64,000 bases of DNA from Treponema sp. Its GTDB lineage: Bacteria > Spirochaetota > Spirochaetia > Treponematales > Treponemataceae. The notes under the pieces are model-generated. The model was given only the letters and a program-made list of their open reading frames with translations, searched no databases and was not told where the DNA came from. Positions 1 to 64,000 of this stretch are shown here, piece after piece; within the stretch, counting starts at the first letter, position 1, and each line of letters starts with the position of its first letter. A program made the position numbers and the translations under genes. Where the stretch lies: assembly GCA_024693715.1 (NCBI GenBank), contig JAILKS010000042.1:1-64000 (forward strand), in the 5' to 3' direction.

Positions 1-918
1 TTCTACATTAGCCGTATTAAAATTGGTAAGATTAAGAATTTTTAATCCTTTGCAATTTAAAAACATTTTACTCATATCTTTCACTTTTTTTGTATTTATA
101 TATGAAATATTACATGATGTCAAATTATAACAATTATAAAATAAAGATCCGACATCTTCTAAATTTGGTGTTCGAAAACTAGAAAGATCTATTCCTTTTA
201 ATGAAGTACACCAGGAAAACATAGAATTCATATTTTTTACATTTGGTGTCTTTATTGAAGTTCCAGAATTAAAAGTAGAAACCATCACAGTTGTTAATTT
301 ATTACAGTCATAGAACATATAACTCATATCTTCTAGATTTAACGTTGATGCTCCCAAAAAATCTACAGACTCTAAAGCTGTACACCAGGCAAACAAATAA
401 CTCATATTTTTTACATTCTCTGTATTAAGAACTTTAACAGTAAAAGTTGTCAACTGTGAACATCCCGCAAACATATAACTCATATCTGTTACATTAGTTG
501 AATCTAATTTTGTTAAATCAATGTTTGTAAGTTTGTCACAATAATAAAACATTTTGCTTGAATCTTCATTCAACGCTAATTTATTATCTTCTCCTTCAAC
601 AGTAAAAATGTCCGCATAAAAATATATAGTTCTATAATATTCATCATACCATACAGGAACATCCTTTTCATTTTTATCCAGGTAATAAAGCGTAACATCA
701 TCTGATGGTTCTACAGGACTCGCCTTAAAAGATGTTGCACATGTTTTTGCACCCATCTGCTCAAAAACCTCATTTATTTCAAGTCCTGTTTTCATTTCAT
801 ATTTTGGAAAAGATGGTTTTTCTGGAATAATTGTTCCATTATGGTCAACGGGGGAGTCTTTACAAGAAACAAAACAAAATACAAATAAAATAATAAAAAA
901 ATAAAAAACTTTCTTCAT
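1..918 (-). CDS. BspA/DUF285-type repeat lipoprotein (C-terminus beyond window)
   Basis: Not in ORF track because it is open at the edge. Reverse-strand translation from ATG at 918 reads MKKVFYFFIILFVFCFVSCKDSP (lipobox VSC), then repeats such as NVTDMSYMFAGCSQLTTF / NVKNMSYLFAWCTALESVDF / NLEDMSYMFYDCNKLTT, typical of DUF285. Confidence 0.88.
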   Translation of the reverse strand, partial: MKKVFYFFIILFVFCFVSCKDSPVDHNGTIIPEKPSFPKYEMKTGLEINEVFEQMGAKTCATSFKASPVEPSDDVTLYYLDKNEKDVPVWYDEYYRTIYFYADIFTVEGEDNKLALNEDSSKMFYYCDKLTNIDLTKLDSTNVTDMSYMFAGCSQLTTFTVKVLNTENVKNMSYLFAWCTALESVDFLGASTLNLEDMSYMFYDCNKLTTVMVSTFNSGTSIKTPNVKNMNSMFSWCTSLKGIDLSSFRTPNLEDVGSLFYNCYNLTSCNISYINTKKVKDMSKMFLNCKGLKILNLTNFNTANVE

Positions 919-968
919 GATAACTTCCTCAAAATCTATTTATAAAATCCTATACCAAAGAACAATAT

Positions 969-996
969 TTGTAAAGATAAAATTTCATGCTATAAT
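969..996 (+). promoter_or_regulatory. Predicted promoter of malQ (TTGTAA-16-TGC-TATAAT), 9 nt before ATG
   Basis: TTGTAA 969-974, extended -10 TATAAT 991-996, ATG at 1006, no Shine-Dalgarno. Confidence 0.6.
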
Positions 997-1005
997 ACAC
1001 ACACT

Positions 1006-3066
1006 ATGCAGAAAACAAAACTTACTGGCGTTGCAGTTCCGCTTGGCGCTTTATATACAAAAAAAAATCCTGTAATTGGTGAATTTCCGGACCTTATTCC
1101 TTTTGCGCAATTTTGCAAGGAGGCAGGGCTTGGTATAATTCAGCTGCTTCCGGTGAACGATACCGGTACTCAAAGTTCACCATACTCAGGACTTTCGGCA
1201 TTTGCACTTCATCCTATTTATATCAGAGTCAGCGAAGTTCCGGGCTTTGGCGCACTTTACAGCTCGGACTCTAAGTTCAAAAAAGCTTATGATGATTTTG
1301 TAAAAGCAAACGCTTACACCCTGCGTTATGATTACGATGCAATTTTAAATACAAAAACTACCCTTCTCAAACAGATTTATGATTTTTTACCTGTAGGAAA
1401 GACCGGCGAACCTGATAAAGACCTTACAGACTGGATCAAGGCAAACCCTTGGGTAAAAACTTACTGTGTTTATAAAAACCTTAAATGGAACTACATGCAG
1501 GCAAGCTGGAAAAGCTGGCATGATGATGATAAAACAATTACCGCCGAACAGATTACAAAAAGGTGGAACACCAAGGCCTTCAAAAAGGAACATCTCTTCT
1601 ACGCCTGGTGCCAGATGGTTGCGGCAAGCCAATTTGAAGAGGCAGTTGAACAGGTTCACAAGCTTGGCCTCCTTCTAAAAGGCGACATGCCAATCCTCAT
1701 GAACGAAGATTCCTGCGACGCCTGGGCATACCCTGAGTTTTTTAATCACGACCTGCGTGCCGGTTCCCCAAGCGACGGAGAAAACCCGACAGGTCAGAAC
1801 TGGGGCTTTCCAACCTATAACTGGAAAAACTTAAAGGCACAGGACTACAGCTGGTGGAAGCAGCGCCTCAAGACTGCATCCCGCTATTACGATGCTTACC
1901 GCCTGGACCACATTCTCGGCTTTTTCCGAATCTGGGCAATTCCTGCTGATGACTGCAATGCGCTCAACGGCCACACCGAGCCATATGCTTATATAAAGGT
2001 AGACGACTTATACGAACTTGGCTTTGACGACGACAGAATCCGCTGGCTCAGTAAACCTCATATTCCGACCAGCGTTGTAGAAGACGTTACCTGGAACCGT
2101 GACGTTGCACACAATATTTTAAAAACTATGTGCACCAGAATCGGTGAAGAAGAGCTCTGGCTTTTTGATAAATCAATTAAAGGAAGCCGCGACATCTGGA
2201 AGCTTGACCTGAGCAGTTTTGTAGACGAGCCTGCCGCACAAAAAATCAAGGCTAAGCTTGTTGAATACTGGTCAAACATCACACTTATTGAAATTGGTAA
2301 AAACAAATATATTCCGCTCTGGACTTATGACCACTCTACTTCGTGGGCAAGCCTGAACGAAACAGAAAAAGAAGGCCTGCTCGACCTTTTTGCAGCCCTT
2401 GAAAAAAAGAACATAAACCTCTGGAAAAAACAGGCAGACGATATTTTCACTGCAATCACAAGCGGACTAAAAATGGTTCCATGCGGCGAAGACCTTGGTG
2501 TTGGAATTGCATGCGTTCCAAAAACAATGGAACAGCATAAAATCCTTGGCCTGCGCGTAGTACGCTGGACCCGCCAGTGGAGCGAACCAGATCAGCCGTA
2601 TGTGCCTTTCAAAGATTACACTCCTCTTTCTGTTACAACAACTTCTGTTCACGACTCAAGCACAATCCGCGAATGGTGGGATACAGAAAAAGAAAGTGCC
2701 AAAGCTTTTGTAATTGCAAATGCCACTTTCTTTAAAATTAACGGTAAAGCAGAAGGTCCTCTGTTCGAAAAGAATTCTTCAGAAATTGAAAAAGAGGCAG
2801 AAGCTCTTTCCCAGTCAGAATTCACTCCAGAGCTTGCACAGAAAATCCTTTCGCTTTCAGCTACTTCCGCCAGCCAATGGTTCATTCCGCCTCTCCAGGA
2901 TTTCTTATACATTGACAAATCAATCTGGCTCGAAAAAGCAAGCGACGAACGCATAAACATTCCGGGCACAGTAACAAAATTCAACTGGACCTACAGAATG
3001 CCATGCGCAATGGAAGAACTAGCCGAAAATAAAGAGCTTATTCAAAAAATATCAGACCTTGCTTAA
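1006..3066 (+). CDS. malQ: 4-alpha-glucanotransferase (amylomaltase, GH77)
   Basis: 686 aa; GH77 motifs including LLPVNDTGTQSSPYSGLSAFALHPIYI, YDAYRLDHILGFFRIWAIP, CGEDLGVGIACVPKTM, SVHDSSTIREWW. Confidence 0.93.
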   Translation: MQKTKLTGVAVPLGALYTKKNPVIGEFPDLIPFAQFCKEAGLGIIQLLPVNDTGTQSSPYSGLSAFALHPIYIRVSEVPGFGALYSSDSKFKKAYDDFVKANAYTLRYDYDAILNTKTTLLKQIYDFLPVGKTGEPDKDLTDWIKANPWVKTYCVYKNLKWNYMQASWKSWHDDDKTITAEQITKRWNTKAFKKEHLFYAWCQMVAASQFEEAVEQVHKLGLLLKGDMPILMNEDSCDAWAYPEFFNHDLRAGSPSDGENPTGQNWGFPTYNWKNLKAQDYSWWKQRLKTASRYYDAYRLDHILGFFRIWAIPADDCNALNGHTEPYAYIKVDDLYELGFDDDRIRWLSKPHIPTSVVEDVTWNRDVAHNILKTMCTRIGEEELWLFDKSIKGSRDIWKLDLSSFVDEPAAQKIKAKLVEYWSNITLIEIGKNKYIPLWTYDHSTSWASLNETEKEGLLDLFAALEKKNINLWKKQADDIFTAITSGLKMVPCGEDLGVGIACVPKTMEQHKILGLRVVRWTRQWSEPDQPYVPFKDYTPLSVTTTSVHDSSTIREWWDTEKESAKAFVIANATFFKINGKAEGPLFEKNSSEIEKEAEALSQSEFTPELAQKILSLSATSASQWFIPPLQDFLYIDKSIWLEKASDERINIPGTVTKFNWTYRMPCAMEELAENKELIQKISDLA

Positions 3067-3073
3067 AATCTAC

Positions 3074-3126
3074 TTGTAAAAACTATCGTTCTAGCGATAT
3101 AATTAGACTATCGTTATAACGATAGT
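3074..3126 (+). promoter_or_regulatory. Promoter plus two operator-like dyads upstream of the DUF3990/HTH operon
   Basis: TTGTAA 3074-3079, 18 bp, TATAAT 3098-3103. Imperfect dyad ACTATCGTTCTAGCGATATA 3082-3101 and perfect 20-bp palindrome ACTATCGTTATAACGATAGT 3107-3126. Confidence 0.75.
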
Positions 3127-3129
3127 TTT

Positions 3130-3837
3130 TTGTATATGAGAACTTTAAAGCTTTATCACGGTTCAGAAAATGTTATCAAAATTCCTCAATATCATTTTGG
3201 AAATCAAAAAAATGATTATGGCGTTGGTTTTTATTGCACTGAAAATCCCGAACTGGCAAAGGAATGGGCCTGCACTGAAGAAAAAGACGGATTTGCAAAC
3301 GAATATCTTTTAAACCTAGAAGGGCTTACTGTTCTTAATCTTTCTCAAAGTCAATATAACATTTTAAACTGGCTGACAATCCTTCTTGAAAACAGAACCT
3401 TTGAGCTTACCTCAGAAATTTCCATTGCCGCGAAACAATATCTTCTGAAAAACTTTTCAATTCATTATAGCAGATATGACATAATCCGCGGATATCGTGC
3501 AGACGATTCATACTTTTCTTTTGCAAATGCTTTTTTGAACAATACTATCTCGGTTCAAAAATTAAATAAAGCAATGTATTTAGGAAAGCTTGGCGAACAG
3601 GTTGTATTAAAATCAAAAAAGGCGTTTTCACAAATATCGTTTGTCTCAAGACAGACTGCTGAACGGAATATTTATTATCCCAAAAAAATACTCCGAGATT
3701 CAGCTGCAAGAGAAACTTTTTTCAAAATACATACAGAATCTGAATTAACAAATCCTGAAGCACTTTTCATTATGGATATCATGCGAGGAGGAATAAAAAA
3801 TGGCGACTCACGCATACCAGAAATTTTATTTAAATGA
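3130..3837 (+). CDS. DUF3990-like protein, putative ART-fold toxin component (start may be ATG 3136)
   Basis: LYHGSENVIKIPQYHFGNQKNDYGVGFYCTENPELAKEWA resembles DUF3990; 3130 is a TTG codon, ATG at 3136. Confidence 0.7.
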   Translation: MYMRTLKLYHGSENVIKIPQYHFGNQKNDYGVGFYCTENPELAKEWACTEEKDGFANEYLLNLEGLTVLNLSQSQYNILNWLTILLENRTFELTSEISIAAKQYLLKNFSIHYSRYDIIRGYRADDSYFSFANAFLNNTISVQKLNKAMYLGKLGEQVVLKSKKAFSQISFVSRQTAERNIYYPKKILRDSAARETFFKIHTESELTNPEALFIMDIMRGGIKNGDSRIPEILFK

Positions 3838-4459
3838 CGCCCAGCAAAACCTCGCTGTAATGTTTGACTATGCCCTCAGACTCCTTAAGTACGACGGCGA
3901 CCAGTTTTTTCTCTATTTTATTCAATCTGAAGTTGCACAGAAATTTGGTCACGCAAATCCAAAATATATTGTCGGGATGTCCGGCATTGAACTGGCACAG
4001 AATGTACTTACAAAAACAGGCGCTGCTCCCAAGTTCCCAGATGAACCAAAAATCAAACAAGGAAAAGAATTCTGGCTTGGTTGGGTACTTGCTTATTATC
4101 AATGGTACTCAGGCTTAAAGTTTTCTGATCTTCAGGAATACGGACTTGTTCCGTCAGAAATCCTTTCTCGATACATTCTTCACGAAGCAGACATTTCAAA
4201 ATTTGTTTCAACAGCAAATAACATCATTCTGTCCAATAAAGCCTCTTCACCCACCCGCCTTCAAAAAATCAGGAAAGCACGCGGCCTTACTCAAAAACAA
4301 CTTTCAGAACTAAGCGGAGTTTCTTTACGTATGATTCAGCTCTACGAACAGCGCCGGAATGATATCAATCAGGCTTCGGGTCAAACCATAAACAATCTGG
4401 CCCGCGCCCTCTGCTGCAATTTTTATGAAATTATGGAAATTGAGGTGTATGAGGAATGA
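3800..4459 (+). CDS. XRE-family HTH protein, putative antitoxin/autorepressor
   Basis: C-terminal HTH: LQKIRKARGLTQKQLSELSGVSLRMIQLYEQRRNDINQASGQTINNLARAL; GAGGAGG ribosome site just upstream; overlaps preceding CDS by 38 bp. Confidence 0.75.
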   Translation: MATHAYQKFYLNDAQQNLAVMFDYALRLLKYDGDQFFLYFIQSEVAQKFGHANPKYIVGMSGIELAQNVLTKTGAAPKFPDEPKIKQGKEFWLGWVLAYYQWYSGLKFSDLQEYGLVPSEILSRYILHEADISKFVSTANNIILSNKASSPTRLQKIRKARGLTQKQLSELSGVSLRMIQLYEQRRNDINQASGQTINNLARALCCNFYEIMEIEVYEE

Positions 4460-4544
4460 TTTTCAAAATTCACTCTCAATAAACACTTTTTCTAATCATT
4501 TTTTCATTTTTCGTGTTATAATAGAATGTCTAAAAGAGGAACAA

Positions 4545-7500
4545 ATGCACATTTCATACAACGAATTTCATATATCAAAAAAGGTTCGTGACCTTTGCAG
4601 CTTTGAAGAGGGGCTTTTTGCTTCGAGCGGAAATGTTGTCTTTGCTAACATGAGAAACGTCCGTAACTTTCAACTGCTTTATAATAATTTCATTGACACT
4701 GTTACCGGTGATGAAAACAAACGAGTAAGTGCCGGCCAGCTCAATGCAATGGGTTTGATTGATGAAATTCTCCACTATGTGTGCATGCTTTACCGCAGAA
4801 ATAAAGTTCCGGACTTTATGACAAATCTTCTTTCAGAACTTGATAAACAATATACTAGAAATGAAATTGACTCACTTCTTATTGATTTTATAAATGAATT
4901 TCCTCCTGTTGAGGTTTATAAAGAAAAATGCAGTGCCCGCGAATATCTTTCACGCAAGGCACTTGATATAGGAACCGGAGAAGAACGTTCTAACCGAGAA
5001 CAGACCCTCGAAGAACTCATTCTTCTTCATCTTGCAAACGAAAACGCAGCCTTCAAGCCGTTCCTTCTGCTTTTTGGAGACACAGAACTTGCAAAAAACA
5101 AGCTTTACGGTAAAACCTGGACAAGCATAAAAAAATTTGCAAAAGCACAGCCAACCTTCGGACCATTTGACCATGACCTTATAAATCTTCTTAAGGAACC
5201 TCAGGCCTTTGCACCTGACAGCCTTAAGGGTCAGCTTGAATATATCCAGAAATACTGGGCCGAGTTCCTTGGTGAATGGCTCAAGCGAATCTTAGCCGGA
5301 ATGGACACAATCAGCGAAGAAGAAAAGGCTGCCTGGCATGGCTTTGGTGGCGGCGACCTTCCTGATATGTCTGCCTACACCTTTGAAAACCTGATGAACG
5401 AATACGAGCGCTACAGCCCGGACTCAGACTGGATGCCAAAGGTAATCTTAATTGCAAAAACAGTTCTTGTATGGCTGGACCAGCTTACAAAGCAGTACGG
5501 CTACCCTATCACACGCCTCGACCAGATTCCGGACCCTGAACTTGACAAGCTTCGTGATGAAGGTTTTACAGGACTTTGGCTCATAGGACTATGGGAACGT
5601 TCTAAGGCAAGCCGACGAATCAAGCAGATTTGCGGAAACCCTGAAGCAGCTGCAAGTGCCTACTCTCTTTATGATTACAACATTGCACAGAACATCGGTG
5701 GCTGGGACGCACTTGCAAACCTTCGAACCCGCTTATGGCAGAGAGGAATCCGTCTTGCTTCTGACATGGTTCCAAACCATACAGGTATGGACGGCGACTG
5801 GGTTATCAACCGGCCGAATCTTTTTATTCAGCGACGCGACTGTCCTTTTCCGCATTACACCTTCAACGGCGAAAACCTTTCTCAGGACGAAAGAGTTTCT
5901 CTTTATCTTGAAGATCACTACTACAGCAAAAATGACTGCTCTGTAGTTTTCAAGCGCGTTGATAATCAGACAGGTGATACACGCTATATTTACCACGGAA
6001 ACGACGGTACAGGTCTTCCTTGGAATGACACCGCACAGATAGACTTTTTGAACGCTGAAGCACGCGAAGCTGTAATGCAGGAAATCTTGCATGTTGCACA
6101 AAACTTCCCTATTATCCGTTTTGATGCCGCAATGGTACTTGCTAAAAAATCAATCCGACGTTTGTGGTACCCGGAGCCTGGACACGGAGGTGATATTGCA
6201 ACCCGAAGTGAAACAGGACTGAGCACTCAGCAGTTCAATGATGCAATCCCGAATGAATTCTGGAGAGAGGTTGTAGATCGTGTTACACGCGAATGCCCTG
6301 ATACCCTTTTACTCGCAGAGGCCTTCTGGATGATGGAAGGATATTTTGTGCGAACGCTTGGAATGCATCGAGTATACAACTCCGCCTTCATGAACATGCT
6401 CAAGAAAGAAGAGAATCAGAAATACCGCGAAACTGTTAAAAATACTATCACCTTTGATCCGCAGGTTTTGAAGCGATATGTGAACTTTATGAACAACCCC
6501 GACGAAGAAACTGCAATTGCCCAGTTTGGTGACGGTGATAAATATTTTGGTGTATGTACCTTAATGATTACAATGCCGGGACTTCCAATGTTTGGTCATG
6601 GTCAGATAGAAGGCTTTACCGAAAAATACGGAATGGAATATACCAGAGCCTATAAAGATGAACAGCCGAATCAATATCTTGTTGACCGACACTGGCGTGA
6701 AATTTTTCCGCTCATGAAAAAACGGTACCTGTTCAGCGGAGTAGAAAATTTCTTATTCTATGATTTATGGCAGGATGGGACAGTAAATGAAAACGTATTT
6801 GCCTATTCGAACGGGTGCGGAAATGAAAGAACCTTTGTAGTTTACAACAACAAGTATGACAGGGCATACGGATGGATAAAACAATCCGACCCATATGCAG
6901 TAAAAACAGGCAATGGGGATGAAACAACACTCACCTCACGCTCAATTTCTGAAGGTCTCAACCTTAATGCTGAAGATGATAAATACTGTATTTTCCGTGA
7001 AAACCGCAGCAACTTATGGTTTATTAGAAAAAGCAGTGAAATCTGCGAAAAGGGTCTTTTCGTAATGCTCAACGGTTTTGAGTATCAGGTTTATATGGAT
7101 GTTCATCAGGTAACAGACGAAGCAGACCATCGCTATAAACTTTTATGTGATTTTCTGAATGGAAACGGCTGTGAGGATATTGAAACTGCATGGCAGGAAA
7201 TTATTTACAAAGAGCTTTATACTGCAATGAAAGCATATATAGACAAAGTTCTACCATGTGTTTTCCCAGAAATAAAATCAATAGATAAAACATTTGCTTC
7301 AGCTCAAAAGGAAATAAAGAAATTCAATGATGAATGCTCAAAAATTCTAAAAACAAAAACAACTCCTGAAGCATTTACAAAAAGTGTTGTTTCAAAATTA
7401 AAACTTCTTTCTAAAATTCAAAAAGAAAAATCAATGAAAAAACCTGCCGATTTACAAAAGGCACTTAAAAAATGCACTACAAAAAATGCTTTTGCAAAGC

Positions 7501-8102
7501 TTATGATAAATAATAAACCATCGTTAAATGATGAACTTGTTTTCTGGGCTTTAAGCGGATTATATTCAGAAACCTCTCTTGTAAATGATGTAAATTTTGC
7601 AAGAAAATACGCACAATTTGCATCTGAGAATAAAATTGAAATCTCTCGACATGAATTAACCAGACTTTTTATTTTATCTGAAGTAAGCAATATAAAGACA
7701 TTAAAAACAAAGGCATCACTGACAATCGCATCACTTCTCGTAAAAAGCAGATACAGTCCAATGCTCTGCGGAGTAAACTGCTTTGATAACATCCTATGGT
7801 TTAATAAAGAAATGAGTGATGAAAGTTTAAATACTGTTTTCCTGCTTGCAGTCTTAATCAGCACGGAAAAATCGCTTCCTTCTGTTTTTGAATTATACAA
7901 AAAACTCTGTACGGCAAAATTAAAAGCCGCCTATAAATGTGAGCTTTTCCTTAAGCCTTTTGAACCTGCAAAGTCAGTCAAAAAAACAAAGAAAACTTCT
8001 AAAGCAGCAAAAAAATCAACTGCGAAAAAAACTGTAAGGAAAACAGCCACAAAAAAAGGCGTAAAAAAACAACTACCGGAAAATTCTAAGAACAAAGTGT
8101 AA
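4545..8102 (+). CDS. Alpha-amylase family glycoside hydrolase (GH13) with long helical N-terminal part and Lys-rich C-terminal tail
   Basis: ATG 4545 with RBS AGAGGA (track start 4425 is too far upstream). GH13 motifs DMVPNHTG, FPIIRFDAAMVLA, LLLAEAFWMMEG, FMNNPDEETA. Confidence 0.85.
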   Translation: MHISYNEFHISKKVRDLCSFEEGLFASSGNVVFANMRNVRNFQLLYNNFIDTVTGDENKRVSAGQLNAMGLIDEILHYVCMLYRRNKVPDFMTNLLSELDKQYTRNEIDSLLIDFINEFPPVEVYKEKCSAREYLSRKALDIGTGEERSNREQTLEELILLHLANENAAFKPFLLLFGDTELAKNKLYGKTWTSIKKFAKAQPTFGPFDHDLINLLKEPQAFAPDSLKGQLEYIQKYWAEFLGEWLKRILAGMDTISEEEKAAWHGFGGGDLPDMSAYTFENLMNEYERYSPDSDWMPKVILIAKTVLVWLDQLTKQYGYPITRLDQIPDPELDKLRDEGFTGLWLIGLWERSKASRRIKQICGNPEAAASAYSLYDYNIAQNIGGWDALANLRTRLWQRGIRLASDMVPNHTGMDGDWVINRPNLFIQRRDCPFPHYTFNGENLSQDERVSLYLEDHYYSKNDCSVVFKRVDNQTGDTRYIYHGNDGTGLPWNDTAQIDFLNAEAREAVMQEILHVAQNFPIIRFDAAMVLAKKSIRRLWYPEPGHGGDIATRSETGLSTQQFNDAIPNEFWREVVDRVTRECPDTLLLAEAFWMMEGYFVRTLGMHRVYNSAFMNMLKKEENQKYRETVKNTITFDPQVLKRYVNFMNNPDEETAIAQFGDGDKYFGVCTLMITMPGLPMFGHGQIEGFTEKYGMEYTRAYKDEQPNQYLVDRHWREIFPLMKKRYLFSGVENFLFYDLWQDGTVNENVFAYSNGCGNERTFVVYNNKYDRAYGWIKQSDPYAVKTGNGDETTLTSRSISEGLNLNAEDDKYCIFRENRSNLWFIRKSSEICEKGLFVMLNGFEYQVYMDVHQVTDEADHRYKLLCDFLNGNGCEDIETAWQEIIYKELYTAMKAYIDKVLPCVFPEIKSIDKTFASAQKEIKKFNDECSKILKTKTTPEAFTKSVVSKLKLLSKIQKEKSMKKPADLQKALKKCTTKNAFAKLMINNKPSLNDELVFWALSGLYSETSLVNDVNFARKYAQFASENKIEISRHELTRLFILSEVSNIKTLKTKASLTIASLLVKSRYSPMLCGVNCFDNILWFNKEMSDESLNTVFLLAVLISTEKSLPSVFELYKKLCTAKLKAAYKCELFLKPFEPAKSVKKTKKTSKAAKKSTAKKTVRKTATKKGVKKQLPENSKNKV

Positions 8103-8915
8103 AAGTCCGGTTCGTATTGCCATGCAGTTATGATCTGCTTTATTTATCTCAAACCAAAGATGCTCAACCTTATTATCACAGAAAATCTTATGATAGCTTT
8201 CAGGAAATTTTCCGACTACACTGTCCTGTGTACCGCAGCATACCATTAAAAGAGACGGAAGATTATTTTCATCCATAAACTTCATCTGTTGTATTTTAAG
8301 CATGCCCTTATGTTTCATCATCTTATCTTCTGAACTTACAAGTCCTGGAGCGGGAGCAATTGCTCCGATATATGAAAATAAATCCGGACGCTGCAATCCT
8401 ATATAAACAGATTCTCTTCCACCCATTGAAAAACCGCATATCGCAGTATTTTCTTTTCCTGTCAGAATGGAATATTTTTTTCCGATATGAGGCATAAGAT
8501 CATTTATAAGTTCATTGATAAAATTATCATAAGGAGCAATGGAAATATCATCAAAGCCAGGCTTTAAATCAGGATTATCACTTGCATACATATGTCCAAA
8601 AACGATAACCATTTCGCGTGCATCGCCGGACGCACATAAATTTCCTGTAATTTCTATAAAATGATTTTCTGCATCATTTATCATGCAGTTTTCATCACCA
8701 AAAATCCCATGCTGAAAATACATTACAGGAAATTTTTTTACCCCATCATACGATGGCGGAAGAAGAATTGAATATGGTCGTTCTGTTCTGCATGTATTCG
8801 AATAATAACTTCCATGCTTTACACTTCCGTAAGCAACACCAGCTTTTTTTTCAAAAAGTTCTGACGGACAGTCTTCGGTAAGCTCCCCGTTTAATGAATA
8901 TTTTACAGTTTCCAT
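8073..8915 (-). CDS. Alpha/beta-hydrolase esterase (CE1/esterase D-like)
   Basis: RPYSILLPPSYDGVKKFPVMYFQHGIFGDE, nucleophile elbow GFSMGG, late His in KADHNCMAIR. Confidence 0.75.
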   Translation of the reverse strand: METVKYSLNGELTEDCPSELFEKKAGVAYGSVKHGSYYSNTCRTERPYSILLPPSYDGVKKFPVMYFQHGIFGDENCMINDAENHFIEITGNLCASGDAREMVIVFGHMYASDNPDLKPGFDDISIAPYDNFINELINDLMPHIGKKYSILTGKENTAICGFSMGGRESVYIGLQRPDLFSYIGAIAPAPGLVSSEDKMMKHKGMLKIQQMKFMDENNLPSLLMVCCGTQDSVVGKFPESYHKIFCDNKVEHLWFEINKADHNCMAIRTGLLHFVLRIFR

Positions 8916-8924
8916 TTAATCACC

Positions 8925-10229
8925 TTAAAATGTTTCAGATATCAGTTTTTTTAATTCAGAGGAATTTGTTAAGATTGCTTTATCAAGCCTGTACGGTTTT
9001 AAAGTTTCCTTGATATTTTCCGGCATCTGCGGAACCTCACCGACAACATGTCTTATATAATCCGATGAAAGTGAAGGATGATTCTGTGAGATTAAAACAA
9101 ATGCTCCATCCTCATCATATACTTCATCCTGATTCTGCATAATTGCCGCATATGCACTTGCCGTTCCCTTATCTGCAAAAACTCCGTATTTTCTATAAAG
9201 TTCCTTTGCTGCAATTTCCCTGTTTTTTTCAGACACCTGTACCGGAAAAACAAAATTTTTCATCATCATTTTATTTTTTCCAAAAAATGATTCAAGCCGC
9301 TCAATATTTGCAGGACGCATCAGATTTACATTCATATTTTTTTTCTTCTGTTCAAGAATGATTTCATTTGAATACAAATCAAAATCAAGTTCCTTTGTTG
9401 CAGGAACATAAAATCCGTTCAGCGGTAATGCAAAACGCCAGCTATAAAGCCCCGCAATCAGCGTAGAATAATTATCTGAATCAAGAGAATAAAAAATATC
9501 ACCGTTAATTTTATGTTTAATTTGAGCGAAAGCATAAGGAAAATAAAACACCTGTGATATTAAACGACAGATATTTGTTGTATTTGCAATCGAAAGATTA
9601 AATTTATCGGAAAATTCCTTATCATCAAAAATTTCCTTGATTTCTTTTTTTATCTGCTCTTCGCTTCCATCCATCTCTACCGGAAGAATATTTCCTCCAT
9701 TCCAAATTAAATCCTTTTCACAAAGACCACGTACAGTTCCCTTTTTATAAACTAAAACTGCCTTTATATGTTTTTTATCACGAAGAACCTTTGCAAGAAG
9801 TGCTCCAAGCTCACCATGCGTAAAATCAAGAAAAACAGTATTTCCACCGTTGAGTGTATGAGTAGTTTCAAGATATGAACAAAGATATGAAACTCCAAAA
9901 TCCCTGTGACAGCCTGTATAACCATTAAACAGCTGCATATGAAAAAGATTATCATCAAGCTGAACAACCTTAGGTTCAAACGGAAATGCAGAATTCGCTA
10001 TAGTTTCACAAATGATAGGAGAAAACTCATCATTATAAAAGGCAAGAGATAAAGTTCCTGCGATTGATTTAAAGGTTGTTTTTTCATCAATATAATAAAT
10101 CCAGCGGCGAAGATCTTCTATACTCGAAGAATCAGGTACGAATACTCCGCCATCTGAAGGAATGCAATCCTTAACTGCTTTTGAGAATAAAACTTTAAGA
10201 TTGTTATTTCTTGTACTTGTAAACAGCAT
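8925..10229 (-). CDS. Threonine synthase-like protein, probably non-catalytic (PLP lysine replaced)
   Basis: ThrC-like stretches LFNGYTGCHRDFGVSYL and SIANTTNICRLISQVFYFPYAFAQI, but HRDFG replaces FKDFG and the SGDTG loop is absent. Confidence 0.7.
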   Translation of the reverse strand: MLFTSTRNNNLKVLFSKAVKDCIPSDGGVFVPDSSSIEDLRRWIYYIDEKTTFKSIAGTLSLAFYNDEFSPIICETIANSAFPFEPKVVQLDDNLFHMQLFNGYTGCHRDFGVSYLCSYLETTHTLNGGNTVFLDFTHGELGALLAKVLRDKKHIKAVLVYKKGTVRGLCEKDLIWNGGNILPVEMDGSEEQIKKEIKEIFDDKEFSDKFNLSIANTTNICRLISQVFYFPYAFAQIKHKINGDIFYSLDSDNYSTLIAGLYSWRFALPLNGFYVPATKELDFDLYSNEIILEQKKKNMNVNLMRPANIERLESFFGKNKMMMKNFVFPVQVSEKNREIAAKELYRKYGVFADKGTASAYAAIMQNQDEVYDEDGAFVLISQNHPSLSSDYIRHVVGEVPQMPENIKETLKPYRLDKAILTNSSELKKLISETF

Positions 10230-10313
10230 GACTCAATGTTATCTCATTTATCAAAAAGTGACAATCATATTAATTTTTTTAAACTACAGGATTAATTATC
10301 TGAAGAATAAATT

Positions 10314-10784
10314 CTATTCATCGAGGGATGGAATTATCTGTTTTAATTTATTCATAAATTGACGACCGGTAACACCTTCCTTAAGACAGGCAAAAAGACA
10401 ATTATCACCTGCCACAGTTCCGATTATTTCATCAAGATTCAGATTATCAAGAGCGTTACAGACAGTATTTGCATGACCGGGAAATGTTTTTATAACTACT
10501 ATATTTGCATTCCAGTCAATGCTTATATATCCTCTCAAAAAATCCTGAATATATATTGCCTGTGATTCGGAGTTTTCTTCTTCATTCGGAAGTGCATACA
10601 TATATCCCGATTTTCCATCAGGGACCTTTCCTACCTTAAGAAGCTTTAAATCACGGCTCAAAGTTGCCTGTGTAACTTCAAACTCTTCTTTTAAAAGAAG
10701 CTCAAGAAGTACATCCTGACTTTCAATTGTATTATTCCTGATGAGATTAATAATTGCCTTAAGCCTAGCCTGGCGTTCTTTCAT
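10314..10784 (-). CDS. argR: Arginine repressor ArgR
   Basis: KERQARLKAIINLIRNNTIESQDVLLELLLKEEFEVTQATLSRDLKLLKV; C-terminal VIKTFPGHANTVCNALDNLNLDEIIGTVAGDNCLFA. Confidence 0.9.
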   Translation of the reverse strand: MKERQARLKAIINLIRNNTIESQDVLLELLLKEEFEVTQATLSRDLKLLKVGKVPDGKSGYMYALPNEEENSESQAIYIQDFLRGYISIDWNANIVVIKTFPGHANTVCNALDNLNLDEIIGTVAGDNCLFACLKEGVTGRQFMNKLKQIIPSLDE

Positions 10785-10808
10785 CTGATGCTCCAGCCAG
10801 CCGGAAAA

Positions 10809-11636
10809 TTAATATGTATCGGCAGATTCTGTCAAAACAGATTCATCAGACTGCATTTCTGAAATACGTGCCTTTATAATATCATCAGACATACATTCAA
10901 CGAGCTTTGTAATCTGTGCCTTTGTAAAATAATATTTTACGGCAAGCGATTCTCGTGAAGTTGCTTCTCCTGCTACCTTATAGTAATCATTTACAAATGC
11001 AAAATTACTGATTGTAAAATATGGAGAACCGTTTACAAATTCATATCCAAGATAACCGGTTCCTTTTCCATTGTTTGGAGTTGAACTTTTGATTGTACCC
11101 CAGTTCAACTGATAATTAATTTTACCATATTTTTTTTCTGTCTGTTTGCCCTTACGTTCAAGACGTTTATTTTCAAAATCACTCAGATAATTATCAACAG
11201 CTGCAGCAAGTTTCTGTCGTGCAGTTTCATTAAACTGAATGATATAAAAACCTGCCATATAACTGCTTTCAAATCCAGTCATGTAATTATCAGTTCTGAT
11301 AAGAATATCTGTTTCCTTTTCCTTTAATCCACCCATTACTTCCTTTGTAAAAACAGAGCCTTTTTCATATCTTATGTAATCGCTTTTGTTACCAAACGAT
11401 GTGAAATCTTTAAATGGATTATTAAAGACTGATGATTTTTTTGTTTTTGTTTCAATCTTTGTAGTTTTTCCTTCTGATTTTTTTTCTTCTGAAGTTTCTG
11501 CCTGAAGAACAGTTTCTGTTTCTTCATCATATGAATCAGGATTTGACTGCTGTTCAACCTTTGATGATTCGCAGGAACAGAATAATACAGCAATTAATGC
11601 CGCAAGATAAAATGATTTTTTGTTTAAAATTTTCAT
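10809..11636 (-). CDS. Hypothetical lipoprotein
   Basis: MKILNKKSFYLAALIAVLFCSCESS lipobox; RBS upstream; no recognised domain. Confidence 0.7.
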   Translation of the reverse strand: MKILNKKSFYLAALIAVLFCSCESSKVEQQSNPDSYDEETETVLQAETSEEKKSEGKTTKIETKTKKSSVFNNPFKDFTSFGNKSDYIRYEKGSVFTKEVMGGLKEKETDILIRTDNYMTGFESSYMAGFYIIQFNETARQKLAAAVDNYLSDFENKRLERKGKQTEKKYGKINYQLNWGTIKSSTPNNGKGTGYLGYEFVNGSPYFTISNFAFVNDYYKVAGEATSRESLAVKYYFTKAQITKLVECMSDDIIKARISEMQSDESVLTESADTY

Positions 11637-11705
11637 GATGCTTTTCCTTATAAATTTGCTTATATATATAAGACAGTTATAAATCAGTTTTGTTACATTA
11701 TATTG

Positions 11706-13241
11706 TTAATTACAGGCTTTTGTCAAAAGAGTAATAAGCTCTGAATATTCACGGCAGATTGTTTTTTTAGAAGAATCCTTAATAAATTCAAGCTCATTAT
11801 GAAAAAGACGATCCTTCGCTGAAACAGGCATATATTCTATTTTATTCTGAGTATAATAATGTTCTATGCAGCCTTTCGGTAAAATATAGACCTTTGCGCT
11901 TTCTGCTGCTGCAAGAATAAGATAATAAAGATTTTTAATTAAACTGATTGTTCTTGAAACATAAGGTGACAGAAAATTTTCAAGTTCCTTATCCTTATTT
12001 ACAACTGCCTGAAGTATTACAGTTTTATAAGTATCAACGTTATCTGCATTTATATGCTTTGCCTGTAAAAACATAAGTTTTTCATTGATAAGAGAAAGTG
12101 ATGAAGGGATCTCCTTATTTTCATCTGTCAATTCATTTCCAACCGGGATAAGCATTCTTTCAAGCCTGTAAATAAGCTTGTCTAAAGTAATCTGCTGCTC
12201 CATCTCCCGGTTACTGAAAATCGTTCTGTAAAAATCCTGCTGTTTTTCTTTCTGTTTTTCAAGCCATTGTTCAACACGATAATCTTTACAAAAAACCTCC
12301 CGGAGTTTTCCGCTGAAAAGAGAATCTAAATCTGTAATAATTCTTCCGCTCGTACCAAGCAGTGAACAGACCTTACAGAAAACTCCAAGCTCATCCTTAC
12401 CGCCGACGTCAATAATTCCAGTTCCTGCGGTAGAAATATTTTCATCAACAAACGGAAGAAGATTAGTAAACATCTGCTGGTCTGTATAACCCTCGACAAA
12501 AATCTGATTATCTGAAAAAAAGAACTGCTTATGATAAGTATTGAATCTCGGAAGAAAGCGTCTGAAAAGATTATCATCATTATTTGAGAGCTCTTCGATA
12601 AATGTAGGTTCCTTGTTCGTATGACACACAACCACTCCGATTAAATCATCGCTTGACCGTAAATCAATAAAAAAAGGAGAATGCGTTACAAGAAAAAAAA
12701 CATTGCGTGAATTTTTTAAAGATTCATTCCTAAGTTCATTCATAAAAAATGACTGAAACTGAGGATGAAGATGAAGCTCCGGTTCATCAAAAATAATACA
12801 GCATTTTTTCTTTGAACCGGCAGAATAAAGACAAACAAGAAGAGTAATTATTTCCTTAAGTCCATGACATTCTGCATCCTCGAGCATGTATTCAACATTC
12901 CAGGATTTATTTTTTACAATCGGAATATATGTACCGTCAATATCTTCTATAAAGCTTATACTCTTTGAAAACATGTTCGAAAGAACCTTTTGAATCTTCA
13001 ATCGAACTGCTTCATCATTTTTAAGAGTTGCAAGTAAATTTTCCTGATTCTGTCTGTCACTTTTTAAAAAGATAAGCTCATAACCGGAATTTTTAAATGA
13101 TGATGAAATCTGTTCTGCAAGGAGTGTTTTTCCTGAACCGTTTGGACCGACAATCCAGTTTATCTGTGACCATTTGTGCTTACTGAATACTGCTTTTCCC
13201 CATAAAAAAGGGATTTTTATTTTTGTCGGTACCTTAATCAT
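11706..13241 (-). CDS. AAA/ABC-type ATPase with TOPRIM-like C-terminal domain (OLD-like putative nuclease)
   Basis: Walker A VGPNGSGKTLL, Walker B CCIIFDEPELHLHPQ, H-loop LVTHSPFFIDL, TOPRIM-like IFVEGYTDQQMF...IIDVGGKDEL...RIITDLDSLF. Confidence 0.75.
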   Translation of the reverse strand: MIKVPTKIKIPFLWGKAVFSKHKWSQINWIVGPNGSGKTLLAEQISSSFKNSGYELIFLKSDRQNQENLLATLKNDEAVRLKIQKVLSNMFSKSISFIEDIDGTYIPIVKNKSWNVEYMLEDAECHGLKEIITLLVCLYSAGSKKKCCIIFDEPELHLHPQFQSFFMNELRNESLKNSRNVFFLVTHSPFFIDLRSSDDLIGVVVCHTNKEPTFIEELSNNDDNLFRRFLPRFNTYHKQFFFSDNQIFVEGYTDQQMFTNLLPFVDENISTAGTGIIDVGGKDELGVFCKVCSLLGTSGRIITDLDSLFSGKLREVFCKDYRVEQWLEKQKEKQQDFYRTIFSNREMEQQITLDKLIYRLERMLIPVGNELTDENKEIPSSLSLINEKLMFLQAKHINADNVDTYKTVILQAVVNKDKELENFLSPYVSRTISLIKNLYYLILAAAESAKVYILPKGCIEHYYTQNKIEYMPVSAKDRLFHNELEFIKDSSKKTICREYSELITLLTKACN

Positions 13242-13245
13242 AAAA

Positions 13246-14532
13246 CTATTCTTCTAATTCAACCTGTTCTATATGTGCACCAAGACTCTGTAAACTTCCA
13301 ACAAGATCTTCATATCCCCGTTCAATCTGATAAACATTTCTGATATGACTTTCACCATGCGCACATAAAGCAGCGATTACCATTGCCATTCCGGCACGAA
13401 TATCAGGAGAAACAAGATTATCACCATGAAGCATAGAGGTTCCGCTTACTACCGCACGATGAGGATCACAAAGTGTAATTTTTGCACCCATACTTATAAG
13501 CTTATCTACAAAGAACATTCTGCTTTCGAACATCTTTTCAAAAATAAGGACTGTCCCATTTACCTGAGTAGCAACGACAGTCATAATTGAAGTTAAATCT
13601 GCAGGGAATCCTGGCCACGGCATATCATCAATTTTTGGAGTAGCATTGCCGATATCATCATGAACTTTAAGCTCCTGTGTATCAGGTACAGTCAGTTCAT
13701 CACCATTAATTGTCCAGCTTATTCCAAGTTTTGCAAAATTATATTTAAGCGGACGCATTTCTTCTGCCCTTATGCCCTTTATTGTAATTCTGCCATGAGT
13801 TGCCGCTGCCATTCCGATATAAGAACCGATTTCTATGTAGTCAGGACCTATTGTATATTCACAACCTTTTAATTCTTTTACACCATGAATTGTAAGGATG
13901 TTGCTTCCGATTCCGCTGATTTTAGCACCCATCGCATTAAGCATTTTACATACATCCTGAACATGCGGTTCACTTGCACAGTTCTGAAGAATTGTTGTTC
14001 CTTCTGCAACTGAAGCCGCCATTACAGCATTTTCAGTCGCAGTTACAGAAGCCTCATCCAAAAAGATGTCTGCTCCTACAAGCTTATTTGTGCTGAACGA
14101 AAAATGGCCGTTTACCATTACATCGACACCAAGCTGTTTCAAAGCAAGAAAATGAGTGTCTACCCTTCTTCGACCGATGACATCTCCACCAGGAGGCATC
14201 ATTTCACATTTACCCATTCTGGCGGTAAGCGGACCTGCAAATACGATTGAACCTCTTACCTTTTTAGTCAAATCTGAAGGAAGTTCAAAAGTCTTTATAT
14301 CTGAGCACTGGATTTTCCAGTTATTCTTACTTAAATTTTCTACCTTTGCCCCAAGCGATTTTAAAATTTCAAACATTACGTTTGTATCCTGAATCTGCGG
14401 AATATTATGAAGGATTACAGGTTCCTTCGTTAACAAACATGCCGCTATACAGGGAAGCGCCGCATTTTTGTTTCCGCTTGCAGTTATTGTTCCATTTATA
14501 GGATATCCGCCTTTTATTACATATTCGTGCAT
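13246..14532 (-). CDS. murA: UDP-N-acetylglucosamine 1-carboxyvinyltransferase MurA (Asp variant)
   Basis: GGYPINGTITASGNKNAALPCIAACLL, PPGGDVIGRRRVDTHFLALKQLG, DMPWPGFPADL, RIKGIRAEEMRPL-type motifs. Confidence 0.93.
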   Translation of the reverse strand: MHEYVIKGGYPINGTITASGNKNAALPCIAACLLTKEPVILHNIPQIQDTNVMFEILKSLGAKVENLSKNNWKIQCSDIKTFELPSDLTKKVRGSIVFAGPLTARMGKCEMMPPGGDVIGRRRVDTHFLALKQLGVDVMVNGHFSFSTNKLVGADIFLDEASVTATENAVMAASVAEGTTILQNCASEPHVQDVCKMLNAMGAKISGIGSNILTIHGVKELKGCEYTIGPDYIEIGSYIGMAAATHGRITIKGIRAEEMRPLKYNFAKLGISWTINGDELTVPDTQELKVHDDIGNATPKIDDMPWPGFPADLTSIMTVVATQVNGTVLIFEKMFESRMFFVDKLISMGAKITLCDPHRAVVSGTSMLHGDNLVSPDIRAGMAMVIAALCAHGESHIRNVYQIERGYEDLVGSLQSLGAHIEQVELEE

Positions 14533-14540
14533 AAAAAAAA

Positions 14541-15737
14541 TTACTCCATTAATAAGTTGATTATAACATCGGCACTTTTACTCATCTGGTTTAGAGAGCA
14601 CCATTCGTCGCGTGAATGGAAATTATGTGCACCGGTAAAAATATTCGGAGTCGGAATTCCAAGCTGAGTAAGTCTGGAACCATCCGTACCACCGCGAATC
14701 GGTTTTTGAATTATTTTTACACCGGCACAATTGTATGCTTTTTTCAAATTCTGTACAACCTGAGGATGTTCATCCATCTTCTGCTTCATATTCATGTACT
14801 GGTGAGTATAACTTACGCTTACTTTACCTTTAAATTTTCTTTCAATCTTTTTTACAAGTTTCAAAATTATTTTCTTCTGTTTTTCAATTTCGCTTTCAGT
14901 AAATGCACGAAGAAGAAGCTGTACGCTTGCATTTTCTACACTACCGTTTATGTCCATAGGAGAAATAAAACCCTGATATTTTTCCGTTGTTTCCGGTGAT
15001 TTACGATACGGAAGCATTTTTACGAAAGATGAAGCCATTTTTACGGCATTTATCATTCCGTCCTGTTTTGCAGAACCAGTGTGACAGGAATGCCCCGTAA
15101 AGGAAACCTTACATGCCCAGGCATCAAAGCATTCAGATTCAAGCTCCCCTTCTTCCCCACCGTCTACCGTATATGCAATTTTTGATTTTATGAGATTGAG
15201 AGGAACCTTATCCATTCCATGTCCGGTTTCTTCATCCGGAGAAAAAATCACCTCAACAGCCCTATGCTTTATTTCATTATTTCCGGCTAGAAATTCAACG
15301 GCACTCATTATTGCACAAATTCCAGCCTTATCATCTGCACCAAGCAAAGTATTTCCATCTGTCGTAATTATTACATCCGTCGGATCGTCAACAAATCCGG
15401 CTGGAGACTTTATCTGAGGATTTACATTTTTACCGGTAACCTCATCAACCGTATCTAAATGAGCAAGAAATAAAACAGGCTCAAGAGCTTCAAGCCCTTC
15501 TGAAGCAGGAAGATAAGAATAAACATAACAGTCCTTCGTTATCAAAACCTGCTGCATGCCGATTTCCTTCAAATCCTTTTCAAGAATCCCGGCAAAATCA
15601 AACTGTTTAGGAGTTGAAGGGAAAATCCCCTTATCCGCATTCTTTTCAGAGCTTTCTGACCAGATTTTCGTATATTTAATAAACCTGTCTAGAAGAATCT
15701 TCTTGTTTTTGTCTGAATTACTTATATAATTGTACAT
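14541..15737 (-). CDS. pepT: Peptidase T (M20 tripeptidase)
   Basis: LFLAHLDTVDEVTGKNV, LLGADDKAGICAIMSAVEFL, FSPDEETGHGMD, IRGGTDGSRLTQLGIPTPNIFTGAHNFHSRDEW. Confidence 0.92.
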   Translation of the reverse strand: MYNYISNSDKNKKILLDRFIKYTKIWSESSEKNADKGIFPSTPKQFDFAGILEKDLKEIGMQQVLITKDCYVYSYLPASEGLEALEPVLFLAHLDTVDEVTGKNVNPQIKSPAGFVDDPTDVIITTDGNTLLGADDKAGICAIMSAVEFLAGNNEIKHRAVEVIFSPDEETGHGMDKVPLNLIKSKIAYTVDGGEEGELESECFDAWACKVSFTGHSCHTGSAKQDGMINAVKMASSFVKMLPYRKSPETTEKYQGFISPMDINGSVENASVQLLLRAFTESEIEKQKKIILKLVKKIERKFKGKVSVSYTHQYMNMKQKMDEHPQVVQNLKKAYNCAGVKIIQKPIRGGTDGSRLTQLGIPTPNIFTGAHNFHSRDEWCSLNQMSKSADVIINLLME

Positions 15738-15784
15738 AAGAATACACTATCAAATTTTTAGGAAATGGTCGATAATTATATTAT

Positions 15785-17215
15785 ATGGAAGCTAATAAGG
15801 AAGAGATTTTAAATTATATCAACAAACTTGAAATAGCTCTCACACGAAAACAGGAATGGTTCAATACAGAACGTCTGCAGGAAATGCTTAATCATTACAG
15901 AATGCATTATACCTGCATAAAAAATCTCAATGACCTGTTTATAAAAAAATCTCTCATAGAAAAAGACCCTTATAAGCTTGACCGACGGATTTCGGATATT
16001 GTCCCGACAGACACTTCTGCCTTCAATGATTCAGACACTCCGCATGTATTAGGAGCACGCCTTTCTGATTATGAAATGATGCTCGATTTTATCTGTACCT
16101 ATTACCGCTTCTCTGTAGAAAACATAACGGTTTCCAGAATCAAAACAATGCTCGAGCTGAATAAAACTTTTGACTGGGAAAATCTGTCCGTAAACAGCGC
16201 ATCGATGAACACTAAGGCTCTTGCTTCAGTTGTTCAGTCTGCAAGAACAAATGCTCCTGCAGTTCTCATGAGCGCAATAAATGATTCTCTTGAAAAAAGC
16301 GCACAATCAATTTCTCAGATAAACAGACTTCTTGCAGAGCTTATTGATTTTCAGCGGGAGTTATACAAGGGACGTTTACGAAAAGATATTTTTGAACATC
16401 CTGAGTTTAACTCTGAATTTGCTTTCAGTTCACCGGAAAATGAACTTTCTGAAATCAAACGTCTTTATACAAAAGTAATTGGAAAGAAAAATTTCTACAA
16501 GGATTTAATCAATGAAATTATAGAAGAAGACCAGGGACTGAACGGTTCCGTTTTACGGCAGAATGTCCTGAATAAACTGGAATTCATTCCTAAAGCAAAA
16601 ACTGATGCAAAGAAGAAAACCGGTCCTAATGCGCAGGAGCTGTTGACTACATGTCTTAATGCATTCGGCTTCTTTGCTCCTGTAATTGCACAGTTCTCTG
16701 CAAAACTTCGCGATGATTTTGACCTTCTGTTTGCAGAAAAAAAGAATCTCATAACTAAGATTAAAAATCTCTTGAGAAAGCTTTTTGCTATTCCTCCAAA
16801 AACAAGAATCTGTAATCTTCCGGTCATAGATTCACAAAGCGGTGTAAAATCCATCGTTAAAATCAACGTAAATGAGTTTTTAGATGACATTGAAAAAAAA
16901 GTAAAAATATATTCTTCCATTTCTGCACATGGCGCTGAATATTCGAAAATCACAAGTAAAAAAGATGTTGAAATCCTGAACTTTATAAATACTCAGCTCA
17001 AGGAAAATCAGCAGCTTTTTACAACAATAAATTCCCTTGATGATTATTTCAAGGCAACCGTTGAGGTTCTTCTAAAACCAAAGTTAAAAGGATTAAAAGT
17101 AGATTTGTCCGCTTACAGAAACATCATTATCGACATAAATAAAAAACGCGGTGAATATGTTGCTTTTATTGAAGAAGAAGCACAGCTCAAAAAATTAGGA
17201 ATCCAGGAACAATGA
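15785..17215 (+). CDS. Hypothetical protein, spirochaete-type
   Basis: 476 aa intact ORF, translationally coupled (ATGA) to 17212; no recognised motif. Confidence 0.65.
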   Translation: MEANKEEILNYINKLEIALTRKQEWFNTERLQEMLNHYRMHYTCIKNLNDLFIKKSLIEKDPYKLDRRISDIVPTDTSAFNDSDTPHVLGARLSDYEMMLDFICTYYRFSVENITVSRIKTMLELNKTFDWENLSVNSASMNTKALASVVQSARTNAPAVLMSAINDSLEKSAQSISQINRLLAELIDFQRELYKGRLRKDIFEHPEFNSEFAFSSPENELSEIKRLYTKVIGKKNFYKDLINEIIEEDQGLNGSVLRQNVLNKLEFIPKAKTDAKKKTGPNAQELLTTCLNAFGFFAPVIAQFSAKLRDDFDLLFAEKKNLITKIKNLLRKLFAIPPKTRICNLPVIDSQSGVKSIVKINVNEFLDDIEKKVKIYSSISAHGAEYSKITSKKDVEILNFINTQLKENQQLFTTINSLDDYFKATVEVLLKPKLKGLKVDLSAYRNIIIDINKKRGEYVAFIEEEAQLKKLGIQEQ

Positions 17216-18792
17216 AATTAAACAAGACTCTTTCTTTAATCGGAGTCCTTTTGTCATTATGCACAGGATTAACTTTCGCAGGACAAAAGGAATTAGTAGT
17301 TATTGAAGCAAAAACACAGCATCAGCTGAATCCGCAGTTAACCGAAGCTGCTTCAGATACTCAAATTTTGACAGGACTTTACGAGGGGCTCTTTACTTAT
17401 AATCCGATTTCGCTTGCGCCGCAATATGCAATAGCAGTTGATATAAAAATATCCCGCGATAAAAAACGATGGACTTTAACACTTAATCCTCAAGCGCGTT
17501 TTTCGAACAATGAAAAAATCACCGCATCATCTGTAAGAGATTCTTTCATAACTCTTCTTTCAAATCCACAGGCTCCGTATTCATCACTGCTCGACGTAAT
17601 AAAAAATGCGAATGAATTCCGTAACAAAAAATGCAGTGAAAGTGATGTCGGTATTTATGCGCTTTCAGAAAATGAACTTATGATTCATTTAAAATCACAG
17701 GCGAATTATCTTCCAAAGCTTTTATGTCATCCTGCTTTTTCAATTGTCCATAAAAATCCAAAGGTTTACAGCGGACCTTACATTTTAAAATCAAATAAAA
17801 AAAATGAAATCATCCTGGAAAAAAATCCACACTACTGGGATAAAGCAAATGTTCAGATGGAGACTATCAGAATAATTCAAAGCGATGACATTCAGTTAAA
17901 CACCTACAACTACAACACAGGCCTTGCTGACTGGATTATGTCTGCTGTAGATACGACAAAGCTTATAAACAAAAACGCCCTGAACTTTAATGCAATTTTT
18001 GGCACAAGTTATTTTTTCTTCAAAGACTCTAAATACAAGCCTTCCTATAAAAATTCAAACGAAAAGAATTTATGGGATTATCCTGAATTCCGCGAAGCAC
18101 TGTTTGAAGCAATGCCATGGAATCTTCTTAGAAAACAAAGCTTCTTTCCTGCAACTACTTTTGTTTATCCTCTGACTGATTATCCTGGAGTTGAAGGCTA
18201 TGATTACACCGATAAAATCCGCGCTAAAGAACTGATGAAAGAAGCACGCAAAAAATATAATGTCAGTGATGATAAAATCATTCCTTTAGTATTTCAGATT
18301 CCGTCAAACAGTTTTGATATTACGGTTCTTGCTGAAATTGCAAAAATCTGGGGAGAGCTTGGAGTAGATTTACAGGTCTATGAAACTCCTGCAGAGCTTT
18401 ATTATTCTAATGTCAGAACCTCAAATGCAGATGTATATTTTTATTCCTGGATTGGAGATTTTGCAGATCCGCTTGCCTTCCTTGAATTATTCAGATCTGA
18501 TTCTTCTTTAAACGATTCAGGTTTTTCAAACAAGGAATTTGATGAGCTTCTTGAAAAAGCAAATGAAGTGCAGGAAGAAAAAAGATATGATTATCTTTCA
18601 AAGGCAGAAACTGTCTTACTCGATAACTATATCGTTATTCCTGTTCAATATTCGGTTACCGCAAATATAATCAATCTTGAAGAAATTGGCGGATGGTCTG
18701 CAAACGCTTTTGATATTCATCCTTTTAAATATATTTACAAAAAGGAACCAAAAATAAATCTTCCGAATGTTGTAAAATATTCTTATGAATAA
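17212..18792 (+). CDS. ABC transporter substrate-binding protein, family 5 (OppA/peptide-type)
   Basis: Signal peptide then LNPQLTEAASDTQILTGLYEGLFTYNP...AIAVDIKISRDKKRWTLTLNPQARFSNNEKITASSVRDSF; SBP family 5 signature. Confidence 0.88.
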   Translation: MKLNKTLSLIGVLLSLCTGLTFAGQKELVVIEAKTQHQLNPQLTEAASDTQILTGLYEGLFTYNPISLAPQYAIAVDIKISRDKKRWTLTLNPQARFSNNEKITASSVRDSFITLLSNPQAPYSSLLDVIKNANEFRNKKCSESDVGIYALSENELMIHLKSQANYLPKLLCHPAFSIVHKNPKVYSGPYILKSNKKNEIILEKNPHYWDKANVQMETIRIIQSDDIQLNTYNYNTGLADWIMSAVDTTKLINKNALNFNAIFGTSYFFFKDSKYKPSYKNSNEKNLWDYPEFREALFEAMPWNLLRKQSFFPATTFVYPLTDYPGVEGYDYTDKIRAKELMKEARKKYNVSDDKIIPLVFQIPSNSFDITVLAEIAKIWGELGVDLQVYETPAELYYSNVRTSNADVYFYSWIGDFADPLAFLELFRSDSSLNDSGFSNKEFDELLEKANEVQEEKRYDYLSKAETVLLDNYIVIPVQYSVTANIINLEEIGGWSANAFDIHPFKYIYKKEPKINLPNVVKYSYE

Positions 18793-18866
18793 TTGAAAAA
18801 CCTTCGCAATAATTTTATAATATTACTCTATTATTAATTAATCGGTTTTTTATCAAGGAGAATCAT

Positions 18867-20210
18867 ATGGTTATTTTAACTTTGAACTGCGGTTCATCAT
18901 CTGCAAAATATCAGGTTTATGACTGGGATAATAAAGAAGTAATGGCAAACGGTGTTGTAGAAAGAATCGGAATTGAAGGTTCCTGCATCACTCACAAGGC
19001 AAAGGGAAACAAAACTGAAATTGAAAGTCCTTGTCCGACTCACAAAGAAGCAATAGAATTAATCATTAAAGAAATCACTGATCCGGAAGTTGGTGTAATT
19101 AAATCAATGGACGAAATCGGCGCTGTTGGTCACCGCGTACTTCATGGTGGAGAAAAGTTTACAAAATCTGTTCTCATCACACCGGAAGTTTTGGACGGTT
19201 TCCGAGAGGTAGTAGATCTTGGTCCTCTTCACATGCCGGCAAACATCATGGGTATTGAAGCAGCACAGAAGGTAATGCCAAATATTCCTCATTCAGCAAT
19301 CATGGATACAGCATGGCACCAGACAATGCCTGAAGAAACCTTCCAGTATGCAATCCCACGTGAATGGTACGAAAAATATGCAGCACGCCGCTACGGTTTC
19401 CACGGAACAAGCTTCCTTTATACTGCAAAACGTGCAGCTGTTCTTCTTGGAAAAGATCCTAAAGACTGCAACCTTATCATCTGTCACATCGGTAACGGTT
19501 CATCTATGTGTGCTGTTAAAAACGGTGTCTGCTACGATACAACAATGGGTATTACTCCGCTCGAAGGTCTTGTAATGGGTACACGCTCCGGCGACCTTGA
19601 CCCTGCCCTTCCTTTCTACATCATGAGAAAAACAGGTATGAGCGCAGACGAAATGGACAAAGCATTGAACAAAAAGTGCGGATGTCTTGGAATTACCGGT
19701 AAATATTCAGACCGCCGTGATATCGAAATTGATGCTGCAAAGGGCGACAAGCTCTGTCAGCTTTCTATTGAAATGGAAGCATTGCGCATTAAAAAATACA
19801 TCGGTGCATTCATGGCAGAACTCGGTCGTGTAGATGCAATCGTTTGGACAGCTGGTGTTGGTGAACGAGGTCCAATCACTCGTATGAAGGCTTGTTCTGG
19901 TCTTGAAAACTACGGAATTAAAATTGATGCACAGAGAAACGAATGGAGCTTTACAGGAAACGCAGAAACATACATCCACGCAGACGATTCTAAAACAAAG
20001 ATTTTTGTAATTCCTACAGACGAAGAGCTTGTTATGACAGAAGACGCATATGCTTTGATGAAGGGCACATACGATGTTCATACAAACTTCAAGTATTCAT
20101 TCCAGGATAAAAATTACGTAAACAAGGCACGCGAAGAAGGACTTAAAGCAGACTTGGTAAAACGTCCTAATATAGCAAAAATCCTTGCACGTGACATTAT
20201 CGGAAAATAA
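18867..20210 (+). CDS. ackA: Acetate kinase
   Basis: [69 protein letters not shown]; strong RBS AAGGAG. Confidence 0.97.
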
Positions 20211-20236
20211 AAAAACGGCTGGTCATAAAGCTGCTT

Positions 20237-20836
20237 TTATCGTAGCAAACAACCATTGTGAACATCATCGCAGACTTTTTGACCGGCAAGAATCCTTACT
20301 AATTCCATTGCAAACTGTTCGCTTGCTCCAGGTCCACGTGAAGTAACAAGATTACCGTCAGTAATAAATACTTTATCTGAATAGCCGGAAATATATTCAG
20401 CTCGTGCTTCTGTCTGCATCGAAGGATAACATGTCCATTTTTTTCCATTAAGTATATTTGTTTTTCCAAGAACAACAGCCGGACTTGCACAGATAGCGGC
20501 AACAAGTTTTTTCTGTTCAAAAACTTTTTCTAAATGAGAAAGGAGCTTTTCTGTCGCACCAAGATTCTGAGCACCTCTTCCACCACCGGGGCATACAACG
20601 CAGTCAGGAATATTATTGCCATATTGTTCAAGATATTCTTCAAAAGGAATGTCCGTAACAATCGGGACATTATGCGAACTTGTAATAACTCTTTTATCCT
20701 GATATTTTACCGGACTGTTACAGCCTGTCGGAATGCCGACAGTAATAACATCAATTCCGGCACGTCTCAAATAATCTACCGGGCTCAATGCTTCAATATC
20801 TTCAAATCCATCTGCAAAAAAAACAGCTGCTTTCAT
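20237..20836 (-). CDS. DJ-1/PfpI family protein
   Basis: AAVFFADGFEDIEALSPVDYLRRAG, CPGGGRGAQNL, VAAICASPAVVLG (nucleophile elbow Cys). Confidence 0.9.
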   Translation of the reverse strand: MKAAVFFADGFEDIEALSPVDYLRRAGIDVITVGIPTGCNSPVKYQDKRVITSSHNVPIVTDIPFEEYLEQYGNNIPDCVVCPGGGRGAQNLGATEKLLSHLEKVFEQKKLVAAICASPAVVLGKTNILNGKKWTCYPSMQTEARAEYISGYSDKVFITDGNLVTSRGPGASEQFAMELVRILAGQKVCDDVHNGCLLR

Positions 20837-20858
20837 TTTTCCTCCATGTTTTTTTATT

Positions 20859-21773
20859 TTACCACATTTCCGTTGATTTTACACTGAATTTTTCAGAAGT
20901 CAGTTCCTTAGAATGAAGGTACAAGCGTTTTGCAGGACTGCCCCCGTAAAGCTCATCTCCAAGAACAGGATAACCGGCTTCACTTAAATGCACACGTATC
21001 TGATGGGTTCGCCCGGTAAACAACGTACATTCAATTAACAGACATTTTCTTCCTTCAATTTCCATCTTTTGCATAACTTCGAAGTCAGTTTTTGAATAAA
21101 CACCACCCTTTTCTTCAGGCAATTCGCCCCACCTGCCTTTCTGTGATTTTGAAGTTATACGTCCCATGTATTTTTCGACGGTAAACTTTTTTCCAGGCTT
21201 GAGCAAATAATTATCTTCAACAACAGCAGCATATTTTTTTATAAAATCATGCTTTTGAAACATCTGTGAAATCTCTTTATTGACATTCCTGTTTTTTGTA
21301 AAAAGGATGACTCCGGAAGTTTCTCTATCAAGACGATGCATGATTCCAACATACGGTTTATTTCGTAATTCTGGATTTTTTTTCCACAAATAACGAACAA
21401 CTGCATCATGAAGGTTGTCCCTGTTGTTTACTATCGTCTGTTCTACAGGGAAAAAAGGAGGTTTGTCGATAAAAATCAAATCATCATTTTCAAATAAAAC
21501 AGATTTTTCAGTTACCTCAAATTTAATATCATCAGGCTGCTTCTCATAAAGCAGTTTTTCTTCATCAATTTTTACTGTAACTGTCGAATTTTCAAAAAGA
21601 ATAAAACCGGGTCTTATAATCTCTTTGCCATTAACACTCACACAATGAGAAATAATCAGACGCCTGATTTTTGAGTTGGAAATTTGTTTGTATCCCGCTT
21701 TTAAAGGAAGTTCCTTCTGCAAAAATTCATTGAGACTTATTTTATTTTCAGATTTCAATTTAATTATTTTCAA
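20859..21773 (-). CDS. RluA-family RNA pseudouridine synthase
   Basis: IMHRLDRETSGVILFTKN and FTGRTHQIRVHLSEAGYPVLGDELYGG. Confidence 0.92.
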   Translation of the reverse strand: MKIIKLKSENKISLNEFLQKELPLKAGYKQISNSKIRRLIISHCVSVNGKEIIRPGFILFENSTVTVKIDEEKLLYEKQPDDIKFEVTEKSVLFENDDLIFIDKPPFFPVEQTIVNNRDNLHDAVVRYLWKKNPELRNKPYVGIMHRLDRETSGVILFTKNRNVNKEISQMFQKHDFIKKYAAVVEDNYLLKPGKKFTVEKYMGRITSKSQKGRWGELPEEKGGVYSKTDFEVMQKMEIEGRKCLLIECTLFTGRTHQIRVHLSEAGYPVLGDELYGGSPAKRLYLHSKELTSEKFSVKSTEMW

Positions 21774-21775
21774 AA

Positions 21776-22759
21776 CTAATTCTCTATTGAATAATCAGGA
21801 CCATCTTCTGATGCAAAAATTTTAACATTACATTCTTCCATGCAAACATTTTCTGCAAAGGATTCAATATCAAGTGCTTCTTCACTAAAAAGATCATCAG
21901 GATTATAAGAAGTATGAACGGTGCTTTCAATATTTTCACCAGTAAGACGAGACATAGCGCCATTAAGCTTGACGATATCTTTAACTATCGGAATAAGATT
22001 ATGCCTGTTTTTTTCTTCATATTTTTCTTCAAGAAACAAAAGCTGCATTTTTTCGAGCGACTGATGATTTTCTTTTTCAGGAACAAATCCACTTTTAAAA
22101 TCACAATTATTGCAGCGCTGCCATTCAGCCATATCTGCAAAAAATTTTGAAGGATAAATCCTCAAGGGCTTCAAAACAGATAAAAACCACGGAACAGCCC
22201 TTCCCTCTGAATAAAAGGTCCTGCAGGCAAAAGCTACATCTCTTGCATACCGCAAATCCTTTGCCGAGAAAAAACCTGTTACTTTCGGTTCATATTCATC
22301 ACAAGTTTGTTCTGTCTGTAAAAAATTAATATGATTAGGATACTGCTGAACAGCAAAATCAAGACGGTCAAAAAAAAGCTTCAAAGAATCACCTGACTGA
22401 ACAGAAAATAATAAATCAAAACCAAAAACAAGTCCAAAATCATTTAAAAGACGTGCCTTTGAAGAATAGAACTTTTTATCGAACAAGAGCCTGCCGCCTT
22501 TTTCTTCACAATCAAGAGATATGTCGAACGAACAGAAAATCTGAGTTGCACTGGCCGCCAGTTCTTTATCGACTGTTGAAGCATTAACGGAAAATGAAAC
22601 AAAAAGTTCAGGTGCCTTATTTGCGACAAGATTAATTATCTGGATGATTTTTTTCTTATCCAGATTTTTATCCGAAATATAGATTTGAGTAACTTTCTTT
22701 TGTAAAAGTTCAGGAAGCTGTGATTCAAAATCCTGAACACTAAATTTAATTTTTTCCAT
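21776..22759 (-). CDS. Hypothetical protein; possible degenerate radical-SAM-like barrel
   Basis: LVFGFDLLFSVQSGDSLKLFFDRLDFAVQQYPNHINFLQTE resembles the later part of radical SAM barrels; no CxxxCxxC in the protein. Confidence 0.5.
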   Translation of the reverse strand: MEKIKFSVQDFESQLPELLQKKVTQIYISDKNLDKKKIIQIINLVANKAPELFVSFSVNASTVDKELAASATQIFCSFDISLDCEEKGGRLLFDKKFYSSKARLLNDFGLVFGFDLLFSVQSGDSLKLFFDRLDFAVQQYPNHINFLQTEQTCDEYEPKVTGFFSAKDLRYARDVAFACRTFYSEGRAVPWFLSVLKPLRIYPSKFFADMAEWQRCNNCDFKSGFVPEKENHQSLEKMQLLFLEEKYEEKNRHNLIPIVKDIVKLNGAMSRLTGENIESTVHTSYNPDDLFSEEALDIESFAENVCMEECNVKIFASEDGPDYSIEN

Positions 22760-22771
22760 TAAATTTCCATA

Positions 22772-22807
22772 AAAAATGGAGAATCAAGCTTTCTTAATTC
22801 TCCATTC
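22772..22807 (-). terminator. Rho-independent terminator downstream of asnA
   Basis: 10-bp perfect stem AATGGAGAAT (22776-22785)/ATTCTCCATT (22798-22807), minus-strand T-run at 22777-22772. Confidence 0.8.
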
Positions 22808-22813
22808 CTTTGT

Positions 22814-23842
22814 TTATAAAAGAACAATGCCTCGTTTAGCACAATCCTTTTTTATCTCATCGGTCCAAACACTGACCTGTGTTTCACCGATATGAGCCTT
22901 TCTTAAAAGGAACATACATAAACGCGACTGACCAATTCCACCGCCTAAAGTCTGTGTAAGATTTCCCGCAAGAAGACGCTTATGAAAATCAAGCTTTTCA
23001 CGTTCAATCATATTTCTTTCTTCAAGCTGTGCTTTAAGACTTTCAGGACTTACTCTTACACCCATTGATGAAAGTTCAAACGCGCTGTTTAAAACCTCAT
23101 TCCATACAAGAATGTCACCGTTTAATCCTCTATGGCCATCACCGCTTTCTGTAATCCAGTCATCATAATCAGGAGCACGACCATCGTGAATTGTTCCATC
23201 ATCCAGCTTTCCGCCGATTCCTGTAATAAAAACAGCACCGTATTCCTTTGCAACCTTGTTTTCCCTTTCCTTTGGTGTAAGCTTAGGATATTTTCTCTGC
23301 AAATCATCTGCATAAAGAATCTTTATTTCATCAGGAAGAACAGGCTTTATTTTAGGATAACGGTCATAAATGAAGAACTCAGTTCGCTTTATGCAGCGGT
23401 AAACTTTTTTTACAATTTCATGCAGGAAGAAAACAGTTCTGTCTTTAGGATCAATAGCCATTTCCCAATCCCACTGATCTACATAAATTGAATGAATCGG
23501 ATCAAGCTCTTCATCAGGACGAAGCGCATTCATATCTGTATAAATACCAAAGCCTCTTTCCAATCCAAGCTCAGTAACTTTTACTCTTTTCCATTTTGCA
23601 AGAGACTGTACGATTTCCATTTTTGATTCATTTAATGCTTTTACAGGAAAACTGACCGGTCGTTCAACTCCATTCAAATCATCATTGATACCGGTTCCGC
23701 TTCCTACAAAAATAGGAGCAGTAACTCTTGTTAAATTAAGCTCTGTACTTAAAGCAAGCTGAAAAAAATCTTTAATTGCCACAATGGCATGTTCTGTTTC
23801 TTTTGTACCTAAAATTGATTTATATTTCACGGGTAATTTCAT
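22814..23842 (-). CDS. asnA: Aspartate-ammonia ligase
   Basis: LNLTRVTAPIFVGSGTGINDDLNGVERPVSFPVK, LRPDEELDPIHSIYVDQWDWE, LGGGIGQSRLCMFLLRKAHIGE. Confidence 0.96.
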   Translation of the reverse strand: MKLPVKYKSILGTKETEHAIVAIKDFFQLALSTELNLTRVTAPIFVGSGTGINDDLNGVERPVSFPVKALNESKMEIVQSLAKWKRVKVTELGLERGFGIYTDMNALRPDEELDPIHSIYVDQWDWEMAIDPKDRTVFFLHEIVKKVYRCIKRTEFFIYDRYPKIKPVLPDEIKILYADDLQRKYPKLTPKERENKVAKEYGAVFITGIGGKLDDGTIHDGRAPDYDDWITESGDGHRGLNGDILVWNEVLNSAFELSSMGVRVSPESLKAQLEERNMIEREKLDFHKRLLAGNLTQTLGGGIGQSRLCMFLLRKAHIGETQVSVWTDEIKKDCAKRGIVLL

Positions 23843-23847
23843 AATAT

Positions 23848-24378
23848 CTACTCACTGTCATAATTTATTAATGTCGTAACACGGCATGGGCTTAGAATTT
23901 TTTCATAATTCAAGAACGGAAGACCGACAACACCAAAGAAGTCAGTAACTTCCGCGCCCCCCTGCTCAATTAAATTTTTTGCGGCAGCAAGTGTACCACC
24001 AGTAGCTATCAAATCATCTGCAACCAGAAATTTCTGTCCCGGCTTTACATCAGATTTATGAACTTCTACAGTAGCAGTTCCATATTCAAGTGAATAACTG
24101 CATTCGTAAGTTTCTCCAGGAAGCTTTCCTTTTTTTCTGATTAATACAAGAGGAATGCCCAGCTTTTCAGCCAGTGGAGCCGCAAAAATAAAACCACGCG
24201 ATTCAACACCGGCAACTGCATCAATCTGTTTATCCTTGTAAATATCTACCATTTTATCAATACAGATTTTAAAAGCTTCAGGATTTACAAGAATACCGGT
24301 AATATCATAAAAGAGAATTCCAGGCTTTGGAAAATCTGGAACACGGCGAATAGCCTTATCAAGCAACTCTAATTCCAT
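23848..24378 (-). CDS. apt: Adenine phosphoribosyltransferase
   Basis: RRVPDFPKPGILFYDITGIL, AGVESRGFIFAAPLAEKL, FLVADDLIATGGTLAA. Confidence 0.96.
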   Translation of the reverse strand: MELELLDKAIRRVPDFPKPGILFYDITGILVNPEAFKICIDKMVDIYKDKQIDAVAGVESRGFIFAAPLAEKLGIPLVLIRKKGKLPGETYECSYSLEYGTATVEVHKSDVKPGQKFLVADDLIATGGTLAAAKNLIEQGGAEVTDFFGVVGLPFLNYEKILSPCRVTTLINYDSE

Positions 24379-24433
24379 AATAAAAAAATTCCTATCAGCG
24401 ATATAATAATACTATGCAGAAATTAGGGCAATA

Positions 24434-26266
24434 CTAATTCGAACTGTTTCTGGAAAGAAAATATATAGAAGAAACAACTAAAGCCGCAATATAAACTCCA
24501 ATTCCAACAAACAGACTGCCCATGCCGCCTACAAGTGCAATGAGGACGTAATTAAACAGTTTGAACATCCACACATAAAACTGATAAAGGAACATCTGTG
24601 TTATGATGAAGAACGGAAATGCAAGGAACCAGCTGAATTTAAAATATCCGCTGTCGCTAATCCTGTTATTCCATGCAAAGGATGCAAGAAGAATTAAAAT
24701 CATAAGGATAAACAACGGATAAAGAAGCCTGTTGAGCATGGCCTGTCCGAAAATCTCCTGAGAATAACCGAAGCGTTTTGCTTTTGAAGAGATTTTTACA
24801 AGTTCAAGAATAGATGAACTTTTAATGTCATCTCCTGAGTTTTCTACAAGGATGAAATCAGAAAAATCCATAGGGAAAATAATATAATCTTTATCTTCGC
24901 CATTCTGACCTTTTGCATATGTATATTCAGGTGAATAAACTACGTCAGGATCTTCACGACCAACAGATTTTAAAAGGATATACGGGACACATTCAATTTT
25001 ATCATCAATTTCCAGAAGATCTTTTGTTTCCTTTGGAAGCGATTCTACAAAAACAGGAATTACCTTGGCATAAGCAACATGCATTGCCTTTACCCACTCT
25101 CCGCTGCCGGTGAAAGTAAGGATTGTTAAATCACGAAGATACTGAACATTACTTCCGGAATCCTGAACTTCTGTCATTCCTTTAAAATATACGATATTCT
25201 TATTGCCCATTTTTCTCTGATGAACAAAATAAACGTCATTTGCTTTTTCAAAACTCTTTAGCTCGAAAGTTTCATCTACAAAGAAATATTTTTCTTCAAC
25301 TCTTTTTTGTGCAACATCGTAATAAAAATTTACATCACTGTCTTTTTTACCCTGAGATGTTTCCATTAAATTCTTAAAAAGATAATATGCCTGTAAATCA
25401 TCACCCTGAGCAAGTGCAATATAACCTTTGTATTTTTCATCAAACAGCATCTGTTCTTCTGTCTTTGATTTTTTGTGAACCTCTGTAAGATTATTCCATG
25501 CGTTTACAGAAATATCCCTTAAGCTTTCATAATTAGGATCTTTTTTAGCATTAATCTTAAGTCCAAGTTCAGCATAATAATGCGCATCAAACCATTGTTC
25601 ACTATCATAAGCTTTTTTTGCCTTCTGATAATATTCGTAAGATTGTGATAATTCCTCTGCATCAAATGGTTTTTCAATTTTTTTATCTTCGACCGGTTCT
25701 GAAGTTTTAGGATTAAAACGCAAATCCTTTGAACTTTCTCTGCTGACTTCGATGCTGGCTTTATTTTTGAGTTCATTTGCTTCCTGTGATTTTGGATCCA
25801 GTTCCAGGGCAGCCTGTGCATATTTTACAGCACGCTGGAAATATTTTTTGTTATAAAATTCATTTCCAACCTTGATATATTCATTTACGATTTTTGGTCT
25901 ATTTAAAATCTGATTTTTCTTTGATTCTGCTATTATTCCTAACGATTCATTTCCAAGAGTAATGAAAAATGTACAGATGATGGAAACAATCATTACTGAT
26001 TTATATCGCTTCACCATTGCTGATGAAAAACGCATGAAGCTTCCTTCAGAGCTTGAACCGAACTGAACGGAAAATCCGACTATAAAGGCTGTAAGCATCA
26101 TCCCTGGGAAAAATATGAGGATATATTTTACAGCACTGCATAATTTATATAAAAATTGTGAAGATTTATAAATCTGAGGAGGAACAGGAATACAAAGTGC
26201 CGTTATAAAACATGCAATTATTCCTATTACGAAAAATGCAATTAAAATTGATATAACCTTTTTCAT
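24434..26266 (-). CDS. TPR-containing integral membrane protein, hypothetical
   Basis: N- and C-terminal TM segments flanking TPR-like repeats (VGNEFYNKKYFQRAVKYAQAALELDPKSQEA). Confidence 0.7.
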   Translation of the reverse strand: MKKVISILIAFFVIGIIACFITALCIPVPPQIYKSSQFLYKLCSAVKYILIFFPGMMLTAFIVGFSVQFGSSSEGSFMRFSSAMVKRYKSVMIVSIICTFFITLGNESLGIIAESKKNQILNRPKIVNEYIKVGNEFYNKKYFQRAVKYAQAALELDPKSQEANELKNKASIEVSRESSKDLRFNPKTSEPVEDKKIEKPFDAEELSQSYEYYQKAKKAYDSEQWFDAHYYAELGLKINAKKDPNYESLRDISVNAWNNLTEVHKKSKTEEQMLFDEKYKGYIALAQGDDLQAYYLFKNLMETSQGKKDSDVNFYYDVAQKRVEEKYFFVDETFELKSFEKANDVYFVHQRKMGNKNIVYFKGMTEVQDSGSNVQYLRDLTILTFTGSGEWVKAMHVAYAKVIPVFVESLPKETKDLLEIDDKIECVPYILLKSVGREDPDVVYSPEYTYAKGQNGEDKDYIIFPMDFSDFILVENSGDDIKSSSILELVKISSKAKRFGYSQEIFGQAMLNRLLYPLFILMILILLASFAWNNRISDSGYFKFSWFLAFPFFIITQMFLYQFYVWMFKLFNYVLIALVGGMGSLFVGIGVYIAALVVSSIYFLSRNSSN

Positions 26267-27225
26267 TATTCATCCCTCTTATAACTTACAAAGAATTTAA
26301 TTATACCGGTAACAATAAATATTAAGCTGAACAAAAGATTAAGACAAACAACAGGCACATCATCAAAATAGTTCTGAAGCGGTACAAAGAGTTTAAAACC
26401 TTCAAGCTTTGTTCTGAATTCCAGAAGTTTTGGTAATGAATAAAAAGTATTTATACCGATTGCCATAATTACAGAAAAGCATACAGCCCAGGCATTTAAA
26501 AGACGCCATTTGAAAAAGTTCGAAATTCCGTAAATTGAACAGATTAAAAGTGCAAGAGACAGGAATCCGAACCAGAATGTTTTACCCTTTTGTAAAGCCG
26601 ATGAAGCCTTTAATATCAACGGTCTGAAGCTGATAAACGATATTCCGCCATCTTCATAAAATGCTTTTTTGATTATTACATCATTGTAAGGCTTTGCCGC
26701 ATTAACAAGAAGTTCATCATCGCCCTTCTGAAGCTGTTTAACTTTAAGTCCACCGTCATCCTCTGTATCAATAAAAATGCCAGGCAATTTTTTTTCGACA
26801 GCAGAATCAAAATCATCTGTAAAATAAAAAATCCTATTTTCTGCTTTTCTGAAAAGACCGCCTGACAAGGTTTTAGTTTCTGTAAGTACAGGCGAAAAAG
26901 CATTGATTTTTGAACCGTATTTTAATGCAGCCGGAAAAAGAAAAATCCATGTAACTGCACAAAGAAGAAGATATGTTAATAATTGTAAAAATCCACCTTT
27001 ATGTCTTATTCTTGAATATGCCAGGAACGGACAAATCAAAAATATACTTATAATGCTCATATAAAAGAAGGATTTAGACATTATCTGCTTTGAAAATAAA
27101 ACAATCTCTTTCCCGTCAACATAATTCAGGACACTCAGATAAAGAGAATAAAAAAGTGTTCCGCAGAGTAAAAGAACGAATAAAGTTGCGAAATAAAAAA
27201 CAATCAATTTTAAGGCTTTTTTCAT
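26266..27225 (-). CDS. Integral membrane protein, hypothetical; coupled to 24434-26266
   Basis: Multiple hydrophobic segments; RBS AGAGGA; 1-bp overlap with next gene. Confidence 0.7.
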   Translation of the reverse strand: MKKALKLIVFYFATLFVLLLCGTLFYSLYLSVLNYVDGKEIVLFSKQIMSKSFFYMSIISIFLICPFLAYSRIRHKGGFLQLLTYLLLCAVTWIFLFPAALKYGSKINAFSPVLTETKTLSGGLFRKAENRIFYFTDDFDSAVEKKLPGIFIDTEDDGGLKVKQLQKGDDELLVNAAKPYNDVIIKKAFYEDGGISFISFRPLILKASSALQKGKTFWFGFLSLALLICSIYGISNFFKWRLLNAWAVCFSVIMAIGINTFYSLPKLLEFRTKLEGFKLFVPLQNYFDDVPVVCLNLLFSLIFIVTGIIKFFVSYKRDE

Positions 27226-27400
27226 AATAATCCTCTATCTATTATCGACTAAAAACGCAAATAAATTGAACATTACTAAAAAAAAATATAAATTGAATAA
27301 AAATAATGCGTAATCATTTGCAAAAACATTATAATTATAGTATCATATATACACATATTTGTTGAATTTGCATTTTTTGAAAAACAGCGGAGATTAAAAA

Positions 27401-27952
27401 ATGGATAATAATAACGCATTAGTGCCAGGTTTCGATTCAGAAAAAGATGACAGTCTGACAATCAATCTCAGAAAAGCAGAAAACGTTAAAAACGGTCTCT
27501 TTATTTATTTAAGCGGATACATTGATACATACAATTCCAGTTATTTTCAGAAGAAGGTTTCACAGATAATTGAAACAGGTTTCATTAATTTAATATTCAA
27601 CTGCTCCTCTTTAAACTACGTTTCCTCTACTGGTATTGGATCGTTCACAGTTTTCCTTAAAATGGTAAAACCAAAGGGCGGTGACATTGTTCTTCTTGAA
27701 ATACAACCAAAGGTATACGAAGTATTCCAGTTACTTGGATTTTCACAATTCTTCAATATTAAAAGTTCTGCCGATGAAGCTATTTCTTTCTTTTCTGAAG
27801 GAACTGTTGCAGCTTCTTCTATTTTCCCGCTTGTTATTTCATGTCCTGTATGCTCAAAAAAATTGAGAGCTATGCGTTCAGGAAGATTCCGATGTTCAGG
27901 ATGCAAATCTATTCTTGCAATTAACGAAAACGGTGAGGTTTCACTCGGTTAA
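27401..27952 (+). CDS. STAS-domain protein (anti-sigma-factor-antagonist-like) with C-terminal zinc ribbon
   Basis: GLFIYLSGYIDTYNSSYFQKKVSQII...FNCSSLNYVSSTGIGSF (STAS); CPVCSKKLRAMRSGRFRCSGC (two CxxC). Confidence 0.8.
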   Translation: MDNNNALVPGFDSEKDDSLTINLRKAENVKNGLFIYLSGYIDTYNSSYFQKKVSQIIETGFINLIFNCSSLNYVSSTGIGSFTVFLKMVKPKGGDIVLLEIQPKVYEVFQLLGFSQFFNIKSSADEAISFFSEGTVAASSIFPLVISCPVCSKKLRAMRSGRFRCSGCKSILAINENGEVSLG

Positions 27953-27956
27953 TAAT

Positions 27957-28233
27957 TGCGGATAACTTGTGGATAACTTAAAAAAACAGTATTTTTTTAA
28001 AACTTTTTTCAAAAAAATACTTGACATAGTTTTACAATAAATAGGTGAAAAACAATTGATTTTTCACCTATTTTTTTATATTACAAGGAATTACACGATT
28101 CTCTATAATAATTACAAATTTATACTAAAAGTAGAATTCTAGTTTTTCATATAAAAACACCTCATTTTTGACTAAAAAAATGTGGATAACTTGTGGATAT
28201 TCTGTGAATTAATGTGGAAATATATGTGTATAA
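27957..28233. promoter_or_regulatory. Cluster of DnaA-box-like 9-mers (candidate oriC or DnaA titration/regulatory site)
   Basis: TGCGGATAA 27957, TGTGGATAA 27968, TGTGGATAA 28181, TGTGGATAT 28192, TGTGAATTA 28203, TGTGGAAAT 28213, TGTGTATAA 28225; all same orientation, 10-12 bp apart within each group. Confidence 0.65.
28039..28080. terminator. Low-GC hairpin followed by T-run, probable terminator of the STAS gene
   Basis: 14-bp perfect stem AAATAGGTGAAAAA (28039-28052)/TTTTTCACCTATTT (28060-28073), loop CAATTGA, then T-rich tract. Confidence 0.65.
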
Positions 28234-28239
28234 GTGAAT

Positions 28240-28268
28240 TTGTCTTTTTTTCTGATTTTCATTATAAT
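28240..28268 (+). promoter_or_regulatory. Predicted promoter TTGTCT-17-TATAAT, 6 nt before ATG 28275
   Basis: TTGTCT 28240-28245, TATAAT 28263-28268, ATG 28275, no Shine-Dalgarno. Confidence 0.55.
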
Positions 28269-28274
28269 TAAGAT

Positions 28275-29321
28275 ATGGAAAATATTTTTGCGGCAAGACT
28301 TGAAAAAATTGAAAAAGCTCTTACAAAAGCACTCGACATAAATTATACAAATGACTGGCAGGAAGCTTCCTTCGGTAATCTTTCACAAAGCGTTAAGAAA
28401 GAACACATAAAAGCCTTAATAGAACCAAATAAAGCTCTTATAAATCTTGGCGGAAAAAGATGGCGTCCTTTATTTTTAATTTTATGCTATGAAACAGCTG
28501 CTGCAAAAAATAAAAGCACTGCACTAACTGAACAGCAGGCTTATGATCTTACATCCTTAGTTGAATTTGCACATACAGCAAGCCTCATTCACGATGACAT
28601 AGAAGATTCTGCAGATTTCAGGCGAGGACAACCGGCAGTACATATAAAGTACGGAATTGATACCGCCATAAACAGTGCGGACTGGCTGTATCTTCAGGCT
28701 CCTGTCTGCATAGATACAATGGATATTCCCACAGATATAAAGCTTACTTTTTATGAACTTTATACAAAGGAAATGAGAAAGCTTCTTTTAGGTCAGGCAA
28801 TGGATATAAGCTGGCATTCAGATACAGAGTTCTATCCTAAAATAGAAGCATACAACGCTATGGTAAAATGTAAAACCGGAACTCTTGCAAGCCTTGCCTG
28901 TCAGATTGGACTTATTGCAGGCGGTGAATCTAAAGAAATTGCATGGAGATTCGGCGAAGTTGCCTCAAATATCGGAATAGGTTTTCAGATTATAGATGAT
29001 ATAGTTAATCTTACAAAAGGAAATCCCGGTAAAAAACGAGGTGATGATATCGTTGAAGGAAAGAAAAGTCTTCCTGTTTTGCTTCACATAAAGAATAATC
29101 CGCAGGATAAATCTAAAATCTCACAGTTATTCAAAAGAGCAAAGACAGAAGGAATAGAAAGCAGTGCAGTTGAAGAATGCATTGATTTATTAAGCAAAAG
29201 CGGTTGTCTTGAACAGGCTTTAATTTTAGGTAAACAGCTGATTACAGAAAACTGTGCATTATTCGAGACTTCACCTTTAATCTCAAATTTATTTTCTTCA
29301 ATGCTTCCAGAGGATTTGTAA
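28275..29321 (+). CDS. Polyprenyl synthetase family protein
   Basis: LGGKRWRPLF, SLIHDDIEDSADFRRGQPAVH, IGFQIIDDIVNLTKGNPGKKRGDDIVEGKKSLP. Confidence 0.9.
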   Translation: MENIFAARLEKIEKALTKALDINYTNDWQEASFGNLSQSVKKEHIKALIEPNKALINLGGKRWRPLFLILCYETAAAKNKSTALTEQQAYDLTSLVEFAHTASLIHDDIEDSADFRRGQPAVHIKYGIDTAINSADWLYLQAPVCIDTMDIPTDIKLTFYELYTKEMRKLLLGQAMDISWHSDTEFYPKIEAYNAMVKCKTGTLASLACQIGLIAGGESKEIAWRFGEVASNIGIGFQIIDDIVNLTKGNPGKKRGDDIVEGKKSLPVLLHIKNNPQDKSKISQLFKRAKTEGIESSAVEECIDLLSKSGCLEQALILGKQLITENCALFETSPLISNLFSSMLPEDL

Positions 29322-29837
29322 ATGACAGAACGTTCCGATATTCTGAACAATCAGGCTATACTTTTCGCTTCTGACGGTGATTATTCAAGTGCAATCGCCT
29401 GTTTTAAACGGGCAATTATTATTGATAATCAGAACTATCTTTTGTGGTATAATCTTGGAGTAACCTACAGAGATAACGGTGATTATGAAAATGCACGACA
29501 TGCACTTGAAAAAGCATTCAACATGAATCCCGAAAACTATGAAGTTCTTGAAACGCTTGCAACAATCTGCCTGATGGAAAAACGTTACGATGACACGCTC
29601 TTTTACTGCATGCTTGGTCTTGATTTAGATGAATGCACTGAACATTTTTTAAATCTTGCAGGAGTCGTATATTTTCAACAGGAAGATTATGAAACAGCAA
29701 GTTCATACTTTGAATCGGCAGTTTCTATAAATCCATATTATAAGGAAGCCCTTCTGAATTTAAAAGACACTTATTACGAGCTTGGAAATAAATTCGGAAT
29801 TGAAGAGGTAAATAAAAAGCTTTCTTCCTGCAGATAA
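29322..29837 (+). CDS. Tetratricopeptide repeat protein
   Basis: NYLLWYNLGVTYRDNGDYENARHALEKAFNMNPENYEVLETLATICL and further TPR units; abuts preceding CDS. Confidence 0.88.
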   Translation: MTERSDILNNQAILFASDGDYSSAIACFKRAIIIDNQNYLLWYNLGVTYRDNGDYENARHALEKAFNMNPENYEVLETLATICLMEKRYDDTLFYCMLGLDLDECTEHFLNLAGVVYFQQEDYETASSYFESAVSINPYYKEALLNLKDTYYELGNKFGIEEVNKKLSSCR

Positions 29838-29846
29838 TTTTTTTAA

Positions 29847-31055
29847 TTAATGAACAAGATGTTCTTTTGCAAGCGCATTGATTTCTGCTGCAAGTGAATC
29901 AAGAGAAACTTGTTTCTGAACGGCACCCAATTCATAAGCAACCTTAGGCATACCATAAACTATTGAAGATTTTTCATCCTGACCTAAAGTCCACGCACCC
30001 TTTTTACGCATCTGAGCGAGCTGAGTTGCGCCATCACGTCCCATTCCTGTCATAATAACACCAAGTGCCCTGTTACCGAAAACCTTTGCAACAGATTCAA
30101 AAAGAACATCACAGGAAGGACGATGACCGTTTCTTGGAGGTTCATCTGTAATTTTTATATAATTAAATACGCCCCTTCGTTCAACCGTAAGATGATGACT
30201 TCCTGGAGCGATATAAATATGTCCGTTTGTTATTTTTTCAGAATCCTGAGCTTCCGTGACAGTTAAAGGACAGATTGCATTAAGACTTTCCGCAAACTCT
30301 TTTGTAAAGCCTGCAGGCATATGCTGTACAACAAGAACAGGCTGACTAAGATTCGGATCTAATTTCTTAAACATTTCCCGCAAAGCATTTGGACCGCCTG
30401 TTGAAACTCCTATCGCTATTATTTCAATTGGTCCTCCCTCTTTTTCTGGAACAATCACTTCCGGCTCCTTAGATTTTGAAGGTATATATGTTGATAACGG
30501 AGAAATATCATTTTGAGATATTGTTACAAGCTTTGCAGCGCTTTCACCCTTTTTCTGTGCAACAAAACGTGCTGCTTCCTTTAGTTTAATCTGATGCTGG
30601 AAATAATCAGGATCAGGAACATGCTTTCCATTAATAAAAGCCTGTGTCCTTCCGTATGCTGCAATATATTCTACAATTTCATTTGAAACATCTGAAATTT
30701 TTAAGGTAACTGAACCACCGCCCGGCTTAGTAATAAAATCTGCCGCACCAAGTTCAAGACATTTCATCGTAACGGCAGCACCTTCTTTTGCTATGGAAGA
30801 AAGAATAATTACTGGAATACGAATTCTTCTTTGTTTGCAGACTGCAAGAAATTCAAGACCATTCATTTTAGGCATTTCAATATCAAGAAGGATTACATCC
30901 GGTCTGATATTTTCAAGTTTCTCCAAAAGATCAACTCCGTTTTCTGCCTTTGCAATTACTTCAAAACCGTCAATTTCTTCCACGATTTTTGTAATCACAT
31001 TTCTCATTAAAGCTGAATCATCGCAAACTACAACAGAGATTTTATCCATGCTCAT
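29847..31055 (-). CDS. cheB: Chemotaxis response regulator protein-glutamate methylesterase
   Basis: Receiver VILLDIEMPKMNGLEFL; methylesterase IAIGVSTGGPNALREM, VVQHMPAGFT, GVIMTGMGRDGA. Confidence 0.95.
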   Translation of the reverse strand: MSMDKISVVVCDDSALMRNVITKIVEEIDGFEVIAKAENGVDLLEKLENIRPDVILLDIEMPKMNGLEFLAVCKQRRIRIPVIILSSIAKEGAAVTMKCLELGAADFITKPGGGSVTLKISDVSNEIVEYIAAYGRTQAFINGKHVPDPDYFQHQIKLKEAARFVAQKKGESAAKLVTISQNDISPLSTYIPSKSKEPEVIVPEKEGGPIEIIAIGVSTGGPNALREMFKKLDPNLSQPVLVVQHMPAGFTKEFAESLNAICPLTVTEAQDSEKITNGHIYIAPGSHHLTVERRGVFNYIKITDEPPRNGHRPSCDVLFESVAKVFGNRALGVIMTGMGRDGATQLAQMRKKGAWTLGQDEKSSIVYGMPKVAYELGAVQKQVSLDSLAAEINALAKEHLVH

Positions 31056-31061
31056 TATCCC

Positions 31062-31874
31062 TTATTTCTTATAGTATAAACAGGCCCAGTCAGTTTTTAA
31101 GAATTCAAACTGTGTATTCATTCCAAAAAGTGATTCTGAATGACCAATAAATAAATAAGACTGTTCTGCCATTGCTTCAAAAAATCTGTCTATTACGGCT
31201 TTCTGGGCATTTTCATCAAAATAAATAAGAACGTTACGGCAAAAAACAACATCAAGGTTTCTTGCTCCCGAATCATTCTTTAAATTATGATAGTCAAATC
31301 TTACGGTATCCATTATTTCTTTTTTTATCTGATAGCCACCTTCAACTTTTGTAAAATACTTTTCAAGATAATTTTGAGGGATTCCATCTACTTTGGAATC
31401 TGCATAAAAACCTTTTTGTCCAACCATTAAAGATTTAAGCGATATATCGGATGCAGTTATTTGAAAAGTAAAACCTTCAGGACATATTTCCTTCATAATC
31501 ATAGCGATTGTGTAAGGCTCTTCACCGGTTGAACATCCCGCACTCCAGATTTTAATTTTTTTATCTGCTCCTGTCTTTTTCCGCTCAACAACATTCGGAA
31601 TTACATAATTAATGAATGCATCAAAATGCGGCTGATTGCGGAAAAAACGTGTAAGGTTTGTTGTTACACAATCCAGCATATATTTCATTTCTTCCGGATC
31701 TTTTGTAACAAGAGCATAGTACTCTGACGGAGTGCTTATTGCTTTTTCACGAAGGATTTCTTTTATACGACTGTCTAAAATAGATCTGTTAGTAGGTGAA
31801 AAAGTAATACCACTCTCATCATAAATCAGAGTACGGAATTTTTCATAATCTGCATCACAAAGTATATCGGCCAT
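31062..31874 (-). CDS. cheR: Chemotaxis protein methyltransferase
   Basis: TNLTRFFRNQPHFDAF, KIWSAGCSTGEEPYTIAMI, DVVFCRNVLIYFDENAQ, LFIGHSESL. Confidence 0.95.
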   Translation of the reverse strand: MADILCDADYEKFRTLIYDESGITFSPTNRSILDSRIKEILREKAISTPSEYYALVTKDPEEMKYMLDCVTTNLTRFFRNQPHFDAFINYVIPNVVERKKTGADKKIKIWSAGCSTGEEPYTIAMIMKEICPEGFTFQITASDISLKSLMVGQKGFYADSKVDGIPQNYLEKYFTKVEGGYQIKKEIMDTVRFDYHNLKNDSGARNLDVVFCRNVLIYFDENAQKAVIDRFFEAMAEQSYLFIGHSESLFGMNTQFEFLKTDWACLYYKK

Positions 31875-31890
31875 AAAATTTTAAGTAGAA

Positions 31891-32478
31891 CTATTCTGAA
31901 AGATATTTGTCAATAAGAATCTGAGCCATTAATTTTTTCCAGTTAAAATTATCTGTATCCCATGGAGTAAGTTCATTACCCTCTGTTGTATTTTTCAGAC
32001 AGGTTGGCATTGAACCATAATGAACACCACCAAAAAGCATGATAGTAGTCCATGTACTATTTGTCAGATTAAATTTATTTTTTGCACCTTCAACTTCTTC
32101 GTCCAAATTAATTGTTGAGTCTACAGGCCAGTTTTTAATAAGATAATGCTTGTCAGTAAGACCTTCCGCAATAGCATTTAAAGTTGTTGATGATGCATTT
32201 GTAAAAGGTCTGCATACAACTGTCAAACCGGCTGGAATTCCAACAACATCATTTCCAAAAGGATTGTTCTTTAACTTGTTTGCAGCAGATGGTGCAATTC
32301 CATTTTTAGAATAAATAGTGTATAAATTCAACTGAATTTCTCCATTATCACCCTGATACTCTACTTCTCTTTCATACCATGTGTCATAAGTTGCTTCAAA
32401 AAGCTCATTACAAGCTGTAAAAGTCAAAGCACAAGCTGTCATTAAAAGAATACTTAATAAAGTTGCAATTTTTTTCAT
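31891..32478 (-). CDS. Hypothetical lipoprotein
   Basis: MKKIATLLSILLMTACALTFTACNELF lipobox, RBS AAGGAG. Confidence 0.7.
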   Translation of the reverse strand: MKKIATLLSILLMTACALTFTACNELFEATYDTWYEREVEYQGDNGEIQLNLYTIYSKNGIAPSAANKLKNNPFGNDVVGIPAGLTVVCRPFTNASSTTLNAIAEGLTDKHYLIKNWPVDSTINLDEEVEGAKNKFNLTNSTWTTIMLFGGVHYGSMPTCLKNTTEGNELTPWDTDNFNWKKLMAQILIDKYLSE

Positions 32479-32583
32479 ATTAATATCTCCTTAAATTTAA
32501 AATATGCTGAATAAATTATAAATCAGATACGAATACTTGTCAAAGAAAAATAAGTTTCAACGCAGGAATGTCCCTTGTAAAAC

Positions 32584-34716
32584 TTATACCTTGAACAAAT
32601 CAATCTCGTTTCCAATTTCTCTAATAGATCCCTTAAGCTTATCTGATATTTCACTTAAGCCGGCACCGGTTACATTGATTCTTTCGGCGCCAATAGACAT
32701 TTCTTCCATGCTCTGTCTCATTTGAATAGTACTGTCCTGAAGATTCTTTACTTCTGAAAGGATATGCTTGTTTCCTTCTGCCATTTCATGACCGGCTGTC
32801 TTAACCTCGGCAGTACTGTTATTCATTTCGTGAAGAGCCTGATTAATCTGCTGTGAACCTATTGTCTGTTCTTCCATTGCGGCTTTTATGCTTCTGACAA
32901 TTTCATCAGTTTCCTTGATTGCATTTGAAACATTAACAAAAGCGCTGTTGGAATCTGCAGATGCAAGAACTACTTCTTCGATAGATTCCTTAATACTGTT
33001 TAACTGTTCTCCGATAGTCTTTGATTGTGTTGTAGAAGTTTCTGAAAGCTTACGAATTTCATCTGCAACAACACTAAAGCCCTTGCCTGATTCACCGGCA
33101 TGAGATGCTTCAATTGCCGCATTCATGGCAAGAAGATTTGTCCTTTTTGCTATGCTTGAAATTACAAGGTTGGCTTCCTGAAGCATCTGTGACTGTGTTA
33201 CAATCTGTTCAACCTTTCTTGTTACATCAGCCTGTTTAGCAGAACCATTGTTAGTATCAATCATAAGCTTATCGAAGGCTGCTGCCATTTTATCTACCGA
33301 GCGATTAACAGAATCAATATTACTCATCATTTCTTCAATAGCGGAAGATGCCGTTGCAACACCCTCTGCCTGATGAACAATCAGCTGTTCAAGCGAAGAA
33401 ATATTTGCAGCAATTTCATTTACTGCGCCCGCTGTCTGCTGAACACTTTCACTTTGATTTACAATCTGACCATATACACTCTTGATATTTTCAATAATTT
33501 GAGTAATTGAAGCACTTGTATCCTGTGTACTTGAATCCATTGAAATACCGACATTTTCAAGATTCTCCTGAGATTTCTTGATATTCTGCAAAAGTTCCTG
33601 AAGCTTGTTCGCAAAATTATTGAATCCCTGTACAACACGTCCAACCTCATCTTTCGATTTAAAATCAATACGTCTGGTAAGATCCGCATTTCCGCTTGCA
33701 ATATCATTAATAGATTTACTTACATCTTTAAGAGGTCGTACAATTGCATGAATTACAGGAATTAATACAAAGGATGCAATAAAAATAGATAAAGCAAGAC
33801 ATAACACGGCAAAGTTCAACAAATCTGAAAGGTGTCCGAAATAAAAATCATAAGGAGCGGCGGCAAGAAGTGCCCAGGGAGTACCCGGAACAGAAAAATA
33901 ACCGGCAATAGTCTTCTTGTTTGTTCCAGGATATTGGATTACCGTTCTGTTACTCTGTCCAGACAGCATATCTTCCCTATACGAAGCAAACTGTTCATGC
34001 TCAAACAGCTCCCGCATATTTATATATGTTTCGTTTTCATTTTTTGCAATACCGAATATCTGACTTGTATTTTTTGATACAATGATAGGATGATGTCCGT
34101 CGCCCATGTCAATTCCACGAACGATATCAGCAAAGCAGTCACCATTTACAATCGCAACAATAACGCCTTCAATCTTATTATATGTGTTATATACCGGTTC
34201 AGAATAAAACAAAAGTACCTGCGCTTCAGATTCCTGATCTATAGTCTGTCCGTCCTCTGCACGTCCCGCAAGATCTTCCTTTTTAAATATAACAGGATCT
34301 GAAACAAACTCATTGCCTTTAAGACCCTGTTTTACATATTCCATATCACTAAAATCCATTCGGGTATTATATTCTGAATTAAAGAAAAATCCTTCCTTAT
34401 CATAAAACGCAAAACTTACATAAGTTGCCGGATCCTGATTTTTTGCATCTGCAATCATATCATTTTTCTGCTGAGGCGTAGTGGTCGGATCTTTACAGTA
34501 AGGAAGCTCAGCAAGTGTTCTTAAAACAGAGAAATGTCTTTTATTCAACTCAAGAATCTGCTGTTCTGCATTTGCAGACACAATATCAAGAGTTTTATTT
34601 ACAGACGAGTTCAATGTATCTTTAGAACGCTTGTAGGAAAAGAAACTCTGTGTCCCGGAAGTAATAATCAAAATAGCAATAACCACTAATAAAATTTTAA
34701 TTCTTATGCTTTTCAT
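32584..34716 (-). CDS. Methyl-accepting chemotaxis protein
   Basis: TM + Cache-like periplasmic region, HAMP, signalling hairpin [37 protein letters not shown]. Start set at 34716 ([18 protein letters not shown]). Confidence 0.93.
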
Positions 34717-34736
34717 TCTGACGCCTCTCAAAAGAT

Positions 34737-34768
34737 AAAAAAAAATCGCATCAAAAAAACAAATGCGA
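34737..34768 (-). terminator. Rho-independent terminator downstream of the RsuA-family gene
   Basis: Stem TCGCAT (34746-34751)/ATGCGA (34763-34768), minus-strand T-run immediately after. Confidence 0.75.
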
Positions 34769-34829
34769 CCTGACTTTCTTTATTAAATTTTTATATAGTT
34801 TTATAATTTTAACACACTTTGATAATTTT

Positions 34830-35390
34830 TCAAATGTTTTTTATATTTATATAGCTGCCTTCCGATAAATCTGACGGTAAAACATATTTACCAAATGAAA
34901 CACGCTTAAGTTCAGAAACCTCATTCTGCATTGCCTTAAACATCCTTCGTATCTGATGAAATTTTCCTTCAGTTACAATGACCTTACATTCCGATTCAGA
35001 TAAAAATTCTATGCAGGCAGGCAAAGCCTTTTGTACCGGTGATTTTTTTTCTGCAGGAAGAATAATCCCCTTTTTAAATTCATTTATATATTCAACCTGA
35101 TGCTCCGGCAAAACGATTTGTTTTAATTTTGCAATATATGTTTTTGAAATTTTATTCTGCGGACAGGTAAGCTCATGTGAAAAATGCCCGTCATCGGTCA
35201 ACAATAAAAGTCCAGAAGTATCACAGTCAAGTCGTCCAACTGAATGAAGACGTTTTCCTCTTACCGGTGATTGTACCAGCTTCTGAAGACTGGCAGGCAA
35301 AAGTGAATAAACCGTTTTATGCCTGTCAGAAACAGCCGAACAGACATATCCGCATGGTTTATTCATCATTATGTAAATATTACAATCCAT
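34830..35390 (-). CDS. RsuA/RluB/E/F-family pseudouridine synthase
   Basis: IYIMMNKPCGYVCS, LHSVGRLDCDTSGLLLLTDDG, VTEGKFHQIRRMFKA; no S4 domain. Confidence 0.9.
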   Translation of the reverse strand: MDCNIYIMMNKPCGYVCSAVSDRHKTVYSLLPASLQKLVQSPVRGKRLHSVGRLDCDTSGLLLLTDDGHFSHELTCPQNKISKTYIAKLKQIVLPEHQVEYINEFKKGIILPAEKKSPVQKALPACIEFLSESECKVIVTEGKFHQIRRMFKAMQNEVSELKRVSFGKYVLPSDLSEGSYINIKNI

Positions 35391-36276
35391 TTATTATCTT
35401 AACGATATCATTATACTGCTTTCGGACTGCGTCCTGCTTCAAAGACTCCATCTGTGTAAAATAATCGAATTTCGGCAAGGTGTAAGAATAAACGCCGGCA
35501 CTGTAATCTATATCTGCCTTTTTATTTTTTGTTACAGAAAGGGTGATGTTATTCTGGCTGTTTTCATCTGTATAGAAGAACTGATATCTTACTCTGGCAA
35601 AAAACTTTTTTCGTCCAAATGAATGCTTGAAATATGAATAAACGGTAGCCAGGGTTTTATCTTCAAGCTTAATATTTTCAGTCTGAATCATATATTTTTT
35701 CTTTGTATCAAACACCGGCTGGATTATTTCTTCAGGCTTTCCTGAAAACTTCTTAGCTGTTTTATTCCAGTAATAAATGTTGTATTTATTTCCATTTTGA
35801 ATTGTTGCTGTCTGAACGACTAAATCAAGACAACCGTCAAAATTGCAGTCATAAAGAACTATAAACGGCTTATCAATTTCACGGATTTCAATTGCCTGGA
35901 CACATTCATTCTTTTCATCAATTAATTTAAAAATACCACGCCATGCATAAGAAGCTGTAAGTGATATATCAACAATCTGAAGTGTATAAAGCTTTTTTTT
36001 CTGAATCAGAGAAAAGGATGTCTGTAAATCATAATTATCACGTCGTTCCGGATTATCAAAATAAACTGCCTTGTCGGCAAACGATTCACAATACTCTTCC
36101 GGAATCTTTACCTTATCTACAGTGTAATTAAGCTCAATTTCAGAAAGAAGCTCTGTATTAGATTTTTTATTCTTGAGATCCTTATCCTTACCCCAGCCAA
36201 ACGGAAGATTCCAGTCCTTCGCAAAAACCGACAATCCTGTACAAATAAATAATAAAACAAAACAAATTTTCTTCAT
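35380..36276 (-). CDS. Hypothetical exported protein
   Basis: MKKICFVLLFICTGLSVFAKDW signal peptide from ATG 36276; VLYDCNFDGCLDLVVQ is VCBS/FG-GAP-like. Confidence 0.65.
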   Translation of the reverse strand: MKKICFVLLFICTGLSVFAKDWNLPFGWGKDKDLKNKKSNTELLSEIELNYTVDKVKIPEEYCESFADKAVYFDNPERRDNYDLQTSFSLIQKKKLYTLQIVDISLTASYAWRGIFKLIDEKNECVQAIEIREIDKPFIVLYDCNFDGCLDLVVQTATIQNGNKYNIYYWNKTAKKFSGKPEEIIQPVFDTKKKYMIQTENIKLEDKTLATVYSYFKHSFGRKKFFARVRYQFFYTDENSQNNITLSVTKNKKADIDYSAGVYSYTLPKFDYFTQMESLKQDAVRKQYNDIVKIINGL

Positions 36277-36346
36277 AGAATGCTCCATTTATAGTTTAAC
36301 ATAAGATTGCTTAATAGCAATAATAAAAAATTCTGTTTACTTTCGG

Positions 36347-37321
36347 CTATCTGCCTGAATTACGTTCCCAGAAAACACCGTTGCTGTAGCCCTGAATAAG
36401 CCTATCGCTTTGTGCAAGCATAAGACGCTTTTCTGCAAAAAGACAATACTCTTCGTTCATTTCAATTCCAACATAATTACGGTCAAGCTTTTTTGCAGTT
36501 ACAGAAGCAGTCCCGCTTCCTAAAAACGGATCAAAAATTACATCGCCTGGTTTTGAAGAAGCAAGAATTAATTTTGCATAAAGCTTTTCAGGCTTTTGCG
36601 TCGGATGTTCGGTATTTTCAGGCATTGACCAGAAAGGCACCGAAATATCATCCCAGAAATTTGAAGGATAAGTTATACGATAATTTCCTTCTTCTGTCTG
36701 CTGCCAGTCCTTCGGCTGTCCATCAACTTTATATGGAGCAATAACCTTTCGTTTAAATTTCACGGCTTCGACATCAAAATAATAATCATCCTTATCCTTT
36801 ACCGCAAACCAGATATCTTCCATTGAATTTTTCCAGTTTGATTTTGCACCGCGGCCTTTTTCCCTCTGCCAGGTAATTCTATTCATTACCGTAAGTTCCT
36901 TTTCAACAGCCCGCTGTAAGGATGAAGTGCATTTCCAGTCACCGCAGATATAAAGACTTCCGTTTGATTTCAGTTTTTTACAGACAAGCGGAAACCAGGT
37001 CGAAAGATATTCATCATAAGATTCATCGGAGCGTGCATTAAACGTACTGCCGTTGAAATTCTTAGTAAGATTATAAGGCGGATCTATAATTATTAAATCT
37101 GCAAAAGAATCCGGCAGTAAAGGAAGCACTGATAAAAGCTCTGCATTGATTGTTTTATTAAGAATGTACGACAGCGAGGATTGTCCCCCTTGTCCGAAGT
37201 TTTGTTCAAGTTCATCCTTCGTTATGAGTTTTCTCTTTAATTCTTCCCTTTCATTTTCTTCTATTTTTAATGTTCTGTTTCTTGGTGCGGTTTTCTTCTC
37301 TTCCATAATACTAAAACTCAA
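36347..37321 (-). CDS. Orphan DNA adenine/cytosine-N4 methyltransferase (TTG start; alternative ATG at 37306)
   Basis: Motif IV IIDPPYNLTKNFNG precedes motif I FDPFLGSGTASVTAKKLDRNYVGIEM, plus HPTQKPEKLYAKLILAS; beta-class order. Confidence 0.88.
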   Translation of the reverse strand: MSFSIMEEKKTAPRNRTLKIEENEREELKRKLITKDELEQNFGQGGQSSLSYILNKTINAELLSVLPLLPDSFADLIIIDPPYNLTKNFNGSTFNARSDESYDEYLSTWFPLVCKKLKSNGSLYICGDWKCTSSLQRAVEKELTVMNRITWQREKGRGAKSNWKNSMEDIWFAVKDKDDYYFDVEAVKFKRKVIAPYKVDGQPKDWQQTEEGNYRITYPSNFWDDISVPFWSMPENTEHPTQKPEKLYAKLILASSKPGDVIFDPFLGSGTASVTAKKLDRNYVGIEMNEEYCLFAEKRLMLAQSDRLIQGYSNGVFWERNSGR

Positions 37322-38207
37322 CCTTGAACAATTTTTTTATATTTTCATCTACCGTCGCAGAAAGTTCTTCCTTTGTACACGAACGACTCTGCGCAATAAA
37401 ATCATATACATGCTCGATTAAAACAGGAGTATTTGTCTGACCACGAAACGGAACCGGTGCAAGATAAGGTGCATCTGTTTCACACAAAAATCTGTCCTGA
37501 GGAACAAATTGCAAAAGCTTTTTCATGTCGTCCATTTTTGCTTTTTTTGTATAAGTCACACCACCGCCAAAAGCGATATACCATCCTAAATCTAAAAACA
37601 CACGTGCCTGTTCAATTCCGTAACTATAGCAATGAATTATTCCGTTATTATATCCAGTCTGTTTTATACATTCTACAGACTGTTCAAACGCATCACGACT
37701 GTGAACGATAAATGGAAGCTCATATTTTTTTGCAAGTTCAAGCTGCATCATAAAAAGCTCTCGTTCACCTTCACTTGTCTTTTCATCAAAATCACTTTCA
37801 GTCCTGCCGTCTGCTCCAGAAGGATTCCAGTGATGATCTAGCCCCCCCTCTCCTATTGCGATTACTTTTCTATTCAAAATATCAGAATCAGCAGAAGAAT
37901 TGACTGCCTGTATGCTCTCTTCAAGTTTTTTTACTGCATTAAATCTGTCGTGAATTTCAGAAACATCAGGCCAGATTCCGGCAGAAAAATACATGAATTT
38001 TCGGGCTTTGTCCGCATAAGATGAATTTTTTATTTGAGAAATCGCTTTTTCAACTACAGCCTCTCTTTCAATAAGGTCATCACATCTGGTCCCTATATCG
38101 AGGGCAAATTTACAATCCCTTTTTGCAAGCGCCTCAAGAACTTCAGTTCCATCAATCCCGCGCTCTGTAGTCATCATTTTAAAATGAAAATGTGTATCAC
38201 TAAACAT
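37311..38207 (-). CDS. TatD-family metal-dependent hydrolase
   Basis: FSDTHFHFKMM, IGEGGLDHHW, FIVHSRDAFEQ, IIHCYSYG, FLCETDAPYLAP. Confidence 0.92.
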   Translation of the reverse strand: MFSDTHFHFKMMTTERGIDGTEVLEALAKRDCKFALDIGTRCDDLIEREAVVEKAISQIKNSSYADKARKFMYFSAGIWPDVSEIHDRFNAVKKLEESIQAVNSSADSDILNRKVIAIGEGGLDHHWNPSGADGRTESDFDEKTSEGERELFMMQLELAKKYELPFIVHSRDAFEQSVECIKQTGYNNGIIHCYSYGIEQARVFLDLGWYIAFGGGVTYTKKAKMDDMKKLLQFVPQDRFLCETDAPYLAPVPFRGQTNTPVLIEHVYDFIAQSRSCTKEELSATVDENIKKLFKVEF

Positions 38208-38252
38208 AAAACTTTTTTAAGTATACACTTATTTTTTATCTGAAACAACAAC

Positions 38253-38281
38253 TTCTAAAAAAGCATTAAAAATGGTATAAT
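38253..38281 (+). promoter_or_regulatory. Predicted promoter with extended -10 (TGG-TATAAT), 6 nt before ATG 38288
   Basis: TTCTAA 38253-38258, 17 bp, TATAAT 38276-38281, ATG 38288, no Shine-Dalgarno. Confidence 0.55.
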
Positions 38282-38287
38282 TTATTC

Positions 38288-39043
38288 ATGGCTTCAAAAA
38301 ATTATGATTACAGCACAATTTACTCAGATGATGATTTTATTGTTCTTAATAAAAGAAGCGGTATTCTTATTGCCGGTGACAGATATAATCCCGACGCACC
38401 ACGCCTTGATTTGCTTGCTGAAAAAGAATTCGGAAAATTATATGCCGTTCACAGAATAGATAAAGATACATCCGGACTCATTGTATATGCTCGAAACCCA
38501 CAGGCACAGAGGAATCTTTCCATGCAGTTTGAAAAAAGAACAGTACATAAAACTTATCATGCGCTTGTGTACGGTCATCCTATGTTTGAACAGCTGCATG
38601 TAGATTTACCTTTACTTGCCGACGGTGATTCAAAACACAGAACTGTAGCAGATAAAAAGCATGGAAAACCTTCTGTAACTGATTTTCGGATGATAGGAAA
38701 CTGCGGTCCTTATTCCTGGATTGAAGCAAAGCCTTTGACGGGTCGAACTCATCAGATTAGAGTTCACCTTGCTAAAAACGGTTTGAGCATTGTTTGCGAC
38801 CCATTATACAGTGGAAATCAGAAGCCAGTAAAATTAAGTGAACTCAAGAAAAAATGGAATGGCGATGAATACGAAGAACGTCCGCTGCTTTCACGTCTTG
38901 CCCTTCACGCATATAAAATTGAATTCACACATCCTTCGACAAATGAAGCTGTAAGCTTTACAGCGCCATACCCAAAGGATATGGAAGCAACCAGAAAACA
39001 GCTTTTTAAAATTTATGGAATAGATCCTCTTAAAGAAGATTAA
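38288..39043 (+). CDS. RluA-family pseudouridine synthase
   Basis: FIVLNKRSGILIAGD, YAVHRIDKDTSGLIVYARN, PLTGRTHQIRVHLAKNGLSIVCDPLY. Confidence 0.92.
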   Translation: MASKNYDYSTIYSDDDFIVLNKRSGILIAGDRYNPDAPRLDLLAEKEFGKLYAVHRIDKDTSGLIVYARNPQAQRNLSMQFEKRTVHKTYHALVYGHPMFEQLHVDLPLLADGDSKHRTVADKKHGKPSVTDFRMIGNCGPYSWIEAKPLTGRTHQIRVHLAKNGLSIVCDPLYSGNQKPVKLSELKKKWNGDEYEERPLLSRLALHAYKIEFTHPSTNEAVSFTAPYPKDMEATRKQLFKIYGIDPLKED

Positions 39044-39059
39044 ATAAAGTATACCGGAA

Positions 39060-39992
39060 ATGAAAAAAATCGCTGTTTGTATTTTCATGTTTTTTTTTCT
39101 TTCTCTGCATGCAGAAGGCTTCAGGATTTCTGCCGGAACAGAACTTTTCAACGGGAAAATAAATGAATATGTTTTTGATGAGACTTGTAAAAATACTGAC
39201 AACATTTTAAGCGAATTAAACTGGCACATCGACAACCTGCTTCTTTTTGATGTAAATGCGGCTTATTATTTATTCAACGATTTCTTTTTTTCAGCTGATT
39301 TTAAAATTGCAGTTCCCAAAAATACTTACAACATGACAGACTCAGACTGGCTTGATGATTTAAATCCATATGAAAGAAGTAAATTTTCTGAACATCCGTG
39401 CGACATAAAAAATTATTTTTTGATTTCTGGCTCACTTGGAAAAAAAATATGTATAAACGATTTTTTTAATCTTGAACCCTTCGGACTTTTTAGTTTTGAT
39501 TATATAGATTTTCACTCGTACGACGGATATAAAATCTATAAGGATGAAGGAAATGTAAAAACTCCGATGTATGGAAATATAATTGATTATACTCAATTAA
39601 CCCTTTCTTTTTTTGCAGGTTGCAATGCCGTTTTATACAAGGATAAAAGCCAGCTTTTTGCTTCGTTAGCGTTAAGTCCTTTTTTAACCTGGTGCGACTG
39701 CTATGACCTTCACTGGAAAACAGGACCTTCATATTACAATGATGAGGTTTATTTTTCTTTCAGATTAAAGCTTGAATTGGGCTTCATTTATTCTTTCTAT
39801 AAGGGTAATTCTATCTGTACCTTTATAAATTATGATTTTTCACCAAGACAAAAAGGCCGGACTCTTAATGCAGCCTATAACGACAAGCTGGACAGATACA
39901 GTCAATACTGGAATATCTCAAGCGCTGAAGGAGGAACCTCCAGAAGCTTTACAGTCATAGGAATAAACTACAAATATATTTTCGATAAATAA
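39060..39992 (+). CDS. Hypothetical exported protein
   Basis: MKKIAVCIFMFFFLSLHAEGF signal peptide; aromatic-rich, outer-membrane-like composition. Confidence 0.65.
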   Translation: MKKIAVCIFMFFFLSLHAEGFRISAGTELFNGKINEYVFDETCKNTDNILSELNWHIDNLLLFDVNAAYYLFNDFFFSADFKIAVPKNTYNMTDSDWLDDLNPYERSKFSEHPCDIKNYFLISGSLGKKICINDFFNLEPFGLFSFDYIDFHSYDGYKIYKDEGNVKTPMYGNIIDYTQLTLSFFAGCNAVLYKDKSQLFASLALSPFLTWCDCYDLHWKTGPSYYNDEVYFSFRLKLELGFIYSFYKGNSICTFINYDFSPRQKGRTLNAAYNDKLDRYSQYWNISSAEGGTSRSFTVIGINYKYIFDK

Positions 39993-41252
39993 TTATTTTT
40001 GTATTCTTACGCTTACAATACGACGCATGCTTACATCTTCCGCAGTAAAAATAATATTGTCTTTTTTAAACACAGTCCCACTTGTAGGTAAAAAACCAAA
40101 CTGCTCTAAAAGCCATCCGCCTATTGTTGTCATTTCATCAGACGAAAGATTTAGCTCAAGGATTTCATTAACATCTGCAAGTTTAAGCTCTCCCGGAACA
40201 ATAAAAGTATTTATGGAAACAAGTTTTATTTTTTCTTCAGCAGGCAGATCGTTCCAGTTATTTTCATCGGTCATTCGTCCAAAAACAACACGCATTACAT
40301 CTTCCATTGTTGCAATTCCTTCTGCCTGTCCCTGTTCATCCAGAACTACTGCAAACTTATATTCATCCTTTCTGAATTTCTGAAGCAGTTCAAGCACAGA
40401 AAGTGTACCCGGAATATATTCAACCTCATTCAAAACAGACAATGCAAAATTTTTCCCCCGATGATTTTGTTCAATCGTGGCTAAAAGCTTCTTATAATTT
40501 ATAACTCCAACTATATTTTCTTTCGTATCCTTATAAACAGGAATGGTAGAAAATTTTGAACGAAGGAATTCCTTTTTTACCGTTTCATAGTCGGCAGTCT
40601 GGTCCACCATGCTCAAAAAAGACCTGTGCTTCATAATCTGATTTACAGACAAATCGTTGAATTTTATAAGCTTGTTGAGCATACGGCTTTCACCTTTTTC
40701 TATAGTTCCTTCCTTTTCTCCTACATCAATAAGCGCTTTAAGCTCCTCTTCAGTTACTATTGAATCTGACGGCTTTATGATTTTTTTTACAATCCATACA
40801 ATGAAGGATGAAACGGATTCAAAAATAAAAACTACAGGAAAGAATATTATTTCCAAAAGATAAAGTCCAACGCTGGCAAAGGATGCCGTTCTTTCAGGAT
40901 TAAAAAAAGCAATTGTCTTTGGAATAATCTGTCCGAAGGTTGTAATAAAAAACGCAATTATAAACGTCTGATATCCTACTCCGCCACCGCCAAATATTTC
41001 CTGCACGAGAGCAGTTGCAATGGCACTGACAAGAGCATTTAAGAAATTTGTTCCTATTAAAACAGTTGTCAAAAGACGCTGCATATTTGCTTTTAACCGG
41101 GAGATTAATCTTGCATTGCGTTTTTTTTCTTCCAGCATGCTTCGAACTTTTAATCTCGATAAAGACAAAAAAGCAGTTTCAGACGATGTGAAAAATCCTA
41201 TGCAGAGAATTAGAATAAAAATAACGGCAAGGGTAATTACAGTTTTAATCAT
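39993..41252 (-). CDS. CNNM/HlyC-type CBS-domain transporter (paralog 1)
   Basis: SSETAFLSLSRLKVRSMLEEKKRNARLI, FGQIIPKTIAFFNPE, two CBS domains, CorC-type C-terminus. Confidence 0.9.
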   Translation of the reverse strand: MIKTVITLAVIFILILCIGFFTSSETAFLSLSRLKVRSMLEEKKRNARLISRLKANMQRLLTTVLIGTNFLNALVSAIATALVQEIFGGGGVGYQTFIIAFFITTFGQIIPKTIAFFNPERTASFASVGLYLLEIIFFPVVFIFESVSSFIVWIVKKIIKPSDSIVTEEELKALIDVGEKEGTIEKGESRMLNKLIKFNDLSVNQIMKHRSFLSMVDQTADYETVKKEFLRSKFSTIPVYKDTKENIVGVINYKKLLATIEQNHRGKNFALSVLNEVEYIPGTLSVLELLQKFRKDEYKFAVVLDEQGQAEGIATMEDVMRVVFGRMTDENNWNDLPAEEKIKLVSINTFIVPGELKLADVNEILELNLSSDEMTTIGGWLLEQFGFLPTSGTVFKKDNIIFTAEDVSMRRIVSVRIQK

Positions 41253-42513
41253 CTGAAACCACCTTCGTAATTTTTATACGTTCAATTCTGTGCGCCTGAA
41301 TTTTTTGTACGGTAAACAGATATCCTTCAAATTCAAACTTATCATTAACTTTTGGCATTCTGTTTATTTTTTCTATGAACCATCCTGCAACCGTTTCATT
41401 ATTTTCTGATTCCAGATTAATATGAAGTCCTTCCTTCAAAACGTGCAGAAGTACAAGTCCGTTAATCTCAAAATCATTTTTATCTTCAATCGAATCAAAA
41501 TCAAAAAACTTGCCGCGAAGAGTATTATCACCCGGAAGCGCAAAAATCTCACGGCTTATATCCTTTTCAGTAACAAGTCCGTCTGTTCCCGAATACTCAT
41601 CGACAATAATCGCCATTGACTGTCTGCTTTCAAAAAGCATCTGCTGTACAGACGACATCTTGGTTGTGCCTAAAATAAAAAGAGGATCCCTCATAACCTT
41701 CTGTAAAGAAAAATCCTTTGGATTATCACTGTATTTTAAAAGATCCTTTAAATATATAATCCCTACAATATCGTCAATTGATTTTTTATAAACAGGAAAT
41801 CGCGTAAAACTAAGACGCTGAGAAAGTTCGACAATATCACGATAAGTTGAATCTATTGACACAGCCTTGATTTTTGTACGAGGGACCATTATATCCTGAG
41901 CTTCAAGATCTGAAAATTTAAAAATCTGACTCATCATGCGGTTTTCTTCTTCTTCAATTACTCCATGCTCAGAGCTGATGTCAAAGAAAGTTTTTATATC
42001 CTGTTCCGTATAAGATTTTTTTGCCTTATCCTGTTTTATACCGAACATACGCAAAATAATTTTTGAAAAAGCCGTTACAACTGCAACAACCGGTCGCATT
42101 ACCCAGGTAATGATAGAAATGAATCTGCTTAAACCATATGCTATTTTATCGGGACAATGAGTTGCAATTGTCTTTGGAGTAATTTCTCCGAAAAGAAGAA
42201 GGATTAAAGTTGTTGCGAAGGTTGCATATCCGACACCTTTTTTTCCGAACAGAGAAAGAGCAATAGAGGTGATGATGGCAGAAAGAAAAATGTTTACTAA
42301 ATCATTCGAAATCAAAAGTGTATTTATAAGCTTTTCTTTTTTATCAAGAAGCTTTCCTGCCCTCACCGCACGATAATCTTTTTTATTCTTCCTTCTGATT
42401 CGAAGACGAAGCTTATTCATTCCCAAAAATGCACTTTCAGAAATTGAAAAAAGCATTGAAAGAGTAACTAGAACTATCGCTGTTATCAATAAAACGGAAG
42501 GTATGTCGTCCAA
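41245..42513 (-). CDS. CNNM/HlyC-type CBS-domain transporter (paralog 2)
   Basis: SISESAFLGMNKLRLRIRRK, FGEITPKTIATHCPDK, DIMVPRTKIKAV, EYSGTDGLVTEKDI. Confidence 0.9.
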   Translation of the reverse strand: MDDIPSVLLITAIVLVTLSMLFSISESAFLGMNKLRLRIRRKNKKDYRAVRAGKLLDKKEKLINTLLISNDLVNIFLSAIITSIALSLFGKKGVGYATFATTLILLLFGEITPKTIATHCPDKIAYGLSRFISIITWVMRPVVAVVTAFSKIILRMFGIKQDKAKKSYTEQDIKTFFDISSEHGVIEEEENRMMSQIFKFSDLEAQDIMVPRTKIKAVSIDSTYRDIVELSQRLSFTRFPVYKKSIDDIVGIIYLKDLLKYSDNPKDFSLQKVMRDPLFILGTTKMSSVQQMLFESRQSMAIIVDEYSGTDGLVTEKDISREIFALPGDNTLRGKFFDFDSIEDKNDFEINGLVLLHVLKEGLHINLESENNETVAGWFIEKINRMPKVNDKFEFEGYLFTVQKIQAHRIERIKITKVVSDD

Positions 42514-42516
42514 CTT

Positions 42517-43548
42517 CTATTCCACATCAACAGAATCTATATCTTTAAAATCATCATCTGCAAGGGGCTCTGCCAAAGTAGCTTGAGAAATATATTCCAT
42601 AACCTGTCGTAAATTAGGAGCAAATTCACTTTCCGGTGCCGCATCTATTGCCTTCTGGTAATAACTGAGCATTGCAGTAATATCAGCACTTCCAGATGCC
42701 TGAAGTATATAAGCGCACATTGAATATGCCTTCTGATTATCTTCAGGGTTAAGAACCTTTGAATCAATCATCTTAAGGTAAACGTTCATTGCTCCTTCTA
42801 TATCCTGCTTATAGAAAAGCTCTGCTGCCTTTCCATCAGCATCCATATAAATATATTTACTTGCAAGTCCTGTCTTATTCTTTTTGTCAAGCTTTACGGC
42901 AGCTTTCCATAATCCCTCAAGTGAAACCTTATATCTTTCCGGAGTAGTATCGTAAATATTGTCCATTGCTTCGAGACGTTCCTTTTTTGAACCCTTAGTA
43001 GTTGCCTTTACCATCGCCTGGAAATCATCAAACTGCTGCTGATAAGTAATAAGCTCTGATAAAAATTTATCTGCGGTATAAGATGAATCCTCAATAAATA
43101 TTTCATTTACAATAAATGACTCTTTTGTCATAAGAAAAACTGCAGGAACATATTCCAGTCCTACATTCTGAATAAAAAGAAAATTCTTCTGCATCACTTC
43201 AGAAAAAGCATCTGCCGCCTTAACCTCATCCTCTGATGCATCATCTTTAATTACAGTTTTCTGATAAGATTTTTCTGAAAAATCAAGATGACAAAGAATA
43301 AAATCCTTTTGAGTTCGTTCCCTAAAAGAATTATCCTTAAGAACTTTTTCAACAAAAGCTGTGCTTACTTCATCATCTCCGTCAGAAGTAACCATAAGAA
43401 GCATTGCCTTTTTTTGTTTAGCAGCTGCTTTTTTTGCCTGCTCTAAAGATGCATAACAGCCGCATTCATCCAGCATAGGTTTTGCCCCGCATGAAATAAT
43501 CGCAAGGGTAAAAAACAACGTAAATAAAATTTCAGATAATTTTTTCAT
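42517..43548 (-). CDS. Lipoprotein with thioredoxin-like region lacking CxxC
   Basis: Start reset to MKKLSEILFTLFFTLAIISCGAK (43548). KKAMLLMVTSDGDDEVSTAFVEKVLKDNSFRERTQKDFILCHLDF looks thioredoxin-like. Confidence 0.65.
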   Translation of the reverse strand: MKKLSEILFTLFFTLAIISCGAKPMLDECGCYASLEQAKKAAAKQKKAMLLMVTSDGDDEVSTAFVEKVLKDNSFRERTQKDFILCHLDFSEKSYQKTVIKDDASEDEVKAADAFSEVMQKNFLFIQNVGLEYVPAVFLMTKESFIVNEIFIEDSSYTADKFLSELITYQQQFDDFQAMVKATTKGSKKERLEAMDNIYDTTPERYKVSLEGLWKAAVKLDKKNKTGLASKYIYMDADGKAAELFYKQDIEGAMNVYLKMIDSKVLNPEDNQKAYSMCAYILQASGSADITAMLSYYQKAIDAAPESEFAPNLRQVMEYISQATLAEPLADDDFKDIDSVDVE

Positions 43549-43558
43549 TTTTATATTC

Positions 43559-46500
43559 CTATTTAAAATATGCCACACCTGCAGCAAAAAGATTTTCACA
43601 GGTTGTTTCATTCTGATTTGTTATTGGGTTTCCGCCAATATTCTTGAATAAATCAAAACTGCTTCCATTTATTTCCATTCCAACTCCGCGTTCAGAATGT
43701 CCCATCTTTCCAAGAACAAGTCCGTCCGGTGAAGTAATACCTTCGATTGCATAAGCAGAACCGTTTGGATTATCAGGCTCTTCAATAGCAGGCTTTCCGA
43801 ATTCATCTACATATTGTGTGAATACCTGACCGTTTTCAAAAAGCTTATTTGCTGTTGCTTCATCACAAACAAATCGTCCTTCACCATGAGATACTGCAAT
43901 AAGGTGATTTCTTTCATCTATTACCGAAGGATGCTGAGCCCAAGGAGAAACTGCAGAAACAATTCTTGTACGAACGATGCGTGAAATATGACGGCCGATT
44001 CTGTTGTAAGTTAATGTCGGCATGTCATCCTTCATGTCTACGATTTCGCCGTACATTGCAAGACCTGTTTTTACAAGTGCCTGGAAGCCGTTACAGATTC
44101 CAAGAACAAGGCCCTTTCTCTTTTTCAAAAGATTCATTACTTCTTCGCTGATGTTTCCGGCCTTTAATACGTTTGCAATGAATTTTGCAGAGCCGTCCGG
44201 TTCATCACCTGCAGAGAATCCGCCTGAAAGGGCAAGAATCTGTGCGTCTTTAAGTTCTTTTTCGAGCTCTAAAAGAGACTGAGCGAGCATATCAGGAGTT
44301 TTATTTCTTAATACGACAATCTTTGTATTTCCGCCAGCAAGATTGAATGCGCGTGCCATATCCATTTCGCAGTTTGTTCCAGGGAATACAGGAAGCAGTA
44401 CTTTTGGATGAGATTTAGACTGAACAAAGGCCGGAGCCTTTCTTACATCACTCAAGGATTTATGTACATTCAGTGCCCATTCAGGAAGCTCAGGCTGAAG
44501 TTCTGCACCGCTTACACGAGGGAATACCTTGCTTAATTTTTCTTCCCATGTATCAACACAATCATAAAGGCTGATTTCAATATCTTTCTTTTCTATTCCG
44601 CCGATTACTGCTTTTTTAATAAGGATACGCGGACTATCTAAAGTAAGACCAAGTTTAACAAGTGTACCTTTTTCAAACGGTGCTTTTTCAAAATCAGAAA
44701 CATAAGCCGAAGGAACTTCTACGATGATGTTTCCGTAGGTCGGAATAAAGAGTGAGTTTACATCATCAAAAGCTTTGTCATCAATTCTTGCACCGATTAA
44801 ATTTCCCATAGCCATTTTTGTAAGTGCTTCTGCAACACCACCTGCCTGTACCGGGTACATTGCGGCAATCTTTCTTGCTTTATTTAAATCATAAAGAACA
44901 TCTGAGTTTTTAAGGAAGGTTTCGTAATCCGGAGCAAGGAGCGCTGAATAAGGAACCTTAATCATATAAATATTATTTCCCGAAGTTTTGAATGAACCGC
45001 TTATTACGTTTTCTGCTTCGTCGTGGCCAACTGCAAAGCTTACAAGAGTGTGAGGTACGTTGATTTTTTCGAAGGTACCAGACATTGAGTCTTTACCGCC
45101 AATAGAAGCACAGCCTGATTCAATCTGAGCATCTACAGAGCCAAGTAATGCAGCTGCAGGATATCCCCATGTTTTTTCATCAACTGCACGACCAAAGAAT
45201 TCCTGGAAGCTCAAGCGTGAATCACGAGCCTTTCCACCAAGACATGTAATTTTAGCAAGCGAACTCAATACAGAAATTTTTGCTCCGTGCCATGGAGACC
45301 ACTGGCCAACACGCGGATCAAAGCCGTAAGACATTAACGAAACAGTTGAAGTTTCACGAGGGCTTACAACAGGAATCTTTGCAGACATTCCGGCTTCCGG
45401 TGTATTCTGATATTTTCCTCCGTACGGAAACAAAACAGTTGAAGCACCAATGGAACCATCAAAGCGTTCTCCAAGTCCTCTCTGAGAACAGCATGCAAGG
45501 TCGTTCATATTTGCAAGCCATGCCTGTTTTACATTGCGTTCTACACAGTTTTCGCATTTAACTGGAGCAGCAAGCTTTTCTTTTACACTGTCCAAAGGAT
45601 TTAAAAGAGGTGATTTTTCAGGAGCTTCCGGCTGTTCAATAAGAGCAGTTGCTTCGTGGTGAGCACCGGCAGCATCTAAGAATTCGCGTCCGATATTTAC
45701 GATTGTCTTTCCGCGCCACTTCATTACAAGGCGGTTTGTATCTGTAACAACTGCAACAACAACAGCATTTAAGTTTTCTTTGTTTGCAGCTTCTATAAAT
45801 TTATCTACATCCTTTTTGCGCACAACTACTGCCATTCTTTCCTGGCTTTCGCTGATTGCAAGCTCTGTTCCGTTTAAACCTTCGTACTTCTTTGGAACCT
45901 TATCAAGGTCGATTTCGAGTCCCGGAGCAAGTTCACCGATTGCAACAGAAACACCACCGGCACCAAAGTCGTTACAGCGGCGGATCATAAGGCTTACATC
46001 TTTATTGCGGAAAAGGCGCTGAATCTTACGCTCTTCTACGGCATTACCTTTCTGAACTTCTGCGGCAGCGGTTGTTACTGATTTTTCTGTATGTACTTTA
46101 GAAGAACCTGTAGCACCACCAATACCGTCGCGTCCTGTTCCACCACCCAAAAGAATGATGATGTCCCCTGCTTCCGGGCGTTCGCGGATTACTGTATCAA
46201 CTGGAGCAGCGGCAATAACAGCACCAAGCTCCATTCTTTTTGCAACATAGCCCGGATGATAAATTTCCTGAACCTGGCCTGTTGTAAGACCAATCTGGTT
46301 TCCGTAGCTGGAAAATCCCTGTGCTGCTTCGCGGCAGAGTTTAATCTGAGGAAGCTTTCCTTTTAATGTATCTTTTAAAGGTACTGTAGGATCTGCAGCA
46401 CCTGTAATACGCATAGACTGATATACCCATGAGCGTCCCGAAAGCGGGTCACGGATAGCACCACCAAGACAGGTTGCGGCTCCACCAAAAGGTTCAATTT

Positions 46501-47548
46501 CTGTCGGGTGATTGTGAGTTTCGTTTTTGAACATCAAAAGCCAGCGTTCTGTTGCACGCTTATCATCCTTTTTAAGAGGACGGCCTTTTTCGTCTGCTGT
46601 ATAATGAACATCGATATAAACAGAGCAGGCATTGTTTTCTTCGGATACTTCCATATCCTCAAGCTTTCCGTGCTTTTTAAGATACTTCATTCCGATTACA
46701 GCCATGTCCATAAGGCAGACCGGTTTATCTGTACGTCCGGCATAAAGGTCGGTACGCATGTTTGTATAATTTTCGAATGATTTTTTGAAGAGCGGTGCAT
46801 AAGGTCCGTCTTCGATTTTGATGTCTTTTAATTCTGTTAAGAATGTTGTATGGCGGCAGTGATCAGACCAGTAAGTGTCGAGTACACGGATTTCTGTTTC
46901 TACAGGGTCACGTCCTTCGCCCTTAAAATACTCCTGAAGGAATTTGATATCCGCAAAGTCCATCGCAAGACCCATTTTATTGCGGTATTCTTCGAGCTTT
47001 CTGTCGTTGAATCCGATAAAGCCTTTTACAACAGGGATATCATCAGGATTTTCGATTTTCATTGCAAGTGTTGCAGGCTTTTTATCGTCTGTAAGGCGTG
47101 AATCAACCGGATTGATTACATAGTTCTGGATTTTTTCTATATCTTTTTTAGAGATTTTTCCTTTTAACAAAAGAACCTTTGCACAGCGTACAACAGGAGG
47201 CTCAGAATTAACCTTTACATTTTTAAGCCCCGCACGTAAAAGAGAAATACACTGTTCTGCACTGTCGGCTCTCTGATCATACTGTCCCGGAAGATATTCC
47301 CAGATGATTACGGTATCCTTGTCGGGATTTGGAAGAGAATCGAAGGTAACAAAATCGCTCTGCGGTTCGGAGAAAATACGTGTGGCCGCAATCTTTGCTA
47401 CTTCGTCAGAAACATTTTCTATATCATAACGATTTAAATAACGAACGCCTGTAACTCCAGGAATTCCCAAAAATCCATTAATCTGTGATAAAAAATTGCG
47501 TGCTTCGTTTTCGAACCCTGCACGTCTTTCTACGTAGAGTCTGTACAT
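43559..47548 (-). CDS. purL: Phosphoribosylformylglycinamidine synthase (single-chain)
   Basis: DTYWSDHCRHTTF, FKNETHNHPTEIEPFGGAATCLGGAIRDPLSGR, C-terminal glutaminase VLLPVFPGTNCEMDMARAF and LGICNGFQALVK. Confidence 0.96.
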   Translation of the reverse strand: MYRLYVERRAGFENEARNFLSQINGFLGIPGVTGVRYLNRYDIENVSDEVAKIAATRIFSEPQSDFVTFDSLPNPDKDTVIIWEYLPGQYDQRADSAEQCISLLRAGLKNVKVNSEPPVVRCAKVLLLKGKISKKDIEKIQNYVINPVDSRLTDDKKPATLAMKIENPDDIPVVKGFIGFNDRKLEEYRNKMGLAMDFADIKFLQEYFKGEGRDPVETEIRVLDTYWSDHCRHTTFLTELKDIKIEDGPYAPLFKKSFENYTNMRTDLYAGRTDKPVCLMDMAVIGMKYLKKHGKLEDMEVSEENNACSVYIDVHYTADEKGRPLKKDDKRATERWLLMFKNETHNHPTEIEPFGGAATCLGGAIRDPLSGRSWVYQSMRITGAADPTVPLKDTLKGKLPQIKLCREAAQGFSSYGNQIGLTTGQVQEIYHPGYVAKRMELGAVIAAAPVDTVIRERPEAGDIIILLGGGTGRDGIGGATGSSKVHTEKSVTTAAAEVQKGNAVEERKIQRLFRNKDVSLMIRRCNDFGAGGVSVAIGELAPGLEIDLDKVPKKYEGLNGTELAISESQERMAVVVRKKDVDKFIEAANKENLNAVVVAVVTDTNRLVMKWRGKTIVNIGREFLDAAGAHHEATALIEQPEAPEKSPLLNPLDSVKEKLAAPVKCENCVERNVKQAWLANMNDLACCSQRGLGERFDGSIGASTVLFPYGGKYQNTPEAGMSAKIPVVSPRETSTVSLMSYGFDPRVGQWSPWHGAKISVLSSLAKITCLGGKARDSRLSFQEFFGRAVDEKTWGYPAAALLGSVDAQIESGCASIGGKDSMSGTFEKINVPHTLVSFAVGHDEAENVISGSFKTSGNNIYMIKVPYSALLAPDYETFLKNSDVLYDLNKARKIAAMYPVQAGGVAEALTKMAMGNLIGARIDDKAFDDVNSLFIPTYGNIIVEVPSAYVSDFEKAPFEKGTLVKLGLTLDSPRILIKKAVIGGIEKKDIEISLYDCVDTWEEKLSKVFPRVSGAELQPELPEWALNVHKSLSDVRKAPAFVQSKSHPKVLLPVFPGTNCEMDMARAFNLAGGNTKIVVLRNKTPDMLAQSLLELEKELKDAQILALSGGFSAGDEPDGSAKFIANVLKAGNISEEVMNLLKKRKGLVLGICNGFQALVKTGLAMYGEIVDMKDDMPTLTYNRIGRHISRIVRTRIVSAVSPWAQHPSVIDERNHLIAVSHGEGRFVCDEATANKLFENGQVFTQYVDEFGKPAIEEPDNPNGSAYAIEGITSPDGLVLGKMGHSERGVGMEINGSSFDLFKNIGGNPITNQNETTCENLFAAGVAYFK

Positions 47549-47613
47549 GCTTCAATTATAATAAATTTTTTTCACAGTTACAACAAAAGAAAAAAAATGG
47601 TATGATAAAGAGG
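47549..47613. promoter_or_regulatory. Divergent promoter region sharing one -35 hexamer (purL and 47614 CDS)
   Basis: 47578-47583 reads TTACAA (+)/TTGTAA (-); plus-strand TATGAT 47601-47606 (17 bp); minus-strand TATAAT 47560-47555 (17 bp). Confidence 0.6.
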
Positions 47614-49146
47614 ATGAAACGTAAAAGTAAAATTCTTATATGTACATTAATTTTTGTTTTTCTGGGTGCTGCAAGTTTTTTTTCAATAAAAACAATCAGT
47701 TCAAAAAAAATTGAAGCAGTTGAAGAAACAAACAAAGAAATTAATAAAAAAACTGCCGGTTCACTTAATCAATATTTTCAAAATCTAGTTAATAATACAA
47801 TTGTATTTCTTGATACGGCTTCAAAAATTAAAAACTCCAATGACAGTTATGATTCATACAATAAATTCTTAAAATATAATCCAGATGTAATTTTTATAGG
47901 AAACAACAAGGGCTGGTACTACTACAACACGGAATATCCTTTTTCTGCAGAGCTTGATGATAAAATCAATTTGTGGCTTTTATCTATGGACACAAGCTCT
48001 TCTATTTTCGATATGCGGGATTTTGTAAATCAATTTGCAATTGCATGCGTTTTTAAGTACGGTTCAGGCTCAAATGTAAAAACAGGTGTCGCTGCTGTCA
48101 AAACACAAACTCTTTCAAAAATGTTAAATACTTCTTCCTCAAACAGTACACTCGTTGTTGACCATGATTCAAATCTTCTTTTAGCGCCACAGGTCAACAT
48201 AAAAAAACAGACAGTTCCTTCTGCACAAAAAATAATCGCACAGATGGATGAAAAAAATCTGGAAGAATTTTCAAACTACATCACCATAAACAGCAATAAG
48301 TTTGTAATAAATGCAACAAAAATTCAAAATGGACTTTATGTAATTACGACTGTTTCTGAAAATGCAATGAACAAAACAGTAATCATAACTGCCATGAAAA
48401 TATTTTTAATTCTCTTTGTTCTATATATATTGTCAATTCTGATAATCCTTATTACTCACAGAAAAACAGTAAAACAAAAATCTCCCGTTCAACAAAAAAC
48501 AATTCAATCAGATATTAAAACAGATACCAATCTTTCGGTTATTTTATGTTCAGATATTCTTTCATATTCATCTGTAAAAAAAATGAATGCACAGGAAATA
48601 ATCAATTTTTCAAACGAATATCTTCTTAAAATAACTCAGTGTATAGAAAAAACAAACGGTGTAATAAATGACACCTCTTCAAATAAAATAACAGCCTCGT
48701 GGACAGTTATACAGGATTCAAAAGAAAATTCACTTGCACAAAACGCAATAAACGCAGTTGCCTCCGCCTTGATGATGAGGATAGCTCTTTTTAACTACAA
48801 TAAATTGCTGATTCAAAAAGGACTTAAACCGGTAAGAACAGGATGTGCGGTTACAAGTGGTGTCGTAATTTCAGGAAAAATCGGCGGTTCAAAAAACACC
48901 CCGTCCTTAATTGGAGATGCCGTACAAGGTGCAGATAAAATAAAGGAACTCAACAAAAAATATACGACAGATATTATCATCACAGAAAATATTTACAAGC
49001 TCATACAAAACAATATAATTGCAAAACAGATTCCGGATGCAGCTTATAATTCACAAAGGCTGTATATTGTAATCAACCTGAAAAATAAAAAAATCCCGAC
49101 AGATATAAAAACGCTTCGACAAATTCTCACTCTTGAACTGCAATAA
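47614..49146 (+). CDS. Membrane protein with class III nucleotide-cyclase-like domain, probably catalytically degenerate
   Basis: TM-sensor-TM then VILCSDILSYSSVKKMNAQEIINFSNEYLLKITQCIEKTNGVINDTSSNKITASW and PSLIGDAVQGADKIKELNKKYTTDIIIT. Confidence 0.75.
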   Translation: MKRKSKILICTLIFVFLGAASFFSIKTISSKKIEAVEETNKEINKKTAGSLNQYFQNLVNNTIVFLDTASKIKNSNDSYDSYNKFLKYNPDVIFIGNNKGWYYYNTEYPFSAELDDKINLWLLSMDTSSSIFDMRDFVNQFAIACVFKYGSGSNVKTGVAAVKTQTLSKMLNTSSSNSTLVVDHDSNLLLAPQVNIKKQTVPSAQKIIAQMDEKNLEEFSNYITINSNKFVINATKIQNGLYVITTVSENAMNKTVIITAMKIFLILFVLYILSILIILITHRKTVKQKSPVQQKTIQSDIKTDTNLSVILCSDILSYSSVKKMNAQEIINFSNEYLLKITQCIEKTNGVINDTSSNKITASWTVIQDSKENSLAQNAINAVASALMMRIALFNYNKLLIQKGLKPVRTGCAVTSGVVISGKIGGSKNTPSLIGDAVQGADKIKELNKKYTTDIIITENIYKLIQNNIIAKQIPDAAYNSQRLYIVINLKNKKIPTDIKTLRQILTLELQ

Positions 49147-49248
49147 AACCACATTATGCATTTTCAACCGTCAATATAAATCTTTTACCGTTCACTATAT
49201 TCTTGTCATTTTATTTTCTCTTTGCTATTATAAATTCAGGAGTTATAT

Positions 49249-49743
49249 ATGGCAGATATCACACCAAAAAGAGCAGATTACATTTCCTGGGATGAATATT
49301 TTATGGGAGTTGCACTTCTTTCTTCCCTCCGCTCAAAGGATCCAAATTCACAGGTAGGAGCCTGCATTGTAGACGAAGATAATAAAATCCGTTCAATGGG
49401 CTATAACGGCTTTCCAAGAGGCTGTTCAGATGATGAATTCCCATGGGCAAGAGAAGGCGAAACTCTCGATACAAAATATGCTTATGTCTGTCATAGTGAG
49501 CTCAACGCAATCCTTAATTACCGCGGCGGTTCTCTTGAAGGCTGCAAAATCTACGTTACACTTTTCCCATGCAATGAATGTGCAAAGGCAATAATTCAGG
49601 CAGGAATAAAAACTGTTGTATATGCAAGTAATAAATATGACGGAACACCGTCAGTGGAAGCTTCAAAAAAACTGATGAACGCTGCCGGCGTAAGATACTA
49701 TCAGTACCAGTCTACCGGTCGTAAAATTCAATTCGAAGTTTAA
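49249..49743 (+). CDS. dCMP deaminase family protein
   Basis: VCHSELNAILN, VTLFPCNECAKAIIQAGIKTVVYA; RBS GGAG. Confidence 0.93.
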   Translation: MADITPKRADYISWDEYFMGVALLSSLRSKDPNSQVGACIVDEDNKIRSMGYNGFPRGCSDDEFPWAREGETLDTKYAYVCHSELNAILNYRGGSLEGCKIYVTLFPCNECAKAIIQAGIKTVVYASNKYDGTPSVEASKKLMNAAGVRYYQYQSTGRKIQFEV

Positions 49744-49770
49744 TTTTCTGATTATTTCATAACAGACAGG

Positions 49771-50223
49771 TTAAAGAACTTTTATAAATCTCATCTGCAT
49801 TTTTTCATTTTCATAACCAAGCGCCCTGTAAAATTTGTGCGCCTTTGTTCTGTTAGCTCCGGAATTAAGTCGGATTTTCATTGCAGAATTTTCTTTTGCC
49901 CAGTTTTCAGCTTTCTGTAAAAGCATTGTTCCTATACCGTGACGCTGATATTCCTCTGCTACAACCATCCCAAGAACATTAGCCATATTTTCCATATAAA
50001 GAACATTATACAATTCAATATGAACTACACCGCAGATATAATCTTCAAAATCACCCTTATCTAAATCTACAGCAACAAAAACCGCTTCTCTTTTACCGTC
50101 CAGTTTATTAAAACCGTTTTCAACAGTTTTTTGAGAGCAGTTAGAATAGCCCAATTCATTTTGAAATATTTTTGAAAGCTGTGCGCAATCTTCATATTTT
50201 AATAATCTTATTGTAATGTTCAT
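49771..50223 (-). CDS. GNAT-family N-acetyltransferase
   Basis: Start reset to MNITIRLL (50223). LGMVVAEEYQRHGIGTMLLQKAENWAKE...FYRALGYE. Confidence 0.88.
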   Translation of the reverse strand: MNITIRLLKYEDCAQLSKIFQNELGYSNCSQKTVENGFNKLDGKREAVFVAVDLDKGDFEDYICGVVHIELYNVLYMENMANVLGMVVAEEYQRHGIGTMLLQKAENWAKENSAMKIRLNSGANRTKAHKFYRALGYENEKMQMRFIKVL

Positions 50224-50293
50224 GGCATAAGAATAGTATTTTTTTTTACTTTCTTCAACAGTACCACACGGATAATGCTTTTCCAAAAAGCAG

Positions 50294-50322
50294 TTGCTCT
50301 GTCATAAAAAACATGTTAATAT
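50294..50322 (+). promoter_or_regulatory. Predicted promoter TTGCTC-17-TGT-TAATAT, 6 nt before ATG 50329
   Basis: TTGCTC 50294-50299; TAATAT 50317-50322 with upstream TG; ATG 50329; no Shine-Dalgarno. Confidence 0.5.
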
Positions 50323-50328
50323 TTACCC

Positions 50329-52155
50329 ATGCATGCTATGAATAAAAAGTTTTTTATTTTATTTGTTTTATTTTATTCTCTCTTTTTCACCACGTGTAAT
50401 TTAACGTTCGATGCCTCTGTCAAAAAATATATTGAAGATTGTACCAAAACATGTAAGGTAGCCGGCATTGAAATCATGACTGAACATCACCTGTTAAATA
50501 CAGGAGAAAATATTTCTGCAGAAAAACCTGTAGAATTTTATATTTATCCTATAAACCATAAAAATTATGAGCTTTTGCAAACCCCTGAAGGAGTCGATTC
50601 CTGTTTTAAAATGACTTATGAAGGCTCTGATGAAAGCATTGCTCTTGACGAAAAATATGAGAACGGAATTATAAAAATCACTGCAAGTTTAAAAGAAAAT
50701 ATGGAGGGTAAAAAAATTACTCTTTCAGGCTGCTTATGGCCCGAAAATTACAAAAATTTACCTGAAAATCAATTACATGCAAGCCACCCGGAACTTTTTG
50801 TTAATGAAACTTATATTCAGAACACTCCTCCTGATTATGTAACAAATCTGACAGGAACAATAAACGTTCTTTCTAAGTCTGCAAATTTATCATTCAAAAT
50901 ACCGGAACAAACTAAGGTGAAAAATCAAGATGCATTTTATGATATAAATTATTATATTTTTGAAAATGGTAAAAAAGTTAGTTCTAACTCCAAAGAAATA
51001 AAACTGCAGGACGGCACTATAAATGACGGATACCTGAATTACACTTTCTATTTTCAGGAAGGTGAATTAAAAAGTAATAAACAGTATACAATTGATTACA
51101 CTGTCAAAGTAAAAGGATTTCGTACATTAGAAAGCAGGGTAATTTCTACAAATGATGAATTTGGAACTACTGTTGTAAAAGACCCTTCAATAGAATTTTC
51201 TCCATCTTTCAATGGCCTCACTGACAATAATAATTACGAATATATAGAACTTAATTCTGATTCAGCTACTGTAACATTTCAAATAAAATCAGAAAAAGGC
51301 TCACATATACAAGGAACTATTGACGGAAAGAATTTTTCAAGTAATACAAATATATATAATTCTGATAAACTAAGTAAAGGAAAGCATACTATAACCATAA
51401 CCGCACTTAAAGAAGGGTCCCTGTCTTCAAATACAATTACAAGAAAAATTGCAATTGTAAAAACACTGGACGCTCCTGAAATTAAATATAATGGTGTGGA
51501 AAATGAAAATAATATAAAATATAGTATTCTTAATAATCCTGGTTGTACTGTTTCGATAACGAATAAAGCTGAACAGGGGTCTTCAATTTCTGTAACTATT
51601 GATGGACAAACAATAAATGATAATATTTCCGATTATTCATTAAGTGATGGACAACATTCTCTGAAAATTATAATTAGTAAGACTGGACACAACGAAGTAA
51701 AAATTGAAAAAACAATTAATGTAAGTTTCAAACCTGTAACGGTAAGAGTAAATACAGGCTATGATCAAGGAGCTTTATGTGTTTATTATGATGATTACGA
51801 TGATGAAGCCGAAATCTGCGGAAGCATATATATTACAAAAAATCAAGAGCCGGCTAAATTGTTAAGAGAATTTGTTAAAGCAGATTTTGAAGAAAACAAG
51901 TGGGATACGTATAATATTGAAGATTCATTTACCTGTGTATTATATAACAAAACAGATTTCATATGGTACTTTTCTGAAAATATTCAAGAAGATGATCATA
52001 CAAAAATGAATGAAATTGAGGAAGTATCCAAAGCATATTGGCTATCAGATATTGCTGATTATGTACGAACCTATCAAACAGGACAATATCTAATAGAGAT
52101 AACATCATCTGATAATTATCTAGGGCATCGTCTTTGGCTTTATATTTCTGACTAA
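50329..52155 (+). CDS. Lipoprotein with tandem Ig-like repeat segments
   Basis: FFTTCNL lipobox; repeats KGSHIQGTIDGKNFSSN...LSKGKHTITITALKEG and QGSSISVTIDGQTINDN...LSDGQHSLKIIISKTG. Confidence 0.7.
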   Translation: MHAMNKKFFILFVLFYSLFFTTCNLTFDASVKKYIEDCTKTCKVAGIEIMTEHHLLNTGENISAEKPVEFYIYPINHKNYELLQTPEGVDSCFKMTYEGSDESIALDEKYENGIIKITASLKENMEGKKITLSGCLWPENYKNLPENQLHASHPELFVNETYIQNTPPDYVTNLTGTINVLSKSANLSFKIPEQTKVKNQDAFYDINYYIFENGKKVSSNSKEIKLQDGTINDGYLNYTFYFQEGELKSNKQYTIDYTVKVKGFRTLESRVISTNDEFGTTVVKDPSIEFSPSFNGLTDNNNYEYIELNSDSATVTFQIKSEKGSHIQGTIDGKNFSSNTNIYNSDKLSKGKHTITITALKEGSLSSNTITRKIAIVKTLDAPEIKYNGVENENNIKYSILNNPGCTVSITNKAEQGSSISVTIDGQTINDNISDYSLSDGQHSLKIIISKTGHNEVKIEKTINVSFKPVTVRVNTGYDQGALCVYYDDYDDEAEICGSIYITKNQEPAKLLREFVKADFEENKWDTYNIEDSFTCVLYNKTDFIWYFSENIQEDDHTKMNEIEEVSKAYWLSDIADYVRTYQTGQYLIEITSSDNYLGHRLWLYISD

Positions 52156-52161
52156 TTTTCT

Positions 52162-53001
52162 CTATTCCCCGTCGTAATTAAACACAATTTCCAAATCTTC
52201 CGGGCAATTTTTATTCCAGTTAGAGACAGGCTGAATATTATTCCACTCTTCCTCGGTCCCTCTGAAATAAATAGTCTTAAGACTTGAGCAGCCGGAAAAA
52301 GCTGATTCACGAATTGATTCAAGAGTTTTTGGAAGAATAACAGTTTTAAGATTTTCACAACCCATAAAGCATAAATCACCTAAAACGGTACACCCTTCTG
52401 ATATTATTACAGTCTGAATATTATTACTTTCATAAAAGGCACATTCTGCAATTCCCTTAACATCAGAAGGAATCACAACCTTAGTATCTTTTTTACCAGA
52501 AGGATATAGGGAAATATATTTTTCTTCCTGATTATCACTAGACTTTTTTATATAATATAAAATATCATCTATCACTTTATATACGATACTATTTGTACCG
52601 GTTATAATTTTTTCAAGATTATAACACGTAGATAAGTAATCAATTCTACTAGTTAATACCTCAGGAACTCCGAAGCACCTTAAATTCTGACATTCCTCAA
52701 AAGCACCACGAGGAAACTTTGTTACTCCAGTTGCTTTTATCATATCAAGATCGACCCTTACAGACGGTTTCGACTCATACAGTTCTTTTAAGGCTTCTGT
52801 CATCGCCATTATAACGTCAGAATCTATTTCACCCTCAACTATTATTGTAGAAGTCTTTTCCAGATTTTTAATTATTTCTACAACATTATCCTTTGTAACT
52901 TTAATTTCCGGCTGCTTTTTTTCTGCTTTTTCCTTACAACCCGATAAAATAAATACACCTGCAATTAATACTGCAAATACAATTTTACAAACACTTTTCA
53001 T
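52162..53001 (-). CDS. Leucine-rich-repeat (BspA-like, LRR_5) lipoprotein
   Basis: VFILSGCKEK lipobox; ECAFYESNNIQTVIISEGCTVLGDLCFMGCENLKTVILPKTLESIRESAFSGCSSLKTIYFRGTEEEW. Confidence 0.88.
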   Translation of the reverse strand: MKSVCKIVFAVLIAGVFILSGCKEKAEKKQPEIKVTKDNVVEIIKNLEKTSTIIVEGEIDSDVIMAMTEALKELYESKPSVRVDLDMIKATGVTKFPRGAFEECQNLRCFGVPEVLTSRIDYLSTCYNLEKIITGTNSIVYKVIDDILYYIKKSSDNQEEKYISLYPSGKKDTKVVIPSDVKGIAECAFYESNNIQTVIISEGCTVLGDLCFMGCENLKTVILPKTLESIRESAFSGCSSLKTIYFRGTEEEWNNIQPVSNWNKNCPEDLEIVFNYDGE

Positions 53002-53042
53002 ATAAACCTCCAGTTTTTACTAAAAAATTAAAAAATCATTCT

Positions 53043-54419
53043 TTAATTTTCCAGATTTTTTATTTCTTTATTATACACCATTTTCATTCCTATTGCACTT
53101 GCAATTGCAGATGCTCCTTCTGCAATAATAAATGCCCACCAGATATTATTTACATCACCGGTTAAAGAAAGCAGATATGCAGCAGGAAGAAGTACAAAAA
53201 TCTGTCGTACACATGAAACTATCATGCTTAAAAGCCCTTTTCCTAAAGCCTGGAAAACAGAAATCAAAGTAATGCAGACAGCCGCAATTGGAAAATGAAG
53301 GGCAATACGACGTAAAGCAGGCACACCAATCGCATACATTTCATCAGAAGCATTGAACATTTTCAACAGCTGGCGAGGGAATAATTCAAACACTAAAAGT
53401 CCGACAGTCATTATTAAAACGGCGGCAACGGCACAAAGCTTAATTGCTTTCATAATTCTGTCCTTTTGTTTTGCCCCGTAATTATATGCAACAATAGGAA
53501 CAATTCCATTATTCAAACCAAATACCGGCATAAAAATCAAACTCTGAATCTTAAAGTAAACTCCATAAACCGCAATTGCAGTTGTTGTAAATGTACCAAG
53601 AATAAGATTAATAAGATATGTCAGAACTGAACCTATTGAACCAAGAAGAATTGATGGTACACCAACCTTGTATATATTTGCGATAACACAAAGCTTTGGT
53701 CTGAATCCCTTAAGCTTAAATTCAATTTCTTTGTTCTTTATAAGATTCAAGGTAAACGAAATTCCAAAACCGACAAACTGTCCTAAAACTGTTGCCCATG
53801 CAGCACCCGCAATTCCAAGTTTTGGAAAGCCAAGTAAACCGAAAATCAAAAGCGGATCAAAAATAATGTTTGTAATTGCACCTGAAAGCTGAGAAATCAT
53901 AGAAAGCACGGTTCGTCCTGTAGACTGCAGTAATCGTTCAAAAAGTATCGCACCATATAAGCCCGCACATACAATCATACATATAGAAAGATATTGAACA
54001 CCGTATTCTATAATTTCAGGATTACTTGTCTGCGATTCAAAATAGATTCTTGGAATAAAAATACCCAGAATAATAAAAACTATACATGTAACGGCATACA
54101 GAAAGATACCATTCATAGCCGAATCACTTACACCTTTATTATCCTTCTGACCAAGTCTCATCGAAAGCAGGGCATTTACGCCGACTCCTGTTCCGACCGC
54201 AGTTGAAATCATAAGATTCTGGATTGGAAACGCAAGTGAAACTGCAGTAAGTGCATTTTCAGAAATTTTTGCAACGAAAATACTGTCGACAAAATTATAA
54301 AGTGCCTGAACAAGCATTGAAATCATCATCGGAAGCGAAATATCTATTAGAAGCTTACCGAGAGGCATTGTACCCATCTTATTTTCTTTACTGATTGAAT
54401 CTGTTTTTTTATTTTTCAT
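53043..54419 (-). CDS. MATE-family efflux transporter
   Basis: MGTMPLGKLLIDISLPMMISMLVQALYNFVDSIFVAKISENALTAVSLAFPIQNLM. Confidence 0.92.
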   Translation of the reverse strand: MKNKKTDSISKENKMGTMPLGKLLIDISLPMMISMLVQALYNFVDSIFVAKISENALTAVSLAFPIQNLMISTAVGTGVGVNALLSMRLGQKDNKGVSDSAMNGIFLYAVTCIVFIILGIFIPRIYFESQTSNPEIIEYGVQYLSICMIVCAGLYGAILFERLLQSTGRTVLSMISQLSGAITNIIFDPLLIFGLLGFPKLGIAGAAWATVLGQFVGFGISFTLNLIKNKEIEFKLKGFRPKLCVIANIYKVGVPSILLGSIGSVLTYLINLILGTFTTTAIAVYGVYFKIQSLIFMPVFGLNNGIVPIVAYNYGAKQKDRIMKAIKLCAVAAVLIMTVGLLVFELFPRQLLKMFNASDEMYAIGVPALRRIALHFPIAAVCITLISVFQALGKGLLSMIVSCVRQIFVLLPAAYLLSLTGDVNNIWWAFIIAEGASAIASAIGMKMVYNKEIKNLEN

Positions 54420-54473
54420 GATTCTGTTATTTAACTGAATAAATAAATAAAATTCAAGATTACATAGATTAAA

Positions 54474-55226
54474 CTAAAATTTCAGTGTTCCTACTACAGT
54501 AGAATCATCATCTTCCTGTTTTCTTCTGGCATTCTGCTCCATTATTTTTTCTGAACGGCTTTTATATGAATAGGAAGATGATTTTACTTTTTTAGGACCT
54601 GACATAACGCTTGCTGCCGCACTCTTTTTTGCTCTGGCCTTTGGTAATGCACAGAATGCAAGAAGACTACCGCAGATTCCTCCTGCAATGATGATAATTA
54701 TCCCTACTGTACCGTTCGGATTTTTTCTGAAAACCTGAACACAGATAAATACAACAACTACGACTATCGCAGAACAATTAATGCTTTTGCTTTTAAAGCA
54801 GGCAAGCACATCTAGAACAATCAGCATGAAAATAATTGAATCAGCACCGCACACAGGAGCTTTCCCAAGAAAAACATTCAATACTCCTGCAAAAACAGCA
54901 GAAATGACATACATTAATCCGATAGAAACTGAACCATAAAGCTCTTCCATTTGAGGACTGAGCAGCATTATCAGCAGAAGATTCGTAAAAAGAACAGATT
55001 TTTCCGTACCGCCAAAAACATAAAGCACAAGCTTAAAATAATCTGCAATTTTCGAAAAAGAAAAAGGCATTGTCCCGGAAGTGCTTGTAGGACACATAAA
55101 AAACAATGAATTCAAATCTGTGTTTTTTACCAGCAGATTTAAAACAAATATAAAAATAGTTCCCAATACAAACGTATTTGTTACCGGAGCATCATAGTTA
55201 AATTTAAATGATTTTCTTGAAGCCAT
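54474..55226 (-). CDS. Rhomboid-like membrane protein, probably proteolytically inactive
   Basis: LFTNLLLIMLLSPQMEELYGSVSIGLMYVISAVFAGVLNVFLGKAPVCGADSIIFML matches rhomboid core layout; GxSG reads GADS. Start 55226. Confidence 0.65.
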   Translation of the reverse strand: MASRKSFKFNYDAPVTNTFVLGTIFIFVLNLLVKNTDLNSLFFMCPTSTSGTMPFSFSKIADYFKLVLYVFGGTEKSVLFTNLLLIMLLSPQMEELYGSVSIGLMYVISAVFAGVLNVFLGKAPVCGADSIIFMLIVLDVLACFKSKSINCSAIVVVVVFICVQVFRKNPNGTVGIIIIIAGGICGSLLAFCALPKARAKKSAAASVMSGPKKVKSSSYSYKSRSEKIMEQNARRKQEDDDSTVVGTLKF

Positions 55227-55296
55227 AAATCCATTATAGCTCATTTTTCGAAAAAAACTAATTAAATTTTTGAAAATAACTGACTATTATTAATTA

Positions 55297-56325
55297 TCAG
55301 TTTGTTCTGTAAACCTCGTTATGTGAATGAAAGCCCGACTCAATTATAACCTTATCCATATTAGACTCATCTACAATCTGAGGTTCAAGCCACACTACAG
55401 GAATATCTCTGCTTCCGTTATTTATAGTATCCTTTATATCAAGCTCAGATATTGTTTTTCCATTTGCAAGATTAACTGCGTATTCAGCCGTAAGTTCTGC
55501 CAGCTTTGAAATCGGTTTATAAACAGTAAAATCCTGATCCTTTTGAATTATGTTCTGACATGCAGCAATATCAGCATCCTGTCCGCAGATACAGATATGC
55601 TTTCCCCTGTAGAACTGTTTTACCGCCTGAATTACACTTGAAGCAACCGCATCATTTCCACAGATAATTGCATCAGGAATACGATTATCGGCAATAAGAC
55701 GGCTCATCTCCTGAAATGCAAGGTCATAATCCCATCCGTTCGTATAATAAAGATGATTTATCTGAACCTTTGAATCTTTAATTGCCTTATCAATTCCATT
55801 TTTAATGAGAGTCATATTAAAATCTTCTTCGGGACCTAGAAAACAGAACCATGAATTTCCCGGTTTTCTGGCGATTGTTCCCTGTGCCATAAGTTCACCG
55901 ACTTTTTCACTGTTGATTGTTATATATAAATCAATGTCGCAGTTTAACATAAGACGGTCATAAGAAATAACAGGAATTCCTTTTGCCCTGATTTTTGAAA
56001 TTGTATCTGCAAAGGAAACTGCATTCTTCGGTAATACGACAAGGACATCCACATTTCTTTCTGCAAGATACATCAGCTGTCTGTTCTGTTCATCTATACT
56101 GTTTCCCGCATTCTGAACAATAACCTCTGCATCCATTTCACGTACTTTACTTGTAAAAACATCAAGATCGCGCTGCCATCGTTCTATGGCAAGAGTGTCT
56201 ATTGAAAAACCGATTACCTTTTTTGACTCAACCTTTACATCGCTGTTAAAAGCTTCATTCTTTTTTATTTTTTTTGTACACGACAACGATAAAATACAGA
56301 TTAAAAATATCAATACTCTTTTCAT
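55297..56325 (-). CDS. Periplasmic sugar-binding lipoprotein (XylF/type 1 PBP-like)
   Basis: IGFSIDTLAIERWQRDLDVFTSKVREMDAEVIVQNAGNSIDEQNRQLMYLAERNVDVLVVLPKN. Confidence 0.88.
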   Translation of the reverse strand: MKRVLIFLICILSLSCTKKIKKNEAFNSDVKVESKKVIGFSIDTLAIERWQRDLDVFTSKVREMDAEVIVQNAGNSIDEQNRQLMYLAERNVDVLVVLPKNAVSFADTISKIRAKGIPVISYDRLMLNCDIDLYITINSEKVGELMAQGTIARKPGNSWFCFLGPEEDFNMTLIKNGIDKAIKDSKVQINHLYYTNGWDYDLAFQEMSRLIADNRIPDAIICGNDAVASSVIQAVKQFYRGKHICICGQDADIAACQNIIQKDQDFTVYKPISKLAELTAEYAVNLANGKTISELDIKDTINNGSRDIPVVWLEPQIVDESNMDKVIIESGFHSHNEVYRTN

Positions 56326-56334
56326 TTTCTTTCC

Positions 56335-57885
56335 TTAAAGTTGATTTCTAAATTCTGTAGGAGAAACTCCAAATTTATTTTTAAACAGTCTGCTGAAATA
56401 ATTCTGATCGTTATAACCTGTTTCGGCTGTTATTTCCTTAATTGATTTTGACGTATTTTTAAGCATCTGTCGAGATTTTTCAAGTCTTCTGTCCGACAAA
56501 AAATTAATGAAGGTAACTCCCATTTCTTCTTTAAAAAGCTTGCTTAAATAAAACGAACTGACATTAACATAATCTGCCATTGTTTCAAGTGAAATATCTT
56601 CCGCAATGTTATCATTTATATATGCACAGACTTTTTTAATTATAGGATTTTCATTCTGTGTTCTTCTGCTTGCAATTGCAGTCATATATTCAAGAAGTGT
56701 TTTCTGAAGATAATCCTTAAGCATCATTATATCATTTTCTTTACTCAATATTTCAAAGGCATTATCAAAAGATTCACTGTAAAAACTTTCGTTAATTTCA
56801 AGAGTAATATTTCTAGCGGTAATGATAATGTCAAAGAAGGAATTCTTGATTTTATTCAAATCGGTGTTACTTGAAACAAGCCCTGAGCAATATAAGGTCA
56901 AAAAAGATTTTACGCCACTAGAATCACCCTGTCGGAAACGTAAAATAAGCTGCTTTTTAAATTCCAGAGTATTATTCTGATTTTTAAACTGAAAATCCTC
57001 TTCTTCACCGAACCTGATTTCACCTTCATTCCTGCACTGATTCAAACATCGAATGGCAATTTCATACAAATCCTTTATCAGCTCCCAGTCATTCGAGAAC
57101 TTACTTACACCGCATTTGATTTTTGCAGAAACCTTATAATTTAGTAATTTAAAAAGCTTTTTGATTTTCTCCTGCTCTTTTTCTTCCGAAAAGTTTTTTT
57201 CTTCTACCGTATATAAAACTATTATTCTGTTCATTATGAACGAGCTTACAAGACATTCAATTTCTGATTTAATCAAATCTCTAAGCGTCGTATAAGTCGA
57301 AAACTGATTTTCTGAATTTATGTTAGGAATTTCAAAGCAACAGCAGCAGTAACATTTATTCTTAATGTTAAAATAATCAAGATATGTATCAAGATCAAAC
57401 GACGAATCGTTTTCAAAAAGCGATGAATAAATAAAATCACTTTCAATCATCGGTGAAACAAAATCAAGCTTTTTGTGAAGTTCTTTATCCTCCGTTAATT
57501 TTCCACGTTTAGCTTCAATAAAATCAATTGCACTCTGAACCGTCTGAATAACGACATTTCTATTTACAGGTTTGGTAATATATTTAAACGCCCCGAGATT
57601 TACCGCCTCCTGTGCATACTGAAATCTGTCAAATGCACTTAGCATGATAATTATAATATCCGGTTTGATTTTTTTTATGCAGCTTACCGTATCAAGTCCG
57701 TTTAAACCGGGCATATTTATATCCATAAAAATTATATCTATGTTATGCTTAGTAACAAAATCTATTGCTTCAGTTCCGGATAAGGCTGTTTTCAGATTTA
57801 CCATTCCTTCAAAATTTTTACTTATGATAAAAGAAAGAGAATCTATTACAATCTGTTCATCATCAGTTAATAAAACATTATACAT
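56335..57885 (-). CDS. YesN-like response regulator with AraC-type HTH
   Basis: Receiver IIFMDINMPGLNGLDTV; AraC HTH ISLETMADYVNVSSFYLSKLFKEEMGVTFINFLSDRRLEKSRQML. Confidence 0.93.
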   Translation of the reverse strand: MYNVLLTDDEQIVIDSLSFIISKNFEGMVNLKTALSGTEAIDFVTKHNIDIIFMDINMPGLNGLDTVSCIKKIKPDIIIIMLSAFDRFQYAQEAVNLGAFKYITKPVNRNVVIQTVQSAIDFIEAKRGKLTEDKELHKKLDFVSPMIESDFIYSSLFENDSSFDLDTYLDYFNIKNKCYCCCCFEIPNINSENQFSTYTTLRDLIKSEIECLVSSFIMNRIIVLYTVEEKNFSEEKEQEKIKKLFKLLNYKVSAKIKCGVSKFSNDWELIKDLYEIAIRCLNQCRNEGEIRFGEEEDFQFKNQNNTLEFKKQLILRFRQGDSSGVKSFLTLYCSGLVSSNTDLNKIKNSFFDIIITARNITLEINESFYSESFDNAFEILSKENDIMMLKDYLQKTLLEYMTAIASRRTQNENPIIKKVCAYINDNIAEDISLETMADYVNVSSFYLSKLFKEEMGVTFINFLSDRRLEKSRQMLKNTSKSIKEITAETGYNDQNYFSRLFKNKFGVSPTEFRNQL

Positions 57886-59404
57886 TTTTTGGCACCTTTA
57901 TAATAAATTTTGTTCCTTCACCATTTTCACCCTTTGTAATATCAAAAATATCATCACGGTGAAAATACAGCTTTAATCGTAAAAATACATTTATTAAACC
58001 TGTTCCGGTATGCTTTGTATTTTCAACTGAAGAAAACGCTTCAATCTGTTTATTAACAATTTCAGAAGGAAGTCTTGTCTTTTCATTTTTCACGGCTTCA
58101 AAAACATGCTTTTTAATTTCTTTATCCATTCCGGTTCCGTTATCACTTATATTTATAACTATAAATTTTCGTTCAAGCTTTATGCTTAAAACTACCCTTC
58201 CGGTTGTATTTTTCAGTCCATATTTTATACAGTTTTCTACAATCGGCTGGAGTGTCATAACAGGGATCTGCTGTGGAAAATTCTGATTCGGAATGTCCTT
58301 AATAAATTCAAGTCTGTTTCCAAAACGAACTTTCATAATATAAACAAAGTTATCTACAAGTCCGAGTTCTTCATCTATTGTAGCAATCTTACTCTGCTGC
58401 TGAATGTTATAACGGAAAAAATCTGCTACCTGCTCAATAAAATAACAGGTCTTGTCTGCTCCTTCCATCATTGCAAGCTGAGAACCAGTGTTGAGCGTAT
58501 TAAACAAAAAGTGCGGATTAATCTGATTCTGAAGAGCCCTCAGCTGCGCATCTGTATAAAGCGCCTGCATCTCTATTTCTTTTTCACGAAGCTCTGCTTC
58601 AGTTCTTGCTTTTTCCCAAATAGTATCAATATATTCACGAATACTTATAATCATCCTGTCAAAAGCCTGACAGATATTTCCAATTTCATCCTTCGTATAA
58701 TTATTAAACAAAGGAACATCAAAATCACGGTTCGAAACCCTGTGAGCTACTTCCGAAATTTCTGCCAGAGGTCTTGTAAGATTTGTTATCATCAGATAGA
58801 TAAGACAGAAAATCAAAAATGCAAAACACGTGAAAAGCCAGAAATAAAACCTGGTAGTTATAAGATAGTTGTTATGACTTTGTTCATATTCCAGCGCATT
58901 TTTTTGAAGAAGCAGCTTATTCAGCTCGAGCACCTGTGACAAAAGCATGTTATAACAGTCCAGTGTTTTTTTATAGTACAGATTCATTGTTTCAGTGCTG
59001 TTTGAACGTCTTGCAATGATAGCCTTGTTCGAATAATAAACAAAGGATTTTGAAAACTGCTTTACTATATATTCCTTCTGCAAAACTTCATCGTTCGATG
59101 GATTTGACTGCATAAGATCTAAGAATTCCTCAACCTTACTGCAGCCTGCATAATACGCATTGATACTTTCGTAAGAATGATAGTCAACGTAATTTTCCAT
59201 CGCTTTTTCTGTCTGAGCAATCATAAGCGAAAAATAATTAAGCTCTGTATTTGATTTATATGCGTTTCCAAGATTCTGCATGCCAACTACATCAAGACGG
59301 ATTACAGAAAAAAGGATTATGAACATTACAAAAAGTGAAAGAGAAAAGCACATCATAATTCTTCCGCGCAGAGTTGAAAATTTCTGCAGGTTCACTTTTT
59401 TCAT
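57878..59404 (-). CDS. YesM/LytS-type sensor histidine kinase
   Basis: HAMP region; LQNQINPHFLFNTLNTGSQLAMMEGADK; ATPase ISDNGTGMD and GTGLINVFLRLKLYF. Confidence 0.92.
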   Translation of the reverse strand: MKKVNLQKFSTLRGRIMMCFSLSLFVMFIILFSVIRLDVVGMQNLGNAYKSNTELNYFSLMIAQTEKAMENYVDYHSYESINAYYAGCSKVEEFLDLMQSNPSNDEVLQKEYIVKQFSKSFVYYSNKAIIARRSNSTETMNLYYKKTLDCYNMLLSQVLELNKLLLQKNALEYEQSHNNYLITTRFYFWLFTCFAFLIFCLIYLMITNLTRPLAEISEVAHRVSNRDFDVPLFNNYTKDEIGNICQAFDRMIISIREYIDTIWEKARTEAELREKEIEMQALYTDAQLRALQNQINPHFLFNTLNTGSQLAMMEGADKTCYFIEQVADFFRYNIQQQSKIATIDEELGLVDNFVYIMKVRFGNRLEFIKDIPNQNFPQQIPVMTLQPIVENCIKYGLKNTTGRVVLSIKLERKFIVINISDNGTGMDKEIKKHVFEAVKNEKTRLPSEIVNKQIEAFSSVENTKHTGTGLINVFLRLKLYFHRDDIFDITKGENGEGTKFIIKVPKNV

Positions 59405-60360
59405 TCTGCTCCCTTAAACTTTACATCAGCCGCTATGTAGCTGTTTGCATAGCCGTTATTTGAATATTCAAAAATCTGATTTATTGCCGTTTCACCGATT
59501 TTTTCCTGATCAAGTGAAATAAGCTCAGTAATAATTTTATTCTCAAGATAGTAAATGCACGTTTCGTTACTGCCAAAACCGATTATGCTGTAGTTTTTGT
59601 TATTGTCAGGCTTTAATTCCTTTGTAAGCTGTGCGGTACTTATAGTAGATTCTTCGGTAAGACAAAGCACAAGATTCTTTTCATTTTTATTGCTGTCAAA
59701 AATTATATCGTCGGAAATGCTGTCTATCATCGAAACCTTTATTTCTGAATGAGCGTTAAGCGATTCAAAAAGACTGCTTATCAAATTTCCGTAGTTAGAA
59801 GAAGATTCACCTGAAATTACATAAAGATTTCCGCCGCCTTCCAGAAACTTGATTACTTCCTTACCTATTTTTTTACCAAGCTCCCACCAGTTATTTCCGA
59901 TGTATGAAATCTGATTCAGCGACGGAACATAAACACCAGTCGTTACAAGAGGAATTTCAGAACCGTCTATTTTTCGCGAAAGATTGCACTTTATATCAGG
60001 ATCATCTATATAAGCTATTACACCGTCTGCATTTACAAAACCGGCATAATCAAAAAGCTTTTCAAAAGAAACATTTTCGGCTCGGGAAGAAGGAACATAA
60101 AATTCAACAACTGCGTTATACTGCTCACATTGCTTTTTTGCACCTTCATATACCTGCTTCAAAAACAGCTCGTTGCCATAATTACCCAATACTACGATGT
60201 GATATCTTGCCTGTGATTTTTCGGCAATTACAGAGTCCTTCGTTTTTCGTATGTTATAAAAAGTACCTAAAAGAAAAGTTATGCATAAAACAATTACTGC
60301 AATTAAAGAAAAGATAACGGCATACAATCGTTTTGATTTTCTATTTTTTTTATTCTGCAT
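59401..60360 (-). CDS. Membrane-anchored periplasmic-binding-protein-like sensor (XylFII-like)
   Basis: Single N-terminal TM then type 1 PBP fold (YHIVVLGNYGNELFLKQVYEGAKKQCEQYNAVVEFYVPSS). ATG at 60360. Confidence 0.82.
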   Translation of the reverse strand: MQNKKNRKSKRLYAVIFSLIAVIVLCITFLLGTFYNIRKTKDSVIAEKSQARYHIVVLGNYGNELFLKQVYEGAKKQCEQYNAVVEFYVPSSRAENVSFEKLFDYAGFVNADGVIAYIDDPDIKCNLSRKIDGSEIPLVTTGVYVPSLNQISYIGNNWWELGKKIGKEVIKFLEGGGNLYVISGESSSNYGNLISSLFESLNAHSEIKVSMIDSISDDIIFDSNKNEKNLVLCLTEESTISTAQLTKELKPDNNKNYSIIGFGSNETCIYYLENKIITELISLDQEKIGETAINQIFEYSNNGYANSYIAADVKFKGAE

Positions 60361-62647
60361 ATTCAAAAACTATATTGCCTTCTTCAGAAACTGATTCTGC
60401 AGTTACACTTCCACCCTTTAATAAGCTGCCGAATAATACTTCATCTACCAGAGGATCTGCAATTTTTGCTTCAACGACTCTTGCCATATTTCTTGCACCA
60501 AATTCTTTCGAATATCCTTCATCCGTAAGATAATTGATACAATCTTCGGTAACAGAAATCTTAACTTTTTTAGATTTCATTCTTTGAGAAAGCTTATCTA
60601 TTTCTTTCTTACATACCATTTTCGCAATATCTTTGGTAAGGTAGTTAAAAGGAATTACAGAATCAAGACGGTTTCTGAATTCTGGAGCAAATTCCTTATT
60701 AACTGCTTCAATTAATGTTGCCTTGATATCATCACTTATTTCTCTGCCAAAACCGATGCCGCCTTTTTCCATATCACGCGCACCCGCATTGCTTGTCATA
60801 ATCAAAATGCAGTTTCTGAAATCTGCCTTTCGTCCCTGATTATCTGTCAGAACACCATAATCCATTACCTGCAGAAGAATGTTATAAATATCTTCATGAG
60901 CTTTTTCTATCTCATCAAAAAGCACGACCGAATTAGGATTTTTTCTTACATCCTTTGTAAGCTGTCCGCCCTCTTCAAAACCAACGTATCCTGGAGGAGA
61001 ACCAACCAGACGGCTTACCGAATGCTTTTCCTGATATTCACTCATATCATAACGAAGCAGCGGTTCATTTAAAAATTTAGAAAGTGTAACGGCAAGCTCT
61101 GTTTTTCCACAACCTGTAGGACCTACAAAAAGATAGCATGCTTCAGGTTTTTCCGGATTTCTGAAACCAGCTCTTGCCCTTTTTACTGCCCTGCCCAGCA
61201 TTGAAATTGCATTATCCTGACCGAAAATTGACTGTTTAAGTATATTTTCTATTTCTGACAGCTTTTCTTTTTCTTCACCGGCAACGACATCTATCGGTAA
61301 CTTTGCAATTTTCGCAGTCACCTTTCTGATTATCTGTGAATTTACAGTTCCACCGTTTTTATTAATCTTAAGATACGAGCCTGCTTCATCCATTATATCA
61401 ATCGCTTTATCAGGCAGTCTTTTGTCAGGGAAAAATTGAACTGATAAATCAACAGCATCTTCTAATGCCGAAGGATTATATTTTACTCCATGAAATTCTT
61501 CATATTTTTTCTGGAGCCCCTTTAGGATTTTTATTGTTTCTGCTCTTGAAGGCTCCACAATATCAATTTTCTGGAAACGTCTTGCAAGCGCCCTGTCTTT
61601 TTCAAAATGTGCCGCATATTCTTCAAAGGTCGTAGAACCGATTACTTTTATTTCTCCACCGGCAAGTGCTGGTTTAAGAAGATTAGCCGCATCCATCTGC
61701 GAAGAACCATTAGTTCCCGCTCCCATGAGCATGTGAATTTCATCGATAAATAAAATTGATTTTTTCTTTTCCTTTAATTCATCTATTATGGAATGAAGTC
61801 TTTCTTCAAAATCACCACGGAATTTTGAACCTGCAAGAAGAAGTCCTAAATCCAGAGAATAAATCGTATATCCTTTTAATAAATCCGGCACATCATTTTC
61901 TACTATTTTTTGTGCAAGACCATAAGAAATTGCAGTTTTTCCAACACCCGCATCACCTACAAACAGCGGATTATTTTTTGTCCTTCTGCATAAAATCTGA
62001 ATTGTTCTTTCTATATCTTCTTCGCGTCCGACAAGCTTATCAAAAGCTTTAGCCCTTGCAGCCTTAGTTAAATCTATGGCAAAACGTTCAAGGCCTCCGC
62101 TGTTATTTGTCATCATACCTTCCGGTATCTGAGGATTCTGCTGAACCTTCTGATTCTTTGTTCCGCGAACTCCCCTTACCTTCGAAATTGTTTCCAGCAG
62201 CTTTAATTTATCAACACCACTTGAACGAAGAAAATATGAACAGTAGTTTCGTTTTTCCTCATACATGCTCACAAGAACATCAGTAATATCAAGAAACTGG
62301 GCTTCGCTTGAAACACATAAAAAAACAGCCCTGTTCATAATTGCCTGAAAGCCTGCTGATTCAACAGGTGCCTTTATTAACGAGGAGTCTGCTTCATCAC
62401 AAATTACAGGAACTTTTTTTGCAAGATATTCATTTAAATTCTGCTTAAGGGAATTAAAATCACCTCCGCTTTCGTACAAGAGATGACATACAAATTCATT
62501 TTGAAGGGCATTTGCGAGCACATGCTCTGGAGTGAAGAATTCATGATTAAGCTTTTTGGCAAGTGCCATGGAATCAGATAAAATTTTTGTAAGCATAGGG
62601 CTTACTTTCATCTGTCGCACAAAACCATTTTTATTTTCTTCTGCCAT
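60350..62647 (-). CDS. clpA: ATP-dependent Clp protease ATP-binding subunit ClpA
   Basis: LVGREEDIERTIQILCRRTKNNPLFVGDAGVGKTAI, second AAA YLFVGPTGCGKTEL, follows clpS. Confidence 0.94.
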   Translation of the reverse strand: MAEENKNGFVRQMKVSPMLTKILSDSMALAKKLNHEFFTPEHVLANALQNEFVCHLLYESGGDFNSLKQNLNEYLAKKVPVICDEADSSLIKAPVESAGFQAIMNRAVFLCVSSEAQFLDITDVLVSMYEEKRNYCSYFLRSSGVDKLKLLETISKVRGVRGTKNQKVQQNPQIPEGMMTNNSGGLERFAIDLTKAARAKAFDKLVGREEDIERTIQILCRRTKNNPLFVGDAGVGKTAISYGLAQKIVENDVPDLLKGYTIYSLDLGLLLAGSKFRGDFEERLHSIIDELKEKKKSILFIDEIHMLMGAGTNGSSQMDAANLLKPALAGGEIKVIGSTTFEEYAAHFEKDRALARRFQKIDIVEPSRAETIKILKGLQKKYEEFHGVKYNPSALEDAVDLSVQFFPDKRLPDKAIDIMDEAGSYLKINKNGGTVNSQIIRKVTAKIAKLPIDVVAGEEKEKLSEIENILKQSIFGQDNAISMLGRAVKRARAGFRNPEKPEACYLFVGPTGCGKTELAVTLSKFLNEPLLRYDMSEYQEKHSVSRLVGSPPGYVGFEEGGQLTKDVRKNPNSVVLFDEIEKAHEDIYNILLQVMDYGVLTDNQGRKADFRNCILIMTSNAGARDMEKGGIGFGREISDDIKATLIEAVNKEFAPEFRNRLDSVIPFNYLTKDIAKMVCKKEIDKLSQRMKSKKVKISVTEDCINYLTDEGYSKEFGARNMARVVEAKIADPLVDEVLFGSLLKGGSVTAESVSEEGNIVFEYAE

Positions 62648-62958
62648 TATTCGACTTCTACCCTCAACGGAAAATTATTTTTTTTAGCAAGACTTCTTGT
62701 AAGATTTGCACGTGAATATGCTATATCATAAGTGTAGCGGCCTACAACTGCAGAGCCGTTTTCATGTACTTCGGTCATCAAAAGTTCAGCGGTTGGACGA
62801 GGCTTATTGAAAACTGACACTAAAACATCGACAACAAATTCCATAGTCGTATAATCATCATTAAAGAAGATTACATCGCATTCCGGAGGAAGTTCAATTG
62901 AGACATCTGCAACCATTCCATTGTCTATGTCTTTATTCTGCTGTTCATAACTACTCAT
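62647..62958 (-). CDS. clpS: ATP-dependent Clp protease adaptor ClpS
   Basis: CDVIFFNDDYTTMEFVVDVLVSVFNKP, AVVGRYTYDIAYSRANLTRSLAKKNNFPL; ATG at 62958 (track start 62976 is TTG). Confidence 0.92.
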   Translation of the reverse strand: MSSYEQQNKDIDNGMVADVSIELPPECDVIFFNDDYTTMEFVVDVLVSVFNKPRPTAELLMTEVHENGSAVVGRYTYDIAYSRANLTRSLAKKNNFPLRVEVE

Positions 62959-62965
62959 ACTATTA

Positions 62966-62994
62966 AATATAATCAATTAGCATAATTTTTACAA
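62966..62994 (-). promoter_or_regulatory. Predicted clpS promoter TTGTAA-17-TATATT, 7 nt before ATG 62958
   Basis: Minus strand TTGTAA 62994-62989, TATATT 62971-62966. Confidence 0.55.
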
Positions 62995-63101
62995 CAAAAA
63001 AATCCTAATGTTCAAGGAAAATATACAGAATAATCAGCAAAAAAAACAATAAAAAAACAAAAAAATCAAGATTATTTTTTTCTAAAAAAAGCCGTTATCA
63101 A

Positions 63102-63130
63102 TATAATTGTAATTGAGGGATCTTAGATCC
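63102..63130 (+). promoter_or_regulatory. -10 box and downstream inverted repeat before ChvE-like gene
   Basis: TATAAT 63102-63107; GGATCT-T-AGATCC 63118-63130. Confidence 0.45.
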
Positions 63131-63158
63131 TACATATTTCATAAAAGGAGTTTTTATT

Positions 63159-64000
63159 ATGAAAAAACTTTTAGCAGTAATGCTGGCAGCACTTGCTTTG
63201 TGTTTGACAGGTTGTACCGGCAAAAAATCAAACGCAACAAAAGTTGGTGTTTCAATGCCTACAAAAGATTTACAGAGATGGAATCAGGATGGAGCAAACA
63301 TGAAGAGTATGCTCGAAAAAGCTGGTTACAAAGTAGATCTTCAGTATGCAGCAAACGACATCAACACTCAGATTTCTCAGCTTGAGAATATGATTACAAG
63401 TGGATGTAAAGTTCTTGTTATAGCATCTATCGATGGTTCTTCTCTTTCTAACGTTCTTGCAACAGCAAAACAGAAGAATGTTCAGACAATCGCTTATGAC
63501 CGTCTTATCATGGACACAGATGCAGTTTCTTACTATGCTACATTCGATAACTACAAAGTAGGAACTCTCCAGGGTGACTACCTTGTTGACAAACTCGGTC
63601 TCAAGAGCCGCTCAGCTGATGATCCAGTTTATATGGAATTCTTTACTGGTGATCCAGGTGACAACAACATCAACTTCTTCTTCGGTGGTGCTATGGATGT
63701 TCTTAAACCTTACCTCGACAAGGGTATAATCGTATGTCCTTCTGGACAGACAGAAAAAGCACAGGCTGCTACTCTTGAATGGTCAACAGAAAGAGCTCAG
63801 TCAAGAATGGAAAACCTTATTACATCTAACAAATATAGTCCAAAAGGACAGAGACTTGATGCTGTATACTGTTCTAATGACTCTACAGCACAGGGTGTAA
63901 CACAGGCTCTCTCTTCTGCAGGATATACAAAAGAAAACTTCCCAATCATTACTGGCCAGGACTGTGATATCACATCTGTTAAAAACATGATTAAGGGAAC
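63159..64000 (+). CDS. Sugar ABC transporter substrate-binding lipoprotein, ChvE-like (3' end beyond window)
   Basis: Not in ORF track (open at edge). RBS AAAGGAG, MKKLLAVMLAALALCLTGCTGKKSNATKVGVSMPTKDLQRWNQDGANMKSMLEKAGYKVDLQYAANDINTQISQLENMI. Confidence 0.9.
   Translation, partial: MKKLLAVMLAALALCLTGCTGKKSNATKVGVSMPTKDLQRWNQDGANMKSMLEKAGYKVDLQYAANDINTQISQLENMITSGCKVLVIASIDGSSLSNVLATAKQKNVQTIAYDRLIMDTDAVSYYATFDNYKVGTLQGDYLVDKLGLKSRSADDPVYMEFFTGDPGDNNINFFFGGAMDVLKPYLDKGIIVCPSGQTEKAQAATLEWSTERAQSRMENLITSNKYSPKGQRLDAVYCSNDSTAQGVTQALSSAGYTKENFPIITGQDCDITSVKNMIKG

Follow-up and report, generated by a model that had tools for sequence, protein, structure and literature searches.

The 322-bp intergene at positions 27953-28274 of a Treponema contig carries a conserved arrangement of DnaA boxes that we think rather likely to be an origin-distal, DnaA-binding control element, ancient in the Treponemataceae and acting like datA, DARS or a Bacillus subtilis cluster. 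Judging from sequence comparisons, such an element would probably help to set the timing of replication initiation. Among the genomes compared, two groups of same-orientation boxes phased at 11 bp are held at a near-constant distance around a 25-bp palindrome, and this arrangement is independent of the neighboring genes and lies inside a replichore. The same palindrome is common to the element, to oriC and to a locus with DnaA boxes and parS sites. The window, the whole stretch of DNA analysed here, consists of the first 64,000 of the 67,077 bases of contig C29, in a genome of 2.63 Mb in 81 contigs, and the named relatives of its genes are from Treponema, T. bryantii among them. Genome-wide statements below rest on genome searches and sampled stretches. 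The features are as follows; the boxes come from the sequence and a pattern scan, and the one at 28213 from the sequence.

27401..27952, plus strand: STAS-domain protein (anti-sigma factor antagonist family; PF01740, TIGR00377), the conserved upstream neighbor
27957..27976, minus strand: box group 1, two DnaA boxes 11 bp apart (TTATCCACAAGTTATCCGCA), tandem pair and AG linker kept in relatives
start 27957, minus strand: DnaA box of group 1, TTATCCGCA, 1 mismatch
start 27968, minus strand: DnaA box of group 1, TTATCCACA, exact
28039..28073, plus strand: intrinsic terminator of the STAS gene (terminator match, T run after it), outside the conserved element
28069..28093, no strand: central 25-bp palindrome (TATTTTTTTATATTACAAGGAATTA), left arm eroded in the window species, PWM score 25.8
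28181..28189, minus strand: DnaA box of group 2, TTATCCACA, exact
28192..28200, minus strand: DnaA box of group 2, ATATCCACA, 1 mismatch
28203..28211, minus strand: DnaA box of group 2, TAATTCACA, 1 mismatch
28213..28221, minus strand: DnaA box of group 2, ATTTCCACA, 2 mismatches, the weakest of the seven
28225..28233, minus strand: DnaA box of group 2, TTATACACA, exact
28240..28268, plus strand: promoter-like TTGTCT-17-TATAAT of the downstream gene, outside the box array, aligned in relatives of the ispA clade
28275..29321, plus strand: polyprenyl (isoprenyl) diphosphate synthase (PF00348), the variable downstream neighbor

A preliminary description of this DNA had listed seven same-orientation DnaA-like 9-mers between 27957 and 28233, and they are all there: each reads TTATNCACA on the minus strand, three exactly, three with one mismatch and one (28213) with two. 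The start spacings are also as first given, 11 bp in group 1 and 11, 11, 10 and 12 bp in group 2, and the gene orientations do change from minus to plus and back to minus around the site, as had been reported. The intergene holds 6 sites at up to 1 mismatch, versus a mean of 0.75 and a maximum of 5 in 2000 dinucleotide shuffles, and 3 exact sites, versus a maximum of 1 in the same number of shuffles; no other 322-bp stretch of the window approaches its box count. Throughout this genome, tandem pairs like TTATCCACAAGTTATCCACA (at most 2 mismatches) occur only in the element, which has two, and at the parS locus, which has one. While right about the boxes, the description overlooked that a palindrome lies at 28069-28093 and that the groups keep a near-constant spacing in relatives. 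The 14-bp hairpin that it placed between the groups exists, at 28039-28073, yet it matches an intrinsic terminator and is followed by a T run. Many relatives have a comparable hairpin and T run between the STAS stop codon and group 1, and the hairpin of the window is thus not part of the conserved element.

In many relatives, the gap corresponding to that between the STAS and polyprenyl synthase genes bears the same boxes, and the boxes are conserved across genera as well; a lack of such conservation had been named as evidence against the initial interpretation. The element tracks the STAS gene, not the synthase: at least two same-strand boxes lie 3' of STAS in about 77 of 91 distinct loci of the genus, and a few of the negatives among the rest reflect contig ends or spurious ORFs. 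Lineages that branch deepest in the STAS tree carry it as well. One clade truly lacks the element after STAS (G093, G159, G089, G038, G020, G023, G099, G191, G013 and G164), and in other genera it was found in about 11-12 of 18 loci, from ten genera in all, while being absent in some genera. Hence, it is not essential everywhere. The strict two-group pattern was retrieved from 61 of the 196 genomes of the genus, and the reversed control pattern from one. Compared with near relatives, the box columns of the window mostly show higher conservation than other positions of the intergene (82% versus 50% for L218), with L032 as an exception. We also observed that the divergent membrane-protein gene at 26266-27225 (minus strand) is 36% identical to the gene found directly after the element in other lineages, which points to a local rearrangement in the clade of the window.

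The geometry of the groups is strikingly regular. Across 71 intergenes we counted 366 boxes, versus 55 expected from shuffles, and their same-strand spacing peaks sharply at 11 bp (114 pairs), then at 21-22, 32-33 and 43 bp. The 2-nt linker between boxes spaced by 11 bp is AG in 68 of the 114 pairs. The DnaA of Escherichia coli favors pairs of boxes with gaps of 2-3 bp (PMC11317965), which is the box spacing of the Treponema element. The spacer between the groups is A+T-rich (mean 76% A+T). Taken alone, the distance from group to group gives an R of about 0.44 for helical phasing, or 0.27 with distinct distances, which is suggestive only. The distance from the palindrome to group 2 falls at 87-91, 98-105, 110-113 or 121 bp in 50 of 51 loci, in classes one box step apart (R=0.71; this and the other phasing statistics treat related genomes as independent and are uncorrected for phylogeny). 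Outside the element, phasing is missing: the STAS-to-group-1 and group-2-to-next-gene distances give an R of 0.12-0.16. The 11-bp steps may result in part from the loss of single boxes out of a fixed register. Under either explanation of these steps, the comparison of loci indicates that spacing is constrained while sequence drifts.

The palindrome was found by reading the spacers side by side and has a consensus of about TAATTCyTTrTATTATAArGAATTA. A motif search allowing one site per spacer gave a mean score of 22.7, versus at most 8.5 on shuffled spacers, and about 54 of 56 loci have a good match midway between the groups, centered at a median of 104 bp past group 1 and 101 bp ahead of group 2. 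This midpoint layout recurs in other genera (g19, g3, g9, g10 and g7), and the copy of the window is the sole PWM match of at least 14 in the 64 kb. The arm positions do not covary, and conservation falls on equivalent positions of the two arms, as for a site bound by a protein dimer rather than a hairpin; this suggests that the palindrome is such a predicted dimer site. In spacers of the T. bryantii clade (e.g., L036, L040, L041 and L202), the stretch from the palindrome to group 2 contains a second, lineage-limited motif, CTATTGACAyGTCATTTTGAC with TTTTCGTAAATTTTCGTA repeats.

The palindrome also marks two loci around the origin. As first noted, the window lacks a dnaA gene: the sole PF00308 match of the assembly is on contig C44, where the only dnaA gene of the genome occupies C44:209-1591, with DnaA boxes at C44:129-196. 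The dnaA-dnaN gap bears DnaA boxes of its own, and relatives have box sets after dnaA. In most genomes examined, a copy of the palindrome lies mostly 90-130 bp (about 110 bp) past the dnaA stop codon; 21 of 27 such loci beat all 60 shuffles, with a mean best score of 14.0 versus -4.2, and the window species has a weak copy (score 11). Further along C44 the order is dnaA, gyrB, gyrA, a phased DnaA-box pair (6600-6619) and four parS sites (6638-6843), which places this pair and its parS array (C44:6600-6843, L292) just past gyrA and about 5 kb from dnaA. The palindrome at C44:6326, inside a longer near-perfect inverted repeat, adjoins this locus. Several relatives have a similar layout, and in many genomes the palindrome adjoins the locus of DnaA boxes and parS sites. 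In 1.5 Mb of sampled sequence there are 12 palindrome matches scoring at least 18, five of them at oriC, the gyrA/parS locus or the STAS element; the background in sampled genome stretches is about 5 other matches of this strength per Mb.

Could the boxes regulate a neighboring gene? DnaA is a known transcription factor, group 2 stands just 5' of the promoter-like site of the downstream gene, and other phased pairs in relatives stand before genes. DnaA or another factor on the boxes could thus control the polyprenyl synthase or STAS gene here. However, the downstream gene varies: it is a polyprenyl synthase in 28 loci, a membrane protein of about 320 amino acids, homologous to the product of the divergent gene at 26266-27225, in 32 loci, and elsewhere IGPD/hisB, lon, recG or a gene of pfkB type, of the SDR family or resembling glycosyl hydrolases. 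In eight loci the downstream neighbor is convergent (L200, L211, L213, L216, L253, L255, L258 and L308), and all of them keep both groups. In at least three lineages (L037/L260/L277, L307 and L320/L326/L341), the entire array points the other way, and STAS often has its own terminator ahead of group 1. The varied neighbor, the convergent loci and the inverted arrays argue against a promoter operator, the boxes not being tied to one conserved target promoter as downstream gene and orientation vary, and we consider gene regulation unlikely. An operator of the polyprenyl synthase in particular was rejected, as the neighbor changes and the array inverts. Among the other phased pairs, some precede genes identified by eye as ribonucleotide reductase-like (MKIIKRNGEEV...) and replicative helicase-like (MLKDKVPPHNAEAE...), in L439 and L451 (G099, G146) and L446 (G122); these form a possible DnaA regulon.

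A chromosomal origin separated from dnaA, one of two readings offered in the preliminary description, or a second active origin, could account for the DnaA boxes, the A+T-rich spacer and the palindrome shared with oriC. Yet the GC skew, which had been proposed as a check, stays below zero left and right of the site through the window, and it crosses the homologous element in G004 (400-kb contig), G122 and G080 (closed or near-closed) without changing sign. In relatives it changes sign at dnaA-dnaN instead (at 42-44 kb in G034 and at about 278 kb in G042), where the gap bears boxes and a parS array lies beyond gyrBA. DnaA-trio-like runs of TAG/TAA trimers adjoining the arrays are in no excess over shuffles, and the element has no DnaA-trio unwinding region. 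An origin is therefore highly improbable, and we rejected it. A dif-like recombination site, judged by eye, was set aside too, the skew showing no terminus at the element. An anchor for chromosome organisation or segregation, using DnaA and the putative palindrome-binding protein rather than regulating initiation timing, has in its favor that palindrome and phased boxes also adjoin the parS array and that 20 of 91 regions (e.g., L004, L006, L196, L197 and L208) show an enrichment, close to group 1, of GTGAAACA repeats resembling parS half-sites. Against it, there are no TGTTTCACGTGAAACA-like parS sites near the STAS element, the half-sites are absent beside it in the window species, and the element lies 0.3-0.9 Mb from dnaA (about 0.29-0.86 Mb) in closed or near-closed genomes. 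Such an anchor seems to us a minor possibility, about as improbable as gene regulation, and a parS site or centromere proper was rejected, since the element has no site and half-sites occur in some relatives only. The conserved sequence could finally be an RNA feature (terminator or small RNA) with incidental box matches, given the strong terminator hairpin between the groups in the window. This is very hard to reconcile with the lack of any Rfam match at gathering strength (there are only sub-threshold chance matches), the different placement of the terminator in most relatives, the lack of covariation in the palindrome arms and box numbers several-fold above shuffles.

These comparisons strengthen the other reading initially offered, a regulatory element like datA or DARS, which fits the comparative evidence; membership in datA or DARS themselves is left unestablished. 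Detail on origin-distal DnaA-control loci comes mainly from E. coli, and clusters have also been described in B. subtilis. The datA locus promotes the hydrolysis of DnaA-ATP, its deletion leads to over-initiation, and an IHF site between its DnaA boxes is needed for activity. The DARS core consists of three DnaA boxes promoting ADP release, and DARS2 has IHF and Fis sites. Clusters of the Bacillus type are intergenic, lie outside oriC and are bound by DnaA in vivo. In E. coli, datA lies inside a replichore away from the origin, encodes no protein, is conserved among relatives and combines several DnaA boxes with an IHF site (PMC5295017, PMC4585315). The Treponema element is likewise non-coding and origin-distal, with several DnaA boxes, conserved among relatives and inside a replichore. 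Each has a site for a second protein, that of the DNA-bending IHF in datA and, as predicted, the palindrome in Treponema. They differ in that the Treponema element arranges its boxes in two same-orientation arrays with 11-bp steps, about 210 bp from each other, and its palindrome is probably not of the IHF type. DARS1 and DARS2 of E. coli are also origin-distal and non-coding, with DnaA boxes and accessory-protein sites, but by layout the two same-orientation arrays and the palindrome have no obvious resemblance to the DARS core. In B. subtilis, the joint deletion of DnaA-box clusters outside oriC leads to early initiation (Okumura 2012, as reported in PMC5295017). The Treponema element shares with these, as far as that account goes, a cluster of DnaA boxes outside oriC, intergenic and tested here against shuffles, but it is one fixed-layout element with a palindrome common to oriC. 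The oriC of the same genus, in the dnaA-dnaN gap, likewise combines DnaA boxes with a copy of the palindrome, some 110 bp past dnaA; it differs in its geometry and in that the GC skew flips there. We suggest that datA, DARS and the B. subtilis clusters may be the closest functional parallels (PMC5295017, PMC4585315). A lexical literature search found no report of a DnaA-box cluster in Treponema, an absence that is no proof of novelty, and searches for spirochaete origins yielded genome papers and work on the DnaA of Borrelia.

How could an origin-distal control element of this layout work? The tandem boxes would be occupied by DnaA in cooperative dimers or oligomers, and the palindrome by a dimeric protein. 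By bending or bridging the DNA, this protein could allow the two DnaA arrays, some ten helical turns away on each side, to meet. The resulting complex might alter the amount or state of free DnaA once the replication fork duplicates the locus. We lean somewhat towards a negative effect, by titration or possibly ATP hydrolysis, over the reactivation of DnaA. Counting against a control element are its absence after STAS from one clade and some other genera, the eroded left arm and weak oriC copy of the palindrome in the window species, and the chance that box loss made part of the 11-bp steps. A bolder proposal, to which we give a little less than even chances, is that an undescribed dimeric regulator recognises origins in the Treponemataceae; its palindrome would mark oriC, the gyrA/parS locus and the STAS element, where it would loop the two DnaA arrays to control initiation, a new architecture with a new partner. 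An element found across the family, rigid in geometry and sharing its palindrome with oriC, would extend origin-distal DnaA control to the spirochaetes, a phylum for which we found no report of it, and would point to a new origin-binding protein that a defined 25-bp bait could retrieve. The element is one deletable intergene without an obvious coding role, which makes for a clean test. Near-identical palindromes, TAAGTCTTTATATTrTAATGACTTA, are present in intergenes of two genomes, mostly without DnaA boxes close by (L303:2126, L364:13897, L362:2304 and L376:649); these are maybe further targets of the putative palindrome-binding protein.
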